IMG/VR virus record: IMGVR_UViG_3300029915_001170 | Coordinates: 1-64,000 of that record | DNA length: 64,000 nt | DNA from: a virus | Direction: 5' to 3' (one strand) | Shown here: in pieces, positions 1 to 64,000 of the stretch | Position numbering within the stretch: the first letter of the stretch is position 1 | Layout: every line of letters starts with the position of its first letter | Position numbers and translations under genes: made by a program | The notes under the pieces: model-generated | What the model saw: the letters and a program-made list of their open reading frames with translations, nothing else | What the model was told of the DNA's origin: nothing | Database searches by the model: none

Positions 1-1041
1 TCGGCTATGAGTCCGAACGTCCCCGGCTGGCTGCAATATTTTGGCGACGGATCAAATGGCTCGAACACCAACGCCAGCGGCAACATGAGCGGCGAGTATA
101 ATTACACGACCTTCACCGTTCCTTATGGCAACACGGTGACGGTGAACTCTGCGGCAGGTTTGATCGTCCACGTATCCGGCGCCTGCACGATTGCAGGGAC
201 GATTGAAGCGAATGGCGCAATGGCTGGATATGGAAATGGCTACCCGATGGATAGCAGCGGTGGCGGTGGGTCGGGTGGTGGCACTGCTGCCGGTACTGCT
301 GGGCTACCCTATTACTACGCTACCAATATTGGTACGACTGGCGGTGGAGCGGCAGGAGCAGCAAACGGCGGAAACGGTGGAAATGGAGGTACGCTTTCCT
401 CCGGCCTTAAGCACAATTTCCTTGCCTTGGGAGCTGGGCTGGATGGCCTATATTCCTATGGCGGGGGTGGCAAGCAGGGAGGTAGCACAGGGGGAGCAGC
501 CGGAAATGGTGGAGCACCTGTCATCCTGATGTGCGCCTCGATAACGGGTACAGACGGCACTCACACGGGCATCATTGACGCGAGTGGAGGATACGGCGCA
601 CCTCCTGCTGCAAACTCTACAGGAGCAGGATCAGGTGGAGGCGGGGGTGTCGTAGTTCTTTCCTCGCAAGCTGCCGTTTCGACTTGGCCATCCATCTACA
701 CGGCTGGTGGTCCTGGGGGCCTGGTTACCGTGCCTGAGGCTGCGGCAACAAGCGGGACCTGCACGAGCCAGCCCAAAGCAACACTGGGCGTCACTTCCGG
801 GGCGCTGTCCAGTTGCACGGTGGTACAGGCTGGCGCAGGATGCGGCACAGGGACGAATGTAACTTTCAACATTCTGGGTGGCGGAGGGTCGGGCGGGACG
901 GTTACCCCGACGTGGAGCGGAGGCGCTTTGGCCTCTTGCACGGCGTCGGGCGGTTCCGGCTACACGGCGGCAACCTATACGACATCCGGAACGGGCGGAG
1001 ATGGCGGTGCTGGATGGAGCGCGGAGTTCCAAGGGTGGTAA
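1..1041 (+). CDS. Glycine-rich adhesin/tail-fiber-like protein, 5' end cut by window
   Basis: The frame is open to the left window edge, so the Met at position 7 may be internal and the gene is probably truncated. The product is dominated by Gly/Ala/Ser/Thr, with GG and GGGGSGGG runs at about residues 80-125 and 150-220, and ends in short Thr/Gly-rich beta-like repeats. Such polyglycine architecture is typical of phage receptor-binding adhesins and glycine-rich fiber tips. It lies 48 bp before an exported beta-helix protein on the same strand, and its GC content is clearly above that of the AT-rich module to the right. No catalytic motif is seen. Fiber or adhesin role is inferred from composition only. 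Confidence 0.5.
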   Translation, partial: SAMSPNVPGWLQYFGDGSNGSNTNASGNMSGEYNYTTFTVPYGNTVTVNSAAGLIVHVSGACTIAGTIEANGAMAGYGNGYPMDSSGGGGSGGGTAAGTAGLPYYYATNIGTTGGGAAGAANGGNGGNGGTLSSGLKHNFLALGAGLDGLYSYGGGGKQGGSTGGAAGNGGAPVILMCASITGTDGTHTGIIDASGGYGAPPAANSTGAGSGGGGGVVVLSSQAAVSTWPSIYTAGGPGGLVTVPEAAATSGTCTSQPKATLGVTSGALSSCTVVQAGAGCGTGTNVTFNILGGGGSGGTVTPTWSGGALASCTASGGSGYTAATYTTSGTGGDGGAGWSAEFQGW

Positions 1042-1089
1042 GTTAACTCGGCGACACATGTACGGCGTGCCGCAAAAAAGGTTAAATAT

Positions 1090-4000
1090 ATGAAACGATT
1101 TCTCATAGCACTAGTATTCATGCTTCTTCCTTGTGTAGTCCACGCCCAAGCGTGGAGTGGACTACTTTATCCATATGGATCAGGAACTTGCACTGGCGCA
1201 ACCCCAACAGGATGCGCGGTTGATTGGAGCGTAGCAGGCATACCGGGAGGTATTCCTACAGCAACACAAGCAGGTAGCACCATTACATCTACAGGTAGTG
1301 ATCAAACCTCAGCTATAAACACGGCTTTAGCCGCTTGCGGTGGATCGGTAGGAGCCGAGAAATATGTTAATCTGGCTGCCGGTACTTTTGTGATCGCTGG
1401 TACATTAACGGTTCCAAGTTACTGCTACCTTAATGGGCAGGGCGCGAATTCAACAATTCTGAATTTTACAGGTTCAAGCGGCAATGGTGCGATTATCCTT
1501 GGCTCATCCTCATTCCCAAGTACAGCCAATGATACTGCGGTTACTAGCGGACTAACGGCCGGATCTACTAGTGTCACGGTAGCCAGTGCTACCAATATCT
1601 CAGTTGGTAAGTTACTCACAGTCACAGAATTAAACTCTCTTGGCAACAACGTAAATTCGACTGGTACTGAAGGCTTCTGCAACTTTTGCGATGTATATGG
1701 AGGTTATAGGTCAAGTGGGCAGACCGTTCTAGTAACCGGCGTGAGCGGGACCACAATCACCATTTCACCTGGGCTATACTGGACGTTTGGGTCCACGTTG
1801 CCTAGCTGGGCAACGTCGCATACATATTACCCTGGCGCGAACGTTACCAATGGTGGAAACATCTATCAGGAAACCGCGGCGCCTACAGGTTCAGGCGGTA
1901 ATGGACCTTATAATTGCACAAGCGGCACAGGGTCTTTTTCAACAACTTCCGACGGAACTTGTACCTGGACACTATACGGATCAGGAACAACTACCGCTCC
2001 CTTAGCAACACCATTTTCTCCGTCAGCAATACAAGCCGGAGTAGAGAATCTGCAAATATATACGACAAATGCAGGAACAACTACAAGCGTTGGTGTCGAT
2101 GTTCTTGGTTCGATGTGCGAAAATTGTTTTGTACACGGAGTCGAGGTAAATTACACCGATGCAGACTATTTTGATTTCCATTACAGCTACGGCGGAGAGG
2201 TTAGCAACAACTACTTCTCAAACGCTATTTTCCACCAGCCTGGTACTTACGATTCGACTGGTCAAATCGATTTCTACACCTCAAAAATGAAAATTGAAAA
2301 TAATATATGCGAAAGAGGACATGATTGCATAGTCATTGAACGAGGGCCATCTGGTAACGTAATCAGCTATAACTATACTCTAGGCGAATTTGATCAAAAT
2401 TCACCTAACTTTATGATAGGTGGTATCGATTTCCATGGAGCAAATCCAGAATTTAACTTGCTTGAAGGGAATGTGCTGACAACCATTGATCTCGACTCAA
2501 TTTGGGGATCTAGTACACGCAATACAGAATATCGTAACTGGGTAATCGGCAGTTCAGACAATGGGTATCCATTAGCAGCAGGGCGTAATACAGTTACCTC
2601 CGGAAGTACATTACAGGTTTGTAGCGCATTAACATCGGGACATACCTGTAATCCATTTCAGGGAGCTAGAGCATTTCAGGCTTCCACGCTTTCAATAGGA
2701 AATAATGCGTTAGGCAATGTAATCGGTGGCCCTGAGCAAGAAAATAATATTGGATATGGTCCTGGACCCGGAGTAGGCGTAACGCCTTATAATAGTGGTA
2801 CCGGACAAACCGACGCTGTACAATATCCTGTTAACAGAAGTTATGATAGCCTTGTATATGGATGGTCCTTCGGCTATTCTGAAGCGGCGGACGATGGGGT
2901 TACAGCACCGGGCAATGCGGCTGATTCGACACTGGCATACTCTAGTGCTACCTTACACGGAAACTACGGAAATATTTCTAGTGCAATCGTATGGAAAACT
3001 GGGCTTACACACACACTACCCGCGTCATTCTATTTGAGTGCTAAACCATCTTGGTGGGGTACGACACTTTCTTATCCGGCTATTGGACCGGATGTTACTG
3101 GCGGCAGTGGTCCTGGCGGCCATGCGGCTCTTATTCCTGCACAGGCCTGCTATGCAGCAATGGGCGGAACACCTGGTAATGCGGGATCTCCATTAACTTT
3201 TAACGCGGCATCTTGTTATAGTGCAGGCTTACCTGTTGCTGTCACCCCAACATTTTCACCGGTGGCGGGGACCTACACCAGTACCCAGAGTGTTGCTATT
3301 ACGTCAACCACTCCGGGAGCATCGATTTACTATACTACAGACGGAAGTACTCCAACAACAGCATCATCATTATACTCTACGCCTATTTCGGTATCAGTTT
3401 CCGAGACTATCCAAGCGCTTGCAGTAGCGTCTGGTTATACAAACAGTCCGGTAGGCTCGGCAGCCTTTGTTATTGGAACACCGGTGGCAGCATCGGCTAG
3501 TTTTTCTCCTGCAGCGGGAACATATACTTCTATTCAATTAGTTACAATTAGTAGTTCCACTACCGGTGCTACAATCTGGTATAATACAACCGGTACATTT
3601 ACTGGCTGCACTACCACAACTTGCACGGGTGCAACCCAAGTAACGGGTACGGTATCAGTTGCATCGTCGGAAACCCTCTATGCTATTGTTACCTACGCAG
3701 GATATACTAATTCTGCAATAACTTCCGCGGCCTATACAATTAACCTACCTGCGGCTGCTCTCCCAACATTAACCCCCGGAGCGGGAACATATGTTGGAAC
3801 ACAATCTGTTACTATTGCAAGTACAACCCCGGGGGCAATACTCTATTACACGACAGATGGTACAACCCCGACACCATCCTCAACTCTATACACGGGTGCT
3901 ATTTCGGTTACTGTATCAGAAACAGTAAAAGCAATTGCAATAGCTCCGGGATACTCAAATAGCGCGATAGCCACCGCCGCATATGTAATCAACCTACCTA

Positions 4001-4605
4001 CTGCGAGTGCGCCAACTTTTTCACCGGGAACAGCAACGTATACTTCGGTACAAACGGTGTCTATCTCTAGTGGAACATCTGGTGCTACAATCTGGTATAA
4101 TACAACCGGTACATTTACTGGATGCAATACCACAACTTGCACAGGAGCTACCCAAGTAACGGGTTCTGTTACCGTATCAACGACACAAACGTTGTATGCA
4201 ATTGCTACTAAAATTGGATACAATAACTCTTCAACGAGTTCGGCCGTCTATACTATTAACATCACGTCCACGACTGCAACTCCTATATTCAATCCAATAG
4301 CAGGCGTATATACTACTACACAAACAGTTATAATTACCGATTCAACTCCTGGCTCGATCATCTATTATACAACAGATGGCACGACGCCCACTACTAGTTC
4401 TACCGTTTATACGGGTGGTATTTTGGTGGGTACAACAAAAACCATTAATGCATTAGCGGCGGCTTCTGGATATAATAATTCCGCAATTGCCGCTGCCCCA
4501 TATATAATCACAACAACGCCGGGAAACTGTGCAATGACCTTAGGCGGGGGTGCAATAATTACATTAGGAATCAATGGCAGTATTACACTAAGCAATTGTC
4601 ATTAA
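1090..4605 (+). CDS. Exported right-handed beta-helix protein with five chitobiase-like C-terminal repeats
   Basis: 1171 aa. Residues 1-20 form a Sec signal peptide (basic start, hydrophobic core, cleavage after HAQA). Residues about 30-700 have the Asn/Gly/Thr-rich pattern of pectate-lyase-type beta-helices. From about residue 715 there are five repeats of about 85 aa beginning FSP..GTYT, with YYTTDG(S/T)TP or IWYNTTGTF cores and ending in A..GY.NS; these match the chitobiase/beta-hexosaminidase C-terminal repeat family. The alternating repeat types are also near-identical at DNA level (about 3580-3620 and 4090-4140). Likely a surface-acting spike or depolymerase, or a host-derived exported enzyme; active residues cannot be assigned. 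Its N-terminus resembles the truncated ORF at 23560-23817. Confidence 0.7.
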   Translation: MKRFLIALVFMLLPCVVHAQAWSGLLYPYGSGTCTGATPTGCAVDWSVAGIPGGIPTATQAGSTITSTGSDQTSAINTALAACGGSVGAEKYVNLAAGTFVIAGTLTVPSYCYLNGQGANSTILNFTGSSGNGAIILGSSSFPSTANDTAVTSGLTAGSTSVTVASATNISVGKLLTVTELNSLGNNVNSTGTEGFCNFCDVYGGYRSSGQTVLVTGVSGTTITISPGLYWTFGSTLPSWATSHTYYPGANVTNGGNIYQETAAPTGSGGNGPYNCTSGTGSFSTTSDGTCTWTLYGSGTTTAPLATPFSPSAIQAGVENLQIYTTNAGTTTSVGVDVLGSMCENCFVHGVEVNYTDADYFDFHYSYGGEVSNNYFSNAIFHQPGTYDSTGQIDFYTSKMKIENNICERGHDCIVIERGPSGNVISYNYTLGEFDQNSPNFMIGGIDFHGANPEFNLLEGNVLTTIDLDSIWGSSTRNTEYRNWVIGSSDNGYPLAAGRNTVTSGSTLQVCSALTSGHTCNPFQGARAFQASTLSIGNNALGNVIGGPEQENNIGYGPGPGVGVTPYNSGTGQTDAVQYPVNRSYDSLVYGWSFGYSEAADDGVTAPGNAADSTLAYSSATLHGNYGNISSAIVWKTGLTHTLPASFYLSAKPSWWGTTLSYPAIGPDVTGGSGPGGHAALIPAQACYAAMGGTPGNAGSPLTFNAASCYSAGLPVAVTPTFSPVAGTYTSTQSVAITSTTPGASIYYTTDGSTPTTASSLYSTPISVSVSETIQALAVASGYTNSPVGSAAFVIGTPVAASASFSPAAGTYTSIQLVTISSSTTGATIWYNTTGTFTGCTTTTCTGATQVTGTVSVASSETLYAIVTYAGYTNSAITSAAYTINLPAAALPTLTPGAGTYVGTQSVTIASTTPGAILYYTTDGTTPTPSSTLYTGAISVTVSETVKAIAIAPGYSNSAIATAAYVINLPTASAPTFSPGTATYTSVQTVSISSGTSGATIWYNTTGTFTGCNTTTCTGATQVTGSVTVSTTQTLYAIATKIGYNNSSTSSAVYTINITSTTATPIFNPIAGVYTTTQTVIITDSTPGSIIYYTTDGTTPTTSSTVYTGGILVGTTKTINALAAASGYNNSAIAAAPYIITTTPGNCAMTLGGGAIITLGINGSITLSNCH

Positions 4606-4613
4606 ACGATTGC

Positions 4614-4660
4614 TAGATAGAAAAGCAGTAAGAGTTAACCTCTTACTGCTTTTCTATCTA
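4614..4660. terminator. Bidirectional intrinsic terminator between convergent genes
   Basis: A perfect 21-bp stem (4614-4634 with 4640-4660) closes a 5-nt loop, with T/A-rich flanks on both sides. It lies between the stop of the plus-strand beta-helix gene and the stop of the minus-strand RNA ligase gene, so it probably ends transcripts from both directions. Confidence 0.85.
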
Positions 4661-4671
4661 ATAGTTTTCCT

Positions 4672-5772
4672 TTATATTTCAATATCTTCTCTGAAAGTAT
4701 CGGTTGATTTAGGTTCAATCAATTTCCAAATAGTTTCGGACACATCTTTACCATCGAGCAACCCAAATAAAATTGATGCATAATATTTGTGATCGGTCTG
4801 TAAGAAAAATGCAGCGATATCTTTTCGTGTACCTCCACTCGGTTTACGATCTAGAATTCGTTGAGCCACAAATAGTATTTTGTAGTAATCATTGGTTAAT
4901 TGTAAATTCCATTTATTCAACCAGGCCTTAAATTCGGTGGGGATAATTTCATCTGCTGCCCAAGCAAGAAGTTCTTCATTTTTTCCGTCTCGATGCATTT
5001 CCCAGATAGTATGCGGATTTAATCCCGTCAAAATTCGATGCAATTGGCAATAGGTTTCAAATTTAATTTTGACTTTGAACCCAGTTGAGTATGTTGCAAC
5101 ATATCCTTCCTGATTTCGAATATTTTCTGCTACGCAAGTTTTTAAGTCTTTAACGTGATCTTTAACCAACGGTAATTCATTCGCGATGCAGTATGATTTT
5201 AAATCCGAACGCGATAATTCCTTACCGGTTTCATTGTGAATTGCGCCTAGGGTTACAAGGCCTTCAAAATCGTATTGCACGACTATTCTATTTTCTGAAA
5301 AAATAACTTCGGTTAACAGAGTATAATCCCGCGGAAGTTTTAATCGGGGGTACTTTTTTTGCAGCCATTCGGTTGCCCAATGAGCCTGGTCTGATTCAAA
5401 TGAACCACGAGTTGCTACATAATTTTGGTTGTCCCACGAATACAGTATGCCTAACGATCCGTCCATTTTAGTCGTTAACAGGGGAACTCCAGGAGGAAGA
5501 TTAATCTCTAGAGTCTCGGGATGTCGTGCGTCATTTAAGTTCCAAAATTTCGCAAACGGTCTAGCAACAATTTCTGTCGTATCCGTACGGTAAATTAGAC
5601 CTCGGCAAGAATTCATTTCGGGACCCCAGACTAAATCCTTGCTAAATTGAGCGATCTGGGTATAATTCAAAATTGCCAGAGGAAATGTTGAATGAAATTT
5701 TCTCGAGATAAATCGATTCTTAATTAATTCTTCTAAGATATCGACATTCATAATTTGATCTAGTTTAACCAT
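4672..5772 (-). CDS. T4 RNA ligase 1-like ATP-dependent RNA ligase
   Basis: 366 aa, close to the 374 aa of T4 Rnl1. Covalent nucleotidyltransferase signatures are in order: motif I KMDGSLG at residues 102-108 (Lys102 the predicted AMP-accepting lysine), a TEV motif near 154, motif IV EGYV at 222-225 and motif V KVKIKF at 233-238. The family seals single-stranded RNA breaks, classically tRNA anticodon loops cut by host nucleases. It is the last gene of the AT-rich operon, overlaps its upstream neighbour by 8 nt, and shares the module with a polynucleotide kinase/phosphatase and a second RNA ligase, which supports an RNA-repair role. Family assignment is strong; substrate is inferred. Confidence 0.9.
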   Translation of the reverse strand: MVKLDQIMNVDILEELIKNRFISRKFHSTFPLAILNYTQIAQFSKDLVWGPEMNSCRGLIYRTDTTEIVARPFAKFWNLNDARHPETLEINLPPGVPLLTTKMDGSLGILYSWDNQNYVATRGSFESDQAHWATEWLQKKYPRLKLPRDYTLLTEVIFSENRIVVQYDFEGLVTLGAIHNETGKELSRSDLKSYCIANELPLVKDHVKDLKTCVAENIRNQEGYVATYSTGFKVKIKFETYCQLHRILTGLNPHTIWEMHRDGKNEELLAWAADEIIPTEFKAWLNKWNLQLTNDYYKILFVAQRILDRKPSGGTRKDIAAFFLQTDHKYYASILFGLLDGKDVSETIWKLIEPKSTDTFREDIEI

Positions 5773-6136
5773 CGCAGTCGCTCTTTTCTATCGTTATGGT
5801 TTTATCTTCCATAATGACCGTTACCTTTAATTCCCCGTACATTAGCAATAACTCTTTAGCAAGAATACTTGCATGTTCGTAAATTTTTTCTGGTGTTGAT
5901 GGATACAAGGGATAATTAATTAAGCCTACGATAAATCCGGGTTCAAATCCATCTATATTTTTATCTGCCGAGCTAGTATAGATAAATTCCGTTGGTGTTA
6001 GCGATACGCATAAACCTTTTGAATCACAATAGTTATGCAAAATATCCCGAGCGGCATCCAATGTCTGAATCTTATCGGAATATGCCTCTCTGAGGCCAAC
6101 GAAAATATTTGCGGTAATTGAAGAACAAGTTTTCAT
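5765..6136 (-). CDS. Hypothetical protein
   Basis: 123 aa, soluble, with no recognised domain. It has an N-terminal helical part and a C-terminal strand-rich part ending in acidic DCDG. The start at 6136 follows an upstream stop by 15 bp and the end overlaps the RNA ligase start by 8 nt, so the two are probably translationally coupled. Placement suggests a role tied to the RNA-repair genes, but nothing in the sequence shows it. Confidence 0.7.
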   Translation of the reverse strand: MKTCSSITANIFVGLREAYSDKIQTLDAARDILHNYCDSKGLCVSLTPTEFIYTSSADKNIDGFEPGFIVGLINYPLYPSTPEKIYEHASILAKELLLMYGELKVTVIMEDKTITIEKSDCDG

Positions 6137-6151
6137 AGTTTTATTATAGCA

Positions 6152-6490
6152 TTATTCAGATAACTTTTCAAGCAAATTATGACCTAGTATTTCCTTTAAA
6201 ATTTCTGTCGCTTCATCCTGCCAATTCGGATTACTTACCCAAACGGTTGGCATTACTAATTCGTTATATCTATTTGGGTTAATAGTGATATGTTTTTCAG
6301 TGATCGATTCTATTATGCACACCTCAGAGACCTGCGTAAAGGTTGTTCCATAATTACCATCGTTTCCCCAGGTATATCCTAAAATTTTAAGTTTTAACCG
6401 CTGGTATTCGTCATAAATTATGGCAATTTCGTTTTCTATCTCTACACGATCGCGTATTGCAGCAAGAACTCGTTTTTCTAGTAAACACAT
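6152..6490 (-). CDS. Hypothetical protein, KLSE-tail family member 1
   Basis: 112 aa. It shares with the products of 6716-7042 and 7045-7377 a central Y.E(W/Y)Q segment (here YDEYQ, followed by KILGYTWG), a tryptophan-rich stretch (WVSNPNW) and the same C-terminal LEKLSE. The three are tandem paralogues separated only by one small unrelated gene. Function unknown. The stop sits 15 bp before the next start; the start lies directly after the stop of the 71-aa gene upstream. Confidence 0.75.
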   Translation of the reverse strand: MCLLEKRVLAAIRDRVEIENEIAIIYDEYQRLKLKILGYTWGNDGNYGTTFTQVSEVCIIESITEKHITINPNRYNELVMPTVWVSNPNWQDEATEILKEILGHNLLEKLSE

Positions 6491-6706
6491 TTACACCAAA
6501 CTTTTTGAAAATTCCAGTGCATCCATTACCTGTTCGATTAACCCATATTCATTATTGCATGGGTATTCGACATAATCTCCATTCGGATCCATAAGATTAA
6601 CCCACCCAGAATCCCGTTCGACTTGTATGACTATGCGGTAGCCTTCGGGTAGTTCTTGAGCGCATCTCTGTAATTGTGCATCGAGTTGTAATGGGTCAAA
6701 AGTCAT
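6491..6706 (-). CDS. Small hypothetical protein
   Basis: 71 aa, acidic, N-terminal helix followed by a VIQVERDSGWVNL strand pair and a C-terminal helix. It sits between two KLSE-tail paralogues, with its stop abutting the next gene's start and an AAAAT-type gap of 9 bp upstream. No family recognised. Confidence 0.65.
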   Translation of the reverse strand: MTFDPLQLDAQLQRCAQELPEGYRIVIQVERDSGWVNLMDPNGDYVEYPCNNEYGLIEQVMDALEFSKSLV

Positions 6707-6715
6707 AATATTTTC

Positions 6716-7042
6716 CTATTCCGATAATTTTTCAATCAATACTAGATTTACTTCGTTGGTTATACCGAGCATCGCTTCAATTTTCCAATTTTCATCGCTT
6801 ATCCATCGAGTAGGAAAAATAAATTCACATCCCTGACCACTATTAACAGTGATAAATTTTAAATTCCATTTACGATTATATACTGGTCGAATAGTTGTAT
6901 CTTTTGAACGACGTCCAAACCCCCAGGTATATCCTAAATTTTTCAATTTAATTGCCTGCCATTCGGCGTAAATGTGTTCAATCTCTTTTTCGATTAACTC
7001 GGTATTTTCGGCAACAATTTTAACTACTTCTACGGGAATCAT
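6716..7042 (-). CDS. Hypothetical protein, KLSE-tail family member 2
   Basis: 108 aa. It aligns with member 1 through IYAEWQAIKLKNLGYTWG (residues about 24-41), a PTRWISDENW stretch and the terminal LIEKLSE. The gene begins 2 bp after the stop of member 3. No known domain; the conserved Trp/Tyr residues suggest a small structured domain rather than a random leftover. Confidence 0.75.
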   Translation of the reverse strand: MIPVEVVKIVAENTELIEKEIEHIYAEWQAIKLKNLGYTWGFGRRSKDTTIRPVYNRKWNLKFITVNSGQGCEFIFPTRWISDENWKIEAMLGITNEVNLVLIEKLSE

Positions 7043-7044
7043 AC

Positions 7045-7377
7045 CTACTCCGACAATTTATCAATCAGTAATTTATTTTTCCGTCGTTTTAATTTCTTCC
7101 GAAGGCAATTTTTCCAATCCGGATTGTTAAGATAGGACACAGGAATTTTTAACGCACCTGATTTTCGAGCATTAATATAAATATCCGACTCTAATAATTC
7201 CATAGAAAGTACGTTTGCTTTTTGTTTTGAACTCCTGGCCCAAAAAGACGGTTTAACTAATCCAGTGCCTAGTTCTTCGATAAGTACATCTTGCCATTCA
7301 TCGTACAACGTTGCCGCATACGTCTTAATGGCAAGAAGATTTTTAATTGTTGTATTATATAAATCTTCAGAAATCAT
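7045..7377 (-). CDS. Hypothetical protein, KLSE-tail family member 3
   Basis: 110 aa, the most divergent of the three tandem paralogues. It keeps LYDEWQ in the N-terminal half, a PVSYLNNPDW stretch and the LIDKLSE terminus, but has a basic KKLKRRKNK insert near the end. Its start overlaps the stop of the Rnl5-type ligase gene by 1 nt. Function unknown. Confidence 0.75.
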   Translation of the reverse strand: MISEDLYNTTIKNLLAIKTYAATLYDEWQDVLIEELGTGLVKPSFWARSSKQKANVLSMELLESDIYINARKSGALKIPVSYLNNPDWKNCLRKKLKRRKNKLLIDKLSE

Positions 7378-8477
7378 TAGGACAGGTCCTCATCTGAAGA
7401 TTTATATTTTCGATTCAAAAATTTCAACGAAAGATTAAAACCACGGCGGGCGACTCTTGGCACTGCGGGAGTAATTACAATTCCCTCTCGAATATGCAAA
7501 CTTTTACCGGATACTGTTTCCATTCCGCCGCTTAGTTTTTCAAAAACACTGGGATCAAACGGTCCACGATATAAAATTGGCACCCAATACTTTTCAATAA
7601 ACGATTTACCGAACGTTGTTTCGATTTCATCAACCGATAACTCTCGTCCGTCGATTCGTATTCTAAAAAGTTTAATTGTCGGCTTATCTTGTCCGTACGA
7701 ATATCCAGGCTGACAAGGAATAACTTCCCCCACAAACTGAACATCAAAATTTTTAAGATCAATACTTTCGGGTTCTAATAGATCGCATTTTACTAGGTTG
7801 ATTAACCCAGAATTTTCTAATGCCTGCCAGTAAAGATTCTTTTCCGAGCGCTCTATTACTTGATCTCGCTCATTCATCCCCTTGCTAGTTACCCCGATTT
7901 CTCCTGTCTTTGAAAAATAGAAATTTCCCTGAGAACCGTGAATTTTTTCTGAAGTAATACAATCCTCACCAAATACAAATTCATCTGCAAACAGTCGAAA
8001 TTGTTCAACGTCGTGGTGGGCTGCTCGGGACCCGAAATTAACAGAGTCAAATGAATTAATAATTCCCGACATATTATATGGAATTACCGGCTGATATTTA
8101 TAGATTCCTAATTTTTCTGAAATATCCACATTAAGAGGGATATTCTCAACCGCATTCCATTCGGGGACGGTGGCAAGAACCCAATCAATTGGCAGAGTTA
8201 CTCCCTCACTTAATTCTCCACGCAGACGAACCTGTTTAACTCGATTATGTTCGGAACCGGTTAGATAACTAATACCGGTTGCTGAATTAACATATTCGCT
8301 TTTCAACGAATCCGGCAGAATTGCTCTCTCCGGCGCGAATACGATCACATCCCCATTTTGATATTGTCCCATACCAACAACAATTTGAAATTTGCCGGCT
8401 CGACCGATCTGCATACGATCTGCATTAGGGTGGGGCAGTAATTCAATCTTTGTCGCAAAGGTTTCCCAAATTGCCAT
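7377..8477 (-). CDS. Rnl5/DraRnl-type RNA ligase (DRB0094 family)
   Basis: 366 aa. The N-terminal third resembles the OB-fold appendage of Deinococcus DraRnl-type ligases. The nucleotidyltransferase domain follows: motif I EKIHGS at residues 177-182 with Lys178 as predicted nucleophile, a later VGEV motif III, REGIVITP motif IV and a basic SLKFLNRKYK motif V near the C-terminus. Known members seal nicked duplexes with an RNA 3'-OH strand. The gene lies just downstream of a polynucleotide kinase/phosphatase and upstream of a T4-Rnl1-type ligase, so one module carries two ligases of different classes. Confidence 0.88.
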   Translation of the reverse strand: MAIWETFATKIELLPHPNADRMQIGRAGKFQIVVGMGQYQNGDVIVFAPERAILPDSLKSEYVNSATGISYLTGSEHNRVKQVRLRGELSEGVTLPIDWVLATVPEWNAVENIPLNVDISEKLGIYKYQPVIPYNMSGIINSFDSVNFGSRAAHHDVEQFRLFADEFVFGEDCITSEKIHGSQGNFYFSKTGEIGVTSKGMNERDQVIERSEKNLYWQALENSGLINLVKCDLLEPESIDLKNFDVQFVGEVIPCQPGYSYGQDKPTIKLFRIRIDGRELSVDEIETTFGKSFIEKYWVPILYRGPFDPSVFEKLSGGMETVSGKSLHIREGIVITPAVPRVARRGFNLSLKFLNRKYKSSDEDLS

Positions 8478-8541
8478 AAATACTCCTTATTTCTTAAATA
8501 CCATACTCGTCCGATTTCCAATTAATTAGCGGGTTTCTTAT

Positions 8542-9510
8542 TTAGAAATTTCCAATCGCGCCGCAATGTTCACAGGTTTTTTTCGAATCAACTCCCAAAT
8601 TTGGGCAGGTTAATGAATGATGAGGAGTTCCCCGAACAGGAATACACTTAATACCGTTGGCCCGCCATGCTTTTTCAACAACCTGATATCTGTCGTCGAT
8701 TGCCATTAGAATTTGTTCCTTTGACACAAGGCCGAGTAATTCGTTGAGAATTTCACTTTTTGCGATATAGTCATGTCTAGAATCCCAACCGTGCCGCATA
8801 AAGATATGATCAAATGGGATTTGATAAAAATTTAGCCAAGCAATAGTCGCGTCTCCGCATGTAGAATGTCTGCCTGATACAATTAAAATTGTATGATCTT
8901 TAGCTAATTCACGAACCCACGCAGCAATCAATGGATAAACTCTATCCTTCCCTACTGCATCTTCATCGTATGGACTACGGATTCCAGTAGAATTGGCAAG
9001 GGTACCGTCTACATCTACAAGCACAATCTTTTTATTGGGATCAAGTTGCAACCTGCCACTCTTAAGAAATTGGCGGCAAATTACAGCTCGGCCAACATGA
9101 GATTTACCGATACGGCCTTCATCATGCTGAATACAATCTTCAAGGCTTGTTTCCATTCGATGAATATACGAAGAAACTTTCATATTTGCAGCAATGTTTT
9201 GCAACCTTGAAACAGAACTTAAAGAAAGATGGGTATTGTCCAGCAAAACCGAATAGCCATTAGATAAAAAATGTCGAATTTGAAGCTCTTCAACGGCAGC
9301 AACATCTTTTTCCAACGAGGTATCGGATGAATGTAACATTGATCGAATATCATCTCGATTAATCCGCACAATTTTTCTTTCTCTGTGTTGGTCGATATAC
9401 TCACGCGCCCAAGTGCTCTTACCGCTTCCCGATTCTCCTTGAACGATGGTGAGAGTAACAGCCCCAGCAATGTGGGGATTGTTTGCGGCTGGCGATTTAT
9501 GTTGCTGCAT
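8542..9510 (-). CDS. pseT: T4-type polynucleotide 5'-kinase/3'-phosphatase
   Basis: 322 aa (T4 enzyme 301). The N-terminal kinase domain has the P-loop GESGSGKST at residues 25-33; the C-terminal HAD phosphatase domain has DVDGT at 166-170 and later SGR and DD motifs. A C-terminal CP..(..)CEHCG cluster could bind zinc and is not part of the T4 protein as I know it. The enzyme would heal RNA ends to 3'-OH and 5'-phosphate for the two ligases downstream. Its 5' end overlaps the upstream HNH gene by 292 nt; the next internal Met lies past the P-loop, so the long overlap cannot be removed by moving the start. Confidence 0.9.
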   Translation of the reverse strand: MQQHKSPAANNPHIAGAVTLTIVQGESGSGKSTWAREYIDQHRERKIVRINRDDIRSMLHSSDTSLEKDVAAVEELQIRHFLSNGYSVLLDNTHLSLSSVSRLQNIAANMKVSSYIHRMETSLEDCIQHDEGRIGKSHVGRAVICRQFLKSGRLQLDPNKKIVLVDVDGTLANSTGIRSPYDEDAVGKDRVYPLIAAWVRELAKDHTILIVSGRHSTCGDATIAWLNFYQIPFDHIFMRHGWDSRHDYIAKSEILNELLGLVSKEQILMAIDDRYQVVEKAWRANGIKCIPVRGTPHHSLTCPNLGVDSKKTCEHCGAIGNF

Positions 9511-9959
9511 ATTGTCTTAATTTCCTTTTCCGGAATAGTGAAAATCCTTCCGAAATCTAAATCGTTCTTTTTCTTACCGTTGCAAGTTGAGCACATTGTC
9601 TGTAAATTACCCAGAGCAGATGGCCCTCCCAATGATGCTGGAAAAATGTGATCCATAGTAAACAAAATTCCGTTCGCAGAATACACATTGAAATGGTATC
9701 CATTCGGAAGATTTGTTTTGTTGGTTTCTAGACTAGCATCCGTCGCAACGAGCCCACATTCACAACAAACGGGACTTCTTTTAATACATTGCAATCTGAT
9801 GGAACGTAATTTTCCACCATAATTTATGCCGTCGATATCGAAAATTTTACACCAATTTTTATGGGTTTGACCCTCGGTCGAATCCTTATCCATTAATGCA
9901 AATAATTCTTTCACAGGCATCTGAAGTGCAATCGAGGTAGTAACAAATTTTTTCCTCAC
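9219..9959 (-). CDS. HNH endonuclease with C-terminal extension overlapping the kinase gene
   Basis: 246 aa. Zinc-ribbon and HNH signatures are visible: C65-x2-C68, the DHIFPASLGG core at 103-112, Asn118 and C123-x2-C126. Everything after about residue 150 is read from DNA that also encodes the start of the polynucleotide kinase in another frame, so that tail may be dispensable read-through. Free-standing HNH enzymes in phages are often homing endonucleases or DNA-processing factors. The start overlaps the stop of the gene upstream by 4 nt. Confidence 0.8.
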   Translation of the reverse strand: MRKKFVTTSIALQMPVKELFALMDKDSTEGQTHKNWCKIFDIDGINYGGKLRSIRLQCIKRSPVCCECGLVATDASLETNKTNLPNGYHFNVYSANGILFTMDHIFPASLGGPSALGNLQTMCSTCNGKKKNDLDFGRIFTIPEKEIKTICSNINRQPQTIPTLLGLLLSPSFKENREAVRALGRVSISTNTEKEKLCGLIEMIFDQCYIHPIPRWKKMLLPLKSFKFDIFYLMAIRFCWTIPIFL

Positions 9960-10684
9960 AGCGTACCTTTCTGAACGACAGACAAAAGCCTGCTTATCTT
10001 ACCGTCTAACTGGCTATTTCCAAACCAACAAATATCATACTCCCCGCCGATTACCCAGTTGTGCGGATTTGCCCAAAATTTTACAAGTGAATATTGGCTG
10101 TTATCAGCCGTAACCGTTGCTGTAATATCACTTTCCTTAATAAAAGAACAAGAACAACCCACAACCGGCTGCATTATAGCAATTTTGATTCGGAGCTTAT
10201 TTGTAAGCTGATCAGGAAATAAAACGCTTAACGGCACACTTTTTTCGAGTAACTCATCGTAAGCTCGTTCATTAGATTCCTGCTCCATACGAGCATAATA
10301 CATATTCGGCAAAGACGCGATTAAGGCTAATGTTTTATCTCCCAATGGAATCTCAGTGAGTGTAGCGGCCGTGATCGCAGCTCGAATAAACTTACCGGCA
10401 TTATCTGAAAACACCAGATGAATTAACGAGCAAAAATAATCACGAATAATTTTTCCTTGTTCAAAATCATCCTCGGACACATCCGTCATGCCAGATTTTA
10501 TAAAAATCCGCATTAATGCGATATTTGTTAATTTATTGCTATTATCTGGATCGAGTTTACCCCAGTTATAAGGATCATACATGGTAAGACTAAGATGCCG
10601 TTTGACATATGCCCCGTTAATTCTCTGGGCAGCAACCGCCGCTGCCCAGATAATATTGCACGAAATTAGGGTAGTATCACTCAT
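9956..10684 (-). CDS. Hypothetical protein
   Basis: 242 aa, mostly helical N-terminal two thirds and a strand-rich, Trp-containing C-terminal third (FWANPHNW, CWFGNSQ). A CSCSF cluster occurs near residue 180. No family recognised. It lies in the same operon as the HNH and kinase genes, with a 4-nt overlap to the HNH gene and a 20-bp gap to the small gene upstream. Confidence 0.7.
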   Translation of the reverse strand: MSDTTLISCNIIWAAAVAAQRINGAYVKRHLSLTMYDPYNWGKLDPDNSNKLTNIALMRIFIKSGMTDVSEDDFEQGKIIRDYFCSLIHLVFSDNAGKFIRAAITAATLTEIPLGDKTLALIASLPNMYYARMEQESNERAYDELLEKSVPLSVLFPDQLTNKLRIKIAIMQPVVGCSCSFIKESDITATVTADNSQYSLVKFWANPHNWVIGGEYDICWFGNSQLDGKISRLLSVVQKGTL

Positions 10685-10704
10685 TGCACGCTCCCAGAAA
10701 ATAA

Positions 10705-10884
10705 TTAATCGAACAAAATTGCGCGGTCTGAATCCGGATCTCGGTAATTAATAGTACCGTCTGGCCGCATTAGAATATGCGCGCCGGTTCCATACAATGC
10801 GTGGGCTTCACCCACAGTAATTTCGGTTTGCTTTGCCTTTTCAAACTCGCTCTTTGCAACAACTACCAAATTCGACTTCTTCAT
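10705..10884 (-). CDS. Small hypothetical protein (59 aa)
   Basis: Reads MKKSNLVVVA and continues to end IPF-free in RAILFD. The start is supported by AAAGGGA nine bases upstream and by a promoter 22 bp beyond. The leader sequence (TGTAATTGAAAGG..AAATC before ATG) is nearly the same as that of the gene starting at 11392, which indicates a duplicated translation signal. No domain recognised. Confidence 0.6.
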   Translation of the reverse strand: MKKSNLVVVAKSEFEKAKQTEITVGEAHALYGTGAHILMRPDGTINYRDPDSDRAILFD

Positions 10885-10905
10885 AATGATTTCCCTTTCA
10901 ATTAC

Positions 10906-10934
10906 AGTGTATCAGGTTAACTAGTGGTTGTCAA
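10906..10934 (-). promoter_or_regulatory. Sigma70-type promoter
   Basis: On the minus strand: TTGACA (10929-10934), 17-bp spacer, TACACT (10906-10911). It directs transcription into the 59-aa gene and the HNH/kinase/ligase genes below. Confidence 0.75.
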
Positions 10935-11090
10935 TCAAAAGTTGGTTTGAACAAAAATTACCATCGCCAGCATAAAGCAGATAGTTCTATGGCTTATCTG
11001 ATCCGGCACTAAAATGAGAGAGGCGCACAATACAAAGGTACATACGAGTGTTAGCAATTTAATACTCAGTTTACCGGCCGAGCGCGACAT
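10935..11090 (-). CDS. Small membrane protein (51 aa)
   Basis: Two hydrophobic segments (about residues 9-27 and 35-49) separated by a short polar turn predict a helical-hairpin inner-membrane protein. The stop codon directly abuts the -35 box of the next promoter. No clear Shine-Dalgarno sequence is seen, so expression may depend on coupling with the gene ending at 11099. Confidence 0.5.
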   Translation of the reverse strand: MSRSAGKLSIKLLTLVCTFVLCASLILVPDQISHRTICFMLAMVIFVQTNF

Positions 11091-11098
11091 AACAGGTT

Positions 11099-11392
11099 TC
11101 AAATTGTCGATCTTTTTGGCGTAACGAAAACTTCATTTACGTAAGGATAGCGATTAACCGCCATAACGTGCATTTGCAGAACAGCCTTCATCATGGCAGA
11201 AAGTTTTTCGCCGACAATATTAGTTGCGGCATCCCAATCCGATTCCTGGCGCAGCGGACCCGGGTGAAAATTCCAGGTGTTATTGTCACCTAGATACATA
11301 CCAGCACCGGTGGTAAAAATAATGAAATCTCCCGGGGTGAACATCGTGGCAAAACTACCGGATCCGTTATTTACATATTCTTGCAGTGTCAT
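11099..11392 (-). CDS. Hypothetical protein (97 aa)
   Basis: The start at 11392 is chosen over a longer form because it has AAAGGAAATCG just upstream, and the longer form would run through the neighbouring gene. The product (MTLQEYVNN...) has a central FTPGDFIIFTTG strand motif and a C-terminal helix; no family recognised. It follows the 100-aa gene by 14 bp and is probably cotranscribed. Confidence 0.65.
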   Translation of the reverse strand: MTLQEYVNNGSGSFATMFTPGDFIIFTTGAGMYLGDNNTWNFHPGPLRQESDWDAATNIVGEKLSAMMKAVLQMHVMAVNRYPYVNEVFVTPKRSTI

Positions 11393-11406
11393 CGATTTCC
11401 TTTCAA

Positions 11407-11709
11407 TTACAGCCTTGTGTAGAGCCCAGTTTCTTCTGTAAAAATACCTTGCAGTTGGCCGGCGTAGACCGGAGAAATATCCCGAACAATTTGTTGCTTG
11501 AAACCATTTTTCGTATGACGGCAATTATACATCACCATCCGATAAGTATCCGAGTGAGTGAGTTCAATTTCAACATGCGTGATTTTGTTGCAAGCCTTAG
11601 TAATTTTGAAAGTCAGGGAATTTCCACGCGAGATAAAATTTCTCGCACCGGTCATTCCCACAAATCGATTACCACCGAGTTGTTCAAAAATCGTAGTTGC
11701 AATGCTCAT
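11407..11709 (-). CDS. Conserved phage/plasmid hypothetical protein
   Basis: 100 aa. It matches a family I recognise from many phages and plasmids by its ILEQLGG-like start (here IFEQLGGNRF), MTGARNF and the C-terminal LQGIFTEETGLYT. Function of that family is unknown. It is the first gene after a strong promoter at 11730-11758. Confidence 0.8.
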   Translation of the reverse strand: MSIATTIFEQLGGNRFVGMTGARNFISRGNSLTFKITKACNKITHVEIELTHSDTYRMVMYNCRHTKNGFKQQIVRDISPVYAGQLQGIFTEETGLYTRL

Positions 11710-11729
11710 TCGTTTCCCTCACTGAAATA

Positions 11730-11758
11730 ATTATAGCAAATTCTGAATCCGATTGCAA
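11730..11758 (-). promoter_or_regulatory. Sigma70-type promoter
   Basis: Minus strand: TTGCAA (11753-11758), 17-bp spacer, TATAAT (11730-11735), 21 bp before the ATG at 11709. Confidence 0.75.
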
Positions 11759-11761
11759 TAT

Positions 11762-11938
11762 CTAGATCCTGTATTTGCTAAATTTTTCATTTAACAGATC
11801 TTCCGCGTCCCATTTAGTCGAAGACATAAATGGCGCATTTTGCGCGATTTCTAGCAGTTTGTCAAACTCACCCACGAGAAACTCGGGAATCGAATACATA
11901 TGAAAATCGTCGTCTTTGCGTTTGCAGGTAGCAGCCAT
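11762..11938 (-). CDS. Small hypothetical protein (58 aa)
   Basis: Starts MAATCKRKDDD with AAGGAG upstream and ends FSKYRI. It is mostly helical and acidic. A longer ORF in another frame over this stretch lacks a ribosome-binding site, so this frame is preferred. Own promoter at 11965-11993. Confidence 0.6.
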   Translation of the reverse strand: MAATCKRKDDDFHMYSIPEFLVGEFDKLLEIAQNAPFMSSTKWDAEDLLNEKFSKYRI

Positions 11939-11964
11939 GTTTTACTCTCCTTACCAACAAATAT

Positions 11965-11993
11965 AGTATAACAAATCTCGGTATCGAATGCAA
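11965..11993 (-). promoter_or_regulatory. Sigma70-type promoter with shared downstream element
   Basis: Minus strand: TTGCAT (11988-11993), 17-bp spacer, TATACT (11965-11970), followed by ATATTTGT. The same ACTATATTTGT sequence follows the promoters at 17884-17912 and 23546-23574. Confidence 0.75.
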
Positions 11994-12029
11994 GAGAAGA
12001 ATGGGGAAAACCCAGAAAAAACTGATCCC

Positions 12030-12152
12030 TTGAAAACAAAGGACTTAAATCGCCCCAATATGCCCCTGCTATTTTAGCCATACCCAGCCACGTCTAGCCC
12101 CCTTAAAGGGCCATACGGCGTCATATTCGTGAAATCGGGCCTTTGTTTTCAA
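12030..12152. repeat. 13-bp inverted repeat bounding a 97-bp non-coding segment
   Basis: TTGAAAACAAAGG at 12030-12042 is the exact reverse complement of 12140-12152. The same 13-mer occurs again at 59816-59828 in the early region. The segment between (11939-12236 as a whole) has no supported gene, is richer in GC than its surroundings and contains a GCCC..TTAAAGGGC hairpin. Confidence 0.55.
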
Positions 12153-12187
12153 CAACCTACAAAGCTACTTTTGGGGCCTGAAAAACG

Positions 12188-12217
12188 AAAAGCCGAGCTG
12201 AAATCAGCTCGGCTTTT
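12188..12217 (-). terminator. Intrinsic terminator
   Basis: Perfect 13-bp stem (12188-12200 with 12205-12217), 4-nt loop, followed on the minus strand by CGTTTTT. It ends the HTH gene transcript 20 bp after its stop. Confidence 0.8.
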
Positions 12218-12236
12218 GTAGTTGAGTAGAGGTAGT

Positions 12237-12470
12237 TTACGCGAAAAGTCGTGCCTTGGAACCCCATACGTCCCGTGAACTAATCCAATATTTGGTCCGA
12301 CCATCCGTGGTCTTATCTGTATTGACTTGCAGACCAAGCTGGCGAAGCTCTGAAATACGCGCACGTAAATTTAAAATGCCAAAATAAGAACGCGCCTGAC
12401 GAGAGGTGAGAGAGCGACTGGTTCCGCGCAAGAAATCGTGAAGGAAAGAATTTTGAGAATTTTGAGACAT
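12237..12470 (-). CDS. Small winged-helix/HTH DNA-binding protein
   Basis: 77 aa. Residues about 20-65 (LTSRQARSYFGI, ARISELRQLG, KYWIS) fit the HTH_55-type helix-turn-helix family found in phage and prophage proteins: a first helix, a recognition helix after the SELR turn, and a beta-wing. It has AGGAGA before the ATG and its own terminator below, which marks it as a separately expressed regulator. Confidence 0.75.
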   Translation of the reverse strand: MSQNSQNSFLHDFLRGTSRSLTSRQARSYFGILNLRARISELRQLGLQVNTDKTTDGRTKYWISSRDVWGSKARLFA

Positions 12471-12509
12471 ATGTTTCTCCTATTTCCGATAAATATATCG
12501 GGGGTTAAT

Positions 12510-12641
12510 ATGATTGAAATTTTGGTTATTTTGGTTTCTCTTGCAATAATTGGAATTTTGCTAATTCCTGAAAAAATTAATTTACTCTGCAGAATAAAAA
12601 AATTTTATTATTCGGCCCTAACTTCCACCCGCAAGGGATAA
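12510..12641 (+). CDS. Possible small single-pass membrane protein
   Basis: 43 aa starting MIEILVILVS with one strongly hydrophobic segment (residues 2-22) and a basic tail. It is on the opposite strand to all neighbours and its 3' end overlaps the ClpS-like gene by 34 bp. Only GGGG precedes the start. It may be chance in AT-rich DNA. Confidence 0.25.
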   Translation: MIEILVILVSLAIIGILLIPEKINLLCRIKKFYYSALTSTRKG

Positions 12642-12919
12642 TTCTGAAGTTGAGCATCTCGTAAAACCAACTCGGTAAGATGTGTTGCAATTTCTTTGGT
12701 GAGATTTTCGGCGGCTACACCGGAGCCCGTTGTACTAATTTCCTCAGTTAATACCGCAGCCGATTCGATATCAAAATTAAAAATTCTAATTAAAGTTTCG
12801 GCAACAAACACCGCACTAGTTTTTTCATCGTTTAGATAAACAACCGAATATAATGTTGGTGGAATAACCTTGGTATTAATTTTTGTTCGAGTTACAACAT
12901 TAGCAGAAGATTCTGGCAT
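12608..12919 (-). CDS. clpS: ClpS-like N-degron adaptor
   Basis: 103 aa. PPTLYSVVYLNDE at residues 20-32 followed by a helix (FVAETLIRIF), the GSGVAAENLTKEIA segment and a terminal strand PLRVEVRAE match the ClpS fold along its whole length. In my alignment to E. coli ClpS the Asn/Asp pair of the N-degron pocket is kept (30-31), but the gatekeeper Met is Ala36 and the alpha-amino-binding His66 is Ser62. ClpS normally delivers N-end-rule substrates to ClpA or ClpC, neither of which is encoded here. It is two genes below a phage ClpX. Confidence 0.8.
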   Translation of the reverse strand: MPESSANVVTRTKINTKVIPPTLYSVVYLNDEKTSAVFVAETLIRIFNFDIESAAVLTEEISTTGSGVAAENLTKEIATHLTELVLRDAQLQNYPLRVEVRAE

Positions 12920-12969
12920 TATTTTTCCTTTTGAGTTAATTAGTGGGTGTTGATTGCTGCAGAATGGTT

Positions 12970-13113
12970 CTAAAGATATTCAGGTAATTTGTATGCAAGC
13001 TGAATCATTAGTTTGCCGGCATGAAATTCCGCTGATAGTACAGAAATGTAATCACATAATCCAAATGCTGGGCCAAATACGAACCAGGCATCGGGTACAT
13101 AAATATTACTCAT
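12970..13113 (-). CDS. Small hypothetical protein (47 aa)
   Basis: Starts MSNIYVPDAWF with AAAGGAGAAG upstream. Mixed hydrophobic and aromatic composition, no known domain. It is the first gene after the promoter at the end of clpX and lies just above the clpS-like gene. Confidence 0.55.
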   Translation of the reverse strand: MSNIYVPDAWFVFGPAFGLCDYISVLSAEFHAGKLMIQLAYKLPEYL

Positions 13114-13179
13114 TCTGCTTCTCCTTTTCAAGCGAGTGTTTTAATTTGACCTCGTAAGCATCAATGTAAGTATATTATT

Positions 13180-13208
13180 ATATTAATTTGTTTTTATATA
13201 TTTGTCAA
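13180..13208 (-). promoter_or_regulatory. Sigma70-type promoter overlapping the clpX stop codon
   Basis: Minus strand: TTGACA (13203-13208) includes the TGA stop of clpX, then a 17-bp AT-rich spacer and TAATAT (13180-13185); an alternative TATAAT lies 3 bp further. It would give clpS a promoter separate from clpX. Confidence 0.7.
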
Positions 13209-14461
13209 GACTTTTTTAATTTATTTTCGTATAATTCAATTTTTGGTGCGGTGTTATTAACAATACAGTTTTCATCAAAAATCATTTTATTAATATTACG
13301 AGTTTTATATTCCGGAATCAAATACATATGTTCTTGAATCACAGATTCGCATAAAGTACGAAGGCCTCGCGCTCCTGTCTTTTCTTTTTTTGCTAGTTCA
13401 GCAATTTTATGAATGAACCCGGGAGTAAAATCTAATTCGATGCCGTCAATATTAAAATAAAATTTAAATTCATTGAGAATGTTATTATCTAATACTGATA
13501 AAATTTTAACTAACTCGTCAATCGATAATTCCGTTGTTCTTGTTTTAAGAGGAAAGCGGCCAATAAATTCGGGTATAATACCAAAATTAATAAAGTCTTC
13601 GGTTGTATATTTAGAACCTAAATCTGTTGACGGAGTGACCGTATCTAAAAATCCCAACCCCTGTTTTGTTTTCATCCGTGACTTAACAATTTCATTCATT
13701 CCAAAAAATGCGCCGCCACAAATAAATAAAATGTTTTTTGTATTGACTTCAATCATTTGCGGCAATGTAGGCCGCTTTGAAGTTCCATTAAGAGGAATTC
13801 TAATAATTGATCCCTCCACCAGTTTTAATAGCGCCGATTGCACACCGGATACTCGATTATCGCTTGTTGACGTCCTATTTTTCCCTGTTGCAATTTTATC
13901 AATTTCATCTATAAATACAATTCCGCATTCGGCCTTATCGATATCTCCATCGGCTTCGATTACTAATCTAGAAATAATAGTATCTACATTTTCGCCAATA
14001 TACCCAGCTTCGGTTAAGGTAGTTGCATCTACTGTAATAAACGGAACATTAAGAAAATGAGCAATAGATCCAATGAGTAGACTTTTCCCGCTGCCGCTGG
14101 GACCGGTAATAATAAGATTGCTCTTGTTAATAATCGCGGATGAATTTTCACTATATAGCATTCGCTTATAATGATTTGCCACGCTTACACTAAGCGCAAT
14201 TTTAGCCGGTTCTTGCCCAACTACAAATTTATCTAAATATTGCCGAATTAAAATAGGATTTAGAAGCTCGTTTTCGATTACTGCCGCCGGTTCGACATCT
14301 GGGTTAATGGTATGAATCAAACTACTACATCGCTGAATGCAAGAATCGCATATAAAAAAATCACCGGTGCCGACCAACTTAACGCTTTCGGCTCTACTTT
14401 TACCACAAAATATGCAATTTGATTGTTCGTCGGATTTACAACTAGAAGTTTTTTTAGTCAT
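13205..14461 (-). CDS. clpX: ClpX AAA+ unfoldase
   Basis: 418 aa, almost full bacterial length (E. coli 424). N-terminal zinc-binding domain C16-x2-C19...C38-x2-C41; Walker A GPSGSGKS at 120-127; pore loop GYIG at 153-156; Walker B IVFIDEIDK at 181-189; LGF tripeptide at 269-271 in the position of the ClpP-docking IGF loop; sensor-2 GARGLR near the C-terminal domain. All parts needed to unfold substrates and dock on ClpP are present. No ClpP was seen in the window, so it probably partners host ClpP and competes with host ClpX. The gene start abuts the stop of a small membrane protein gene. Confidence 0.95.
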   Translation of the reverse strand: MTKKTSSCKSDEQSNCIFCGKSRAESVKLVGTGDFFICDSCIQRCSSLIHTINPDVEPAAVIENELLNPILIRQYLDKFVVGQEPAKIALSVSVANHYKRMLYSENSSAIINKSNLIITGPSGSGKSLLIGSIAHFLNVPFITVDATTLTEAGYIGENVDTIISRLVIEADGDIDKAECGIVFIDEIDKIATGKNRTSTSDNRVSGVQSALLKLVEGSIIRIPLNGTSKRPTLPQMIEVNTKNILFICGGAFFGMNEIVKSRMKTKQGLGFLDTVTPSTDLGSKYTTEDFINFGIIPEFIGRFPLKTRTTELSIDELVKILSVLDNNILNEFKFYFNIDGIELDFTPGFIHKIAELAKKEKTGARGLRTLCESVIQEHMYLIPEYKTRNINKMIFDENCIVNNTAPKIELYENKLKKS

Positions 14462-14464
14462 GAT

Positions 14465-14644
14465 TTAGAATTGATTAAATAGTTTCCTAAAAGATAAGAT
14501 GTTGTTTTTATTAGCGAAATATAGCCAGGTTATGGCCGCCCCGCTAAGAAGAAAGATTAGCAAAATATAATGGTTCGAAGATTCACACAAGAAAGATACT
14601 AGGAGAAAAAGTGAAATAGGTAGGTGTCTAAAAATTGTTATCAT
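14465..14644 (-). CDS. Small membrane protein (59 aa)
   Basis: Two hydrophobic segments (about residues 8-20 and 25-43) with a basic C-terminus. The stop lies 3 bp before the clpX start, suggesting coupling. No clear ribosome-binding site, no family recognised. It fills what would otherwise be an empty gap between two genes. Confidence 0.45.
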   Translation of the reverse strand: MITIFRHLPISLFLLVSFLCESSNHYILLIFLLSGAAITWLYFANKNNILSFRKLFNQF

Positions 14645-14695
14645 TGGTTAACGGTCTCGCATTTAAACTCAGTCTACTTACACTGTTATTTATGC

Positions 14696-15127
14696 CTACT
14701 CTTTAAAATGGCTATTCCATGAATATCTACATACTTTCCTAAAAATCGATAATGATATGAATTTACTTTGGTTAACAGCTATAATACCTATGCACTTTGC
14801 TTTAGGTGAAAATTTTTTAACGGCCTTAACAATTTCACATACGGTATTGCCGGAATCAATAAAATCATCTACAATAATATATCTTTTTGAATTGGAAAAT
14901 CCTTCAACGAGAGAGCCGCTGTGATTTTTATCGCCCTCTTTTCGAACCATAATAAGATTTTTCTTCATTCTAACGGCCAAGGTCGGTGCGCATAAGGCGC
15001 CACTCATACCGCGAAAGGCAATCGAATCAAAAATAAGAGGTAGCACTATTTTCTTTGATGATACCAATTTTGTGTTAAGACTTTTTGGGTCCAAATAGGA
15101 ATAAAGATATTGTGATTTAATCGACAT
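14696..15127 (-). CDS. Type I phosphoribosyltransferase-like protein
   Basis: 143 aa. The PRPP-binding loop is clear: YIIVDDFIDSGNTV (residues 83-96), preceded by a flexible MVRKEGDKNH hood and an RGMSGAL segment. Length and layout suit orotate- or adenine-type salvage enzymes, or a PRTase acting on a non-standard base. The substrate cannot be told from sequence. It follows the PP2C gene by 19 bp. Confidence 0.8.
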   Translation of the reverse strand: MSIKSQYLYSYLDPKSLNTKLVSSKKIVLPLIFDSIAFRGMSGALCAPTLAVRMKKNLIMVRKEGDKNHSGSLVEGFSNSKRYIIVDDFIDSGNTVCEIVKAVKKFSPKAKCIGIIAVNQSKFISLSIFRKVCRYSWNSHFKE

Positions 15128-15146
15128 TTCTAATCCGTCCTAGGTC

Positions 15147-15899
15147 TTAGAGCCTGATTAAAATTGCAGTTGCATTGTCGTGGGAGCCAGCGCTAATCGC
15201 AGACTGAATTACATCATCGGCGGTTACCGAGTTTACATCAATAAGAGTAGCTAGATTATTAACTAATTGGTCGGTATTTTTATGACCCGGATCTAAGATG
15301 CCATCGGTGCCGCATAAAACCCAACTATTTTTAGCCAATGAAATTCTAAAAACTTCTGGTTCACGATTAAGAACAACATCCAAATCACGATCACCCAATG
15401 CTCTGCTCATCTGAAGTCCACCGCCATCTAGATTCCGAGCATCGAATAAATAGCCGTCAACAATTATACCGTCTTCACTGGCAGTAGCAGCGGCCGCTTC
15501 CGCAGCATTAGACCGTACGTTATGTTCTGGTGCGACCCAGATTTTACCATCCGCATCCTTAATAATTACAGGGCTATCGCCAATTACAGCGACGTTTGCA
15601 AATTTTTGTTTTTCGTTTAAGTGAACAATAGAAGCGGTAGTGCCTGTATATGAATGTCTTAGGTCGAAATTCAAAATATGAATTACTTCGGAAAGAATAT
15701 CTAATCCCGCAAAATTTGACCCAAACAAAAGTTCTCGAAAAATACGAGAACAATTTGCGGCAGCATACTCTGCCGCAATTTCTCCCCCGTGGCCGTCAAA
15801 CACTCCGAAAAATACATTTGAACTATCAAGATGATCAATAAAAAATCTATCCTCTTGATGCAATCTACGATTTTGTTTGGTATCTACTGTCATCTTCAT
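15147..15899 (-). CDS. PP2C-family Ser/Thr protein phosphatase
   Basis: 250 aa with all core motifs in order: QEDRF, VFDGHGG (33-39), GTTAS, VIGDSP, LQMSRALGD, CGTDGI and HDNATAI. Metal-binding Asp residues are therefore kept, so it should be active in Mn/Mg-dependent removal of Ser/Thr phosphates. It is soluble and lacks regulatory extensions. In a phage it could reverse host kinase signalling; the target is unknown. Confidence 0.92.
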   Translation of the reverse strand: MKMTVDTKQNRRLHQEDRFFIDHLDSSNVFFGVFDGHGGEIAAEYAAANCSRIFRELLFGSNFAGLDILSEVIHILNFDLRHSYTGTTASIVHLNEKQKFANVAVIGDSPVIIKDADGKIWVAPEHNVRSNAAEAAAATASEDGIIVDGYLFDARNLDGGGLQMSRALGDRDLDVVLNREPEVFRISLAKNSWVLCGTDGILDPGHKNTDQLVNNLATLIDVNSVTADDVIQSAISAGSHDNATAILIRL

Positions 15900-15965
15900 T
15901 GTTCTACAATCCCTTTTATATCGTTGCTTGTTATAATTTCTACTGTTAACCGAAGATGTTCTTAA

Positions 15966-15990
15966 AAATAAGGTAGGAAAATCTACCTAA
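15966..15990 (-). terminator. Candidate weak intrinsic terminator
   Basis: A 6-bp hairpin (AGGTAG with CTACCT) followed on the minus strand by TTATTTTT. It lies below the WGR gene and above the PP2C gene. Confidence 0.4.
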
Positions 15991-16033
15991 GATATCCGGC
16001 CAAGAGAACCCAACTATAATTGAGTATAGAAAT

Positions 16034-16315
16034 CTACGCCGAAAAACTGATAATCATTAATAAATCTTCGGGATTGGGAATTTCGTGATAATGCTTCTTT
16101 TCTTTCTTTTGCCTAACAAATTCATCAAAAATATCTTCGGCTTCGTATTTGGATACCGGATTTTCGGTTTTTGTACCAAATTTTAGTGTTTTCCCTCGGC
16201 GGCCGTATTCAAATTGAACAAGATATTTTCCATTTTCCACCGAAACGAGTTGAAGATAATATACCTTATCGGATGTTCCAATATTATTGTGTAGACTAAC
16301 CGCTTTTACAATCAT
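16034..16315 (-). CDS. Stand-alone WGR-domain protein
   Basis: 93 aa. Residues 15-75 follow the WGR pattern: DKVYYLQLV strand, YLVQFEYGRRGKT (with YGRRG where the family name residues WGR lie), then a K.EAEDIFDEFVRQKKEK helix. WGR domains bind nucleic-acid ends, best known in PARP enzymes. Here the domain is the whole protein. The start has AAAGG upstream and a promoter 21 bp further. Confidence 0.8.
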   Translation of the reverse strand: MIVKAVSLHNNIGTSDKVYYLQLVSVENGKYLVQFEYGRRGKTLKFGTKTENPVSKYEAEDIFDEFVRQKKEKKHYHEIPNPEDLLMIISFSA

Positions 16316-16335
16316 AATATCCTTTCACTGATATT

Positions 16336-16363
16336 ATTATACAGCAAAAATATGGGTTGTCAA
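16336..16363 (-). promoter_or_regulatory. Sigma70-type promoter
   Basis: Minus strand: TTGACA (16358-16363), 16-bp spacer, TATAAT (16336-16341), upstream of the WGR gene; its -35 box overlaps the stop of the membrane-protein gene above. Confidence 0.75.
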
Positions 16364-16503
16364 TAGCGATTCCAAAAATAAAATGCGATCCAAATTAAAT
16401 ATGGAATTACATAGGACCAAACCGACCAATGTAAATTTAAAAAATTGTTCGAAAAGATAATTATCGCACAATTAATGGTTGCAAACAATAGATACCGAAT
16501 CAC
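16360..16503 (-). CDS. Small membrane protein (47 aa), GTG start
   Basis: The GTG at 16501-16503 is chosen because AAGGA lies 5 nt upstream and overlaps the stop of the previous gene; the longer ATG form would be read through that gene. Two hydrophobic segments fill almost the whole protein. Function unknown. Confidence 0.5.
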   Translation of the reverse strand: MIRYLLFATINCAIIIFSNNFLNLHWSVWSYVIPYLIWIAFYFWNRY

Positions 16504-16511
16504 GGCATTCC

Positions 16512-16733
16512 TTATTGCAAGCCCAGCGATAAAATTGCGTCGTCGGCGAGGCCCGCTAGAACATCTCCCCAAAATTGCACTGCATCTTTAAGAAACCATT
16601 CCCACATAAAACCTAGTTGAATCCAGTCCGAATTAATCGGAAAGTCGATTACGTTAAAGGCTCGCAGCCCCAGTACTACTACGGTGATCATCGACGCGAT
16701 TAGTAGTTGAATTCGTAACATTTTTGCAGTCAT
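16512..16733 (-). CDS. Small membrane-associated protein
   Basis: 73 aa with an N-terminal membrane segment (residues 8-24) and an amphipathic, Trp-rich remainder. Overlap of its stop with the next gene's ribosome-binding site suggests coupled translation of two membrane proteins. No family recognised. Confidence 0.55.
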   Translation of the reverse strand: MTAKMLRIQLLIASMITVVVLGLRAFNVIDFPINSDWIQLGFMWEWFLKDAVQFWGDVLAGLADDAILSLGLQ

Positions 16734-16741
16734 ATTTTCCT

Positions 16742-16963
16742 TTATTCTGATAAGACTAAAAGTAGAGATTCGTCTTTGGTTAATTTTCTGATTATTTCTG
16801 TGGACATAATCATACCCTTGCCTGTTAATGAGTCAAGAGTTGCGACGTAAGAATAGCATTCATACGCTTTCCGGCCATCATACACCGTGTTTTTCAATAT
16901 TCTAGCAACTCCGGTGTATCGAGACCAGTTAAATTCAATGAAATCGCCTATGCTGTATTCCAT
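16742..16963 (-). CDS. Small SH3-like hypothetical protein
   Basis: 73 aa. The start EYSIGDFIEFNW resembles the opening of the 19899-20105 product (TFSIGDRVCINY), typical of small beta-barrel SH3/KOW-like domains. The C-terminus LLLVLSE recalls the KLSE family tail. Start overlaps the upstream stop by 1 nt. Confidence 0.65.
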   Translation of the reverse strand: MEYSIGDFIEFNWSRYTGVARILKNTVYDGRKAYECYSYVATLDSLTGKGMIMSTEIIRKLTKDESLLLVLSE

Positions 16964-17241
16964 TATTGCTCCAATTCGTAAAGTAAGGCGTCATCCGGCA
17001 GCAGGCTTGCAATCGTATGCCAATGATCACCTAAAAATTCTTCAATTCGAACATATCGTTTTAACCAAGCAGTACCTAGATGTTCAAAATGCAATTCACA
17101 ATAGTTTGTCCCAACTAATTTTTTAAGTGACACTGGAAATAGTGCAATTTTTAATGTTGCACGTCTATGTGGGCTGTCTTTTTTGTAATATTTGCAAATC
17201 AGAACACTGAGTTCGTTAAGGCGTTCGGTAATATCCGGCAC
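16963..17241 (-). CDS. Hypothetical protein
   Basis: 92 aa, an N-terminal helix (ITERLNELSVLICKYY) then mixed strands. It overlaps both neighbours by 1 nt, so the 16742-17855 genes form a translationally coupled set headed by the HD hydrolase. No domain recognised. Confidence 0.65.
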   Translation of the reverse strand: MPDITERLNELSVLICKYYKKDSPHRRATLKIALFPVSLKKLVGTNYCELHFEHLGTAWLKRYVRIEEFLGDHWHTIASLLPDDALLYELEQ

Positions 17242-17855
17242 TAGTTTATTCCAGTTAGCATTTCTCGAATTAATTCGATTTGAATTTGCAGAACATGCTT
17301 GATATTTTGATACGCTGCTTCCTGTTCAGGAAAATTATTTCGTGCAACGTGCAGCATTGGAAGAATATAGGTTTCGGTTTCTTCGATATATGACTGTTGC
17401 TTCTCGAGTGAAAAGACCCCGTGCATCGATTGGTGATTATGCATCCGATCGATGCCTTTTGCGATACTTGCAATCGGATCGTAAGCCATAGCAGAATAAT
17501 ATACATGTAGTGGTTTTTTAACGCCGGAAACTTGATTGGTCATTAGCTCCGTGCTATACGCAATTCGAGAGCCGAACATTTCAGTAATAGTAGAAATGCT
17601 CACATCATAATCTTCGCATACATCATGTAACCAAATCGTTGCTAGGGTTTCTTCAGGAAAAGCATATTGATCGATCAGAGTACGCGCAAAATTTGCTTGC
17701 GATACCTGATGCTGAAATTCTGGGGTGACGGTATCTTTGCGTAATCCCGTGTGTTTGCTCTGAGCAAAATTCATGGCTCGAAGAGCAACATGATATCCAT
17801 GACCCAATTGCCAATATCGCATTGCGATCCGAATCTTTTCAAAATCTTGATGCAT
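17241..17855 (-). CDS. SpoT/MESH1-like HD-domain hydrolase
   Basis: 204 aa. HYHVALRAMNFAQ-type opening (here YHVALRAMNFAQSKH), LHDVCED at 76-82 (His77-Asp78 metal ligands, ED 81-82) and a TEMFGSRIA..ELMTN segment match the ppGpp-hydrolase branch of HD phosphohydrolases. No synthetase domain is present, as in small alarmone hydrolases. It probably degrades (p)ppGpp or a related nucleotide and would relieve stringent control during infection. Family is fairly sure; substrate is inferred. Own promoter at 17884-17912. Confidence 0.75.
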   Translation of the reverse strand: MHQDFEKIRIAMRYWQLGHGYHVALRAMNFAQSKHTGLRKDTVTPEFQHQVSQANFARTLIDQYAFPEETLATIWLHDVCEDYDVSISTITEMFGSRIAYSTELMTNQVSGVKKPLHVYYSAMAYDPIASIAKGIDRMHNHQSMHGVFSLEKQQSYIEETETYILPMLHVARNNFPEQEAAYQNIKHVLQIQIELIREMLTGIN

Positions 17856-17883
17856 TTAATGCCGCTTTCTCATCTACAAATAT

Positions 17884-17912
17884 AGTATATCATTTTCTTT
17901 GACGAAAGTCTA
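17884..17912 (-). promoter_or_regulatory. Sigma70-type promoter with shared downstream element
   Basis: Minus strand: TAGACT (17907-17912), 17-bp spacer, TATACT (17884-17889), followed by ATATTTGT as at 11965 and 23546. Directs the HD hydrolase gene. Confidence 0.6.
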
Positions 17913-17956
17913 GTCTATTTTCAAAGTGTACTACAATATTTCAGTACGGGTTACCT

Positions 17957-18739
17957 CTAGTAAAGAAAATCCGCCGTCTCCGGAAAATATCTTCGATAAA
18001 AATCAGAGTGCACTTTAATTAAAAAGGCTTTACTATCGAACCACACTTCCCTGTTTTCTTTTGGTAAGTGCGATATTGTTGTCAGTTTGAATCCTCCGCT
18101 CTTGGGCCGCAAATATAAACTTAAAAGGGAGATAACATCCGATTCGGTGCTGCAAGAGGCTAAATCTTGGGCAAATTTAGGTGTAAATCTCCACGTCCAA
18201 CCATTACCTAGATGTTTTCTTTTATAAAAAATTTCTGATATTAGTTTTTTATATGTATCGCCAGAAATATTTTTGAGTTGTAAAAAGGAAGCAAACATCT
18301 CTATTGTATTGTTTCCCAAATTCTTATAAAATGTGTCCCACATATCCGAACCGGAACATACTCCGATTTTTGCTCCATCAAACGGCAAAACAAGATATGC
18401 ATTTCCGTAGCCGGAAGCATACCTTAGGCTAGTTGTCGCGATAATACTTTGATTTCTTTTTGGATATGAGGCCCAGCTCGGAAGATTACTGAATAACAAC
18501 GTATATTGATTGGTTGTATTCGCGCTCTTTCGAATTACTCGTTTCGGATCAGTAATTAGTACCGAAGATTCATACGAGAATTTATAGTCGAAGCCTTTAT
18601 ATATCGCGTGACCTTTTTTAAGCGCGGCCAACGCCTCTGGTGCAAATTTTATTATATTTGTATAAAGAGTTTTATCCTGCTTTCGAAAGAATTCTTTGGT
18701 GCGGGTATCGTTCTCTAAAATAATCTCATTTGTTTTCAT
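17957..18739 (-). CDS. Hypothetical protein, possible ADP-ribosyltransferase-like fold
   Basis: 260 aa. The segment IYKGFD (46-51), then TTS at 102-104 and YASGYGNAYLVLPFDG (107-122) has the order and spacing of the R-S-E class of ADP-ribosyltransferases (basic residue before a strand, STS motif, then a YG..Y strand), but the lead residue is Lys rather than Arg and no clear E-x-E is seen. It could equally be an unrelated phage family. Soluble, no signal peptide. Confidence 0.6.
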   Translation of the reverse strand: MKTNEIILENDTRTKEFFRKQDKTLYTNIIKFAPEALAALKKGHAIYKGFDYKFSYESSVLITDPKRVIRKSANTTNQYTLLFSNLPSWASYPKRNQSIIATTSLRYASGYGNAYLVLPFDGAKIGVCSGSDMWDTFYKNLGNNTIEMFASFLQLKNISGDTYKKLISEIFYKRKHLGNGWTWRFTPKFAQDLASCSTESDVISLLSLYLRPKSGGFKLTTISHLPKENREVWFDSKAFLIKVHSDFYRRYFPETADFLY

Positions 18740-18757
18740 GTATATATTTATATGCTT

Positions 18758-18952
18758 TTATCGATTCACATGTTCCCGAGAATTTAACAATTTCTTAAGT
18801 TTCCCTACATATTCGATATCTAGCTTTACAGTCTTTGGGCTATATCCCCAGCCATCACGGTAATAATATAATTCTACCCGGCGGGCCTTGTATAGAGCAA
18901 GTAATCTTGGGGTTGGCAATGCAGCTAATTGTTCATCGGATAAAATAATCAT
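18758..18952 (-). CDS. Small hypothetical protein
   Basis: 64 aa, N-terminal LSDEQLAALPTPRLLALYKARR helix similar to those in small phage proteins that pair an L..L..LP motif with basic residues. No known domain. A TATAAT box without a good -35 lies about 45 bp upstream. Confidence 0.6.
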   Translation of the reverse strand: MIILSDEQLAALPTPRLLALYKARRVELYYYRDGWGYSPKTVKLDIEYVGKLKKLLNSREHVNR

Positions 18953-19035
18953 AGAATCCTCTCATTCAATTTGATAATTTGTCGATTACCGCAGTATTAT
19001 ATCGGCTAATAGAAATGCATGCCCACTGGATAGGC

Positions 19036-19560
19036 TTACTTTTCGCTCGATAAATTATCATATGCCGGTAATTCCTTTCTTCCTGACTTAATTTCGTGCC
19101 ATTCACGTTCATCGGTACAAATGTATACATCGGTTTCATTCCGATAGATAAATGGCGGCCAGTTAATATTTAACAAAACATCTACGCATCTACTGCAAAG
19201 ATTATATTTTTCACCTGGCCAATAGGGATGAATTGCGATATCATCTGTGATTCTTTTGCAACGATTACATTGCCCACCGGTAGCTAGTGAAACTTTGCAG
19301 CATAATTCGGGTCCCTCGATGAGATCAACCTTAGCAACCTTAAACATTTCGGGTAAAGATGTGTAATATTCAAGTAATTTAGCTAGTTCGGTTATTGATC
19401 CAAAAATTTCAATACTAGCTAACTCTGATTTTCCGAAAAGGCCGGCAGATCTACAGGTTTCGAGTTCTTTGTTGACAATGGGGTTAACAACTTCAATGAT
19501 CCAAGTCAATGAAGGAAATACTTCGGATGAAGAAAATAATTTTTTAACTTTTTCAGTCAT
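19036..19560 (-). CDS. Free-standing IleRS C-terminal (zinc/tRNA-binding) domain protein
   Basis: 174 aa. Residues 20-54 (W..VVNPIVNKELE...GLFGKSELASIEIFG) follow the IleRS C-terminal helical region, whose usual form is VN..LE.AR....G.SLEA.VTLY. ELAKLLEYY and LPEMFKVAKVDL match the next helix-strand unit. Residues 90-127 reproduce the IleRS zinc finger: KVSLATGGQCNRC (C98, C101) and LCSRCV (C122, C125). No Rossmann fold, HIGH or KMSKS is present, so it cannot aminoacylate. In IleRS this region helps hold tRNA-Ile. Gene lies 9 bp below a membrane-protein gene. Similarity is from memory of the family, not a search. Confidence 0.78.
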   Translation of the reverse strand: MTEKVKKLFSSSEVFPSLTWIIEVVNPIVNKELETCRSAGLFGKSELASIEIFGSITELAKLLEYYTSLPEMFKVAKVDLIEGPELCCKVSLATGGQCNRCKRITDDIAIHPYWPGEKYNLCSRCVDVLLNINWPPFIYRNETDVYICTDEREWHEIKSGRKELPAYDNLSSEK

Positions 19561-19569
19561 ATTGTGCTT

Positions 19570-19902
19570 TTATACTTTCTTTTCAGGATTAATGTTTGAT
19601 GCATTACCGAGTGAGCGCCCGATCGTAGTAAGATCCGTCGTCACGAACCAAAATGCCCACCAAATCGAGGAATGCAGCATACCTAAACCAAACGCAAGTA
19701 AAAAGATAATGGTGAAGTATGGAAATAAGAAGAACGGCATCTTCTTCGTATTTTTAGCAACATAAATTGTATACTGATCGATTAGGAAAAATATAATTAG
19801 ATACCAATATGACAATGAAATAACATTTGCAAATTTCGCAAATAAAAAGAGTTCTCCTAAATACGGAAATGCAAAGCTAAGGTTTTTAAAAATATTTTTC
19901 AA
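19570..19902 (-). CDS. Membrane protein with three to four predicted helices
   Basis: 110 aa, hydrophobic segments at about 8-24, 28-44, 53-76 and 80-90, short soluble tail. Family not recognised. It overlaps the upstream gene by 4 nt and is followed within 10 bp by the IleRS-tail gene, hence cotranscribed. Confidence 0.65.
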   Translation of the reverse strand: MKNIFKNLSFAFPYLGELFLFAKFANVISLSYWYLIIFFLIDQYTIYVAKNTKKMPFFLFPYFTIIFLLAFGLGMLHSSIWWAFWFVTTDLTTIGRSLGNASNINPEKKV

Positions 19903-20105
19903 TTTACCCTTTCTAAATGTTCCTCGGTAAAATAAAGAACATGACCTGCGCAGTGGTCCATTTCGATTTCATAGCAACCGTCTTCTGCGTAATAATTAGT
20001 AATCGTACCAGGCCCTTCCCCCGGTCCGTCCTTGAATACAAGATTCCCATTATAAAATAATGGTTTATAGTTAATGCAAACACGATCGCCTATTGAAAAC
20101 GTCAT
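19899..20105 (-). CDS. Small SH3/KOW-like hypothetical protein
   Basis: 68 aa from the ATG at 20105, chosen because AAAGGA lies 6 nt upstream; two in-frame ATGs further up are too close to that site. TFSIGDRV opens a predicted small beta-barrel, then GTITNYY and EIEMD strands. Related in outline to 16742-16963. Confidence 0.65.
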   Translation of the reverse strand: MTFSIGDRVCINYKPLFYNGNLVFKDGPGEGPGTITNYYAEDGCYEIEMDHCAGHVLYFTEEHLERVN

Positions 20106-20116
20106 AACCATTCCTT

Positions 20117-20392
20117 TCAATCCATTAATTTTTGTAAAAACAAATGATCTGTATATTTCTTGAGTATCTCTTCAAGTTCCCGAAGAGAGAAAATACTTAT
20201 GTTACCACCGGTCAGAAGTTGCCTACACACCAGTTCAATCACTAACCATTCGCCCGTAATATAATTAATTCCTGGTGGCAAGGTGGTCGGACGGCGGCGA
20301 GTTGGTGCCCAGGTAAGGCAGCCAATTAGCGAGTTTACCAAGGTACCCGCCCGTTCGCGCCGCTCGAATTTCGTGCTCATTGCGTATCTCAT
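20117..20392 (-). CDS. Hypothetical protein
   Basis: 91 aa, basic N-terminus (KFERRERAG, TRRRP) and helical C-terminus. The ATG follows the stop of the S4-domain gene directly, so translation is probably coupled. A start five codons later is possible. No domain recognised. Confidence 0.6.
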   Translation of the reverse strand: MRYAMSTKFERRERAGTLVNSLIGCLTWAPTRRRPTTLPPGINYITGEWLVIELVCRQLLTGGNISIFSLRELEEILKKYTDHLFLQKLMD

Positions 20393-20689
20393 TTAATCTG
20401 CCGGTACCCATCCGATTCCTGGAAGTTGATCCATTTTTCCGTGATCTCCGGCTAACAATCTCCAACTACCATCTTTAATGCGGATAACTTCTCCACCGGC
20501 AATTTCTTCGGCGGGATTTGTAATTTTACGCCATCCGCCGCAAGAACATGTAAAAGGAAAGAGTCGTTTGTTACATGGTGAAATACACCCGCCGACCATA
20601 ATACTTCCCTGCTTTATTAACCTTTGCGCTTCTCCACGCGAACGCGCCAGGTCCAACTCCAATTCCAATATCGCCTTGTCGAGTTTCAC
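20393..20689 (-). CDS. Stand-alone S4-type RNA-binding protein resembling the TyrRS tail
   Basis: 98 aa. LARSRGEAQRLIKQGSIMVGG (residues 14-34) is a strong S4 motif with the LIKQG..VNG pattern seen at the C-terminus of bacterial TyrRS; NPAEEIAGGEVIRIKDGSWRLL (58-79) fits the closing strands. An insert of about 23 aa with three Cys (CNKRLFPFTCSCGG) separates the halves and may bind metal. Nothing else of a synthetase is present. It shares an operon with the IleRS-tail protein. Confidence 0.7.
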   Translation of the reverse strand: MKLDKAILELELDLARSRGEAQRLIKQGSIMVGGCISPCNKRLFPFTCSCGGWRKITNPAEEIAGGEVIRIKDGSWRLLAGDHGKMDQLPGIGWVPAD

Positions 20690-20701
20690 GCCTAGCCCTT
20701 T

Positions 20702-20944
20702 CTAGTCAGTTGGAATCAAATTGTCATCCTCATCGAAGTAGAAGTAACCGTAATACGGCAAATCCGCTTCGGCGTAATAGCGTTCGGTATGTCCATCTCG
20801 GTCAACGCCGTTTTCATCATACCCATAAGAATCGAATCCGTCATCGTCATATAGGGACGAATCATGGCCATAAAAAGTTTGCTCATATACCCTATTGTCG
20901 GGGTAGACGCATCGAATTGTCGGCGAATATTTTCCTACGCTCAT
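20702..20944 (-). CDS. Asp/Tyr-rich small acidic protein
   Basis: 80 aa, very acidic. YDDDGFDSYGYDENGVDRDG (about residues 32-51) is a run of short D-x-x-G units as in Ca-binding-like or phage acidic proteins. Could be a DNA mimic, but no family match is known to me. Confidence 0.6.
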   Translation of the reverse strand: MSVGKYSPTIRCVYPDNRVYEQTFYGHDSSLYDDDGFDSYGYDENGVDRDGHTERYYAEADLPYYGYFYFDEDDNLIPTD

Positions 20945-20955
20945 AATATACCTCC

Positions 20956-21123
20956 TTATTGAATAACCAATTTCGTACCGTCTTCCATCACCAAAATAGC
21001 CGGTGGGTAACGATTACCAGCACGAAGACCTCGCAGTTCCATGAGCAAATTGGAGATCTCCAATCCTTCCGGATCCATATTCTTACGGAATTTGATAATC
21101 AGCTCGTTCAATCTGGTGTTCAT
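20956..21123 (-). CDS. Small hypothetical protein (55 aa)
   Basis: The ATG at 21123 is chosen for AAGGA 6 nt upstream and a promoter directly above; the longer ORF would run into the promoter, terminator and tRNA. Helical N-terminal half, then ILVMEDGTKLVIQ strands. No domain recognised. Confidence 0.65.
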   Translation of the reverse strand: MNTRLNELIIKFRKNMDPEGLEISNLLMELRGLRAGNRYPPAILVMEDGTKLVIQ

Positions 21124-21141
21124 ATTTTCCTTACTGTGATA

Positions 21142-21170
21142 AGTATAGCAAAATATGGCATACTTGTCAA
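21142..21170 (-). promoter_or_regulatory. Consensus sigma70-type promoter
   Basis: Minus strand: TTGACA (21165-21170), 17-bp spacer, TATACT (21142-21147). It heads the operon containing the S4 and IleRS-tail genes. Confidence 0.85.
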
Positions 21171-21199
21171 CCGTATTGATTTTAAAGGGGTTATCGGCC

Positions 21200-21228
21200 A
21201 AAGGGATCCTAAAAATTAGGATCCCTTT
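21200..21228 (-). terminator. Terminator hairpin below tRNA-Cys
   Basis: Perfect 13-bp stem (21200-21212 with 21216-21228) with a 3-nt loop, 6 nt past the tRNA CCA end. No long T run follows, so it may also act as a processing stem. Confidence 0.65.
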
Positions 21229-21234
21229 GTATAA

Positions 21235-21309
21235 TGGAGGCCGAGACCGAAATTGCATCGGTGTAAATGTGCTTTGCAGGCACACGCATAACTACTCTGC
21301 CACCCGGCC
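21235..21309 (-). tRNA. tRNA-Cys (GCA)
   Basis: 75 nt with encoded CCA. Acceptor GGCCGGG pairs with CTCGGCC, discriminator U73, anticodon loop CTGCAAA on a 5-bp stem gives anticodon GCA. Oddities: the T-loop reads TGCAATT (G in place of the near-universal U55), the T-stem closes with A53-U61 instead of G53-C61, and the D-loop has AG where G18-G19 is usual. It lies 6 bp below the nuclease gene. Confidence 0.85.
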
Positions 21310-21315
21310 ATTAAA

Positions 21316-22137
21316 TTATTTGCATTGCGCTTTCTTCGCTTTTTCGAAGGTGCCCAGATCAACTGGCCACAAAATCGTCGATTCTTTATAGTCAACAGGA
21401 AGTGGAAAATTAACATCGGCTTCGTCAGAAATATTATGCACAGTAGAAGTAACCGTTGTTAGGTCATTTCCATCAATTCCTGCCGCAGGAAAAATAAAGG
21501 GTAATACCTCATGTGTTTGCAGATCAACTACGATTTTATAAAAAGCATACGGAACATCTACCTGATCAATGCCAATTTTTTTATCAACATTTGTATGATA
21601 TAATGGACCAGCATAAATTAATAATGCATGATTTCGTTCATATGCCCAGGCTCGAACATCAGATTCAAGTAATTTCCAGGAGCCACGATTCAATTTTGCA
21701 GTTTGCGGTGTCATGTTTGTAAGAATAAAAGATTCCTGTTCAACCTTGGCATTCCACGACATATCTCCGTTATTCGCAATATGCCCTGTATCATACCCGG
21801 ATCCGGCATAATCTTTTGGGTCGGCTCTTTTATTGCTCGGCAGCGATTGGTCTGCGGCAAATGAATTTGATCGAGGCACGCAACCAATAGATCGACTCGG
21901 TGTTAATACATATGACACCCAAACCGGAATCTTAGCAATTGTATCCGATTCTAAGATATACGCATCTCGGCAAATCACTGTTCCATCTGGTTTATCCGGT
22001 AAATTAGGTTTAATATGACTCGGTTGCCCAAATGGAACAAATTGCGTGCATTGATTGGTAGATAACGGCCTTGGTTGTTGCCCATAAACTGAAATCGTCA
22101 TTACACTGCATAAGATTAAAAATATAGATTTTATCAT
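21316..22137 (-). CDS. Secreted ββα-metal DNA/RNA non-specific endonuclease (NUC family)
   Basis: 273 aa. Residues 1-20 form a signal peptide (MIKSIFLILC..ISVYG). The catalytic core reads YDTGHIANNGDM (115-126) with the general-base His119, then ESFILTNMTPQTAKLNRGSW (about 135-154) with the metal-binding Asn. The family motif is DRGH; here Arg is Thr, which may lower activity. Predicted to act in the periplasm or outside the cell. A phage secreting a nuclease could degrade competing DNA or extracellular DNA; this role is inference. Confidence 0.88.
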   Translation of the reverse strand: MIKSIFLILCSVMTISVYGQQPRPLSTNQCTQFVPFGQPSHIKPNLPDKPDGTVICRDAYILESDTIAKIPVWVSYVLTPSRSIGCVPRSNSFAADQSLPSNKRADPKDYAGSGYDTGHIANNGDMSWNAKVEQESFILTNMTPQTAKLNRGSWKLLESDVRAWAYERNHALLIYAGPLYHTNVDKKIGIDQVDVPYAFYKIVVDLQTHEVLPFIFPAAGIDGNDLTTVTSTVHNISDEADVNFPLPVDYKESTILWPVDLGTFEKAKKAQCK

Positions 22138-22170
22138 TTAAATTGGTAGCACTCCAGATTTCTTCGAAAT

Positions 22171-22356
22171 TCATGCTTTATGACAAGAACCGCTTTTCCA
22201 ACGGTCATCGTCTTTGCTAAGTTTACTCACAGAATTTTTATTCCCGTGAACTTTAATAAACAATTCTTTTGCATCGCAACAAGGATTTTCATGCCGAATC
22301 AATCCGGGAAAATAGTGGCAAGCGCACTCGCAGGGTTGTTCTCGATTTTCAATCAT
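22171..22356 (-). CDS. Small Cys/His-rich protein
   Basis: 61 aa. CECACH at residues 9-14 and CC at 26-27 suggest a small zinc-binding knot; the C-terminus is basic. AAGGAG lies 6 nt before the start. It lies between the tRNA-Ser pair and the nuclease gene. No family recognised. Confidence 0.6.
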   Translation of the reverse strand: MIENREQPCECACHYFPGLIRHENPCCDAKELFIKVHGNKNSVSKLSKDDDRWKSGSCHKA

Positions 22357-22378
22357 ATATTTGCTCCTTGTGGTGAAA

Positions 22379-22468
22379 TGGCGGAGTAGGAGAGATTTGA
22401 ACTCCCGATACCGTTTCCGGCATAATAGTTTTCGAAACTATCGGCTTAAGCCACTCGCCCACTACTCC
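22379..22468 (-). tRNA. tRNA-Ser (CGA)
   Basis: 90 nt with encoded CCA. GGAGTAG pairs with CTACTCC, the anticodon loop TTCGAAA gives CGA, and a long class II variable arm is present as expected for serine. T-arm GGGAG-TTCAAAT-CTCTC is normal. Confidence 0.92.
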
Positions 22469-22481
22469 AAATTTTTAAAAC

Positions 22482-22571
22482 TGGCGGAAGGTAAGAGATT
22501 CGAACTCTTACTACCTGTTAAGGTAGATGGATTAGCAATCCATTGCAACGCTCCAACTTTGCCGACCTTCC
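22482..22571 (-). tRNA. tRNA-Ser (GCU)
   Basis: 90 nt with encoded CCA. GGAAGGT pairs with ACCTTCC, anticodon loop TTGCTAA gives GCU, long variable arm with TACCT/AGGTA stem. Normal T-arm. Lies 13 bp above tRNA-Ser (CGA). Confidence 0.92.
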
Positions 22572-22582
22572 AATTCCTGTCA

Positions 22583-22786
22583 CTAGTTAAAAATACGTTG
22601 CCCCAATTTCAAATATGGCCCAGAATTTTTCAATCCATCAAAAAGATAAGTTCGGTCCTTATGAAATTGTGCCAACTCGTATTCGCGCATGTCGGCAAAA
22701 TTCTTTTCGCATTCGTGATGCCATTTTGCAAGATGGTCGATTTCTTCTCGGGTAATACCGATATCTAGTGTATTATTTTCTGACAT
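22583..22786 (-). CDS. Small hypothetical protein
   Basis: 67 aa, helical and acidic, with ITREEIDHLAKWHHE and a Tyr/Phe-rich C-terminus. A good start (AAAGGA upstream), gap of 8 bp to the gene above, and the tRNA pair directly below. No domain recognised. Confidence 0.6.
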   Translation of the reverse strand: MSENNTLDIGITREEIDHLAKWHHECEKNFADMREYELAQFHKDRTYLFDGLKNSGPYLKLGQRIFN

Positions 22787-22794
22787 ACAATCCT

Positions 22795-23079
22795 TTACTT
22801 GCGAACCTTATTACGCTCTCGATCGTAAACATCTACGCTGGTCGGTTCAATTTCATTCGTATGAATTAAAGTCAAGGCCCCACCAACATCATGACACTTT
22901 CTCCGAATCAACTCATTGTTAGATGCAACCTTGGCAAAAGATAAAAGATTTTTTTCCGATGTTAAAATTCGAAGTTCATTTTGAATGTCAGTGATTCTAT
23001 CATTTATCTGATCAATTCGAATTGATTGTGTAATTCCTAGAGCACAAAGATCGATAAGTGCCATATTTTCTAAATTCAT
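22795..23079 (-). CDS. Coiled-coil hypothetical protein
   Basis: 94 aa. Residues 20-50 (IDQINDRITDIQNELRILTSEK) have a heptad pattern, followed by a conserved-looking KCHDVGGALTLIH segment. GAAAGAAG precedes the start. It lies between the tRNA-Trp and tRNA-Ser genes. Confidence 0.6.
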   Translation of the reverse strand: MNLENMALIDLCALGITQSIRIDQINDRITDIQNELRILTSEKNLLSFAKVASNNELIRRKCHDVGGALTLIHTNEIEPTSVDVYDRERNKVRK

Positions 23080-23145
23080 TTTTTCTTCTTTCTAGTACTG
23101 AATTCGTCCTTTACTTAATTTGAAAACCCAGATACCTTAAAAATT

Positions 23146-23237
23146 TGGCAGGAAATAAGGGACTCGAACCCTTGATGTTAAGTTTTCACTTATAGTGGGT
23201 TTGGAGTCCACTGCTGTCGCCACTGAGCCAATTTCCT
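23146..23237 (-). tRNA. tRNA-Trp (CCA) with an extra-long variable arm
   Basis: 92 nt with encoded CCA. AGGAAAT pairs with ATTTCCT, discriminator G73 and A1-U72 are Trp identity elements, anticodon loop CTCCAAA gives CCA. Between the anticodon stem and the normal T-arm (AAGGG-TTCGAGT-CCCTT) lie 21 nt containing a TAAGT-GAAA-ACTTA hairpin, a class II feature not expected for tRNA-Trp. The last anticodon-stem pair is A31-C39. Confidence 0.8.
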
Positions 23238-23243
23238 GTAAAG

Positions 23244-23279
23244 AAAATGTCCTGGATTATTAATAATCCAGGACATTTT
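23244..23279 (-). terminator. Strong hairpin, probable terminator
   Basis: Perfect 15-bp stem (23244-23258 with 23265-23279), 6-nt loop, followed on the minus strand by TTTTCTTTA. It would end transcripts from the two promoters above before the tRNA-Trp gene, or form a processing site for its 5' side. Confidence 0.7.
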
Positions 23280-23299
23280 GAAATTCAATACGAATTTCG

Positions 23300-23377
23300 T
23301 TATCTACCTGGATCCGTTGAAGAACAAGACCACCAACTGAATAGTGAACTCAACGAATTTGCTAAAACTTTTTTCAT
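23300..23377 (-). CDS. Possible 25-aa peptide gene
   Basis: Reads MKKVLANSLSS, then a Trp-Trp pair, and ends DPGR. AGAAGG lies 5 nt upstream and two promoters lie above. It is the only ORF in 23280-23545 and could be a leader peptide or a product of a short transcript ended by the hairpin at 23244. Confidence 0.35.
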   Translation of the reverse strand: MKKVLANSLSSLFSWWSCSSTDPGR

Positions 23378-23394
23378 ACCTTCTTTATAAGTCT

Positions 23395-23440
23395 ACAACT
23401 GGTTGTCCAATATAATCATTATGTTTTTACAACTGATTGT
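23395..23440. promoter_or_regulatory. Two operator-like palindromes
   Basis: ACAACTGGTTGT (23395-23406) and ACAACTGATTGT (23429-23440) are near-identical palindromes 34 bp apart, just downstream of the promoter at 23464-23492 on the minus strand. They look like a repressor-binding pair. Confidence 0.45.
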
Positions 23441-23463
23441 TTTCTTTACCAATCACTACATTA

Positions 23464-23492
23464 ATAGTACATTTTTATTTATGCCGTGTCAA
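23464..23492 (-). promoter_or_regulatory. Consensus sigma70-type promoter
   Basis: Minus strand: TTGACA (23487-23492), 17-bp spacer, TACTAT (23464-23469). Directs transcription into the AT-rich module. Confidence 0.8.
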
Positions 23493-23545
23493 GAGAAAAA
23501 TTAAGTATTTTTGAAAATTTTTCTTTAAACCTCAGCAACAAATAT

Positions 23546-23574
23546 AGTTTAGCATATACCTATTTAGAATGCAA
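23546..23574 (-). promoter_or_regulatory. First promoter of the AT-rich module, inside a truncated ORF
   Basis: Minus strand: TTGCAT (23569-23574), 17-bp spacer, TAAACT (23546-23551), then ATATTTGT as at 11965 and 17884. It overlaps the end of the truncated beta-helix ORF. Confidence 0.65.
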
Positions 23575-23817
23575 GATTAATCTATCATTTAAATCGATTC
23601 GAGTACCGTGTGTTACAATGGCCAGCGCGGAGTTGATTGCCGAAACAGTTGCAGTAGATGTGAGACTTGCACAGTTAGTGGTGCGAGCGGGAATGCCACC
23701 CACGCCCGAGTTCGACCAGTTGATTGCCTGGCTGGAGTTGAGAATAGGCGACCACAACTGAGCGTAGCCCATGCATGGAAGAATTACGAACAATAAGGCT
23801 ACGAAAATCCGCTTCAT
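23560..23817 (-). pseudogene. Truncated exported beta-helix protein (N-terminal fragment)
   Basis: 85 aa. The signal peptide (MKRIFVALLFVILPC) and the next 50 residues (LWSPIL.., VDWS-like NWSNSGVGGI, CASLTSTATVSAINSALA) match the start of the 1171-aa protein at 1090-4605. The match ends at ALA; the last 18 codons are AT-rich and contain the module's first promoter. The gene was therefore cut where the AT-rich module begins. A ribosome-binding AAGGTGAAAG precedes it, so the fragment may still be expressed. Confidence 0.75.
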
Positions 23818-23898
23818 ACTTTCACCTTTTGCGTCACTCCATACATGTGCCGCCGTTCTCTTGCTGCTCAGGCACCGCAGTGCATACAGTATAGTTGC

Positions 23899-26800
23899 CT
23901 AGAACACCGTTACGTTGTAGGCCAGACTTGGCGGCGTTCCGGTCCCGCAGACATAGACCGTCACTGTATTTGTTGCCGTCACTGATGCCCGAAGATTAAA
24001 CGCTCCTCCCACATCAGCGCCCGTTGTGCTGCTAACTACTACTGGATGCCCGACCACTGCACCCGTCACGCTTGCCGTGCCTGAATCGCAGGTTGCCGTT
24101 AGAGCCGTTCCGGTGATCGTGCCCGTCGTGCCAGAAAGCGCAAGCTGCACATACCCCGCCGCTGGACCCTGATAGCCGAGAGCCGTCGAAGGGATTACGG
24201 TAACCGCGCCCCGTACTTGGTATGATCCTTTAATGTCGAGGTTGCCATATGGATCTAAGATCAAGTCGTTGAAGCTGTTAGTGGGATCATGCACTAATAG
24301 ACTGTATGCAGCACCCACTCCTGAGCCAATAGACAAACTCGTCGCCGCAGGAGAATTTAGGCTTGGAGCAACAAGACCGCCGCCTATACTTGTACTAACA
24401 GACCCGGTCCCGCACAGAACCTGGCTTGCATTATTTTGAATTCCGATGTTTATTGAATACATGCCGGAATTGAAATTGCATGTTCCGGAGGTATCATTTC
24501 CAACTACACTCGCGGTGTTCACATTGATAAGGTCTACTCCATTGACAGAGGAAGGGGCGTTGATATAATTTCCAGAGACGGTAATCTGGGCTGCGGCCTG
24601 TCCATTTGTACCGGCTTGGATGTTTACCGTTCCAAGACTTGCTTCAAAGAAGTTTTGGGATACATCCGTATTAACGCTGGCCCCCAAGAAGATGTGACCG
24701 CTGAGTGTAGCTGCGGTGCCATTGCCCTCGAACGCGATTCCTCCATCGTAAGTGTTGGAAAAGGTCGATCCGGTTGCCGTATTGTCAGCATAATCGTCGA
24801 AGATTCCCCAGAGTGAATTGGCTTCAATCGTTCCACCGCTGATGTGGATTGCGTTTGATGCCGTCCCGGTGGGGGTGTAACCGACTTCCCACACGCCATA
24901 TTTGTTGCCGTAAGAGTTCAGATTCAAGACGGTTGACACTCCCGATCCGTGGAAGTAGACACCCGCACCGCCGGGGAAATTCTTGGTTGTGACGTTAGTT
25001 AGGTTTGACCCGTAGAATCCCCGCAGCTCAATCCCATTAGAACCGCTTGTCGATGATATTCCGTCAATCACGCAATTAGTTACGGTGAATCCTAAGTCTT
25101 GCAATATAGCGTTCCCGGTTGCCAGAATCGCAGAGCCGCTTCCTTGCCAATTCAGGACCGTACCGGGATCGCAAACTAATGCGTACTTTTCATTGCTGGC
25201 AGTGAGAGCAAACGCAGCTTGTGTTGTGAAGACATAAGTCCCAAGGGGAACGGACACAGTTCCGCCGCTGGGCAATCCAGCTACGGAGGTATTGATTTTC
25301 GCGCCTATATCTGCGCCGGTTTGCAGAGCCGCATTCACTACTCCGTTCACAGCGCCAGCCGCGACGGTGCCTGAGAACATCGCATTTCCTGAATCGTCAA
25401 TCTTCCACATATAAGCACTGTTGCTGCTGTTCGCTCCATATACTTCTGCTCGCGTGTCATTGGCGGCAGGAACAATAGCGATAGCAGTCTGTGTGAGGCT
25501 AGGATACAAAGTAAGTGCATTAGCCTGTAAAGTATAGAAATTAAACGCATCGCTCGAATAATTCTGAATATAATCTGCCCCGAGCGTATCTATGCTTGTT
25601 CCATTTAATAGTCCTTGTACCCAGTTCACGTTTACTCTTCCGGAAACCGAACTTGACGGCACATACCAGGAATATGCCGAATCGTAAATATTGAAATTGA
25701 ACGTGTTGGCATCAATATTCGCAGTAGCGGTCGTAGTTGTTGTGGCAGATATTCCAATAGATGAAGGGGTTCCATTTCCTTCAAAAAACCCCTCAAATGT
25801 ATTCGCCTCGATTTGTTTTCCTGCATTTAAAAGAGTGATCCCAGTGGCGGGAATTGAGGTAGATACGGCAAGAAAAGTCAGGCCCTTAAACTCATTTGCG
25901 TTAATCCAACCACCATTCGAGGTTGAAAGAACCAATGGCCGCAAAACGCCGTTAGTGTACATTCCATTGACATGGGTATACGCCGCGCCATAGTTCAAAG
26001 TTGGGCAGTTAATAAGTAGTCCTATTCCTGGCGCTGAAGTTGCTCCATCAATAGATAAATTATCAATTTCAGGCCCTATAATTGGCCCCCCGGTGGTGCA
26101 GGTAAAACTTACCGCACTTCCAGAATACGTGATTGGATAATTCCCCAGCCCAACATGAAGTCCTTTGAGAATACTCCCTCCCACTACATGCACCACGTCT
26201 GATGACACTGCTGCGGGAATAATTGTCGTTGCATCCGAGAAATCAAGCTCTTGGCCAGCAGTTAGGGAAATCGTCCCGGCAAGAACCTGCGTAGTAGTTC
26301 CAAGGCAACTTGCATCTACCTTACCCAGAGACAATGGGAGTGATGCAAAGGCATTCGCTATTTTCACATCGGCAGTCGAGCCTGAAAAATAACAGGCTGA
26401 CACACCGTTATTGACCAAAGGGGATGTAATCGCAGCGCCCGCCGTGACGGTGCCTGGGAATGTGCAAACTTGCGATGATCCTGTACCAACGCAAGAGATT
26501 CCACTAGGAAGTGATCCTGTTACCCATGCAGTACCATTCCAGTACAGCTGAGTCTGATTGGTAACACTCCAGTAAGTGCCGCCAACAGGATAAGTAAGAA
26601 TTGCTTCCACATTTGCATAACCATACGCTCCAGCGATCGCATTGAAGCGTGGGGCTAGGATGTTTGCATCTACGAGAGTTGAAATATTCTGCGAGACTCC
26701 AGAAATAGGTGTTGTTGTGATACCGCATTTTGACTGCGCTAACGGACACACAGTGAACTGCCACTGGCTTCCTACAGGAGTTATTTTGCTGTTATCATAG

Positions 26801-27054
26801 ACAGAAAGTGAAAAAGAACTTGTTCCATCTAAAGTAACAGGTCCTTGATTCAATATCGATGGAGAAAGAGGTGCTCCATTAATATTGTAGATGCTGATAT
26901 TTGGTTGAGCAGAATTAGGTACGAACTGTACCGTGACCGAGCCATTTGACCAAAGCGTTCCATCGCTATCTGTGACTGTTGCGGTTACGTTAGTTGTCTG
27001 AGCCGCTGTAATAGTGGCAAAAAGAAAAAAGAAACATGCAAACTTCTTCAACAT
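23899..27054 (-). CDS. Exported beta-helix tail-fiber/spike-like protein
   Basis: 1051 aa from the ATG at 27054, chosen for AAGGAG 6 nt upstream and because it opens with a signal peptide (MLKKFACFFFLFATITAAQ). Residues about 20-140 are an Ig-like beta region (VTATVTDSDGTLWSNGSVTV), followed by two beta-helix blocks of pectin-lyase type (about 280-560 and 640-900) and a Ser/Thr/Gly-rich C-terminus. It is the last large gene of the late operon, where fibers and spikes usually lie. Sec-type export of a virion fiber would be unusual; it could be an exported polysaccharide-acting enzyme. Confidence 0.75.
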   Translation of the reverse strand: MLKKFACFFFLFATITAAQTTNVTATVTDSDGTLWSNGSVTVQFVPNSAQPNISIYNINGAPLSPSILNQGPVTLDGTSSFSLSVYDNSKITPVGSQWQFTVCPLAQSKCGITTTPISGVSQNISTLVDANILAPRFNAIAGAYGYANVEAILTYPVGGTYWSVTNQTQLYWNGTAWVTGSLPSGISCVGTGSSQVCTFPGTVTAGAAITSPLVNNGVSACYFSGSTADVKIANAFASLPLSLGKVDASCLGTTTQVLAGTISLTAGQELDFSDATTIIPAAVSSDVVHVVGGSILKGLHVGLGNYPITYSGSAVSFTCTTGGPIIGPEIDNLSIDGATSAPGIGLLINCPTLNYGAAYTHVNGMYTNGVLRPLVLSTSNGGWINANEFKGLTFLAVSTSIPATGITLLNAGKQIEANTFEGFFEGNGTPSSIGISATTTTTATANIDANTFNFNIYDSAYSWYVPSSSVSGRVNVNWVQGLLNGTSIDTLGADYIQNYSSDAFNFYTLQANALTLYPSLTQTAIAIVPAANDTRAEVYGANSSNSAYMWKIDDSGNAMFSGTVAAGAVNGVVNAALQTGADIGAKINTSVAGLPSGGTVSVPLGTYVFTTQAAFALTASNEKYALVCDPGTVLNWQGSGSAILATGNAILQDLGFTVTNCVIDGISSTSGSNGIELRGFYGSNLTNVTTKNFPGGAGVYFHGSGVSTVLNLNSYGNKYGVWEVGYTPTGTASNAIHISGGTIEANSLWGIFDDYADNTATGSTFSNTYDGGIAFEGNGTAATLSGHIFLGASVNTDVSQNFFEASLGTVNIQAGTNGQAAAQITVSGNYINAPSSVNGVDLINVNTASVVGNDTSGTCNFNSGMYSINIGIQNNASQVLCGTGSVSTSIGGGLVAPSLNSPAATSLSIGSGVGAAYSLLVHDPTNSFNDLILDPYGNLDIKGSYQVRGAVTVIPSTALGYQGPAAGYVQLALSGTTGTITGTALTATCDSGTASVTGAVVGHPVVVSSTTGADVGGAFNLRASVTATNTVTVYVCGTGTPPSLAYNVTVF

Positions 27055-27064
27055 AAAAATCTCC

Positions 27065-28372
27065 TTACAACCAACTGTTAGTTTCAAGAAACTGGTATCT
27101 CTTGAGAGTTGATTTGGTAATGTCTGTGCGATATTGCATGTTTGGGATGTTGATACGACCGATTCTTCTATCACAAGAGCTTGAGGCTTCTTCGATGGAA
27201 GAGCCGACTCCAATGGGAGCGCAGATATACCCATAGTTGCCGCTTGTTATGAGTTTCTTGCCATCTTTTGCAAGCTTTACATCGAACAAATACGTGTTTA
27301 CAAGCTGCTCAAGATCCTCAGGATCAAGCCCTTCTACTGGTACATCTTTCGCTTTTGGAAGCCGTAGCTCTGTCGGATACGGCGGTATTGAGAGCGTAAC
27401 AGATACTCCGAACGGAGCAGTCCATTTAATCTCCGGCGTCTTTCCAGCGGCGATATTTTGAAGAAGTTTCGCATATCCATGTCCATACATCGTTGCAATT
27501 GTGGGACAGCACAAGTAACCAAAGCGAGGAGTCCATTCTAGAGCATAGAGCTTATCTTCGGTTACGATAGAGTTGAGATCGAGAATTCCTCTAAAGCCAA
27601 CAGCTTGCAAGAATGGGATCGCTTTCTTCAATCCCTCCCTGTAGATTCTTGATTCATCCGAGAGTGCAAAAATGAGATTTCCAGAACAACCTGTGTTTGG
27701 ACCTTTGTTTTCATTCATGAACTTTTTTTCTTCCAACGTGCCAGTTAGAAGATAAAAATCAGTCCCATTAAAAAACCCTTCTATCCCAATCTCCTGCCCT
27801 TTGACAAACTCTTGCAGGATAAAAGGAGCATGTTTAGCAGCATTCCACAAAGTGTCGATATACTCAATAAGATCAGCCGCGCTTTTTGCAACGTAGGTGG
27901 TGGCTGTGTCCTGAGTCTGGCCTCCTTCTGTAAAAGGCTTAAATACATACGGTCTGTCATTCTTTCGTAGAAAAGCCTTAGCCTCAGTGGGCGTGTTAAA
28001 TCTGGTATATGGGGGTACATTGATTCCGCAGTCCTCCATGGCTTTAAGGCCAGCTTCTCTGTCGTCCTCGAGCAAATGCTCGAAAGAACCGTCACCGAGT
28101 GTGGCTGCTTGCATCCTTGAAGCATCAGCTTGTTTCGCTTTGCCGGTAAGATCAAACAGCGATAAATCATATCCAGCATAATCAGGATATCCAAATCCTG
28201 CCACTGTACGCCGATGATCTAGCGATAGCTTCTTGGGGGGTGGTATTAGCCCCCCAAGAACATCCACGTAGTCAGATTTGGATAGGTAGTAATCTACATC
28301 GTGGCCTTCTGCAAGGAGCCGAAGTACAAACCACGCTCCCAAGCCTGTATACGAGGACATTGCTATTTTCAT
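27065..28372 (-). CDS. ATP-grasp ligase, PurD-like
   Basis: 435 aa. An N-terminal Rossmann-like unit is followed by the ATP-grasp core: FKPFTEGGQTQDT (about 144-156), ILQEFVKGQEIGIEGFF, a MNENKGPNTGCSGN segment and the metal site LEWTPRFGY. The C-terminal part (VSVTLSIPPYP, YICAPIGVGSSIEEA) resembles phosphoribosylamine-glycine ligase. It lies between fiber and ejection-type genes, so it may act on a peptide or small molecule linked to the virion rather than in purine synthesis. Confidence 0.8.
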   Translation of the reverse strand: MKIAMSSYTGLGAWFVLRLLAEGHDVDYYLSKSDYVDVLGGLIPPPKKLSLDHRRTVAGFGYPDYAGYDLSLFDLTGKAKQADASRMQAATLGDGSFEHLLEDDREAGLKAMEDCGINVPPYTRFNTPTEAKAFLRKNDRPYVFKPFTEGGQTQDTATTYVAKSAADLIEYIDTLWNAAKHAPFILQEFVKGQEIGIEGFFNGTDFYLLTGTLEEKKFMNENKGPNTGCSGNLIFALSDESRIYREGLKKAIPFLQAVGFRGILDLNSIVTEDKLYALEWTPRFGYLCCPTIATMYGHGYAKLLQNIAAGKTPEIKWTAPFGVSVTLSIPPYPTELRLPKAKDVPVEGLDPEDLEQLVNTYLFDVKLAKDGKKLITSGNYGYICAPIGVGSSIEEASSSCDRRIGRINIPNMQYRTDITKSTLKRYQFLETNSWL

Positions 28373-28384
28373 CGAAGCTGCTCC

Positions 28385-28534
28385 TTACCCCTGATGCTTT
28401 GCTTTACGGTGGATACTATCGCCGCTGCTTGTTTTGTGTTCGCCTTTACAAGCGGCTTGAGAGCCAGCAGCCTGCACACGTTCTTGCATAGCCTTGGCTT
28501 CCTTCAAAGAAAGATGCGCACTTTGACCAGACAT
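28385..28534 (-). CDS. Small hypothetical protein (49 aa)
   Basis: Starts MSGQSAHLSLKEAK with a near-perfect AAGGAGGT 6 nt upstream. One predicted helix and a basic, polar tail. Lies in the 178-bp gap between the ATP-grasp and ejection-type genes. No family recognised. Confidence 0.6.
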   Translation of the reverse strand: MSGQSAHLSLKEAKAMQERVQAAGSQAACKGEHKTSSGDSIHRKAKHQG

Positions 28535-28550
28535 AGGATTACCTCCTTGG

Positions 28551-30407
28551 TTATTGATTGATTGTTTTAGCAGGGAATAGCTGGTTAGCTATAATATTAC
28601 CTGCTCCTGGAACTGTTTGTTGAAGAACATCCTTAGCAAGCGGTTTGATGTTATGCTTGCCAGTCTGAGTAGACTTCGTTGTGAGGTTGATAGTATCTTG
28701 AGCAGTACGTACAGCATCTCCAGCAATCGGACCCATTAAAGCAAGTGCGAGTCTGTCACCATGAGCAGCCCCAATAAAGGAGTGCATGATGCCCCAAGAA
28801 CCGAAGTATGAAAGCATATCAAGATACTCCGAACTAAACTGTGCCAGATCCTCTGGATGTTGCAGTCGCTGATAGTCTTCTTTCAAACCTTGGCCAGCTT
28901 GTTTTGGATTCGCAGTTCGTGCAAAAACCTCGGCGGCTTTAAGCATCGGTGCAATGGTAGGAAACATTAAACCAATAGTACCAGCATAGCGAGCAATACC
29001 AACATAATCTCCACCTTCGAGTTTCTTCTGAAGTTCTCGTCGCATAAAGCGTTGCTGACTTGACACATATCCATGAAACATGGTAAGCATTCGTGTCCAT
29101 GGATTACGCGTAGCGTTCAACGAGCGATCAAAAGGTCGAGAGATAAATGCGCGATTGTTTGTGAAGTGGTAGATCGCTTTGACTTTTTCTTCTCGTGTAA
29201 GTTGACCTCCACGTTTTACAATCTCACCAACATCTAAGCCGAGATCCTTTAATTCGATCCCAGCCATTTTATCACCTTGAGCAGCTTTCTCCGCCCAGTA
29301 CTGCGCAGCATGATAACCCATTGTGGCGGCAGCTTTCAATTGCACATTGCGGATGAAATTGAAACCTGGATTATGAAAGATTTGATTGTACAATCTTCCG
29401 ACTTCAGGCTGACCGATTTTCGTAACAAGTGGATTTTTCTCGCTTGACATGTCATCAAGAAGCATATGAAAATGTTGTGATGTAAATACTGCTGCGGCAT
29501 CGGTAAGCTCTTTGATTTCGCCATTTTCCATGCCCATCATAGATTTGTAGATGCTAGCTAGTGGCGTTGCTGAAAGAGGATTAAAAAACGTACTCATGTG
29601 ATTGACCGCAATCATAGGAGCAAGAAAGATTCTAGCCCGCTTTGAGGCAAACTGTTCTATTGCATTAGAGCGTTCGTGCACACTAGCGGTGTCGAGTTTC
29701 TTTAGGTCAATATGAAGAGGTTCCTGGCCTTGGGCTTGTCGAAACTTATTCTCAAGCATCAACGCATTTTTCATATTAAGTTTAGTTCTAGATTGATCCA
29801 CGCCAGAAGCTGAGACACCTTCTGAGCCAATTTCCAAAGGTCTAGTAGAGTCGTGGAACTGGTTCGAGGCAATATCAAGTAATGCTTGTGCATGTGCCTC
29901 AGAGAAAGGATCGCCTTTCTCGTAAAGTGGCATTATATCACCTATGAGATTGGCATGGTTTTCTCCCATGACTTGCTGCTGTGCAAGCAAGCGTGCTTGA
30001 GAACCAAGCTTAATCGTATAGTCTTGCAATGTCATATCCGCATTTGCAGGATCAAGAGCGATGATTTTTGCTGCTTGAGAAGCTGCGGGGTGGTTTTGAA
30101 CTTTGAGATCTGAATGAACCTTTCCAAGAGTAGAATGAAGCTGCGTAGGATCATTTTTAATAACCTCATGCACAGCATCCGCAGGCTTGAGAAGGTCACC
30201 TAAAATCTGCTGGCGTCGAAAATCATAATCAACCAGCCGCGTACCGACTTTCATTCCTTCTGGAGAACGCTTGAATTCCTCAGCTTGCGCTAGAAAAGTC
30301 TCACGTCCGAGCTTGGCTGTACCAGATTTCTCTGCGCTTTCACCAAGTTTAGAGTAAGCATCTTTAGCAAGACTTCCTAAAGCATCTGCTGCACCGCCAA
30401 TTCCCAT
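28551..30407 (-). CDS. Putative internal virion/ejection protein
   Basis: 618 aa, largely helical, no signal peptide. The C-terminal third has long amphipathic stretches (WTRMLTMFHGYVSSQQRF, AGTIGLMFPTIAPMLKAAEVF) and ends in a QTVPGAGNIIANQL motif like internal virion proteins of podoviruses. Its start overlaps the stop of the upstream gene by 1 nt; the three large Gln/Ala-rich genes 28551-34397 form one block. Role inferred from position and composition. Confidence 0.55.
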   Translation of the reverse strand: MGIGGAADALGSLAKDAYSKLGESAEKSGTAKLGRETFLAQAEEFKRSPEGMKVGTRLVDYDFRRQQILGDLLKPADAVHEVIKNDPTQLHSTLGKVHSDLKVQNHPAASQAAKIIALDPANADMTLQDYTIKLGSQARLLAQQQVMGENHANLIGDIMPLYEKGDPFSEAHAQALLDIASNQFHDSTRPLEIGSEGVSASGVDQSRTKLNMKNALMLENKFRQAQGQEPLHIDLKKLDTASVHERSNAIEQFASKRARIFLAPMIAVNHMSTFFNPLSATPLASIYKSMMGMENGEIKELTDAAAVFTSQHFHMLLDDMSSEKNPLVTKIGQPEVGRLYNQIFHNPGFNFIRNVQLKAAATMGYHAAQYWAEKAAQGDKMAGIELKDLGLDVGEIVKRGGQLTREEKVKAIYHFTNNRAFISRPFDRSLNATRNPWTRMLTMFHGYVSSQQRFMRRELQKKLEGGDYVGIARYAGTIGLMFPTIAPMLKAAEVFARTANPKQAGQGLKEDYQRLQHPEDLAQFSSEYLDMLSYFGSWGIMHSFIGAAHGDRLALALMGPIAGDAVRTAQDTINLTTKSTQTGKHNIKPLAKDVLQQTVPGAGNIIANQLFPAKTINQ

Positions 30408-33175
30408 TACTGACCTCCTGCTTGAGCCAGTGTCTCACGTACTCGTTTCATGATTTTTGTTACTTCGGTCGAGTTGCCTTTGAGGTATGCAGCTGTTTCA
30501 CGTTCATGTAAGAGCGTAAGCGTATTCTGATATCTCGACCTAGCTTCTACGGCAGCTTTGGAACGGCCAGGGAAGAAAGTTTTTACTTGCTTCAAATCAT
30601 ATTGCTGTGCGCTTTCTATGAGTTTCTTATCTCGTTGCCAAGGAGAAAGCGAGTCTGAACCTTTTATTCCAGGTTGTGTGGAGCGGAAAGCATTGCGTTG
30701 GCCAAGTTCTTTGTACCATTTCGAACGTGTGAAAATATCGATATGATTTTGGATTGCTTGTGAAAATTCTTCAATACCTGCTGTTGTTGTCTTACGACCT
30801 AGAAGCGTTCTCATCTTAGGACTGTTCATAAGAACATCTTCCAGTTTCCTTGCTACAGGTTTTGGAAGTCTGTCCTTGTAGGAGTACATGTATGCTAAAA
30901 AGTTAGTCCAGTCTCCACCTTCAGCATTGGATTTCTCAAACTGGATACCGGACTCTTTGAGGGGATTGAAGTACTCTCGCAAATCCTCTGCTAGAGCATG
31001 TGCAGCACTCACATCATCATCTGTCTTTCCAGCAAGTGTATCTACATATTCTTGCCAGAATTTTGGAGAATTCTTTCCACCTTTTGCAGTAGCAGCCTTG
31101 TCTGCGGCAACTTTCCAGTTAAAAGAAATAGCCATTTGATAACCAGTGACTTTGCCTGATTTATCATAGTCATAACGAGAGTCAGTGTGTTGAGACGCCG
31201 TTTTTATAGAGGGCGCTTTTGGTTGATTCTTCGCAACGTTCTCTGGCCCAGTTACAGTCCTGGCTTCTGCCGCCTTCTTCACAGCTTCTACTCGCCGCTT
31301 GAGCATCGCAGCTTTAGCAACCACCGGCGCTTTCTCAGCACCACCAGGATGATTTTTGAATACTTCTTGTGCTTTTGCAAGTTCTTGTTTCCATTCTGCT
31401 TGTCCTTCTGGGGTTTTCATATACTCATCTACAAGTTCCTGCCCTTTCATTTGCTGAACTTGCGGCACATCAGAATCCATTCTCGATGCCGCTTTGTCAA
31501 GCTGTCCATCAAGAAACCCGCGAAGATCACCCCACCTAGCATCATCAGGTTTGAACTCTGAAATTTTCCATCCCTGCCGGTCAAGAAACTGACGAATGAT
31601 TCTCATATTAGAGAATACTGTCTTCCACTTCACAGGATCCTTGTCGCTCATATCCTGATGAAATTTAAGCCTGTCAAGTTCCTCCATCGGAGCTTTTTCT
31701 TCCATTGTAACATGAGCAAGAGCCTCTTCAATAATGGAAGATGCCGCCGGCCTACCACCCGCCGCCATTACAGAAGCCATGTGAGTCTGATATTGTTCCA
31801 AGTACTCTTCTGATGTAGCGCTACGTTTTCCTTGAGCACCTAGATCGGCCTCATGCTCTGCGGCGGCCATAGCATCTTTCTCGACTCCTTCAGGGAGATG
31901 ATCGACAAGCTTAGCCGCACCTTTTCCAGCCATAGAAAAGAGAGTGCCCATAGCTGCAAATTGAAGTCCCATTTTCCAAGCATCTTTTTTGTCTTCTGAG
32001 TCTAGCGTCAGTTCTCCAAAAGCCAACCCCTCTGTACCATAAGTAAGCATCTTCGCCGCGGTCTGGCCTACCTTTGATGCGCCGAGAGTCTCCGTGAGAT
32101 TGGCTAGCATCGGTACGCCTTCAGCAGTGGTTTTTGCAAGTCCAATTCCCAATTCGGTAGCTTTTCCAATACCGCTAAACAGCGGCAGCAGCATGGCATT
32201 CTCCACTACAAACGAAGAGGCTTTCTCGGTAAAGGTTCTAGCAGGTGTTACACCAGACCAGAAGTCCTCTTGAGATGCTATGTCATGCATCCACTTTGAA
32301 CCCCCAGTAGGATTTCGTTCGCCTGTGTCTTCGATTGCTTTGGCTATCCCGGTAACAAGTCCACTCTCTTTTACTCGATTGTGCATATTCAAATAAAGAT
32401 TTTGCCATCCAACAAGACCTGTAAAGTCTCCGCTGCGAATGGAGTCTTCCATAGCTACTATAGGAAGACCGGTAATATTTGTGATTGTACGAAGCGCATT
32501 TGCAGTTTCTCCAATAGCACTGTCTAAGCCTTCGAGAGCGCCTTTAACCATTGGATTTCTATAGGCTTGTGCTGGATCATAAGACAGCCCAGATTTCCAA
32601 GCGTTACGAAGCCATAAATCCCTTGATAACGGTGCAGCACCCATCTTCTGATACAGCGGCGCTAGAGCCTCATCGTAGTATCTTGAGGCGAGAGCGAGCT
32701 TTTCTGAGTCGGTTTTTCCTGCAAACTTCGGTGCTTCTTGTGACCAGCGACTCAAACTGTTTGCAAGTCCATCATAAGGATCATCAAACAAGAAAGGATT
32801 CAGGCTGGTATCCTTCACAGCTTGTATCTTCTCTTTGGATTGCAGAGAGTTGATACTGTGATACTGCTGTTTGATCTCAGCAACCTTCGACTGTTGGATA
32901 AAATCAGCCATGCCTTCTTGCAATGCGAAACGAAGGTTAGTCTGAGGCTGGCTTATCTGGATCGAAGAACCGCTTGATTTTCCTGGCGCCTTGATTGATT
33001 GTGTCGATGGTCTGCTCGGCATCATGGCTGATGATACCCGCGCCGTAGTGGCCTTTAATAAGGAGTCTGTCTGCTGTTGAAACGCTTGACTTCCAGGGCT
33101 TGCCTGTTCTTGGATCGAGGTCGGCACTGCTCCCTGTGCCGGTGCTTGTGGTTGCGCTTCCTGTGCTTGTGCCAT
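30407..33175 (-). CDS. Large putative internal virion/ejection protein
   Basis: 922 aa. The start at 33175 is chosen because it has GGAGCAGGAA directly upstream, the same 13-base start context (GGAGCAGGAAATG) as the genes at 43261 and 62991. This makes the gene overlap the previous one by 239 nt. N-terminal 90 residues are Gln/Pro/Ser-rich, the rest is helical with hydrophobic patches (about 320-420). Typical of channel-forming ejection proteins, but no named domain is seen. Confidence 0.6.
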   Translation of the reverse strand: MAQAQEAQPQAPAQGAVPTSIQEQASPGSQAFQQQTDSLLKATTARVSSAMMPSRPSTQSIKAPGKSSGSSIQISQPQTNLRFALQEGMADFIQQSKVAEIKQQYHSINSLQSKEKIQAVKDTSLNPFLFDDPYDGLANSLSRWSQEAPKFAGKTDSEKLALASRYYDEALAPLYQKMGAAPLSRDLWLRNAWKSGLSYDPAQAYRNPMVKGALEGLDSAIGETANALRTITNITGLPIVAMEDSIRSGDFTGLVGWQNLYLNMHNRVKESGLVTGIAKAIEDTGERNPTGGSKWMHDIASQEDFWSGVTPARTFTEKASSFVVENAMLLPLFSGIGKATELGIGLAKTTAEGVPMLANLTETLGASKVGQTAAKMLTYGTEGLAFGELTLDSEDKKDAWKMGLQFAAMGTLFSMAGKGAAKLVDHLPEGVEKDAMAAAEHEADLGAQGKRSATSEEYLEQYQTHMASVMAAGGRPAASSIIEEALAHVTMEEKAPMEELDRLKFHQDMSDKDPVKWKTVFSNMRIIRQFLDRQGWKISEFKPDDARWGDLRGFLDGQLDKAASRMDSDVPQVQQMKGQELVDEYMKTPEGQAEWKQELAKAQEVFKNHPGGAEKAPVVAKAAMLKRRVEAVKKAAEARTVTGPENVAKNQPKAPSIKTASQHTDSRYDYDKSGKVTGYQMAISFNWKVAADKAATAKGGKNSPKFWQEYVDTLAGKTDDDVSAAHALAEDLREYFNPLKESGIQFEKSNAEGGDWTNFLAYMYSYKDRLPKPVARKLEDVLMNSPKMRTLLGRKTTTAGIEEFSQAIQNHIDIFTRSKWYKELGQRNAFRSTQPGIKGSDSLSPWQRDKKLIESAQQYDLKQVKTFFPGRSKAAVEARSRYQNTLTLLHERETAAYLKGNSTEVTKIMKRVRETLAQAGGQ

Positions 33176-34397
33176 TTCCTGCTCCATCTCCTACATGTAC
33201 AGTAGGAACTTGTAAACGAGAATCATCAACTTTGAGACCGAGACCTTTGGCGATCACATTGCGATTAAGCAAAAAGGCATTTTTTGCCTGCTCGTCGATA
33301 GCGTCAATGGATTGAAGCTGTCGCCGAATCTCAGCCTGTCTGCTAGAAGATGGACCTTTATCAAGTTCGGCATTTAATGCTTGACGACTTTTTTGATTCT
33401 CAGTAGCGGATGTTCCATAGTTTTTCTGAGCTTCGTTAAAAGCTTTTAGAACTTCGATTGGATTTCCCTGTTTGAGATTCTCCAGTGCGACTTGTGTACC
33501 AGCTCTGTAACGTTCCAACGCAGCTGCGGCAGCGTTATCCTTGTCTGCCTGTTTATTTTTGAGTATCTGCTCGTCAAGTTTGGTTCCAGAGTCAATAGCA
33601 GCTTTTCTTAGCTCAGTCGCAGCTTCAATATTCTTAACATCCAATGCACCTCGAGCTTTTAGCTGAGCAGCGAAAATTGGTCCCATAGCCTTAACCGTCT
33701 CAAGCTGTTCTTTTCGTTGCGCCAAAGCGGCCTGATACTGGGCCTGGGCTTGTACATTTGGACCCATCTGAGTAGGTGTCTTTTGCTGGAACTGCTCGGC
33801 ATAGTCAAGATGCTGTTGAGCCATTTGCTTACCTTGAGCTACACCTTGATGCTCCAGAGTTTTGTTTGCTTGAGGATCAGTAAAGTCAATGTTAAAGCCC
33901 TTTGCGATTTGCTTCCTGAGCTTATCGTTTGAAAGTATACCATTCATTACAGCTTTGTTTCGCTCTGCCGCTGCCTTGGCATCTGCATTGTTTGGATCTT
34001 GCTTTAGTACTTGCTGCGCTTGGTCCATACCCTGCTGAGCCACAAGCAATTGCTGTGTAGCAGAAGCGACTTCTACTTTCTGCTTGTTCTGCTTTTCCGT
34101 CTCCGCAGTAGCCAGCATGTGCGTGACTCCGCGAATTGTATTTCCGATTCCCTGCACTTGTGCATTGTGCCTTCCAACAACCTCTCGATTGTCCATATGC
34201 ATAGGTGCAAGTTGCGTTTGCGGTTGCATCATAGAAGACGGCACCTGCCCAGCATGGCCACCTGCTACAGGTGTTGCAGCCTTCACAGCAAGCGACTGGA
34301 GATTCTCTTTATTTCCACCTAGAATCTGCTCCAGCACCTGCGCTGGATTGAAACTTGATCCTTGATTTACGCTCGTTGGTACTGTCGAGTCAGGCAT
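32937..34397 (-). CDS. Gln/Ala-rich helical virion protein
   Basis: 486 aa. Long coiled-coil region at about 90-370 (runs such as QKVEVASATQQLL and KAAAERNKAV), then a Gly/Ser/Thr-rich linker (about 405-425) and a conserved-looking end LLIKGHYGAGIISHDAEQTI. Lies between adaptor-type and ejection-type genes. Its 3' end overlaps the 922-aa gene by 239 nt in another frame. Confidence 0.6.
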   Translation of the reverse strand: MPDSTVPTSVNQGSSFNPAQVLEQILGGNKENLQSLAVKAATPVAGGHAGQVPSSMMQPQTQLAPMHMDNREVVGRHNAQVQGIGNTIRGVTHMLATAETEKQNKQKVEVASATQQLLVAQQGMDQAQQVLKQDPNNADAKAAAERNKAVMNGILSNDKLRKQIAKGFNIDFTDPQANKTLEHQGVAQGKQMAQQHLDYAEQFQQKTPTQMGPNVQAQAQYQAALAQRKEQLETVKAMGPIFAAQLKARGALDVKNIEAATELRKAAIDSGTKLDEQILKNKQADKDNAAAAALERYRAGTQVALENLKQGNPIEVLKAFNEAQKNYGTSATENQKSRQALNAELDKGPSSSRQAEIRRQLQSIDAIDEQAKNAFLLNRNVIAKGLGLKVDDSRLQVPTVHVGDGAGNGTSTGSATTSTGTGSSADLDPRTGKPWKSSVSTADRLLIKGHYGAGIISHDAEQTIDTINQGARKIKRFFDPDKPASD

Positions 34398-34405
34398 ATC
34401 TTCTC

Positions 34406-35278
34406 CTATTCAAACGCATCCTCAGAATCACCAATTACAGAACCCCAGTCTGTGTTGTCAGCTACCATTGCCGAGGTATCTACTCCTGCAATCTGAGAGT
34501 TTCCGGCCGCCGCAGTAGAAGCAACCGAAGAATTTGATGGAACTGAAGCTGCTCCAGCATTTCCTGTGTTTGTAGCTCCACTGCTACCGTGTATAACAGC
34601 TCCCACATCTTGTGAAATATCACCCACCACATTTCCAAGCGTGCTCCATGCACTTGTGGCAGTTTCAGCTGCTGCTTTGTTTTCCATACCACTAAGCAGA
34701 GAGGCTGTTAGCTGCTCCTGTGACTGTGTAAGATTAGCACTCTCACCAGCAACTGCGGCTGTTTCTTGAGATTGTAGATTTGAATCTGCGATAGCTGCAA
34801 CACTGCTGTTCGCTGAAACTCCACCTGCGCCAAGAGCAGCGTTTGTATTAGCTTGAGCTGTTGCCATTTGAGGCTGGAGAGATTGGATATACTCTTGGAG
34901 AATAGTAGAGTCTGTGCCGCTCATACCATTAAGAAGAGAATAAAGAGATCCTCCAACGCCAGAACCGTAGATATCATCAAGTTGCTTCTGAAGAGCATTC
35001 TGACCATTAGGGTTGTTTGCATTTGTGATAAATCCATTCGTCGATGAAGAAGCAGAGGTGCTCGTTGCGGGAACCGCACTACCTGTAGTCGAAGCCTGTG
35101 CTGTGTTAACACCGCCAAGATTAGGTGCAGAAGGAACGAGTGGATTCGATCCTGTGGGTGTCGTAGGACTTCCAGGAATCCCTTTTCCAATAATAGACTG
35201 CATAGTTCCGCCAGTCTTTGGAGTGGTCTGGTTATTCCCAGCTGGATTAGAATAAGGCACCATGTTATTCGTTGCCAT
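34406..35278 (-). CDS. Ala/Ser/Thr-rich virion protein
   Basis: 290 aa. N-terminal 90 residues are Pro/Ser/Thr/Asn-rich and probably disordered; the middle (about 95-230) is helical (LQKQLDDIYG, ILQEYIQSLQPQ). Likely a minor ejection or connector protein because of its place between the adaptor and the large helical genes. One-nt overlap with the upstream stop. Confidence 0.55.
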   Translation of the reverse strand: MATNNMVPYSNPAGNNQTTPKTGGTMQSIIGKGIPGSPTTPTGSNPLVPSAPNLGGVNTAQASTTGSAVPATSTSASSSTNGFITNANNPNGQNALQKQLDDIYGSGVGGSLYSLLNGMSGTDSTILQEYIQSLQPQMATAQANTNAALGAGGVSANSSVAAIADSNLQSQETAAVAGESANLTQSQEQLTASLLSGMENKAAAETATSAWSTLGNVVGDISQDVGAVIHGSSGATNTGNAGAASVPSNSSVASTAAAGNSQIAGVDTSAMVADNTDWGSVIGDSEDAFE

Positions 35279-36024
35279 TAAACACTTCCCTTCCGCAGTC
35301 TCATCCTGCGAGTTGTAGTAACTTGATCTCGGTTACGCTGAGAAGTGCGTTGGAAAATAAGCCCCGGCGCACCTTCAATACCACCGCTGGTTTGGAACTT
35401 CTGATCTCCATAGAGCGAGGAATGGAGTTCTTGCTTTTTATTTGCGAGATTAAGTTGCGGCGCAAGCCTAATTGCTACTGCATACTCTAGAATCTCCTGC
35501 CATTCATCAGCCATCAAGATTGGAGTGTCTTCAGCAAAACCATTAGGTGTCTCAGTTAGCGGATGCTGCTTTTGATAACGCATATAGCAAGCATAGCTGT
35601 TATTTGGCATTGAGCCAATCAAAATCTGATTGTTATTCCGACTCCAGTAAAGTGGCAGTCCAGGAATATTGAGAAGCACTTCGATTGAGTCAAAGCTTCT
35701 GAACTTTAGATCATACCCTGCGTTAGTTTCGTTGTTTGTCGCACTCGGCACCACAAAAGGATCGTTATAAATAAAGAACGAATTCACCTTTGTGACATCC
35801 AAAGGTGCATCAGCAGTGGCTAGAAAGTAACTGGGCGCATAGCTATTCTGATAAGCAACGAAGTTTGTCAGCGGCCCTGTGACTTCTAGCAGTGGGTGCT
35901 TGTAATCCGTTGTAAGCTCTAGCATAGCTTTTCGGATAGCCTCATTAACTGTTCCCGTAGCCACAGGCCTATTCATCAACAAACCTTGAATACCCACATA
36001 ACAATCACCGGCTTGAAAACTCAT
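35278..36024 (-). CDS. Podovirus-type head-tail adaptor (tail-tubular-A-like)
   Basis: 248 aa. The order TGTVNEAIRKAMLELTTDY, then strands with FVVPSA, LPLYWSRNNNQI and MRYQKQHP, then DEWQEILEYAVAIRLA resembles head-tail adaptor proteins of short-tailed phages. It directly precedes the ejection-type genes and follows the large tail protein. Assignment rests on pattern and synteny. Confidence 0.5.
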   Translation of the reverse strand: MSFQAGDCYVGIQGLLMNRPVATGTVNEAIRKAMLELTTDYKHPLLEVTGPLTNFVAYQNSYAPSYFLATADAPLDVTKVNSFFIYNDPFVVPSATNNETNAGYDLKFRSFDSIEVLLNIPGLPLYWSRNNNQILIGSMPNNSYACYMRYQKQHPLTETPNGFAEDTPILMADEWQEILEYAVAIRLAPQLNLANKKQELHSSLYGDQKFQTSGGIEGAPGLIFQRTSQRNRDQVTTTRRMRLRKGSV

Positions 36025-36035
36025 TTTGAGACTCC

Positions 36036-36425
36036 TTAGAACACATACACAGTAGCATTTACTGTTGCATCACTCGGTGCGAGATAGATATAGGTTGCTG
36101 TTGCTGTAGTTGGTTGCCATACTTGAAGTTGCTTATCCGAGTTTACAAGATGTACTCCGATTGGCTGCCGCTGAAGACCGTGATTGACTGCAATCGCTGT
36201 ACCGGTAGTTGTCCATTTATTAGCTTGCGTAGAAGACGCTGCTCCAATCCGTATCAATACACCTGAGCTATTTCCCTGTCCAAACTCGCTCCAGTTTCCA
36301 GTAGCATCTTTTCCAGTTGGAATACCCATATCCACATTACCATTGAGTGTTTGATGCACACTCTGCGCCCATCGAAGAGTATCTCCAGAAACACCAGCTG
36401 ATACAGGATTCTGTGTCTTTGCCAT
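36036..36425 (-). CDS. Small virion protein
   Basis: 129 aa, beta-rich (TTGTAIAVNHGLQRQPIGVHLV, TATYIYLAPSDATVNATVYVF), with the form of a small jelly-roll or decoration domain. Its start overlaps the stop of the 713-aa gene by 1 nt. Specific role unknown. Confidence 0.6.
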   Translation of the reverse strand: MAKTQNPVSAGVSGDTLRWAQSVHQTLNGNVDMGIPTGKDATGNWSEFGQGNSSGVLIRIGAASSTQANKWTTTGTAIAVNHGLQRQPIGVHLVNSDKQLQVWQPTTATATYIYLAPSDATVNATVYVF

Positions 36426-38566
36426 TATACCGGCCTCTGTGAAGGATCAAAGGATGCGTACATTTGGATCTTCGAAAAGCGAATCTGCGCAGTATCAGAA
36501 TTTCCAAAAGGTTGTATCTGAATCTGCAACTGAGGAGAATGCACTGTGAAAGCTCCCGCCGTGGTCGTTGTTTGTGGATATATCTGCACCTCGATTGGAT
36601 TACCAGAAAGGGTATTATAGGTTGCTGGCTGCAAAATAAGCGTAGAAAATATAATACCGTTGATGTAAAACGTCACTGTAGTATCTGCTGTGACATTTGC
36701 CCATAGCGCAATGTACAAAGCATCAACTGTGATATCTCTGCCAAAAAGAAGCTCCTCTTGAGGAAATGTAACAAATGGTGCAATTGATCTTGAGTTAACA
36801 TTGGCCAATCCTTCAGTTAAACTAATAGCAACTAAAGAAGTCGGACGACCTTCCTGAAATACCAGTACCGGCGAGTAGGCTGTGAGATTGGCTACTCCTT
36901 GATCAAAAGCAAGAATATCGCAAAAGATTTCGTTTCCAGTGGGAGTACCAGTGTATGAGAACACTTGCCAAGTGTTGTTGGAAGTATTATATAAAAACGT
37001 ACTTCCACCAATCATAAATAAAATAACTGGCCAGGTATCTCCACCGATTGTAACTGCACATGCAACGCTTCCAGTAAGGGCAGCTTGAGATTGAAGAAGA
37101 CTGAAAAACAACGCCTTGATTTTATTACCAATCGGACTTATCGTACTAGAAAGCTGAAAAATATTCGTGTTTCCAACATATGCACCAGTTTGATCATATG
37201 CACACACAAGTTGCGAATCCTGCGCACCTTCTCCAGAGTCACCAAGTCCAATATGCGAAAACTGAAATGGATCAGCACCGCTTCCTAGAGCAGTTGCATA
37301 AGACAATCCCTCAGAGCGAATGATGAAAGCGGTATTGTTTGAAACTACCAGACCAGTTAAAGAATCTCCAATATCTGCAAGTTGTGTAAAGCCAGCTCCA
37401 GTAATATTCCCAGAGCCGTCTTCAGGTGACCACTCATCTAAATCTTCTGCTGCACTCCATGAAAAAATCATACTCGTATCTTGTACAACGTTATTAAGCG
37501 CTGGAATATTTCCAAGACCAATCAAAGAACCTGCGAACTTTCGAAGTATTTGAACCCCGGCATAAAGTGACGAAACTTTGAACAAACCGGGACCAGCATA
37601 CTTTAAGATCATCGGTCCAAGGCCGGCCATGTATAGAGTACCGCCTACCGAGGCAGTAGAAATATTTGACGACTTAAATACAGGTTGAGTAGTATAAGCA
37701 TCTGTTCCACCTTGGAGATTCGTAGGTCCGAAAGTCACAGGAGCGGCGGGAAAATAGTACGGTATTCCGCGACTAGTACTACCATTTGTTGAAGCATCTG
37801 CCACTTGATAATTGTTTCCTGCTGCTCCATTAGCAGAAGAATCGGCATTGGCAGTTATTACAATACCAAGACCATCAGTTGATGCAGAAGCAAAGACAGC
37901 ATCGAAACCAGGCGCGCCGTTGAAAACTGTGTTAAACTGTGTAACAAATGCTGCTACGACCTCCGCTACTGTTTGGGGCGCACCAACAGCTATCGAGACA
38001 GTAGCAATAAGCCCACCTGATAGATACACACCAAGTGCCAAGGTTCCATAATAGTATGCTTTATCTCCCAAGAGAGCTATTGGACCCAGTGGACTGAGTA
38101 TTGGTAGCGTAATCGAAGCCACTGTCGGTGGAAATATAGGAGGTAAAAACCGTACTGAAAAAGTATCGTTTCCGATAAGTGCCGGTGCTCCATATGTATT
38201 ATAATTCCACGAGGTCATATAGAAGGTATAGACTATCCCATTAAGAGTAGATCCATCTGGGGCCTCAGCAAATCCAAGAGCATAATTTAACTGCCCAAGT
38301 GGAGAACTGTAAAACGTTCCTACTTTAAGTAACGTGACTCCCATTGTACCAGACCAAAGAGTAGGGAATACCACCGACTGCCAGTTAGCAACGCATAGCT
38401 TGTTATCTACAACTACAAAACCATCCGAGGCAGCAAAACATTTACCATCGATATAAGCTGGCGGCGCAGACGTATCCACGCCGCCAAAAGGAGCTTCAAG
38501 ACCGCCATAGGTAATTTCGACTCCTAAATTACCATTTGCGAGTTTTTCTGTTTTCGCGTGTCCCAT
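36425..38566 (-). CDS. Large tail hub/stabilisation-like protein
   Basis: 713 aa, almost all beta. Features recalled from podovirus tail nozzle and DNA-stabilisation proteins: a short N-terminal GGLEAPFGGVDTS, a FSWSAAEDLDEWSP segment, and DSLTGLVVSNNTAFIIRSEG near residue 390. Follows the small structural genes and precedes the adaptor. Role inferred. Confidence 0.5.
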   Translation of the reverse strand: MGHAKTEKLANGNLGVEITYGGLEAPFGGVDTSAPPAYIDGKCFAASDGFVVVDNKLCVANWQSVVFPTLWSGTMGVTLLKVGTFYSSPLGQLNYALGFAEAPDGSTLNGIVYTFYMTSWNYNTYGAPALIGNDTFSVRFLPPIFPPTVASITLPILSPLGPIALLGDKAYYYGTLALGVYLSGGLIATVSIAVGAPQTVAEVVAAFVTQFNTVFNGAPGFDAVFASASTDGLGIVITANADSSANGAAGNNYQVADASTNGSTSRGIPYYFPAAPVTFGPTNLQGGTDAYTTQPVFKSSNISTASVGGTLYMAGLGPMILKYAGPGLFKVSSLYAGVQILRKFAGSLIGLGNIPALNNVVQDTSMIFSWSAAEDLDEWSPEDGSGNITGAGFTQLADIGDSLTGLVVSNNTAFIIRSEGLSYATALGSGADPFQFSHIGLGDSGEGAQDSQLVCAYDQTGAYVGNTNIFQLSSTISPIGNKIKALFFSLLQSQAALTGSVACAVTIGGDTWPVILFMIGGSTFLYNTSNNTWQVFSYTGTPTGNEIFCDILAFDQGVANLTAYSPVLVFQEGRPTSLVAISLTEGLANVNSRSIAPFVTFPQEELLFGRDITVDALYIALWANVTADTTVTFYINGIIFSTLILQPATYNTLSGNPIEVQIYPQTTTTAGAFTVHSPQLQIQIQPFGNSDTAQIRFSKIQMYASFDPSQRPV

Positions 38567-38589
38567 GGAAACTCCTAAGCTTTGCCCGC

Positions 38590-38865
38590 TTACTTTGTTC
38601 CGAGGTACAGATTAACTTCTCCAGTGAAGGTACCGCTAAACGTAAGCGGCCCGCTCATCCAGCCAAGTTCTTGAAAGTTTACAGCACTTCCATCAGCCGG
38701 AAAAGTCCATTGAAATGCGCGACCAGCTACATCTGTGATGATAAATGTCTGAGCCGCTACCGCACCGGTCCAAGTACCACCTTTAAACTTTACATTTGCT
38801 GTTCCAAAAGGAGTGGTGCCAGCACCAGTAATCTTCCAGATACGGCCTGAGTAATCATTTGCCAT
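38590..38865 (-). CDS. Small virion protein
   Basis: 91 aa, beta-rich, with a repeated FKGGTWTGAV / FSGTFTGEV pattern. Probably a small capsid or tail decoration protein. Lies 13 bp below the 230-aa gene, with AAAGGAG before the start. Confidence 0.6.
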   Translation of the reverse strand: MANDYSGRIWKITGAGTTPFGTANVKFKGGTWTGAVAAQTFIITDVAGRAFQWTFPADGSAVNFQELGWMSGPLTFSGTFTGEVNLYLGTK

Positions 38866-38878
38866 CTGCTACTCCTTT

Positions 38879-39571
38879 CTAGTTCCAGTTAAAGTGGCAC
38901 TTGATTACCACACCATAAAATGAAACTGTACCACCAGCTCCCGCAGTAAGGTTAACGTTTAAGACAAGCTCTGAATCCGCGGAAATGATCATAGCAGGAG
39001 AGGCGATCGGCACATTGATAACTTTCACCTGACCTGCCGTGTTTGTGGTAGTTGTAAGTCCATTTGCACCAAGAGCAATCAAATTCGATACTACTGGCGC
39101 AGCGGCATTGGAGAAGACTGTCTTAGTTAGCCCAATCGTTGCTACTGTGGCAGCCGCAGCATAGACTCCATAAATTACATCGATACTATCAATCTGTGTT
39201 CCCTTGGGTACTGGCCCACTCTGCGGTCCGATGAGGGTCGCCATAGCAGAAGCCAACGTAGGTGGAAATCCTGTAATACCTTCTGGACCGCTTGTACCTG
39301 CTACTGTCGAAGGCCCAGGAACCGAAGCAGCAGTTCCATACTGCTCCTGATCATATGCAGTTGTAGCATAAACTCCTGTGCGAATAAAAGCTTCCAGATT
39401 CGCAAAGAAAGTTCCAGCTTGAGTAGCTGCAAGGTTAAGTGAGAAGAGTCCCGCTCCTGCCGATCCTCTAGCAGCCAGGCTGGCAGTATCAAAGAACTCC
39501 GATGCACCGATAAAAAACTGACCGTCAGGAACCGAAACATCCTGAGTCCAGCGTCCGTCTGTCTGACTCAT
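38879..39571 (-). CDS. Virion protein, beta-rich
   Basis: 230 aa. N-terminal DVSVPDGQFFIGASEFF, then Ala/Gly/Thr-rich strands; no catalytic motif. An AGCGCC/GGCGCT hairpin lies just before its ribosome-binding site (about 39584-39597) and could affect its translation. Likely a head decoration or tail protein. Confidence 0.55.
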   Translation of the reverse strand: MSQTDGRWTQDVSVPDGQFFIGASEFFDTASLAARGSAGAGLFSLNLAATQAGTFFANLEAFIRTGVYATTAYDQEQYGTAASVPGPSTVAGTSGPEGITGFPPTLASAMATLIGPQSGPVPKGTQIDSIDVIYGVYAAAATVATIGLTKTVFSNAAAPVVSNLIALGANGLTTTTNTAGQVKVINVPIASPAMIISADSELVLNVNLTAGAGGTVSFYGVVIKCHFNWN

Positions 39572-39599
39572 TTGAAACTCCTTCAGCGCCTTGGCGCTT

Positions 39600-39887
39600 T
39601 TAGACTAGAAAATCTTCCACTTCTTCTGCAAAATCTGGTTGTCGTACCTTCTCTACCGGAACAAGCTCTTCTTTACCGTCTGTGAGAACCTGTGCAATTC
39701 GCACATCTCGCTCACCTAGAAGTCCTGGTCCACGACGAGAGTTTGAATCTTGACAATGAATGCAAAGCAGCAATCCCCGTTCCCATTTCATCTGTGCAAT
39801 TTTTGTTTTCCTGTCACATCTTGCACAGTAGCGCCAAGGGCCTCGCCAGAGAGTGTGTTTCAAACCGGATTCAGCAAAGAAACTCAT
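39600..39887 (-). CDS. Zinc-ribbon-like small protein
   Basis: 95 aa. YCARC (residues 20-24) and LCIHC (41-45) form a C-x2-C / C-x2-C knuckle, followed by a charged C-terminus. In a virion operon it may be a head-completion or assembly factor. AAAAGGAG precedes the start. Confidence 0.6.
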   Translation of the reverse strand: MSFFAESGLKHTLWRGPWRYCARCDRKTKIAQMKWERGLLLCIHCQDSNSRRGPGLLGERDVRIAQVLTDGKEELVPVEKVRQPDFAEEVEDFLV

Positions 39888-39902
39888 TTTAAACTCCTTT
39901 TA

Positions 39903-39944
39903 GTAGACGGAGAGCGGGGAGCAGGATCCGCTCTCCCCATCTAC
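39903..39944 (-). terminator. Hairpin below the capsid gene
   Basis: GGAGAGCGG (39909-39917) pairs with CCGCTCTCC (39928-39936), extended by GTAGA/TCTAC. No T run follows; it may be a partial terminator or an mRNA-stabilising stem that raises capsid yield. Confidence 0.45.
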
Positions 39945-39975
39945 CTTGCAACGATGGATTGTTGCAAACTTGAGG

Positions 39976-40935
39976 CTACGGTCCCTGAGTACCCCACACT
40001 CCCTGCCAACGAGGGCACCATGCAGCAACACGCATACGAGTTTTCTGCTTGATCGCATCCGTATCGAAGTCGTCGTCAAAGTCCGTGGAGGGTGCTTCGC
40101 GGTTGATAACCTCCAAAGCATGGTCCTGCTTCTCTGCAACCAAGAACCAAGCGCTAGGATTATTGAGCCAAGGAACTTCGATGTTCTTGTAATCCTCGGG
40201 CAGCAGAGAGTTGATGGTGTTGTCTGCTGTGTAAGGTTTACCCGAAGAACCAAGAATCTCACGAACAAGGAACCGAAGCTCAGGAGGCGTGATCAGATTG
40301 ACCCAGCGAAGTCGAATCGGAAAGCCCATGTTATCAATCATCCGAGAAGCATGATTGGTAGCAAGCTGTAATCCAGCAACGCTGAAGTCCACGTCCACCG
40401 GGGGCCGATTAGGATATGTGCCAGGCGCACTAATAACACCCGCCGCTCCAGGAGCAATCTGGGTAGCATAAGCACCACCGAGAAGAGCATGCTGATTGTA
40501 GAACAGCGGATTGCCGTCGAATGTGGTGACGGCACTGGTAAAGCCCTGGTTGAATACATTCCACGCAATCATCTCTTTGGTAAAGGCAGCAGAACGAGCA
40601 AGCATAGTCGGTCCCTTTTTACCTACCAACCCATACTTATCATCGTCATACAATTCCTTCGAGGTACGAATACCCAAAGAGTATGTCAGAGGTTCAACAC
40701 GCTTAGAAGCACCCTGCTTCATTTCTGTGTAAGCAGTTGAGGCGTTTTCGGGCTTTTCCTGTAGAATAGAAACGCCCGCCATTTCCAGCTCTTGTTCGTA
40801 CTCAGAATCCGAATCAACTTCGTGAAACACCTTCGGATAATCTGAAGCTTTGAGCTGGCTATCGAGGCTATCGAAGTAGATTTTACGAAGCCCCGGCTGC
40901 ATAAGTTGTGGAAATTTCGCTCGTACTTGAGGCAT
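39976..40935 (-). CDS. Major capsid protein
   Basis: 319 aa. GNPLFYNQHALLGG (about residues 132-145) and the preceding MLARSAAFTKEMIAWNVFNQ match Mu gpT-like HK97-fold capsid proteins, as do the C-terminal FLVAEKQDHALEVINREAPSTDFDDDFDTDAIK region and the MRVAAW..RWQGVWG end. Located below the scaffold and putative decoration genes, as expected. High expression is likely. Confidence 0.75.
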   Translation of the reverse strand: MPQVRAKFPQLMQPGLRKIYFDSLDSQLKASDYPKVFHEVDSDSEYEQELEMAGVSILQEKPENASTAYTEMKQGASKRVEPLTYSLGIRTSKELYDDDKYGLVGKKGPTMLARSAAFTKEMIAWNVFNQGFTSAVTTFDGNPLFYNQHALLGGAYATQIAPGAAGVISAPGTYPNRPPVDVDFSVAGLQLATNHASRMIDNMGFPIRLRWVNLITPPELRFLVREILGSSGKPYTADNTINSLLPEDYKNIEVPWLNNPSAWFLVAEKQDHALEVINREAPSTDFDDDFDTDAIKQKTRMRVAAWCPRWQGVWGTQGP

Positions 40936-40951
40936 AGAAAATCTCCTTCGA

Positions 40952-41572
40952 TTAAGCTACCTGAATGGCAGCGGTGAGAAAAACAAAGTTAACTGGTGCG
41001 TTGACATAGGAACCAAGAGGAAGAGCAATAATCTGTACAACTGCGGAGCCACCGGTCTTGGACTTGTCCACGTACCAGTAACCGTTAGCATCCTTGGTAA
41101 GACCGTAGGTAAGACCAATAGATGCCTGCACAGGAGTGTAATCAGCAGAAACACTACCAGTCGCATTATCAAACAGCGCCTGGAAAATGTTATCCTGGTT
41201 CGGTTCCATATACAACGTGCGTCCATCAGAAACCGGTGTGCCAATAGCAATGTTTACACCGAGAGGCTGATTGACTACAGAACCGTAGGTTTGGATAGCA
41301 ATAGTGCCAGTAACTCCACCAAACGGCGGCACCGGAGCACCAGTTCCAACAGCTGCTAGGTTAAGGCCGAAAGATTCTGCTACTCCTAGAATCCCAGCCG
41401 ATACAGTTGTGCCATCCCACTGTTGAACATAGCCGGAGCCGTTCAGTTGCACTGGGACGCCAGTAAGAAAAGTTTGCCCGGCCGCTTCAGGTTGAGAGCT
41501 AGTATAAGGTGTAGTGTTCGCCTTATTCTGTACCTGGAGAATCGGCAGATGCGTGGTAAGATTTGCTGGCAT
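40952..41572 (-). CDS. Putative capsid decoration/accessory protein
   Basis: 206 aa, beta-rich, opening MPANLTTHLPILQVQNK. AGQTFLTGVPVQL and VSAGILGVAE are typical of head decoration or stabilising proteins next to capsid genes. Fourth gene above the tail genes and directly upstream of the capsid gene (16 bp). Confidence 0.6.
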   Translation of the reverse strand: MPANLTTHLPILQVQNKANTTPYTSSQPEAAGQTFLTGVPVQLNGSGYVQQWDGTTVSAGILGVAESFGLNLAAVGTGAPVPPFGGVTGTIAIQTYGSVVNQPLGVNIAIGTPVSDGRTLYMEPNQDNIFQALFDNATGSVSADYTPVQASIGLTYGLTKDANGYWYVDKSKTGGSAVVQIIALPLGSYVNAPVNFVFLTAAIQVA

Positions 41573-41625
41573 GTGCTTTACCTCATCTGAAAATGTTTAG
41601 GCGGCTCCTGCTACCGCGGTTGATG

Positions 41626-42225
41626 TTAAGCTTCCGGCTCGTAGAAGGTAGAGAATCTATCTAGCATCGGAGCCTCTCCAAGTTCAAAAGTGCCGACGAT
41701 TTTAGAAGTCGGAGGTCTGTGGTTGTTACCGAGTTGACGTTTTGAAAGTTCAAGTCCCCTACGACGCTTGCCATAGAGAATTCGTTTATGAACACGCATA
41801 CAGACCACATCCTGATAAGTGTAGCGTTCTTCAGAATCGAAGAGCAACGGCACCTTAAACGTAGGCTCTACATGCTCAGGCTTGAGAAACTCATAACCCT
41901 CTGCAAGAAGCTGACCAAGCCTACGCTGATCTGTAGAAGCCCAAACAATCTCATATTCGGTATCTTTGAGTTTCATGTTCATATAATCTGGAATCTCATG
42001 ATCGATCACAGGAATATTGATGCGTGTATCGTACGCATCCTGCTCCTTGAGATTCTTCCAGTCCGGCTCCTTCGGAGCAGCAGCTTCTGCACGTTCTTTT
42101 TTGATGTTTGAAAGAACCTTCTTGATCTGCTCCTCAAGCTCTGTATTGTTAAGCTTTGGATCTGCAATAGCTTGTGCAACCTGTGCAGCCTGAGCGGTTT
42201 CTGTTTTATGCTCTATCGTAGGCAT
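41626..42225 (-). CDS. Hypothetical protein in the head cluster
   Basis: 199 aa. Charged helical N-terminus (LEEQIKKVLSNIKKERAEA), then a mixed region with WASTDQRRLGQLLAEGYEFL and basic YGKRRRGLELSKRQLG. Overlaps the scaffold gene by 1 nt. Possibly an assembly factor; no family recognised. Confidence 0.55.
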   Translation of the reverse strand: MPTIEHKTETAQAAQVAQAIADPKLNNTELEEQIKKVLSNIKKERAEAAAPKEPDWKNLKEQDAYDTRINIPVIDHEIPDYMNMKLKDTEYEIVWASTDQRRLGQLLAEGYEFLKPEHVEPTFKVPLLFDSEERYTYQDVVCMRVHKRILYGKRRRGLELSKRQLGNNHRPPTSKIVGTFELGEAPMLDRFSTFYEPEA

Positions 42226-42944
42226 TAGTATCCCACCCCTTCTTTATCAAGCATCTCTGCATAATCCTCAGCAGTAAAACCAAGAAGCTTGGCCGCTTTA
42301 CGAACTTCGTCTGTGGGGGTTTTGCGTTCGTGAGTACCAGAGCCAGTGTCTCCAGCAGAGCCGCCGCTTGTACCACGAGAACCGTTGTCAGAAGAGGCGA
42401 AGCGACTCTTGATCTTGCCTTCGAGAAGTTCATCGGTATGGTTACCCAGAACTGTCTTATAGCAATTTTCAACCACAGAGGCATCATTCTTGGCTTGAAT
42501 GCTCTGTGCGGCAATAAGAGCATCTACCTCGCGCTTGATGTCACCGTGGTAGTATTTGAATTTCTGCTCATCCTCAAAGACCTCACGCTTAACGCGATCA
42601 GCGCGAAGAAGTAGAACCTCGTTTGTCACAGGTTGATTTGCCAAAGCAAGAGCTTGCTTGGTCTTGCCTTCGAGCATCAGAGCTTCGATCTGCTCTTCCA
42701 ATGTACCTTCTGCTTCTTGACGAGAAGAAACAGCGGCTCGTGCAGCAGCGGCGTCGTCCTTTTTCTTTTGCTCTGCTGAAGCGGTCACTTGAATGTTTTT
42801 AAGCTCTTCAAGCATTTCCCGAATCTTTGGAAGCTCTGCGGAGGCCGCAGCACCATCGTCGATCTTTTTCTGAAGATCGTCAGGAAGCGTAAACCCCTCC
42901 TGTCCATCTTCAGCTACCTTTTTCTGCCAGTTAAGAAATGTCAT
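42225..42944 (-). CDS. Scaffold protein
   Basis: 239 aa, acidic, coiled coil at about 25-160, a disordered Gly/Ser linker (about 188-205) and a C-terminal helix ending EMLDKEGVGY. Placed just before the capsid cluster, as are most scaffolds. Sequence families of scaffolds are poorly conserved; the call rests on composition and position. Confidence 0.65.
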   Translation of the reverse strand: MTFLNWQKKVAEDGQEGFTLPDDLQKKIDDGAAASAELPKIREMLEELKNIQVTASAEQKKKDDAAAARAAVSSRQEAEGTLEEQIEALMLEGKTKQALALANQPVTNEVLLLRADRVKREVFEDEQKFKYYHGDIKREVDALIAAQSIQAKNDASVVENCYKTVLGNHTDELLEGKIKSRFASSDNGSRGTSGGSAGDTGSGTHERKTPTDEVRKAAKLLGFTAEDYAEMLDKEGVGY

Positions 42945-43261
42945 TAGAGATTACTCCCTTCCTGTGAAGATTTGAAAGTGGTTACTTTCCTACTCTGAGC
43001 TTCGATGTTCTCTTCAATTTCTTCAACGACTTCTGGAAGTTGAAGAAGCATATTTGCAAGGTTAAGCTGTGTTTTTAGAATCGCTATGTGAGTCTTGACC
43101 TCTTCTGCTGACTTCTGTAGATTGAGTATCCTCACACCATCAATAGCCTCTTGCTTGAGGCTATTGAGCAGTCCCAGCACCGGCTGGAACTCCTCCCTGC
43201 CCCACAATTCCTTGAGGAACTGTCGATACGGGATTAGGTCTCCCACTTTGTTGATTTCCAT
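42944..43261 (-). CDS. Helical protein between portal and scaffold
   Basis: 105 aa from the ATG at 43261, which has AGGAG 6 nt upstream in the GGAGCAGGAAATG context. Residues 35-90 are coiled coil. Its 5' end overlaps the portal gene's 3' end by 101 nt in another frame. Length and composition suit a small chaperone or capsid assembly factor. Confidence 0.55.
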   Translation of the reverse strand: MEINKVGDLIPYRQFLKELWGREEFQPVLGLLNSLKQEAIDGVRILNLQKSAEEVKTHIAILKTQLNLANMLLQLPEVVEEIEENIEAQSRKVTTFKSSQEGSNL

Positions 43262-45116
43262 TTCCTGCTCCTGCTCCCGCAGCTTGCGCTGCTTGTTGCA
43301 TTGCGGCTTCGATAATGTTTGAGACATTCGGTAGAAGCGTCTCAGTATTATCTTTGTTAAAATCACGCAACAGAGTCTGACCCATCACTCGTGTCGCAAG
43401 AAGCATTTCAAGATAGTACTGCTTGAGATCTTGTGGAATTTGTGGCTGAGCGATTGCTTGAATAACCTGGGCCTGGGAGTTGTATAGCCGCTCCATGCGA
43501 TCGCTCAACAGAATATCATTCTGGCGTTCAAGCTCCTTGTTCATAGAAGCTGAGGCTGGCCGAAGTCTCAGGCCAAGCACGCCAGCTTTATACTGATCGA
43601 GAGCTTTTTTGAGCCTCTCTGCCTGTGTACCATACTTTTCAAGTCTCGAGCCGATACCATAGTTTGAGTACATTGTCAGAAACTTTAATCCAAGTTTTAC
43701 ATGTGCTGAGCGCATATCACCAGTGCGCAAGTTGTTTCGGTTATTCTGCTGCATCATAACCATGGAAGTGCCGGCAGCACTGTAGATGCCACGCTTTTGA
43801 TTTACAATTCCACCGCCAGTTCCACCAGTCGCCGGATCTACTCCAGTACGTTCCTTTGCAATAGCCATGTGAAACTGATCTGGCCCATCGCTATATCCAA
43901 GGTCCGCTGCTGATTTAATATGCTCAAGCTCTCCTTCTTTCGCTGGAAGTACAACACCAGGAAAAATATCAAGCATCGAGGTAAGCTTGGATTCCGGATC
44001 TGCTCTCCAGACACCAAGCATAGCCATGTTACGATTATTTGTGCGCCAGTTGTTATTGTTAGAAAGCTCCGTCTGGATCATATGAATCATCTCAGCAAAG
44101 CCGGTGCCGAGATAGGATTCATCGTCATATGCAAGTTTCATGTCCTGGTATGGAAGCATGTTCTTTGGATAGTTGTTAAAGGCTATCCAAAGAATCTTCC
44201 GGCTCTTCTTGTGATACTTTGCTTGGAAAGAGTAGGTCTTTCTTTGAACATCAAACTTAAAGAACAACGTGTAAATGTACCATCGCGCCGCTCCGGCATC
44301 TACGCCAGTGGATTCAATCCCAAACTGCTCGTTAACTTCACGCTCCATTTCAGTTTCTTGAACTGCATCTGGAGATGCGAGAAGCTTGTCAATGTCTGAC
44401 TGCTTGTAATATGGACTTTTAGACTTCAAATCCTGTAAAGCCCACATATCCAGAGAGTCGATATGGCCCATCAACTTCATGTTCTCAAGCTTTGGAACAG
44501 ATGGATCAAAGATAAACCTGTTGAGCGGCAGCAGCTCTGGATGAGGACCATCTCGCTTTACAAAAACCCTGGACTCAGATCTAACCGGATTACCATCCTC
44601 TAAACCACCATCAAGATATACTCGTTCGACCTCACTCTCGTATTCATATGGTGTATAGATAATCCCTGTGCCATATTTGATAGCGCTGTGAAAAGCACTT
44701 TGCTCAACGCGGTATAAGTCCAGCTCATCTGGATCATATGCCATGTCCATAAGGAAGCTTTGCACAATTTGCTTTAACTCTTCTCCATCTTTCGAGGGAA
44801 GATCACCACTCATCGTGGCTGCCCAGAGTGGATCGTACATATAAATGCCACCCATAATACGGGCTAGCAACTCGTCACAAGCAGTGCCGATTATGGGAAT
44901 GACTAGATTTGCTGCGCCAGGCCACGGCCAATCAGCAGATTGATTCTTTGGCCGAGCTTTATACAAGCGCACATACTCTGGCAGTTTCTCCGTGCGAAAT
45001 GTCTGGAGCCGCCGGTCAAGATGCTCAACTTTTTCCTTGATGAACTCGCACAGCTTTTTGTAGTTGTCCGGTCCAAACTCTTTCTCGGTAACTTCTGTAG
45101 GTGGCTGATATGGCAT
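43161..45116 (-). CDS. Portal protein
   Basis: 651 aa. The N-terminal SADWPWPGAANLVIPIIG (about residues 59-76) and MRR-like helical stem with LLYNSQAQVIQAIAQPQ agree with podo/siphovirus portals; the C-terminal 60 residues are Gln/Ala/Gly-rich. Located directly after the large terminase region and before the scaffold, which fixes the call. Confidence 0.8.
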   Translation of the reverse strand: MPYQPPTEVTEKEFGPDNYKKLCEFIKEKVEHLDRRLQTFRTEKLPEYVRLYKARPKNQSADWPWPGAANLVIPIIGTACDELLARIMGGIYMYDPLWAATMSGDLPSKDGEELKQIVQSFLMDMAYDPDELDLYRVEQSAFHSAIKYGTGIIYTPYEYESEVERVYLDGGLEDGNPVRSESRVFVKRDGPHPELLPLNRFIFDPSVPKLENMKLMGHIDSLDMWALQDLKSKSPYYKQSDIDKLLASPDAVQETEMEREVNEQFGIESTGVDAGAARWYIYTLFFKFDVQRKTYSFQAKYHKKSRKILWIAFNNYPKNMLPYQDMKLAYDDESYLGTGFAEMIHMIQTELSNNNNWRTNNRNMAMLGVWRADPESKLTSMLDIFPGVVLPAKEGELEHIKSAADLGYSDGPDQFHMAIAKERTGVDPATGGTGGGIVNQKRGIYSAAGTSMVMMQQNNRNNLRTGDMRSAHVKLGLKFLTMYSNYGIGSRLEKYGTQAERLKKALDQYKAGVLGLRLRPASASMNKELERQNDILLSDRMERLYNSQAQVIQAIAQPQIPQDLKQYYLEMLLATRVMGQTLLRDFNKDNTETLLPNVSNIIEAAMQQAAQAAGAGAGNGNQQSGRPNPVSTVPQGIVGQGGVPAGAGTAQ

Positions 45117-45445
45117 TAGAGGGCACTCGAAATGATTGTAGCATTTGTTCCAGCAACCATATTAGCTAAAGCCACTGGATCGGCCACTGTCTTTGTAACG
45201 TTAGAGGTGATTGTTTCCGTGGCACTCGTGCTTCCAGGCACCTGCGGCGCCGAGAGAGTGTACTGAAACTGTGGCATCGGCATTTGCGCACTGAAAGTCT
45301 TAAAGTCCGCTGTTAACAAGTTTACAAACTTATAGAAAAACTGGTACACTACATTTCCATTTGGTGCAGGTAAAGCCTGCACCAAAGCCGATGCAGCTTG
45401 ATTGGCAATGTAGAATAACATAAGTTGCTGCGGATCAATTGTCAT
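45116..45445 (-). CDS. Small protein between lysis-like and portal genes
   Basis: 109 aa. N-terminal helix MTIDPQQLMLFYIANQAAS, then a beta-rich C-terminal half. GGAG 5 nt before the start. Overlaps the portal start by 1 nt. Possibly a head-completion protein; no family recognised. Confidence 0.55.
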   Translation of the reverse strand: MTIDPQQLMLFYIANQAASALVQALPAPNGNVVYQFFYKFVNLLTADFKTFSAQMPMPQFQYTLSAPQVPGSTSATETITSNVTKTVADPVALANMVAGTNATIISSAL

Positions 45446-45453
45446 GCTTGCTC

Positions 45454-45702
45454 CTAACTACGTTGATGTGCCTGAGCGCCATGATCGTAGAGAGCTTTTG
45501 CCGTGGCATAACCACTCTGAAAAGCACTTATCTTTCCAAGCTCCACTGAGTGAGCATTCAGTTCTTTTGAGTGATCCTCTAGCTGAATGTCATGCTCATC
45601 CAATCGCTTTGAGTGAGTTGACTGGTTCGAATACAAAACCCCAGCAAAAAAGATACAAGTAACAATACTTACAATTGTTGGTCCCCAGGCTGCCCAATCC
45701 AT
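45454..45702 (-). CDS. Membrane-anchored coiled-coil protein (lysis/spanin-like candidate)
   Basis: 82 aa. One N-terminal membrane segment (residues 6-25) followed by a polar coiled coil (HSKRLDEHDIQLEDHSKELNAHS). This is the layout of inner-membrane spanins and holin-associated proteins. No endolysin was recognised in the window, so the lysis role is only suggested. Confidence 0.45.
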   Translation of the reverse strand: MDWAAWGPTIVSIVTCIFFAGVLYSNQSTHSKRLDEHDIQLEDHSKELNAHSVELGKISAFQSGYATAKALYDHGAQAHQRS

Positions 45703-45710
45703 GCTGTCTC

Positions 45711-47582
45711 CTAAGCTACCGCAGAAGCTACGCGGCGACGATATTGCGCCATTTGTTTAGCAAGAAATTCATTGATCTTTTCTTCAGAGACTGTATCAAA
45801 CTTCCATACCTGCGGCCCGTAGGAGAGAACATCTAGAAGATCAATCAAACCTTTGCGCTGGCCGTACTGCTCTGCTTCTTCTTTGGTTTCGATGCAATTG
45901 TTAGCATCAAGCCAGAGTTCGTGGCGCTCGACAATTGGAATGAAGTTCTCAATGCGCTCAGCTTTGGCATTTGCATTCTGTGGAGTTTTCAAAGGCAGAA
46001 ACTGAATTCCAGCAATCTCTGGGTGAGTATGCTTGTGCTCTTCTACGAAGTAGTTCAGATGATAGAGGAGGAACTTTTGTGCGGCGACTGCTTCCACATA
46101 GACGACGCGAAGCTTCCACTTGATTGCAAAGAAGAAAATCTTTTTTACAAACTCATCAATCGGAGCGGCTTTTGCCCATTGATCGAGGAGATAGATTCTA
46201 CGGGGACTGCGACTTATACCAGTCACAGCGATAGCGTGGCGGCAGCGTCCATCCTTACCGACCTCTTGGCCCATGTGTGCACCGCCGTGGTTTGGATCAA
46301 CAACCATGTAACGGTCAAGGTTTCGTGGGAAGATGTCTTTTTCTACATCGCCGGCGGCAACATGGTGTCGCACCACGATACGATATTGCTGAGGTTGCGT
46401 AGTTTCGAAGAGCCGAGACATTGTCTCAGATTCTTTTGGTATAGCCAGAGCACCAGTTACCTTCTCGAAATGGAAGTAGCGAAAATCCGCCATGTTAAAC
46501 TTAGCCTTAGACGGATCAATAGGATAATTAAGAAACTGACAGGAGAAGTGATAGCTACCCAAACGACGCTTCCAGCGAAGGAGTTTTTCTCTTGTGAAAG
46601 CTTCCGGAAAAATCGGCTGGCCAAAAGAGTGCAAAGCACAGCAGCCACCAAGAGCACTATGCGTAGTCCAACTGAAGTATGGCTCTTCTTGGCGAATGTG
46701 CGAGTTGAGATCATCATGACTCCAGCGATTTCCTACTACTATCTCATCAAAGTCTCTACCAGGATTATTCGGGTCATTGTCTGTTGCGCCTACGAGGATT
46801 TGGTGGTAGTCAATGGTATCAGCCATGACAATCGAACTCTTACGGGCTTCTCTTCCAACAAGATCATCCTGTACGACGACGTTGTAGTGCCGCGACTGAA
46901 GAGCAGCACCGACACCAATGAAGTCAAAGGTTCCTTCACCTTGACCACGGCCAATGGGAGTGCGCCGCTGATGGAGAGACTCATTTGTCCACGTCTCCTT
47001 TTCTGTTGGCATAATCTCAGGAAAGAGATGGCGAAAGAAGGCGTTGTTCTCGTAATGGTTTGAGATACGGATGCCGAGCTTAATGGCGTTCTTGATGGTT
47101 TCTGAGACAAGTAGAATGCGAATGTCTTGTGAATGTGTACGGCGCATCCACTCAATATAGAGGTCGGTGTAGCCAACACTGGTAAAGAAGTCTTCCTCAC
47201 GGTGGCCGAAGGGCAAAGCGCGCCAGATTGGAAAGCACTCAGAGTATACTGTGGACTTGAAGTGATCGCGCGGTATCTCAATGCCTTCTTTGAGGCCATC
47301 CTTCATGACCGTGAGACACATTTGATAATGCAGATTGTGAGCTTTATCCGGATTCTTTGAAAATCGGTCCTTGCCCATTACGATAGTGCTGAAATAGTAC
47401 AAGTCCATCAAAGAATTCGCACGATAGATTTGCTTTTTCTCTGTCGGAGATTTTGCAATTTCTGTAGGTATGAGATTATATCCGAGAACTGTAGACCGCG
47501 GCACAAAGGTATCTCCGATCTCTCCTACCTCAAGAGACCGGAGTATATCCCGCACACGTTGGTTTGTTTCTCGTTCGCTCAA
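45711..47582 (-). CDS. terL: Large terminase subunit
   Basis: 623 aa. ATPase Walker A PRDHFKST (104-111), Walker B VVVQDDLVG, and a C-terminal nuclease domain starting RYMVVDPNHGG. The family packages concatemeric DNA through the portal. The longest late gene with an enzymatic domain. The small terminase gene lies upstream with one gene between. Confidence 0.9.
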   Translation of the reverse strand: MSERETNQRVRDILRSLEVGEIGDTFVPRSTVLGYNLIPTEIAKSPTEKKQIYRANSLMDLYYFSTIVMGKDRFSKNPDKAHNLHYQMCLTVMKDGLKEGIEIPRDHFKSTVYSECFPIWRALPFGHREEDFFTSVGYTDLYIEWMRRTHSQDIRILLVSETIKNAIKLGIRISNHYENNAFFRHLFPEIMPTEKETWTNESLHQRRTPIGRGQGEGTFDFIGVGAALQSRHYNVVVQDDLVGREARKSSIVMADTIDYHQILVGATDNDPNNPGRDFDEIVVGNRWSHDDLNSHIRQEEPYFSWTTHSALGGCCALHSFGQPIFPEAFTREKLLRWKRRLGSYHFSCQFLNYPIDPSKAKFNMADFRYFHFEKVTGALAIPKESETMSRLFETTQPQQYRIVVRHHVAAGDVEKDIFPRNLDRYMVVDPNHGGAHMGQEVGKDGRCRHAIAVTGISRSPRRIYLLDQWAKAAPIDEFVKKIFFFAIKWKLRVVYVEAVAAQKFLLYHLNYFVEEHKHTHPEIAGIQFLPLKTPQNANAKAERIENFIPIVERHELWLDANNCIETKEEAEQYGQRKGLIDLLDVLSYGPQVWKFDTVSEEKINEFLAKQMAQYRRRVASAVA

Positions 47583-47597
47583 GCAGAAACCGCTTTC

Positions 47598-48032
47598 TTA
47601 GAGAGCTGAAGAGGTAATAGGTGTAGACACAGTGGAAGCAGAGACTTTATTTGCTACTGTCGATGCTGCTGTTCCTGTGGTGGTTGATGCCGGAATCGCA
47701 TTCAGCGTTGCTACTACAGCATTTGCCCAAGCTGTCACATTGGCAGGCGTAGCAGAAATGCCGGCTGATTTTGCATAATCAGCATAATCAGATTCAATTG
47801 AGGCCACAACCAAGGCCAGTTTCTGTGCGCCGCTACCGCTTTGTGCACCTGCAGCGATTGCAGCATTCTCTGCATTGATAGCAGCGGTGACAGTGAGGTT
47901 ATACAGTGAGGCGATACCAGGAAAAGCCACGTCTACAATTGGCTCTGCAACCTGAGCTACCTTGGTGGCTCCTGTGAAGAACACCTCGAAAGCATGTCCA
48001 ACTTCTGAGAGAATCGTGTTAATGTTTGCCAT
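47598..48032 (-). CDS. Ala-rich hypothetical phage protein
   Basis: 144 aa. N-terminal amphipathic helix (EVGHAFEVFFTGATKVAQ), Ala-rich middle and a Ser/Thr tail. No membrane segment is long enough for a holin. Lies between the terminase subunits, with AAGGAG before the start. The 181-bp gap above (48033-48213) holds no supported gene. Confidence 0.55.
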   Translation of the reverse strand: MANINTILSEVGHAFEVFFTGATKVAQVAEPIVDVAFPGIASLYNLTVTAAINAENAAIAAGAQSGSGAQKLALVVASIESDYADYAKSAGISATPANVTAWANAVVATLNAIPASTTTGTAASTVANKVSASTVSTPITSSAL

Positions 48033-48213
48033 CTCTACTCCTTGCGCAAACGCTATGGGGTTTGCAGTCGGTGAGTCCTGCGTTAGAACTGAATTGCGCG
48101 GTATTAGGGTATGTCTGTTGTCATTACTTCAGCCCAGTATGGCCACTCAAAACAATGAGAACCAAAAACCGGACTGAAAACATCACGTCGATGTTTCATC
48201 GAAAGGCCCATTC

Positions 48214-49023
48214 TTAATTCACTGGTCCTTCCATAGAAAGTGCTTCTAGCATCGCTGCTTCGGCTTCTAGCTTATCGAGAGCTGATTGTTGATCTACCTG
48301 TGAGAGCGTGTGGGAGTTTGAGAACTCGTTGTTTACTTCTACTGCGGCGGCCGCATGGATTGGCGTAGCAGGTGCTGCGATGCCACGAATGGTGTTAATG
48401 ATACTACGAGAAGCTTCGTCCATCCGCTCAAAATCAAACGCATCAACAGGCTTGATCTCTGCACGAGATACCTTGGCGAATGTTCCTTCGCGATCCATGA
48501 TATCACGAGCAACATCAACCTGATGCTTACGCTCTGTGATTGTGGTTGCTTTCGCGTTGAGTTCATTCGCCAAAACTTGAAAAGCCGATGGGAGAAGTTG
48601 TGCTAGCATCTCCTTACGCTGGCTTTTTATGAGATCAAGCTGTGATTCGGCATCTATGATGATGCCGTGGGTGATTTGCATTCGGACTTTGAGATAGTCG
48701 GGAGAGGATTTTATGCTTTGGAGTCGCCGCAGAGAGATTGTAAGCATTGCGGCGGCAGCAATCTCGGGAATGCCAGCATTTTCCAGACGCGCCATAGTTT
48801 CGAGGCGCTTTAGAGTACGAAAGTGATGTTTAGCATCTGGCTTCCGTGCGAGCCTGTTTGTGGATGAGAGTGCGCCGCCATAGTGTAAGGTGGTCGTTGT
48901 TGAGGAAACTGGACCGGCCGGCGCCGCCGCAGACACAGTAGATGCGCTGCTCGTGGTAGCTGAGGCACTTACGGCGGCCGCGCCGCTGGCTTTTGAGAAG
49001 TTTAGTTTACTTACAAGCGTCAT
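48214..49023 (-). CDS. terS: Putative small terminase subunit
   Basis: 269 aa. Ala/Ser-rich disordered start (about 1-55), then a helix-turn-helix (LENAGIPEIAAAAMLTISLRR, about residues 80-100) and a long helical oligomerisation region. Position two genes above TerL supports a DNA-recognition role. AAAGGA precedes the start. Confidence 0.6.
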   Translation of the reverse strand: MTLVSKLNFSKASGAAAVSASATTSSASTVSAAAPAGPVSSTTTTLHYGGALSSTNRLARKPDAKHHFRTLKRLETMARLENAGIPEIAAAAMLTISLRRLQSIKSSPDYLKVRMQITHGIIIDAESQLDLIKSQRKEMLAQLLPSAFQVLANELNAKATTITERKHQVDVARDIMDREGTFAKVSRAEIKPVDAFDFERMDEASRSIINTIRGIAAPATPIHAAAAVEVNNEFSNSHTLSQVDQQSALDKLEAEAAMLEALSMEGPVN

Positions 49024-49230
49024 CTAAATATCATCCTTTTGTGCCACCGCCAGCGCGGCGCTAGCGCCTCCGGCGCTTCTCGCAGACCCAAAGGGCGACG
49101 GAGCCGCCGCTGTGAGCACGCCTGGCTGATTCTCAAAGTACCGTCTCAGCATACGCCGAAGCGGACTTCTATCAGTACGCTCGGAGCATGTATACACTTC
49201 TGCTGCGACGCCGCTGTTGGGATTGCTCAT
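49024..49230 (-). CDS. Small basic hypothetical protein, possibly translated from a leaderless mRNA
   Basis: 68 aa, opening MSNPNSGVAAEVYTCSERTDRSPLRRMLRR. The -10 box of the late promoter ends 7 bp before the ATG, so transcription would begin at or next to the start codon and no ribosome-binding site fits between. No domain recognised. If not translated, the first late gene is the small terminase. Confidence 0.45.
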   Translation of the reverse strand: MSNPNSGVAAEVYTCSERTDRSPLRRMLRRYFENQPGVLTAAAPSPFGSARSAGGASAALAVAQKDDI

Positions 49231-49236
49231 GCTTCA

Positions 49237-49265
49237 AGGTTACACCTACTGCACGGCGCTGTCAA
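49237..49265 (-). promoter_or_regulatory. Late promoter
   Basis: Minus strand: TTGACA (49260-49265), 17-bp spacer ending GGTG, TAACCT (49237-49242). It shares its TG-extended form with the plus-strand promoters at 51134, 54555 and 59864. Confidence 0.75.
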
Positions 49266-49975
49266 GCTCGAAAGTGGTATTTTCAAGGCCAAAATTACCT
49301 ACTCTGTGGCAGCATACACCCACCGGCCACCGGTCCCGGCGCTCCGCCACTACTGCTGCTGTAGCCGTTGCTTGCTGCTACCGCTGCTTCGCCGCCGCTA
49401 CCGCTGCTGCCGCTTGCTGCTGCTCAGCACCTTGAGAATATTCTTATAATGTACATTGCTATTTTCAAAAAAGTTGAAAAAATTAGTAGCGGTGTCCCCC
49501 TCGTTTTCTATTCGCGTTTGAGATTTTTTAGGCGGAGCCTGTATAGACAACTAGAGGGATGGACAACTAGGGCACAAGCGTTATAGCATAGGCGGCTTGC
49601 GGCTGTCAAGTAGCATAGGCGTTAATAGCAAAGTAGTACATTCAAGAAAGCATAACAGGGACTATGAAAGAGTGTAGAGTGCAAGTTGTTGATAGCATTG
49701 GAGTTAGCATGAGCAAGCGTACAGATGTGCGTAGGCGCATATGTTATTGCGTAGGCGCGCCTGTGAATAAGCTGTGCATAACCTAAGCGGCTGTTGATTC
49801 TAAAAGACTTAGGGCGGCCATGCCGCCGCGCGGAGTTTGGCACGTTAATTGCTATATATAGGATGTAAGGCCAAGGCCATACGGAACACACAGAGAACCT
49901 GAGTATTTGACAATTGATTCACAAGTGTAGAGTATGGCAGGGTTAGCAGTATCGCTTAGGCCGTCAGAGCTACAC
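49266..49975. other. Divergent control region without supported genes
   Basis: About 710 bp between late and early genes. Seen: GCTGCT/CCGCTG-rich stretch (49345-49435), direct repeat GACAACTAG (49546-49554, 49562-49570), four TAGGCG repeats (in TAGCATAGGCG at 49584 and 49611, GCGTAGGCGC at 49729 and 49749), a minus-strand promoter at 49580-49609 (TTGACA, 18 bp, TATAAC), and a plus-strand TTGACA at 49907-49912 with a poor -10. An origin or regulator-binding array is possible. Confidence 0.5.
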
Positions 49976-50030
49976 GCACAGTGAGTAACCCTGTGCAAGC
50001 TGTATTCAGTGTATGGCTTGCACAGGGTTA
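49976..50030 (+). promoter_or_regulatory. Structured leader RNA 1 with competing hairpins
   Basis: A perfect 15-bp inverted repeat (49986-50000 with 50016-50030, 15-nt loop) lies 24 nt before the next start. Its left arm can instead pair upstream: GCACAG (49976-49981) with CTGTGC (49991-49996), or CAGGGTTA (49938-49945) with TAACCCTG (49986-49993). Confidence 0.6.
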
Positions 50031-50053
50031 ACCCTGTAAAGGAGAAACATCCA

Positions 50054-50590
50054 ATGAGTAACAACACAATCGCCGATCAATTGAGCAACACAGCCGTAAC
50101 AGCAACAGCAACAGCGGTCAAGGCTCCAACCGCGCCGGTAACACCAGCAACGTTTAATCCTATGGACACACTGAGTGAGCGGCAGCGTATAGCGCTCGCG
50201 GGCAAGTGGGCAGCAATGAAGGAATCAGAACGTGACCTTTACGCTGAGCATATTGCCACCGGCATTACAGACAGCGCTACGCTGTACTGCATTGCCACAA
50301 TCACCACTGAAGCAAACAATCGGATTTTCAGCGAGAGTCGCCCGATATACCTTGCGACGTTGCTGCAATGGTATCTGGCACTCACGTCCACCGAGGATGC
50401 AATTAAGAAGTTTGCACAGCAACAACTTCAGAAGCTAGGAGACGAGACAAGTGGTTCACAGCAACTAACGCTGCTTTCCGCCGTAAAAAGCCGCCTTCTG
50501 GAGAAACGTACATTCCTGCCAGAAGCAACAGACAAGGCATTCCGCGCGCTGTGCAGGTTCTACGGGTTTGATGCAAACATGGTGAAGTAA
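50054..50590 (+). CDS. Hypothetical early protein
   Basis: 178 aa from the ATG at 50054 (AAAGGAGAAAC upstream). Ala/Thr/Pro-rich first 40 residues, then a helical domain with SERQRIALAGKWAAM and DLYAEHIATGI. No family recognised. First gene of the plus-strand early region, ended by a terminator. Confidence 0.65.
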   Translation: MSNNTIADQLSNTAVTATATAVKAPTAPVTPATFNPMDTLSERQRIALAGKWAAMKESERDLYAEHIATGITDSATLYCIATITTEANNRIFSESRPIYLATLLQWYLALTSTEDAIKKFAQQQLQKLGDETSGSQQLTLLSAVKSRLLEKRTFLPEATDKAFRALCRFYGFDANMVK

Positions 50591-50611
50591 GCGGCTCCGC
50601 CGCGAAGCGCC

Positions 50612-50650
50612 AAAGCAGCATAGAGCAGCATTCTTGCTCTATGCTGCTTT
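50612..50650 (+). terminator. Intrinsic terminator
   Basis: Perfect 16-bp stem (50612-50627 with 50635-50650), 7-nt loop, short T run at its end. Closes the first early transcript. Confidence 0.8.
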
Positions 50651-51109
50651 TGCACGTTTGTTTCTTGGCGTGCAGTGCTATTTGTGGACTCTCTCTAGGA
50701 CACTTCTCTCTCTCGGCGGAGGCATGGGGCCTGGGAAGAGCTAGCCCTTGGGGATGCGCTTTGTTTTCAGACACTTACGGGTTGGTTAGGTAGTGCTATG
50801 CAAGTGACAACGCCCCCGGAGGCAAGGCTTCGCGCCGCGAGGCAGGCCACTCATGCACGTCCAAAGAACATGCTTTCACGTAGCGCGAGCGAAGCTTGTA
50901 GTAGTATATTTTTATATATAATTCTCTCTTTGTTGTGTTGTTGATTAAAATATATATAATCTTATGAAGGGTGCGTATGTACCGAGAAGTGAAGAAAGTT
51001 ATGCTTTGGATGTGCAAGGGCGGCGGCACAGTCGCAGGCAGGCGCCCGGCACGGTGGGTGGTGACATTTGGGTATGACTACCCAACCATGCCGTAAGTCG
51101 TTGAAAACA
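50651..51109. other. Non-coding stretch with an AT-rich patch
   Basis: No ORF with a ribosome-binding site is supported; a 37-codon ORF from 50964 lacks one. An almost pure A/T patch with TATATA runs lies at 50900-50965 inside otherwise GC-rich DNA and could be an unwinding element. Nothing else is recognised. Confidence 0.45.
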
Positions 51110-51162
51110 TGCGACATGTCGCAAGGCTGAAACTTGACAGGCCCCATGCCTAGGTGTATCAT
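51110..51162 (+). promoter_or_regulatory. Early promoter with upstream palindrome
   Basis: TTGACA (51134-51139), 17-bp spacer ending GGTG, TATCAT (51157-51162). A perfect 14-bp palindrome TGCGACATGTCGCA (51110-51123) lies 10 bp upstream and is a likely regulator site. Confidence 0.8.
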
Positions 51163-51195
51163 ATCCCTAGTGACCAAAAGAAGGGCGAGAAAACA

Positions 51196-51678
51196 ATGAG
51201 TTTTGGAAAAGCAATACAAAACACAAATGCAACGGCGCTAGGTGAGTTTTCTCTAGCGTCGATTGAATTTAGAGCAGCATGTAAGAGATTTACAAACATA
51301 CGTTTGATGATGGATAGACCAGATGCATCAGATGCTGAGCTAGCAACGTATGATCGTGCACGTAGGGTATACAAGGTAGCATGTAAAGTCTACAATGCGG
51401 CGCGAGGAAAGTATATCTCTGCGATTCGACAGGTAACAATTGAGGCTCCGAATCCAACAAATGAAGAACTGTACTTGTTGGCTTCAGAGACAAATCGGCA
51501 GTCGTTAGCAGAAGCAGCTAAAACAGCTCTCATTGCTGATAGCATCACCAAAGAAGAATGGGAAGAAGCAGAGAAATTCAAGCGTGAGCGCGAAGAACGT
51601 GCAAGCGCAAAACGAGAGTTTCTCGCCAACTCAGAAGATCCTACGTTTGGAGATTTTGAACCTTTAGGAGACAGCTGA
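51196..51678 (+). CDS. Helical hypothetical early protein
   Basis: 160 aa from the ATG at 51196 (AAGAAGGGCGAG upstream). Almost entirely helical and charged, e.g. EEWEEAEKFKREREERASAKREF. No family recognised. A 24-codon ORF overlaps its stop and is not supported. Confidence 0.65.
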   Translation: MSFGKAIQNTNATALGEFSLASIEFRAACKRFTNIRLMMDRPDASDAELATYDRARRVYKVACKVYNAARGKYISAIRQVTIEAPNPTNEELYLLASETNRQSLAEAAKTALIADSITKEEWEEAEKFKREREERASAKREFLANSEDPTFGDFEPLGDS

Positions 51679-51731
51679 TGCAGAATCAAAAAAGGTGCTT
51701 GTGTGGTATCAATCAGCATTCTTTAGCAACC

Positions 51732-51846
51732 GGCAGACTTGCTCTGCCATAGCCGCTCGGATATTAGAGCCGGATAAAGACCTGATCTTTGCAGTGTGGT
51801 CACACCTCGCGAAGATTGACCGGATGAGCGGCTATGGGAGCGCAAG
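51732..51846 (+). promoter_or_regulatory. Structured leader RNA 2 with competing hairpins
   Basis: CCATAGCCGCTC (51747-51758) pairs with 51826-51837, extended by CTTGC/GCAAG (51738-51742, 51842-51846). An upstream hairpin GGCAGA/TCTGCC (51732-51737, 51743-51748) uses part of the same left arm. GTGTG/CACAC lies inside the loop. The start at 51869 follows. Confidence 0.55.
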
Positions 51847-51868
51847 ATGCTCCAGATTCGAGGAATCA

Positions 51869-52087
51869 ATGACAATTGTGAAGCTGAAAACCACGCCTGA
51901 GACGCACAAGAGGCTGCACGAGTTTGGCACCACAATCGTGCAGCTTCTGCTCGACGAGCTTGAGCAGATGCAAATCAAGGAAGATGCGCTGTTAGAGACG
52001 CTGAAATCCGTAGCAAACTGCATAAACGAGCGCGAGGATGTTCGGCTTGCCGATAAACTCATCCGCGAAATTGAGGAATCACGATGA
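51869..52087 (+). CDS. Small helical protein, RHH-like length
   Basis: 72 aa from the ATG at 51869, chosen for GAGGA upstream; the longer ORF would cover the structured leader. Begins MTIVKLKTTPETHKRLHEFG, a strand-helix-helix start like ribbon-helix-helix or MetJ/Arc-type proteins, then a helical C-terminus. DNA binding is a guess. Confidence 0.55.
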   Translation: MTIVKLKTTPETHKRLHEFGTTIVQLLLDELEQMQIKEDALLETLKSVANCINEREDVRLADKLIREIEESR

Positions 52088-52221
52088 TGCTTTATAGCTT
52101 TGTACTATATCTGCTTCTCACATTCACCGGCGGCGGCGTAGCCGCAGGCGGGCACTTGAATCGGTTACAGCATCTTCCACGGCCGATTGCACATCCAATT
52201 GTGTCGGTGGGGCAGCGGTAA
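52084..52221 (+). CDS. Small membrane-anchored protein (45 aa)
   Basis: Starts MMLYSFVLYLLLTFTGGG with one N-terminal hydrophobic segment, then a His/Pro-rich tail. Overlaps the previous gene by 4 nt (ATGA), with GAGGA 7 nt upstream. Function unknown. Confidence 0.5.
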   Translation: MMLYSFVLYLLLTFTGGGVAAGGHLNRLQHLPRPIAHPIVSVGQR

Positions 52222-52272
52222 CCAACAGCCGACGACAACAGCAACAATCAGCGTAGCTGCTGGTACGTACGC

Positions 52273-52378
52273 GAGAGCTTTTTATGCTCTCTAGGAAGCA
52301 TCGGTAAGCCATAGCTTACTGCGCTAGTATTGAGGATATAAAGTTCCAATGCGCTATCCTTCGATGCTTCCTAGAGAG
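52273..52378 (+). promoter_or_regulatory. Structured leader RNA 3 with competing hairpins
   Basis: A perfect 17-bp helix (52287-52303 with 52362-52378) encloses 58 nt, including GTAAG/CTTAC. Just upstream GAGAGC (52273-52278) can pair with GCTCTC (52286-52291), which is part of the helix's left arm. Start of the next gene is at 52419. Confidence 0.65.
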
Positions 52379-52418
52379 TGTAAGCAGCAAAATTAACACT
52401 CTATAAGGAGAACACACA

Positions 52419-53144
52419 ATGGCCAGATGGTTGTACAAATTGACAGACCAGAATGGGAATACCTTTGGTGACACCCACTGGGAAGAAGGAACCAAACACT
52501 CAATCGAACCAGAGCTTAGAGATACCTCTAAACCTCTTTGCACCAAGCATTATCTTCATGCTTACGAAAACCCTTTTGTAGCTGTGTTCAGAAATTCAGC
52601 AGATGCAAATATCAAGGACCCAATTCTATGGCGTGCGTCTGGTTGGGTATCGAAACGCGCAGGGCAACTCAAATGCGGGTGCTTCTCTCTGATAACGCAT
52701 GAGAAGCTTGAACTTCCAATACTCACAGTTGAACAGAGAATCGCAATAGCGATCTATTGTGCCTTGGAAACTTACCTAGAGCAGGAGTTTGTTAGCTGGG
52801 CTAAGAGATGGTTAAGTGGCGAAGACAGAACTGCTGATGCTGCTGATGCTGCTGCTTATGCTGCTTATACTGCTGCTGCTGCTGCTGCTGATGCTGCTGA
52901 TGCTTATGCTGCTTATACTGCTGCTGATATTGCTGCTGGTGCTGCTGATGCTGCTGCTTATGCTGCTTATGCTGCTTCTGCTGCTACTTATGCTGCTGAT
53001 GCTAATGCTGCTTATGCTGCTTATACTACTTATGCTGTTGCTACTGCTGCTTGTGCTGCTTATGCTGCTTCTCTCGACCTTATCAAAATCATCAACAAAG
53101 TCCTAAAGACGAAAAACCTCTCTTTTTGTAAGGAGAACACATAA
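52419..53144 (+). CDS. Phage protein with Ala-rich repeat tail
   Basis: 241 aa. The N-terminal domain (about 1-130: LCTKHYLHAYENPFVAVF, ILWRASGW, LEQEFVSWAKRWLSGEDR) matches a widespread phage family I recall as carrying long AAYAADAA tails. The tail (about 138-220) is a run of Ala with Tyr, Asp and Thr, encoded by GCT-rich DNA. It ends with a KIINKVLKT helix. AAGGAG 8 nt before the start. Function of the family unknown. Confidence 0.7.
   Translation: MARWLYKLTDQNGNTFGDTHWEEGTKHSIEPELRDTSKPLCTKHYLHAYENPFVAVFRNSADANIKDPILWRASGWVSKRAGQLKCGCFSLITHEKLELPILTVEQRIAIAIYCALETYLEQEFVSWAKRWLSGEDRTADAADAAAYAAYTAAAAAADAADAYAAYTAADIAAGAADAAAYAAYAASAATYAADANAAYAAYTTYAVATAACAAYAASLDLIKIINKVLKTKNLSFCKENT
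52832..53073. repeat. GCT-rich trinucleotide repeat tract
   Basis: About 240 bp made mostly of GCT with interspersed GAT, TAT and ACT triplets, encoding the Ala-rich tail in frame. Such a tract is prone to length change by slippage or recombination. Confidence 0.75.
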
Positions 53145-53332
53145 TGCCGACACCGGGATATAGTTTCCTTGAAGACTCAGACCTACACCAGCGACGGAAT
53201 GAGTTTTGCACTCTCACCTCGCTGTCAGCAAGAAACGAGGAGCTTCTAGACATGCTTCTTCAGCTAGTGTATGTTTGCGGACAAGCAAAAGCAATCACAA
53301 CACTCAGAAAGGATTTCGCACAATATGAATAA
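53144..53332 (+). CDS. Small hypothetical protein
   Basis: 62 aa, helical. Start overlaps the previous stop and is preceded by AAGGAGAACACAT. No domain recognised. Confidence 0.6.
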   Translation: MPTPGYSFLEDSDLHQRRNEFCTLTSLSARNEELLDMLLQLVYVCGQAKAITTLRKDFAQYE

Positions 53333-53546
53333 CTCAGCTTCCCCAGAACCTCTCGCTAACTCCGCAATGCCATACACCGCAGGAGTACGAAAGCGCGCTT
53401 CGAGCTTAGCTCTTCTACGACCGCTTTCTTTGGAGCACCGCAATGCCTACATCGAAAGCATTCACGGAAACCTTATCCGGCGGTATGCTAAAACCTCCAA
53501 GCGCGCACGAAAACAAGCTGCTGTCGCAGCGCGAAAGGCGGCATAG
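53325..53546 (+). CDS. Small basic hypothetical protein
   Basis: 73 aa from the ATG at 53325, with AAAGGA upstream and an 8-nt overlap with the previous gene. Strongly basic C-terminus (YAKTSKRARKQAAVAARKAA), so nucleic-acid binding is possible. Confidence 0.55.
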   Translation: MNNSASPEPLANSAMPYTAGVRKRASSLALLRPLSLEHRNAYIESIHGNLIRRYAKTSKRARKQAAVAARKAA

Positions 53547-53547
53547 C

Positions 53548-53658
53548 ATGTTCCATCTCGATGAGGACACAATCGAGGAGCTGCAAGACTTCGCAATCGG
53601 CGCAGTGGCAATTGCGTGCAGTTTTATTGTGGGGCTGCTGCTTCTCGTAATGTTCTAG
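53548..53658 (+). CDS. Small single-pass membrane protein
   Basis: 36 aa: a short acidic start (MFHLDEDTIEELQD) and a C-terminal membrane helix. An alternative start at 53443 (GGAG 7 nt upstream) would give a 71-aa form that overlaps the previous gene; sequence does not decide. Could be a holin-like or regulatory peptide. Confidence 0.45.
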   Translation: MFHLDEDTIEELQDFAIGAVAIACSFIVGLLLLVMF

Positions 53659-53677
53659 CCGGCGGCTTCACCGTCAC

Positions 53678-53755
53678 CAAAGGTTTATAAAAGGAACCGC
53701 GGAGCCATACACGTTACGTACTTCCTACAACTCCGTGGTTCCTATATAACCTTTG
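53678..53755 (+). repeat. Imperfect long inverted repeat
   Basis: CAAAGGTT (53678-53685) and GGAACCGCGGAG (53693-53704) pair with CTCCGTGGTTCC (53731-53742) and AACCTTTG (53748-53755), leaving an internal loop. It stands between two transcripts and may be a terminator or processing stem. Confidence 0.5.
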
Positions 53756-53805
53756 CACGCGGCGGTCTTGCCGCCGGCCTGTACACGAGTAGAGTCTTAG
53801 TATAG

Positions 53806-53894
53806 AGAACGCGGGTTCTTTTAGCTGCTGTTAGATTGGTGACTGTGAAGGCAGTCTTAATGAGGAACGCCAATCAGCAGCAGCTAAAAGAACC
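53806..53894 (+). promoter_or_regulatory. Structured leader RNA 4 with competing hairpins
   Basis: A perfect 17-bp helix (53814-53830 with 53878-53894) encloses nested ATTGG/CCAAT and GACTG/CAGTC pairs. AGAAC (53806-53810) can instead pair with GTTCT (53815-53819) in its left arm. Next start at 53933. Confidence 0.65.
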
Positions 53895-53932
53895 AACGCT
53901 CTAACAGCAACACCATACAAGGAGAAACCAAA

Positions 53933-54511
53933 ATGCAAGATGAGAAATCCACCTCCACCAGAGGGCCTGAAAACATGCCAACAATCGCAGAAGCTTTCAA
54001 GCCTTCAAGCTTTAACACACTCAACAGTAACGGTCGCATGATTCATGCGATGGATGACATTTCAAATGCAATGGTCGAGTATCTAGAAAAAAGCAAGTCT
54101 CTTCTCTCTGACGAGTCAAGCTTCGATAAGGAAGAAATTGCGAAAATCTACTATCTCACAGGAGTTGAGCATGCAACTTCAATCATTGTGCGATACATGC
54201 TCAGCGAGTTAGCCTCACCAAAAACCTGCAATCCGCTAGAACAACTCACCATAGCCACACCTTCCGAAAATCGTTTCGTAAACGCTGGTATCGTAGCGTT
54301 GAATGCGCTTCTCACGTACCACAACGCTGCGCACTTATGCTTAGGCATTGGGACTAGCGAGGACTTTTTTGATTGGCCTGACGAGAAAGTAGTAGCCTTT
54401 CTTGAACAGCACTGTCACGCTACAGAGGATGTACTTGCTAAGCTATACAAGTACATTCCAGAGGTCGTGCCTACCACGTCCACCGATGCTACTCCAGACA
54501 CCGTAAACTAA
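53933..54511 (+). CDS. Hypothetical early protein
   Basis: 192 aa. Polar N-terminus, helical middle (VEHATSIIVRYMLSELA) and a Thr-rich end. AAGGAGAAACCAAA before the start. No family recognised. Confidence 0.65.
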   Translation: MQDEKSTSTRGPENMPTIAEAFKPSSFNTLNSNGRMIHAMDDISNAMVEYLEKSKSLLSDESSFDKEEIAKIYYLTGVEHATSIIVRYMLSELASPKTCNPLEQLTIATPSENRFVNAGIVALNALLTYHNAAHLCLGIGTSEDFFDWPDEKVVAFLEQHCHATEDVLAKLYKYIPEVVPTTSTDATPDTVN

Positions 54512-54554
54512 CCGAAAAACCGCTCTAAGAGGTTGAATTTGGGCCTCTTAGGGC

Positions 54555-54583
54555 TTGACATCCCGGCATCGCCGGTGTATCCT
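54555..54583 (+). promoter_or_regulatory. Early promoter
   Basis: TTGACA (54555-54560), 17-bp spacer ending GGTG with a CCGGC..GCCGG palindrome inside, TATCCT (54578-54583). Confidence 0.8.
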
Positions 54584-54604
54584 AAGACTAGGAGAACCAG
54601 TCCA

Positions 54605-54865
54605 ATGGCCATACAAACAACGCCCATCGCTACTTTAAGCTTCCCACGAGAAGTTGAAATAACAATTACACTTCGCTTGAAGATTCGAGATCAAGAAGAA
54701 CTAGATGCATGGGTTGATCCGACCACCAACACACTATCTCTCGGTGCTAAAGCCGATCTTTTCAGCATTATTGAAGATGCTACAAACGCGGAGATTTTAG
54801 CTGTTAATGGCGCAACAAAGGAACAGCTTCAACTCGCTCTCTCCATAGTAGCCGACCACTACTAA
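54605..54865 (+). CDS. Small hypothetical protein
   Basis: 86 aa from the ATG at 54605 (AGGAG upstream). Strand pair REVEITITLRLKI, then an acidic helical half. No domain recognised. First gene after the promoter at 54555. Confidence 0.6.
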   Translation: MAIQTTPIATLSFPREVEITITLRLKIRDQEELDAWVDPTTNTLSLGAKADLFSIIEDATNAEILAVNGATKEQLQLALSIVADHY

Positions 54866-54886
54866 CTTGCACAGAAACTTCGCCGC

Positions 54887-55024
54887 ATAGAGCCTCCACA
54901 GCATTTTTCGCAAGCTAGACTTGCGGTGCGCTCTATAGGATAGCTCGAAGCAGGGACTCTTGGAGTATGGTTTTCTGGCGATCGCCATACTCATTCTCCT
55001 CCCTTTCCGAGCTATCCTATAGAG
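54887..55024 (+). promoter_or_regulatory. Structured leader RNA 5 with competing hairpins
   Basis: A perfect 17-bp helix (54931-54947 with 55008-55024) encloses GAGTATGG/CCATACTC. Its left arm can instead pair upstream: ATAGAGC (54887-54893) with GCTCTAT (54930-54936), around a CGCAAG/CTTGCG hairpin. Next start at 55120. Confidence 0.65.
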
Positions 55025-55119
55025 TACATGCGCCACCTCGGCGCTATCCCATCGGGAATACTCAACCCCTCCGTCAAGGAGAGAATGCAACACGCGCTAG
55101 CGCGCAAAAGGAGCACCAA

Positions 55120-55689
55120 ATGGCAAATGAAGTGGAGCAGGCTGGAACGATTAGCACTGAGAAGTCAACCTATCGTTCCTATGTGAAGTACGAGTCCGAT
55201 GCAAGCGGCAAAACCATTGTGAAGGAGATTCAGACCAAAGCCGGCGCGCAAAAGCTGGACAAGGACACTGGCCTTCCCACCAATTGGGCAGAACTGGAAA
55301 AGGCTGGATATACGCTTTTCAACGAGAATGAATTCATCCGTTATACGGTGAAGAGCATCGAAGCGGCACAGTTGCTTGTACCGGACGAAACCCAGTTCAT
55401 CTACATCTTCCAGAGCGGTTTGAACTATCTTCAGAATGCAAAGTCCAATGCCTTCATGAAGTCTCAGAAGGAAGGCGAGCCGGAGCCGACGCCGGAGTAC
55501 AATCAGGATGTCATCGACCTGAAGGATGCAATCAACGAGCCTCCCACTCGCAAGTCTCTGTCGGATATTGAAAAGCTTGTCCGGCAACTTACTGCTATGG
55601 GCATTCCGGCAGACCGGCAGGAAGCTGTGCTGGCTGCGTTGCTTGCTTCTAGTCCGGTGGCGGAAGCGGAAGATCTGACCGAGGGGTAA
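55120..55689 (+). CDS. Hypothetical early protein
   Basis: 189 aa from the ATG at 55120 (AAAGGAGCACC upstream). Mixed fold with KYESDASGKTIVKEI strands and a C-terminal helical pair (LSDIEKLVRQLTAMGI). No family recognised. Confidence 0.65.
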   Translation: MANEVEQAGTISTEKSTYRSYVKYESDASGKTIVKEIQTKAGAQKLDKDTGLPTNWAELEKAGYTLFNENEFIRYTVKSIEAAQLLVPDETQFIYIFQSGLNYLQNAKSNAFMKSQKEGEPEPTPEYNQDVIDLKDAINEPPTRKSLSDIEKLVRQLTAMGIPADRQEAVLAALLASSPVAEAEDLTEG

Positions 55690-55876
55690 GGCGACTCTGC
55701 TATAGCATCAATCAATGTGAGTATGTGCAAACCAGCCATGCTCACACGGCTCCATAGACAAGCCTTTTCGTGGCGGAGCTATCAAGCATCGAAGCAACAA
55801 GAATCGTACTGCTATGATGCCTACTAATTGTCTATCGCGCGTCGCCACTGTAGGCGACCTCGACTGAAAACGGGAT

Positions 55877-55918
55877 GGGCAACCAGCAAAAGCGGATCGG
55901 CTGGTTGCCCGATTTTTT
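55877..55918 (+). terminator. Intrinsic terminator
   Basis: Perfect 11-bp stem (55877-55887 with 55900-55910), then GATTTTTT. Closes the transcript of the previous gene; the rest of 55690-55968 holds only short hairpins (e.g. GTCGCC/GGCGAC at 55841-55858). Confidence 0.85.
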
Positions 55919-55968
55919 CCTTCACAGACGATCTGCACAACCAAACCAATATAAAGGAGAAAACCAAA

Positions 55969-56220
55969 ATGCCACAGCCTAGCGAAACAATGAAGCTAAT
56001 GCGAGGACTCAATAACACTGAAAAGCGCGCTGTCAAAGCATACAGAATACTGACACATGCTTTTTATACAAGCAGAGGAGAAGCTTTGTTTCTTACGATG
56101 CGTTATGAGCTTTTTAAAAATTTGAAAGCTACCAGCAGAGCTTATACAGTAGCCTCTAAGATTGAGAGCCTAAACTGGCAGCGTTGGTGCGATGAAGCAA
56201 GAGCAGCAGGACTTCGGTAG
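55969..56220 (+). CDS. Small helical hypothetical protein
   Basis: 83 aa from the ATG at 55969 (AAAGGAGAAAACC upstream). Helical and basic (NNTEKRAVKAYRILTHAF). No domain recognised. Confidence 0.6.
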   Translation: MPQPSETMKLMRGLNNTEKRAVKAYRILTHAFYTSRGEALFLTMRYELFKNLKATSRAYTVASKIESLNWQRWCDEARAAGLR

Positions 56221-56300
56221 TAACAGCACCAACAGCCACAATCATCCAACACACCCATAAACATTCCAAATGCGGCGTTGCCGCGGGGAAGGTAGCAGAC

Positions 56301-56873
56301 GTGTACGTATACTACGAACAACACCGTGATGCAGCTGGCGCTACTGTACTTCTTGAGCTTCGTCTCTCGTCGTACAGCGACGGCAGACTCGCAATTGCAT
56401 TTAGCACCAACCTTGAGAAGGTTCTTTTTGACCTTTGCAAAACCACACTCAAAGAGCCACCAATTGGTCTTCGAAGTTACGACGATAGTACAAAGTGTTG
56501 GAGCTATCTAGGAAATTGTGGCGTTGCTGTACTTGATCGCCTGCGACAAATTACCGCCGCAATGGGACACGAAGTACAGTGTGTTGAGGTAGAAGACCTT
56601 ACTTCTCAAGCAGCAAACAACCGCATTGACCTTTCTGGCAAACGCGCACGTGCGCCAAGACCAGAGGATTTTTTCTACCAGCAAAGCGCTCCAGCAAAAA
56701 CTCCAGCTTTGACCAAGGAAACTGTTGCTGCGAAGCTTTCTGATCTTATGGGACCGGTGCTAGACAAGCGCGCTTACCGTCAAGCGGCGCTGCGATACCA
56801 TCCAGACCGTAACAACGGCGACGGTAGCAAAATGTCCGAGCTTAACATGCTCTGGAGTGTGTACAATGGCTAA
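56301..56873 (+). CDS. Protein with C-terminal J domain
   Basis: 190 aa, GTG start with AAGG upstream. The N-terminal 100 residues are a mixed fold of unknown kind; residues 140-190 form a truncated J domain with YRQAALRYHPDRNNGDG (HPD at 167-169). J domains recruit Hsp70 (DnaK). The gene overlaps the next by 8 nt and heads a cluster with VWA and FtsK-like genes. Confidence 0.75.
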   Translation: MYVYYEQHRDAAGATVLLELRLSSYSDGRLAIAFSTNLEKVLFDLCKTTLKEPPIGLRSYDDSTKCWSYLGNCGVAVLDRLRQITAAMGHEVQCVEVEDLTSQAANNRIDLSGKRARAPRPEDFFYQQSAPAKTPALTKETVAAKLSDLMGPVLDKRAYRQAALRYHPDRNNGDGSKMSELNMLWSVYNG

Positions 56874-57048
56874 AGAACCTCCTTTTTCAATCTTGAAAGC
56901 TGTTTGCACTTTAAGAAAAGAATCTGACCTCTCTTTTGAAGTAGCTCTTGACAAAGCTATAAAATTTTTTCAAGCGAGAGACTGGAGAATACCAGAATCA
57001 ATTTTAACCATGTACGATAGGAGAAAACCAAAATGCCCTTCCAAATAG
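56866..57048 (+). CDS. Small hypothetical protein
   Basis: 60 aa from the ATG at 56866. Helical, basic end. Overlaps the J-domain gene by 8 nt and the VWA gene by 16 nt. No family recognised. Confidence 0.55.
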   Translation: MAKEPPFSILKAVCTLRKESDLSFEVALDKAIKFFQARDWRIPESILTMYDRRKPKCPSK

Positions 57049-57824
57049 GTAGCTACAAACCACCCTCTTCGGTGGACGCAAAAGCCGCCGCTATCGCTGC
57101 CGCAAAAGCAGCTAGTGGCGCCAAGCCGGATGCGCTTGTACGCTATATCTCGCCAGATAAGTGTACAGATCGCATCCGTGTTGTATTTGATGATAGCGGT
57201 AGCATGGATAGCCAAATCGGCAACGCCAAAGAAGGTGTTGTAGAGTTTCTACGAAACTGCATCCCCAACCAGACTGCTGTTGCTGTGCATTTTATGAATA
57301 CTCACAACCAGCTTCAGAGTCTCCGCAGCGATTTGCCGCAGCTTGGACTAGATATCAAAGAAGCTGACCTCTCCAGCGGTGGCACACCGTTCTTTAACAC
57401 ACTCAAAAATGCGTTAAATGCCACTCCCACACTTACTCGACTTGTAGCTTTCACCGACGGTTCTCCTACAGACCACCTGCAAGCAGAAGATGATGAAAAA
57501 GCTTCGATAGAAGACTACTACAGTGGCCAAATCGATGCTTGGAAATCCTCAGCGGATGTAATCATCAAGATCGCACACGCTGTAGCGCCAGCCAGCGGCT
57601 GTATCCCCATCGACACGGTGTACTTTGGACGTGGTTCTGATTATAAGCATCATCAGATGGACCTGCTTCGCTATCTCAGCGAGCAAACCGGCGGATACTT
57701 CCTACACTTTGATCCGGCGAAGGTAAACTTTCGTACAGCGTTCAAGTACCTTGCGCCAATCAACCGGCTGATGCTTTCTAGCGGCAGTTTCCGTGCAGCG
57801 GTAGAAAGTGGGGAGAAAGCATGA
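57033..57824 (+). CDS. VWA-domain protein
   Basis: 263 aa. After an Ala/Lys-rich start the MIDAS motif DDSGS lies at 53-57, with a GGTPF threonine and FTDGSPTD acidic site further on, all features of von Willebrand A domains that bind metal and partner proteins. No signal peptide. Its cluster mates are a J-domain protein and an FtsK-like ATPase; MIDAS proteins often act beside ATPases. Confidence 0.85.
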   Translation: MPFQIGSYKPPSSVDAKAAAIAAAKAASGAKPDALVRYISPDKCTDRIRVVFDDSGSMDSQIGNAKEGVVEFLRNCIPNQTAVAVHFMNTHNQLQSLRSDLPQLGLDIKEADLSSGGTPFFNTLKNALNATPTLTRLVAFTDGSPTDHLQAEDDEKASIEDYYSGQIDAWKSSADVIIKIAHAVAPASGCIPIDTVYFGRGSDYKHHQMDLLRYLSEQTGGYFLHFDPAKVNFRTAFKYLAPINRLMLSSGSFRAAVESGEKA

Positions 57825-58102
57825 GCAAGAAACGCGGCCCAAAGCCCGGTCAACCACGGCTAAATTCTGTAAAGACTCTCGCTCAAATCGCAGCTGAGCT
57901 TCAAATTTCCGAGCACACGGTAGCTACAGACTACAAAAACGCAATCAAGAAGCTCAAGCAAATCCCTGGAGCTTTTGAAGTACTTTCTTTTGTAATTTGC
58001 AGACTTGTAGAAGATGACAAAGATGTTTTCCAAGCAAACTCCGTAGAATGTAACTGTGCTGTCCGTGAGCTGTTCTCCGATGGAGGTTCGAAAGATGACT
58101 GA
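57821..58102 (+). CDS. Sigma-region-4-like HTH protein
   Basis: 93 aa. KTLAQIAAELQISEHTVATDY (about 18-38) followed by KNAIKKLKQI fits a sigma70 region 4-type HTH. A basic start (MSKKRGPKPGQPR) could bind DNA backbone; the C-terminus has two Cys. Overlaps the VWA gene by 4 nt. Probably a transcription regulator of this gene cluster. Confidence 0.7.
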   Translation: MSKKRGPKPGQPRLNSVKTLAQIAAELQISEHTVATDYKNAIKKLKQIPGAFEVLSFVICRLVEDDKDVFQANSVECNCAVRELFSDGGSKDD

Positions 58103-58217
58103 GTTTATAGTTTTCTTTTTAATTCTTCTTGGAACATTTGGTCTGATTAAACTCTACGAGCTTGCTCTGCGTTTATGGAAAGAGCTTGTAGAACACTTCT
58201 GGGAAGGGGAGGAATAG
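58095..58217 (+). CDS. Small membrane protein (40 aa)
   Basis: Starts MTEFIVFFLILLG with one N-terminal membrane helix and an amphipathic, Trp-rich tail. Overlaps the HTH gene's stop by 8 nt. Function unknown. Confidence 0.55.
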   Translation: MTEFIVFFLILLGTFGLIKLYELALRLWKELVEHFWEGEE

Positions 58218-58218
58218 T

Positions 58219-58365
58219 ATGAAAAGACTTCTAATAACCATTTTCTTGGCTTTTCTTGTCGGTTTTGCAATACTTTGGACAGATGATTTTCATGAAGCTT
58301 TAGTCGGCTTTGTAACAGGAGCCGGTGCTTATGTTATTTTCATGCTAGGAAGGTATTCTCGATGA
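58219..58365 (+). CDS. Small two-helix membrane protein (48 aa)
   Basis: Hydrophobic segments at about 3-20 and 28-43. GGGGAGG lies upstream and the stop overlaps the FtsK-like gene start (ATGA). It could anchor the ATPase at the membrane, since that protein lacks its own membrane helices. Confidence 0.55.
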   Translation: MKRLLITIFLAFLVGFAILWTDDFHEALVGFVTGAGAYVIFMLGRYSR

Positions 58366-59570
58366 GGCTTCCTTCTGAAACCGCCCGCGCACAAGCCGCT
58401 CTTCTAGCATCCTACTCACCGCTAGTACAGAAACAAGTTTCTGTCCTAACACGTAAGATGCTAGTACTCGGCTTCGGCGCGGTTTTTACACGTCTGGTAG
58501 AAGGCCCAGTTGTACGTACCTTTTACTTCCAACCTGTCGGCGAGCCGAAGTTTTCTTCCGTGCTAAACAAAGAAGAAGAAATTGCAGGCTCTCTCGCCGT
58601 GGAAAGCGTTTCCGTTGACCGCGCTCTCGGCGAAATCTCAATTGCGGTGCCACGTGAGGATAGGCAAACTATACATTTCGATGCCTGTCTCCATAAAATG
58701 ATGACTTCTACCGAAACCGCTGGAATGGCTTTGCCACTGTTGCTCGGCCAATCCACTACAGGAGAACATCTATATGCGGATCTGGCGACTCAACCTCACC
58801 TACTCATTGCGGGCGCAACGAATTCAGGTAAATCTGTCTTCACGGCCCAGCTTATATGTTCGCTTGCTTTATTTCGCAGCCCAGAAGAGCTGGAGTTTAT
58901 ACTCGTGGACACAAAAAACCTTGATCTCGTACTATTCAGGGGACTATCTCATGTTAAATATGTCCTCAACAACATCAGCGACCTCAGAGCAAGCCTCGTC
59001 CAGTTACTTGAAGAAGTTAGACTGAGAAACATGCAAATGAGTGGGCTGGTGAGGAACATTCGGGAGTGGAATCAAATGAATGAGGGCTATTACAATCCTG
59101 ACAGACCAGAGCTTATTGATTCTCACAGAATGAAGTACAAAATCCTCATCGTAGATGAACTCGCGGATGTTTTTATGCAAGATGAAGCAGAGCTTATGCA
59201 GATGGAAAAGAAGCTTCGTTCACCGAGTATAGAATTTCTGCTTCAACAAATCAGCCAAATCTCTCGTGCTGCCGGAGTACATCTTATTCTGGCCACACAA
59301 CGACCCTCGGTAGATGTTCTCCCCGGCACAATCAAAAACAACTTTCCAGCTCGCGTGTGTTTCAAAGTCCCGGCACGTGTAGACAGTCGTGTTGTGCTGG
59401 ATGCTGACGGCGCACAGAATCTTCTCGGTATGGGAGATTACCTGTACAAGATAGCTGGCAACGACGTTGTACGGCGAGCGCATAGTGCGTTCGTTAGCAT
59501 CACAGACATTGCAACTCTCATTGAGCAAAACGAACAAATAAGGAGGCAATATGCCGCAATCCCGCGATGA
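58362..59570 (+). CDS. FtsK/SpoIIIE-like P-loop ATPase
   Basis: 402 aa. Walker A GATNSGKS at 151-158, Walker B ILIVDELADVF, and the FtsK-type ATQRPSVDVLPG..K.NFP.R motif with a C-terminal ARRVDSRVVLD-like segment (here ARVDSRVVLD) and LLGMGDYL. No N-terminal membrane domain or gamma domain, so it is a motor core only. Unusual in tailed phages with a terminase; a role in DNA segregation or exclusion is possible. Confidence 0.85.
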   Translation: MRLPSETARAQAALLASYSPLVQKQVSVLTRKMLVLGFGAVFTRLVEGPVVRTFYFQPVGEPKFSSVLNKEEEIAGSLAVESVSVDRALGEISIAVPREDRQTIHFDACLHKMMTSTETAGMALPLLLGQSTTGEHLYADLATQPHLLIAGATNSGKSVFTAQLICSLALFRSPEELEFILVDTKNLDLVLFRGLSHVKYVLNNISDLRASLVQLLEEVRLRNMQMSGLVRNIREWNQMNEGYYNPDRPELIDSHRMKYKILIVDELADVFMQDEAELMQMEKKLRSPSIEFLLQQISQISRAAGVHLILATQRPSVDVLPGTIKNNFPARVCFKVPARVDSRVVLDADGAQNLLGMGDYLYKIAGNDVVRRAHSAFVSITDIATLIEQNEQIRRQYAAIPR

Positions 59571-59748
59571 AGCAGAACGTCTAATGGAACGTCAGCATCT
59601 TGGAACTGGTGATTATGAGCCAGCGTTCCAAGCCCACGAGCAAGACGAACCCTTCGATGAAGATGTGTATGAAGATGATGACTGGAAGGATGATATTCCA
59701 GAGGACTGGTCTGACACAGAAGACAGGCCGATTGAGACTGAAAGTTGA
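59551..59748 (+). CDS. Small acidic protein
   Basis: 65 aa, strongly acidic C-terminal half (EDVYEDDDWKDD). AGGAGG upstream; overlaps the FtsK-like gene by 20 nt. Possibly a DNA-mimic or partner protein. Confidence 0.6.
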   Translation: MPQSRDEAERLMERQHLGTGDYEPAFQAHEQDEPFDEDVYEDDDWKDDIPEDWSDTEDRPIETES

Positions 59749-59863
59749 TGCTACGGCTTGCGCCGGGGTCGCCCTTGGAGGCGGGGCGGTCCTGGCGGGT
59801 CGGAGGGATGCCAACCCTTTGTTTTCAACGTCTTGCGGCATTTCATGGCCGTATGCACCCCTC

Positions 59864-59893
59864 TTGACAGGCGGAACTTTGCGGCTGTATACT
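59864..59893 (+). promoter_or_regulatory. Early promoter
   Basis: TTGACA (59864-59869), 18-bp spacer ending GCTG, TATACT (59888-59893). The shared 13-mer CCTTTGTTTTCAA lies 35 bp upstream at 59816-59828. A GCCTT/AAGGC hairpin lies in the leader. Confidence 0.8.
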
Positions 59894-59938
59894 AGGGGAG
59901 TCGCCTTGGGAAAGGCAACCCTACCGCATCGAGGTACT

Positions 59939-60166
59939 ATGAGCCAGTCCGAAAGTACCACAGCAACCACAATGCGAATCCTCAAGTCACAAGCAGAAGC
60001 TCTAAAGAAAGAAGGAGCTTCTGCTTCTGCTTTGATACGAGTACTATTGCATTTGTACTTTGAAGGCAGGATTCCAGAAGCAAGGCTTCTTTTGCCGGCG
60101 GAAAAGCACCGAGCAGAGGAAGCGCTACGAAAATCCCAATTTGGGCAGTCCACGCGAGAAGCGTAA
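59939..60166 (+). CDS. Small helical hypothetical protein
   Basis: 75 aa from the ATG at 59939. TMRILKSQAEALKKEGASASALIRVLLHLYF suggests a ribbon-helix-helix-like or short helical DNA-binding unit. First gene after the promoter at 59864. Confidence 0.6.
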   Translation: MSQSESTTATTMRILKSQAEALKKEGASASALIRVLLHLYFEGRIPEARLLLPAEKHRAEEALRKSQFGQSTREA

Positions 60167-60174
60167 GGAGCAAC

Positions 60175-60927
60175 ATGCCAGAAGAAGAACAAGAGTTATT
60201 TCCAGCCGATGAGTCAGAAGATTCTGCACTTGAGGAACCCGTGCAAGAAGTATTCTTTGCACCAACAGACGAGCCGGAGGAAATCTCCGCGGAGGAAGCA
60301 ATAGCTACGGATATTCCATTAGAAGCTACTCCGGTAGAAGAAGCGCATCTAACATCCACAGTGTGTGATGTGTGTTTGGAGTTGAATCTCACAACCAAGA
60401 CCTGCATTTGCTGTGCACGGTGCGGCCAAGCATTCTGCTTGCACTTTGCTTCTTCGGTGGATGCGCAGTATTGCGTCAACTGCCTTAGCGACATTTCAAT
60501 GTCCAAGAGTACAATCACAAAGACCTACGAACACAAGAACGACGAAACCGGCACAACGACTTTCTACCGTCGTAAAGCGCGTGAGATCAAGATCGATGGT
60601 CTGGATTGGCTTTTCAGTCAGCGTAAGATTGTAGAACTTTCAGACATGGAGCTTGATCTTTCGATAGAATACCATCGGAACATCCTTAGCTTGATGATCG
60701 CTGAGCAGGAACGCAAACGTACAGAGTATATGCACCGATATGCTGGAGTGAAGATACATATTCCAACGCCAGCAACAACAACTGTGCATGATTCTACAAC
60801 CACGACCGTGAAGAAAACTCGCACGGTTAGTAAAAACAAGCAGCAAGAGCAGCTTGCGGCGATGTTAAAGCAGATGCAAGCTAAGGGCTTGGGGTTGAAT
60901 GATATTATGAAGCTAATCAAGAAATAA
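60175..60927 (+). CDS. Protein with B-box/RING-like zinc cluster
   Basis: 250 aa. Acidic first 60 residues, then CDVC, CICCARC and CVNC cysteine pairs (about 63-103) with interspersed His, forming a likely double zinc site, a middle helical part and a Gln/Lys-rich coiled-coil end (LAAMLKQMQAKGLGLNDI). No catalytic motif. Could be a protein-protein or nucleic-acid adaptor. Confidence 0.65.
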   Translation: MPEEEQELFPADESEDSALEEPVQEVFFAPTDEPEEISAEEAIATDIPLEATPVEEAHLTSTVCDVCLELNLTTKTCICCARCGQAFCLHFASSVDAQYCVNCLSDISMSKSTITKTYEHKNDETGTTTFYRRKAREIKIDGLDWLFSQRKIVELSDMELDLSIEYHRNILSLMIAEQERKRTEYMHRYAGVKIHIPTPATTTVHDSTTTTVKKTRTVSKNKQQEQLAAMLKQMQAKGLGLNDIMKLIKK

Positions 60928-60937
60928 GGAGAAGCCG

Positions 60938-61213
60938 ATGAAAGCATTTGCACTAAGAGATAAGGTAACCGGATTGTATCTTCCTCATGGAAAGAGAGGA
61001 AAAGTGAACTCTTATAGAGACTTCACAGCAAAAAACGATCCAAGGTTATTCTCTCGCAGAAGTGCCGCCTCAAATACTTTGAATGCCTGGAAAGCCGGTA
61101 AATGGGGATGGCGAGGCTGTGGAGAGGATGTTGATCTTGAGCCACGTTCAGTTCCAGGACGCAGATCTCAAGAAATTGAGATTGTCGAATTTGAATTGAT
61201 AGAGAAAGGGTGA
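60938..61213 (+). CDS. Small hypothetical phage protein
   Basis: 91 aa with two short repeated strands, FALRDKVTGLYLPHGKRG and a PRLFSRRSAASNTLNAW segment that recalls a phage family of unknown function. AAGGAG 8 nt before the start. Confidence 0.65.
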   Translation: MKAFALRDKVTGLYLPHGKRGKVNSYRDFTAKNDPRLFSRRSAASNTLNAWKAGKWGWRGCGEDVDLEPRSVPGRRSQEIEIVEFELIEKG

Positions 61214-61220
61214 AACCAGA

Positions 61221-61541
61221 ATGCCAAGAGGAGTGTACCTAAGACCAGCAAAAAAGGTAGAGCAGGCTTCGCATGTTAAGCCGCTGCCTTTTGTGGAAAG
61301 TGTGCTTGCAGAGCGTAGAAAGAAATACGGAAAGTTCTCAGACCACGCACAAATAGCGCAGAGTCTAAAGGCTGATATGCACGTTTGTTTTAACTGGCAT
61401 AATCTTAGCCCAGACATGAGAGAAGCTCTGGACATGATACAGCATAAGATAGCACGTATTCTTAATGGCGACCCAACCTACAAAGACTCCTGGGTTGACA
61501 TCGAAGGCTACGCGCATCTTATCTCAGAAAGGTTGTCCTAA
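61221..61541 (+). CDS. Conserved phage helical protein (DUF6378/DUF1599-like)
   Basis: 106 aa. RRKKYGKFSDHAQIAQSLK, then MREALDMIQHKIARILNGDP and YKDSWVDIEGYAHLI follow a helical family common in phages and thought to be linked with nucleotide metabolism. Conserved acidic and His residues suggest a metal site. Confidence 0.75.
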   Translation: MPRGVYLRPAKKVEQASHVKPLPFVESVLAERRKKYGKFSDHAQIAQSLKADMHVCFNWHNLSPDMREALDMIQHKIARILNGDPTYKDSWVDIEGYAHLISERLS

Positions 61542-61542
61542 C

Positions 61543-62598
61543 ATGAAACCGAGCGTCGAGCTTTTAGAGTTTCTAACTCGGAATCCACTACCGTGGATGT
61601 ACTGGGATGAGCAAAAGCAAAAGCTTATTGTGGTAGTAGACAATCACCTTTTGCAAACTTATAGAAATTGTTCTCAGCATTTCGTGTACGGGAATGTATT
61701 TGGTTTGCAGAAGAAAGGCATACGTGTTGAGGGCGAACGTCAACGTAGCTGGTACTTAGACTTTGGTATCCTTCTACACAAGATGTTTGAAATCTACTAC
61801 CAAGACTTTCGCAAACCTGGCTTTGATCTATGGCCGTGGGCGACTGATAGAGCGGTTGCTGAGTGGCACGAAGCAAAAATGGACGAGCACTGTGAGCACA
61901 AGGAGTACAAGCTCATCGGCGGTATGCATGGGTTTGTTGGACTGCTTGCGCAGTATGGTACAGTGATGACGCCACAGAATGAGAAGCTTCGCATTCTTGG
62001 CGCTGAGGTATCTTTTGGGCGCAATGGTGAAGTTCCACTTTACATCGGCGAGGAGATTGAGATTTATCTCGCTGGACGGATGGACTTGATTGTGGATGAT
62101 GGCTACTTCATTTGTCCCATGGATCATAAAACCATGGGCACTTTCCGCGGCGATCCTGGGTTACAATTTGAAACCGAGGAAGGCCCAGTCGGATACATCT
62201 TCGCACTCTCGAAGATTCTCCCAACACTTGTACCAGAGGAGCAGCTTCTAAAACGTGATTGCTCGAAGATTCTGATGAACCTCATTCAGAAGAAACCCAC
62301 AACCAATCCAGAAGAACGTTTTAAGCGTGTACCAATCAGAAAGTCTGCTGAGCAGCTTGAGGCATACAGAAACAGAATGATAAACACTGTACATCATCTT
62401 GTGGATGATATGGAGCTTGTAGCTGCACAGATGCCAGTCCCACGTAACACAACTGCATGTGTAAACTGGCATTACGGTGTATGTGACTACCGTGATGTAT
62501 GTCGGCAAGGCTCCACCGATGGTGAGCTTGCCACACTCAAAAATGGTTTTGTACAGCTACCAATCTGGAACACAGAAGAAGTAGCACCTAACACATAG
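61543..62598 (+). CDS. PD-(D/E)XK nuclease with Fe-S-type cysteines (RecB/Cas4-like)
   Basis: 351 aa from the ATG at 61543, just after the previous stop. Motif II GRMDLIVD at 178-185 and motif III MDHKT at 193-197 mark the nuclease core; Cys43 plus the C-terminal CVNWHYGVCDYRDVC set matches the four-cysteine Fe-S cluster of Cas4/AddB-type enzymes. Probably a 5'-3' exonuclease for recombination with the ATPase gene below. Confidence 0.85.
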   Translation: MKPSVELLEFLTRNPLPWMYWDEQKQKLIVVVDNHLLQTYRNCSQHFVYGNVFGLQKKGIRVEGERQRSWYLDFGILLHKMFEIYYQDFRKPGFDLWPWATDRAVAEWHEAKMDEHCEHKEYKLIGGMHGFVGLLAQYGTVMTPQNEKLRILGAEVSFGRNGEVPLYIGEEIEIYLAGRMDLIVDDGYFICPMDHKTMGTFRGDPGLQFETEEGPVGYIFALSKILPTLVPEEQLLKRDCSKILMNLIQKKPTTNPEERFKRVPIRKSAEQLEAYRNRMINTVHHLVDDMELVAAQMPVPRNTTACVNWHYGVCDYRDVCRQGSTDGELATLKNGFVQLPIWNTEEVAPNT

Positions 62599-62618
62599 GA
62601 GCAGGAGAAAGAATTAAA

Positions 62619-62963
62619 ATGTCAACCACAAAAACTTACGCAGACCTTGGGCCAGACAGTGGCACAGGAGTACCAATCGGTAAATGCTCTGGGCTTCTAC
62701 CAAACCATATGCAATGCTGGAGAGCCGGAGATGTGCTTGTGTCAGCAGTTACACAAACTACGGTGCCAGCGCACACAGTAAATGAAACAGAGATTCCAGA
62801 AGCAGTGGATGAGTCTGTTACTTCTTATCAACTCTGTCGGCGTCACGCTACAATCGAGCAAGACAGAGATGCAAAACTTGCTGCGGCGGAAGCGACGTTA
62901 GCAGCAGCAGAAGTCGAAGTAGCAACGGACACACCAGTGGATGCGCCAGTAGTTGTAACATAA
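62619..62963 (+). CDS. Hypothetical protein
   Basis: 114 aa. Three Cys and a His in LPNHMQCWRAGD and LCRRHAT suggest metal binding, C-terminus Ala/Val-rich. GGAGCAGGAGAAAG before the start. Lies between two recombination genes. Confidence 0.6.
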   Translation: MSTTKTYADLGPDSGTGVPIGKCSGLLPNHMQCWRAGDVLVSAVTQTTVPAHTVNETEIPEAVDESVTSYQLCRRHATIEQDRDAKLAAAEATLAAAEVEVATDTPVDAPVVVT

Positions 62964-62990
62964 AAGAAGTAACTCTCCAAGGAGCAGGAA

Positions 62991-63800
62991 ATGTCCACTA
63001 CACCAAATCCTTTCGCTAATATGAAAGGAATACGCTCCGAGACGATCGTAGCCTCGGAGCGTCTCAAGATAGCAATCATGGGGCGTCCAAAAAGTGGCAA
63101 ATCCTGGCTTGCATCCACTGCTCCCGGTCCGATCAGATACTATGACTTCGATGATCGTGCCGAGTCGCTGGAAGGCAAGCCGAATTTGCTGGTGCTGTCC
63201 AATCCAACAATGCTAGACGTGGAATCTGATTTATCTGTCATGAAAGCAAACAAGATAAAAAAGGTTCCGCTTCCGGCGACGATAGTTTTTGATTCTGTTA
63301 CCTTTATGGTACGAGCGCTTGAGGATGAGATTCGTCGGCAGTCTCCGGGGCTTTTCAAAGGTATCAAAGTCGGAAACTCAACAACAGTCTACAAAGGAAA
63401 GGATTGGGATGTTGTCGTTAGTATCCAACGCTACGTTGAGTATCTGGTTTCCGAGCTAACCGGCCTTGGTGTTAATCTCATTTTTGTCTTTCACGAGAGA
63501 GATGAAAAAGATGCCGCAGAGTCTACATCAGAAAAGACAGCTTATACTGGACAGGTAACAGTCAATCCGCAGTATCTTGCAAACTGTCTCAGCTTGTTCA
63601 ACGAAGTTTATCGTATCACAGTCAACGCACTGAGGCCAAATCAGATAACCTACACAGTGACATGTAGGCCATCAAACGATGTAATGGCTTCTACAACTAT
63701 GATGCTTGATGCTACCGAAGAACCAGACATTATGGCGATGATTGAAAAACACCGTCAAAGGCGAGCAGCGTTAGCTAAGAACGCGCTTGTAAAAGCTTAA
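62991..63800 (+). CDS. Sak4-like/AAA_24 phage P-loop ATPase
   Basis: 269 aa. Walker A GRPKSGKS at 31-38, then YYDFDDRAESLEG, Walker B-like ATIVFDSVTFM and VFHERDE. This matches the single-strand annealing/RecA-like Sak4 group that works with phage exonucleases and SSBs. Start context GGAGCAGGAAATG. Confidence 0.8.
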   Translation: MSTTPNPFANMKGIRSETIVASERLKIAIMGRPKSGKSWLASTAPGPIRYYDFDDRAESLEGKPNLLVLSNPTMLDVESDLSVMKANKIKKVPLPATIVFDSVTFMVRALEDEIRRQSPGLFKGIKVGNSTTVYKGKDWDVVVSIQRYVEYLVSELTGLGVNLIFVFHERDEKDAAESTSEKTAYTGQVTVNPQYLANCLSLFNEVYRITVNALRPNQITYTVTCRPSNDVMASTTMMLDATEEPDIMAMIEKHRQRRAALAKNALVKA

Positions 63801-63842
63801 CAGCGGCGCTGCCGCACAAACACAAACAAAGGAGCAGTTCAA

Positions 63843-64000
63843 ATGCCATTCCAAATGAACTTCAGCAGAGAAGAGTTTTCCGGTTCAACACCAGCACCTG
63901 ATGGCTGGTACACTTTGCAGATCAAGGGCTTTCGTCCACGCGCTGCAAAGAACGGCGAGTCCGTCTCACTCAATGCCGAGCTTGCGATCATCGGCGGCAC
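63843..64000 (+). CDS. Putative ssDNA-binding-type protein, 3' end cut by window
   Basis: First 52 residues only (MPFQMNFSREEF...), with AAAGGAG upstream. PDGWYTLQIKGFRPR and SLNAELAIIGG resemble the start of DUF669-type proteins that follow Sak4-like ATPases in many phages. Not enough is present for a firm call. Confidence 0.5.
   Translation, partial: MPFQMNFSREEFSGSTPAPDGWYTLQIKGFRPRAAKNGESVSLNAELAIIGG

Follow-up and report, generated by a model that had tools for sequence, protein, structure and literature searches.

A tailed phage encodes a stand-alone homologue of the isoleucyl-tRNA synthetase C-terminal domain together with a tRNA-Ile(UAU)

Introduction

Phages are known to carry tRNAs, and the locus described here raises the question of why one of them should also carry, as a protein of its own, the C-terminal end of a bacterial tRNA synthetase. 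The stretch of DNA that was analysed (the window) spans 64,000 nucleotides, positions 1 to 64,000 of the IMG/VR virus record IMGVR_UViG_3300029915_001170, which is 99,640 bases (99.6 kb) long. The initial annotation had read a 174-aa ORF of the window, here called IleC, as a free-standing C-terminal domain of isoleucyl-tRNA synthetase (IleRS) in a phage. The C-terminal zinc peptide of IleRS is said, in work by Glasfeld from 1996, to be needed for tRNA recognition.

Results

IleC is a homologue of the IleRS C-terminal domain

Some ORFs of the record were read as terminase, portal and tail-fibre genes of a tailed phage, and the neighbouring phage genes and the IMG/VR virus record support the view that the domain is in a phage. 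The gene sits in a minus-strand series of small genes, with a G+C content below that of the structural genes.

Profile and fold searches both led to the C-terminal end of IleRS, as had been proposed. The NCBIfam IleRS model (NF040702) matched IleC residues 22-129 at model positions 987-1090 of 1100 (E=7.5e-7), and the homologue from a related phage, G054 (see below), matched at the C-terminal end of the same model with E=2.2e-11. BLASTP against E. coli IleRS, a single comparison, aligned IleC residues 29-126 with residues 819-925 (E=9e-4). A four-sequence profile run against solved structures returned IleRS 8c9e/8c9f (4.5e-23) and S. aureus IleRS 1ffy (4.6e-21), with matches confined to C-terminal residues 797-916; two of the four rows of this profile are bacterial IleRS tails, so the score arises partly by construction and is not independent. 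A profile search of genome contigs with an alignment of IleC and the E. coli tail gave two matches, both IleRS C-termini. Foldseek placed 1qu2, 8c9f and 8c9e on top for the AlphaFold models of both phage proteins (E=1.2e-6 for IleC, on a low-confidence model with pLDDT 65; E=7.6e-8 for the G054 homologue, whose model has pLDDT 77 and exceeds 90 over most of the SD2 part), with a clear gap between the IleRS structures and all non-IleRS matches.

The C-terminal domain of IleRS comprises SD1-SD3, and the zinc motif of type-1 IleRS (IleRS1) lies within SD3 (PMC10485003). By our own mapping onto this scheme, IleC is therefore SD2 plus SD3 without SD1, the helical anticodon-binding bundle. It resembles the SD2-SD3 part of IleRS1 (S. 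aureus 1qu2/1ffy, Priestia 8c9e, E. coli) in fold, in the order and spacing of the VNK-LE-R-GKS elements, in the CxRC...CxRC knuckle and in matching over the whole domain, but differs in lacking the catalytic, editing and SD1 parts, in carrying Lys for Trp after the second cysteine, in an extra conserved extension and in being phage-encoded. The motif of this extension was not found in aligned IleRS from E. coli, Erwinia and Colwelliaceae. IleC is acidic (pI 5.2), as is the E. coli tail (5.0).

The C98-C101/C122-C125 knuckle noted at the outset held up: the four cysteines are invariant in the phage and bacterial rows of the alignment, all align with the IleRS zinc ligands, and they are predicted to bind zinc. 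The zinc finger alone is a weak match to Pfam PF06827 zf-FPG_IleRS (14.1 bits for IleC and 18.7 bits for the G054 copy, both under the curated cut-off of 21.3), and the identification consequently rests on the whole match of about 110 aa. Across that length only IleRS matched, which rules out an FPG/Nei-type or other zinc-finger family; no better match to another such family was found. DUF7685 was insignificant as an identity (E=0.08). Together, these data confirm IleC as the C-terminal part (SD2 and zinc-bearing SD3) of a type-1 bacterial IleRS, its sole good match; the protein is homologous to the IleRS C-terminal domain and is not itself an IleRS.

The tRNA-synt_1 catalytic domain (PF00133) was absent from the whole 99.6-kb record, in a search whose control was positive in 14 of 14 genomes. 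The phage protein thus cannot charge a tRNA itself, and a split IleRS gene with its other part elsewhere in the phage is ruled out. The TilS N domain was not found in the phage record either.

Table 1. Coordinates of the IleC gene, its parts and other features; positions refer to the window unless another label is given.
Feature	Position	Strand	Remarks
Stand-alone IleRS C-terminal-domain protein (IleC)	19036..19560	-	174 aa, ATG start, stop included
SD2-like part, aa 20-95	19276..19503	-	W..V..IVNKELE..R...L.GKSELASIEI helix and sheet; IleRS alignment; AlphaFold helix 18-38 and strands
SD3-like zinc knuckle, aa 98-125	19186..19269	-	C98-N-R-C101-K102 ... C122-S-R-C125; cysteines align with IleRS in all rows
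Lys102 codon	19255..19257	-	E. coli IleRS Trp905 position; Trp in 47/47 readable bacterial IleRS, Lys in both phages
Phage-specific C-terminal extension, aa 130-174	19039..19173	-	Motif WPPfI...DVYICxDEREWHE; kept in G054, absent from IleRS
Upstream neighbour, hydrophobic 110-aa ORF	19570..19902	-	Directly upstream in G054 too
Downstream neighbour, 64-aa ORF	18758..18952	-	Downstream in G054 too
G054 copy of IleC	L098:3462-3935; record 68952-69425	-	157 aa
tRNA-Ile(UAU), window phage	record 98,844-98,920	-	ARAGORN
tRNA-Ile(UAU), G054	103,961-104,035	-	ARAGORN
'tRNA-Ile(GAU)', window phage	L086:7960-8034	-	ARAGORN
RNA-repair cluster	4672-9510	-
T4 Rnl1-like RNA ligase	4672-5772	-
Second RNA ligase	7377-8477	-	PHA02142 OB-fold
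PNKP-like kinase/phosphatase	8542-9510	-
ClpX-like AAA+ ATPase	13205-14461	-	N-terminal zinc finger; kept in related phages (58-62% identity)
PP2C-type protein phosphatase	15147-15899	-	Accessory block of IleC
S4-domain protein	20393-20689; L179:5549-5845	-	98 aa
DNA/RNA non-specific endonuclease	21316-22137	-	Likely signal peptide; same accessory block
Permuted tmRNA, G052	L190:996-1201
tRNA with anticodon-loop insertion	L086:17501-17634; record 99,501-99,634	-
Tail-fibre-like ORF	23899-27234	-
Tail-fibre-like ORF	L085:6602-10201	-

A second, syntenic copy in a related phage

Searching relatives through the neighbouring ClpX-like gene led to G054 (IMGVR_UViG_3300028909_000017, 125,414 bp), and the two domain-bearing phages are related soil phages. 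G054 carries an intact ORF 51% identical to IleC, with which it shares the four cysteines, CNRCKR, HPYWP and the C-terminal extension; a TGA that the search counted within the match is not part of this ORF, whose frame is uninterrupted between ATG and stop. The neighbourhood is common to both phages as well: tRNA-Cys, an 80-aa ORF, the 110-aa hydrophobic ORF, IleC and the 64-aa ORF, continuing with a 260-aa ORF and the HD, WGR, PP2C, PRTase and ClpX genes, while a few other small genes differ. A further related phage, G052 (127,373 bp), keeps the flanking HD, 260-aa and 110-aa genes, PP2C and ClpX, yet despite this syntenic block the IleRS-tail domain was not found in it, nor was it found in the 65-kb record of another relative, G053. 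IleC is thus a real, conserved gene.

The stand-alone domain is rare

As far as the collections searched show, the initial annotation was also right about how rare such a protein is; no published example came to light of a phage that has the tRNA-reading part of a synthetase and nothing else of the enzyme. No relative of IleC was present among 50,697 phage records. Annotated phage records that matched the E. coli IleRS tail proved to be pieces of bacterial chromosome, with ileS next to lspA, and the unannotated ones are most likely the same. Plasmids yielded one weak match annotated as IleRS and one match to the knuckle only. Single-sequence scans of IMG/VR with the domain, the E. coli-mixed alignment, the 260-aa neighbour and the nuclease gene returned nothing, and when the two phage proteins served as queries the G054 copy alone came back, pattern scans of this kind being liable to miss distant relatives. 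There was no match in 50 of the terminase-based relatives, which are mostly short contigs.

Among Pseudomonadota, 275 of 299 genomes contained the IleRS-tail domain. Nearly all of the matches listed (about half of the rows) lay in long frames of about 930-1300 aa, and the few shorter frames among them (222-602 aa) were still longer than the phage gene; a 281-aa frame in G051 is part of an IleRS gene split over two frames. Named phages, plasmids, the IMG/VR scans and the listed matches from the 299 Pseudomonadota genomes gave no further copy of the domain on its own.

Both phage proteins carry Lys at the W905 site

W905 of E. coli IleRS is the residue directly after the second zinc cysteine. 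Trp occupied this site in 47 of 47 bacterial IleRS (30 of 30 first-listed loci and all 17 readable of 20 further ones) and in the S. aureus and Priestia enzymes too; every IleRS read shares this Trp, which does not formally define the family. The two phage proteins carry Lys instead, thereby departing from the IleRS family at a residue that is invariant in every other IleRS read.

In Mycoplasma mobile, as Taniguchi et al. reportedly found in 2013, IleRS has Arg865, and a W905R change is said to let E. coli IleRS charge tRNA-Ile(UAU). We take the Arg at the W905-equivalent site to be what decides UAU recognition in the M. mobile enzyme. A UAU tRNA without modification decodes AUA efficiently when the ribosomes come from M. 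mobile, but not when they come from E. coli (PMC4014445); the decoding step in the host would thus pose a problem of its own.

The phage encodes a tRNA-Ile(UAU)

Among the at least 24 tRNA genes of the window phage, the one with the highest score in the record (70.6 bits, Rfam) is a tRNA-Ile(UAU), and G054 has a tRNA-Ile(UAU) with one mismatch in the anticodon stem. Set against the bacterial Ile identity set (PMC9976931, Table 1 therein), both carry C4-G69, U12-A23, C29-G41, A37, A38 and A73, in a comparison that covered the stem and loop elements outside the D-loop, with U at base 34 where C/G34 is listed. An ARAGORN call of 'tRNA-Ile(GAU)' in the window phage, with C33 and U37, scored under the Rfam cut-off and is probably decayed or re-purposed rather than functional as an isoleucine tRNA.

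Domain and tRNA-Ile(UAU) occur together in two phages and are jointly absent from G052, whose only tRNA-Ile is tRNA-Ile(GAU); with two domain-bearing phages and one contrast, this co-occurrence comes from three related genomes and carries no statistical weight. G053 has an atypical 94-nt UAU tRNA, with G29-C41 instead of C29-G41. The two genes lie far apart in the phages, with no operon link. Codon usage was rejected as an explanation, since phages that have the pair cannot be told from those that lack it by their AUA use (18.7 per 1000 codons in G052, which lacks it, and 11.3 in G000).

Discussion

The pairing of domain and tRNA points to a means by which the virus could alter the choice of tRNA charged by a host enzyme. 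Our preferred reading, held tentatively, is that IleC may read the anticodon in trans and assist host IleRS in charging the phage tRNA-Ile(UAU), which is the simplest account that uses its identity, the co-occurrence and the residue facts. The initial annotation had suggested binding of tRNA-Ile or a change to host IleRS, and that idea becomes more specific with the tRNA-Ile(UAU) that occurs alongside and with Lys replacing Trp at the W905 site. IleC would bind the anticodon arm of the phage tRNA, use Lys102 to accept U34 and present the tRNA to host IleRS, whose own Trp-type C-terminal module it would replace or supplement. Host enzymes may read tRNA-Ile(UAU) poorly; the host catalytic core would thereby charge a tRNA that is a poor substrate for ordinary bacterial IleRS, and infected cells could then read AUA codons with no need for lysidine (TilS). 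We put forward with somewhat more reserve the fuller picture of a virus-encoded, detachable specificity subunit, in which the phage would give the tRNA-Ile(UAU) and the tail, the host IleRS core would do the charging, and AUA decoding would be rewired in trans during infection.

Parts of this proposal have counterparts elsewhere. M. mobile presumably pairs its UAU tRNA with a basic residue (Arg) at the W905 site, as the phages do with the observed Lys, although there the change lies inside the full enzyme and here on a separate small protein. Arc1p and Trbp111, which we take to be cellular trans-acting tRNA-binding factors with an EMAP-type OB fold, are separate modules like IleC, and none derives from an IleRS tail. 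Split E. coli IleRS is said to reassemble from its pieces, a finding of Shiba and Schimmel in 1992. An isolated class I C-terminal domain, that of human mt-LeuRS, acts in trans on tRNAs including mt-tRNA-Ile (PMC3927953), which supports the feasibility of a trans-acting reader; that domain is an engineered laboratory construct, from another synthetase and mitochondrial, and trans action by the phage protein is our proposal. YbaK (PMC3973320) likewise keeps a synthetase-type domain as a free-standing protein, but is cellular, edits, and is not derived from the IleRS tail.

Counted against a trans-acting reader are the UAU tRNA of G053 without the domain, the ordinary AUA use, the distance between the genes, the acidity of the protein and the missing SD1; its weak points are the small number of genomes (three) and the lack of an operon link. 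If the trans mechanism is true, an added protein of about 160-175 aa can change the specificity of an essential host enzyme. This would explain, in a testable way, how phage tRNAs whose anticodons are unusual for the host get charged, and would provide a natural example of a split synthetase as well as a potential component for engineering the genetic code.

Alternatively, IleC might bind the anticodon arm of tRNA-Ile, phage or host, as a chaperone or shield that guards it against anticodon nucleases or decay and leaves synthetase specificity unchanged. Besides its many tRNA genes, the phage has a PNKP-like kinase/phosphatase and a pair of RNA ligases, enzymes classically used to mend cleaved tRNAs; phage tRNAs have been reported to counter tRNA-cutting defences (PMC10264068, PMC11555353), and mutant mt-tRNAs are rescued by the isolated LeuRS C-terminal domain (PMC3927953). 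We nevertheless consider this unlikely, as protection alone explains neither the conserved Trp-to-Lys change nor the link to the UAU isoacceptor, and G052, equally rich in tRNAs, is without the gene.

A partial copy of the host enzyme, in a phage record without a tRNA-synt_1 domain, could also be a dominant-negative competitor. IleC would then rival the IleRS tail in binding tRNA or the enzyme body, and would inhibit or redirect host isoleucylation, slowing host translation or signalling uncharged tRNA. This seems rather unlikely: the phage's own proteins need isoleucylation, the co-occurrence with tRNA-Ile(UAU) is not predicted, and K102 would weaken, not mimic, recognition of the host's own tRNA-Ile. 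About as unlikely, in our view, is the co-option of an IleRS-derived zinc fold to bind something else, be it mRNA, ribosome, DNA or protein, by way of the phage-specific extension. Its conserved motif, not found in IleRS, the acidity of the protein and the loss of the Trp of every other IleRS read would fit such a change, whereas the whole of SD2 and SD3 is kept with the IleRS-typical core (W, VNK-like helix, LE..R, GKS, zinc ligands), not the knuckle alone. Finally, a functionless, decaying broken end of an acquired ileS gene, a possibility already raised in the initial annotation, would fit the coverage of only the last ~110 IleRS residues but is excluded in practice by the phage genes' own start codons, the tightly packed neighbours, the intact, 51%-identical syntenic G054 copy with all zinc ligands, the conserved extension past the IleRS end and a record free of catalytic-domain remains.

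Other genes and RNAs of the phages

The S4-domain protein of the window (PF01479, 7.4e-6) has a 61%-identical copy in G054, for which the best Pfam match was the TyrRS C-terminal domain (PF22421, E=0.0046, below cut-off), and it was not found in G052. This may be another synthetase-type RNA-binding domain that stands alone and is distributed like IleC. Two unusual RNAs were also observed: a permuted tmRNA in G052 (Rfam RF04321, 73.1 bits against a gathering score of 47), and, in the window phage, a tRNA (52.7 bits, Rfam) with an insertion of ~58 nt in the anticodon loop, which looks like tRNA-Pro(UGG) and whose insert holds a T-arm-like piece. The translations of two tail-fibre-like ORFs share a long, near-identical internal segment, which suggests duplication or swapping of a fibre module.
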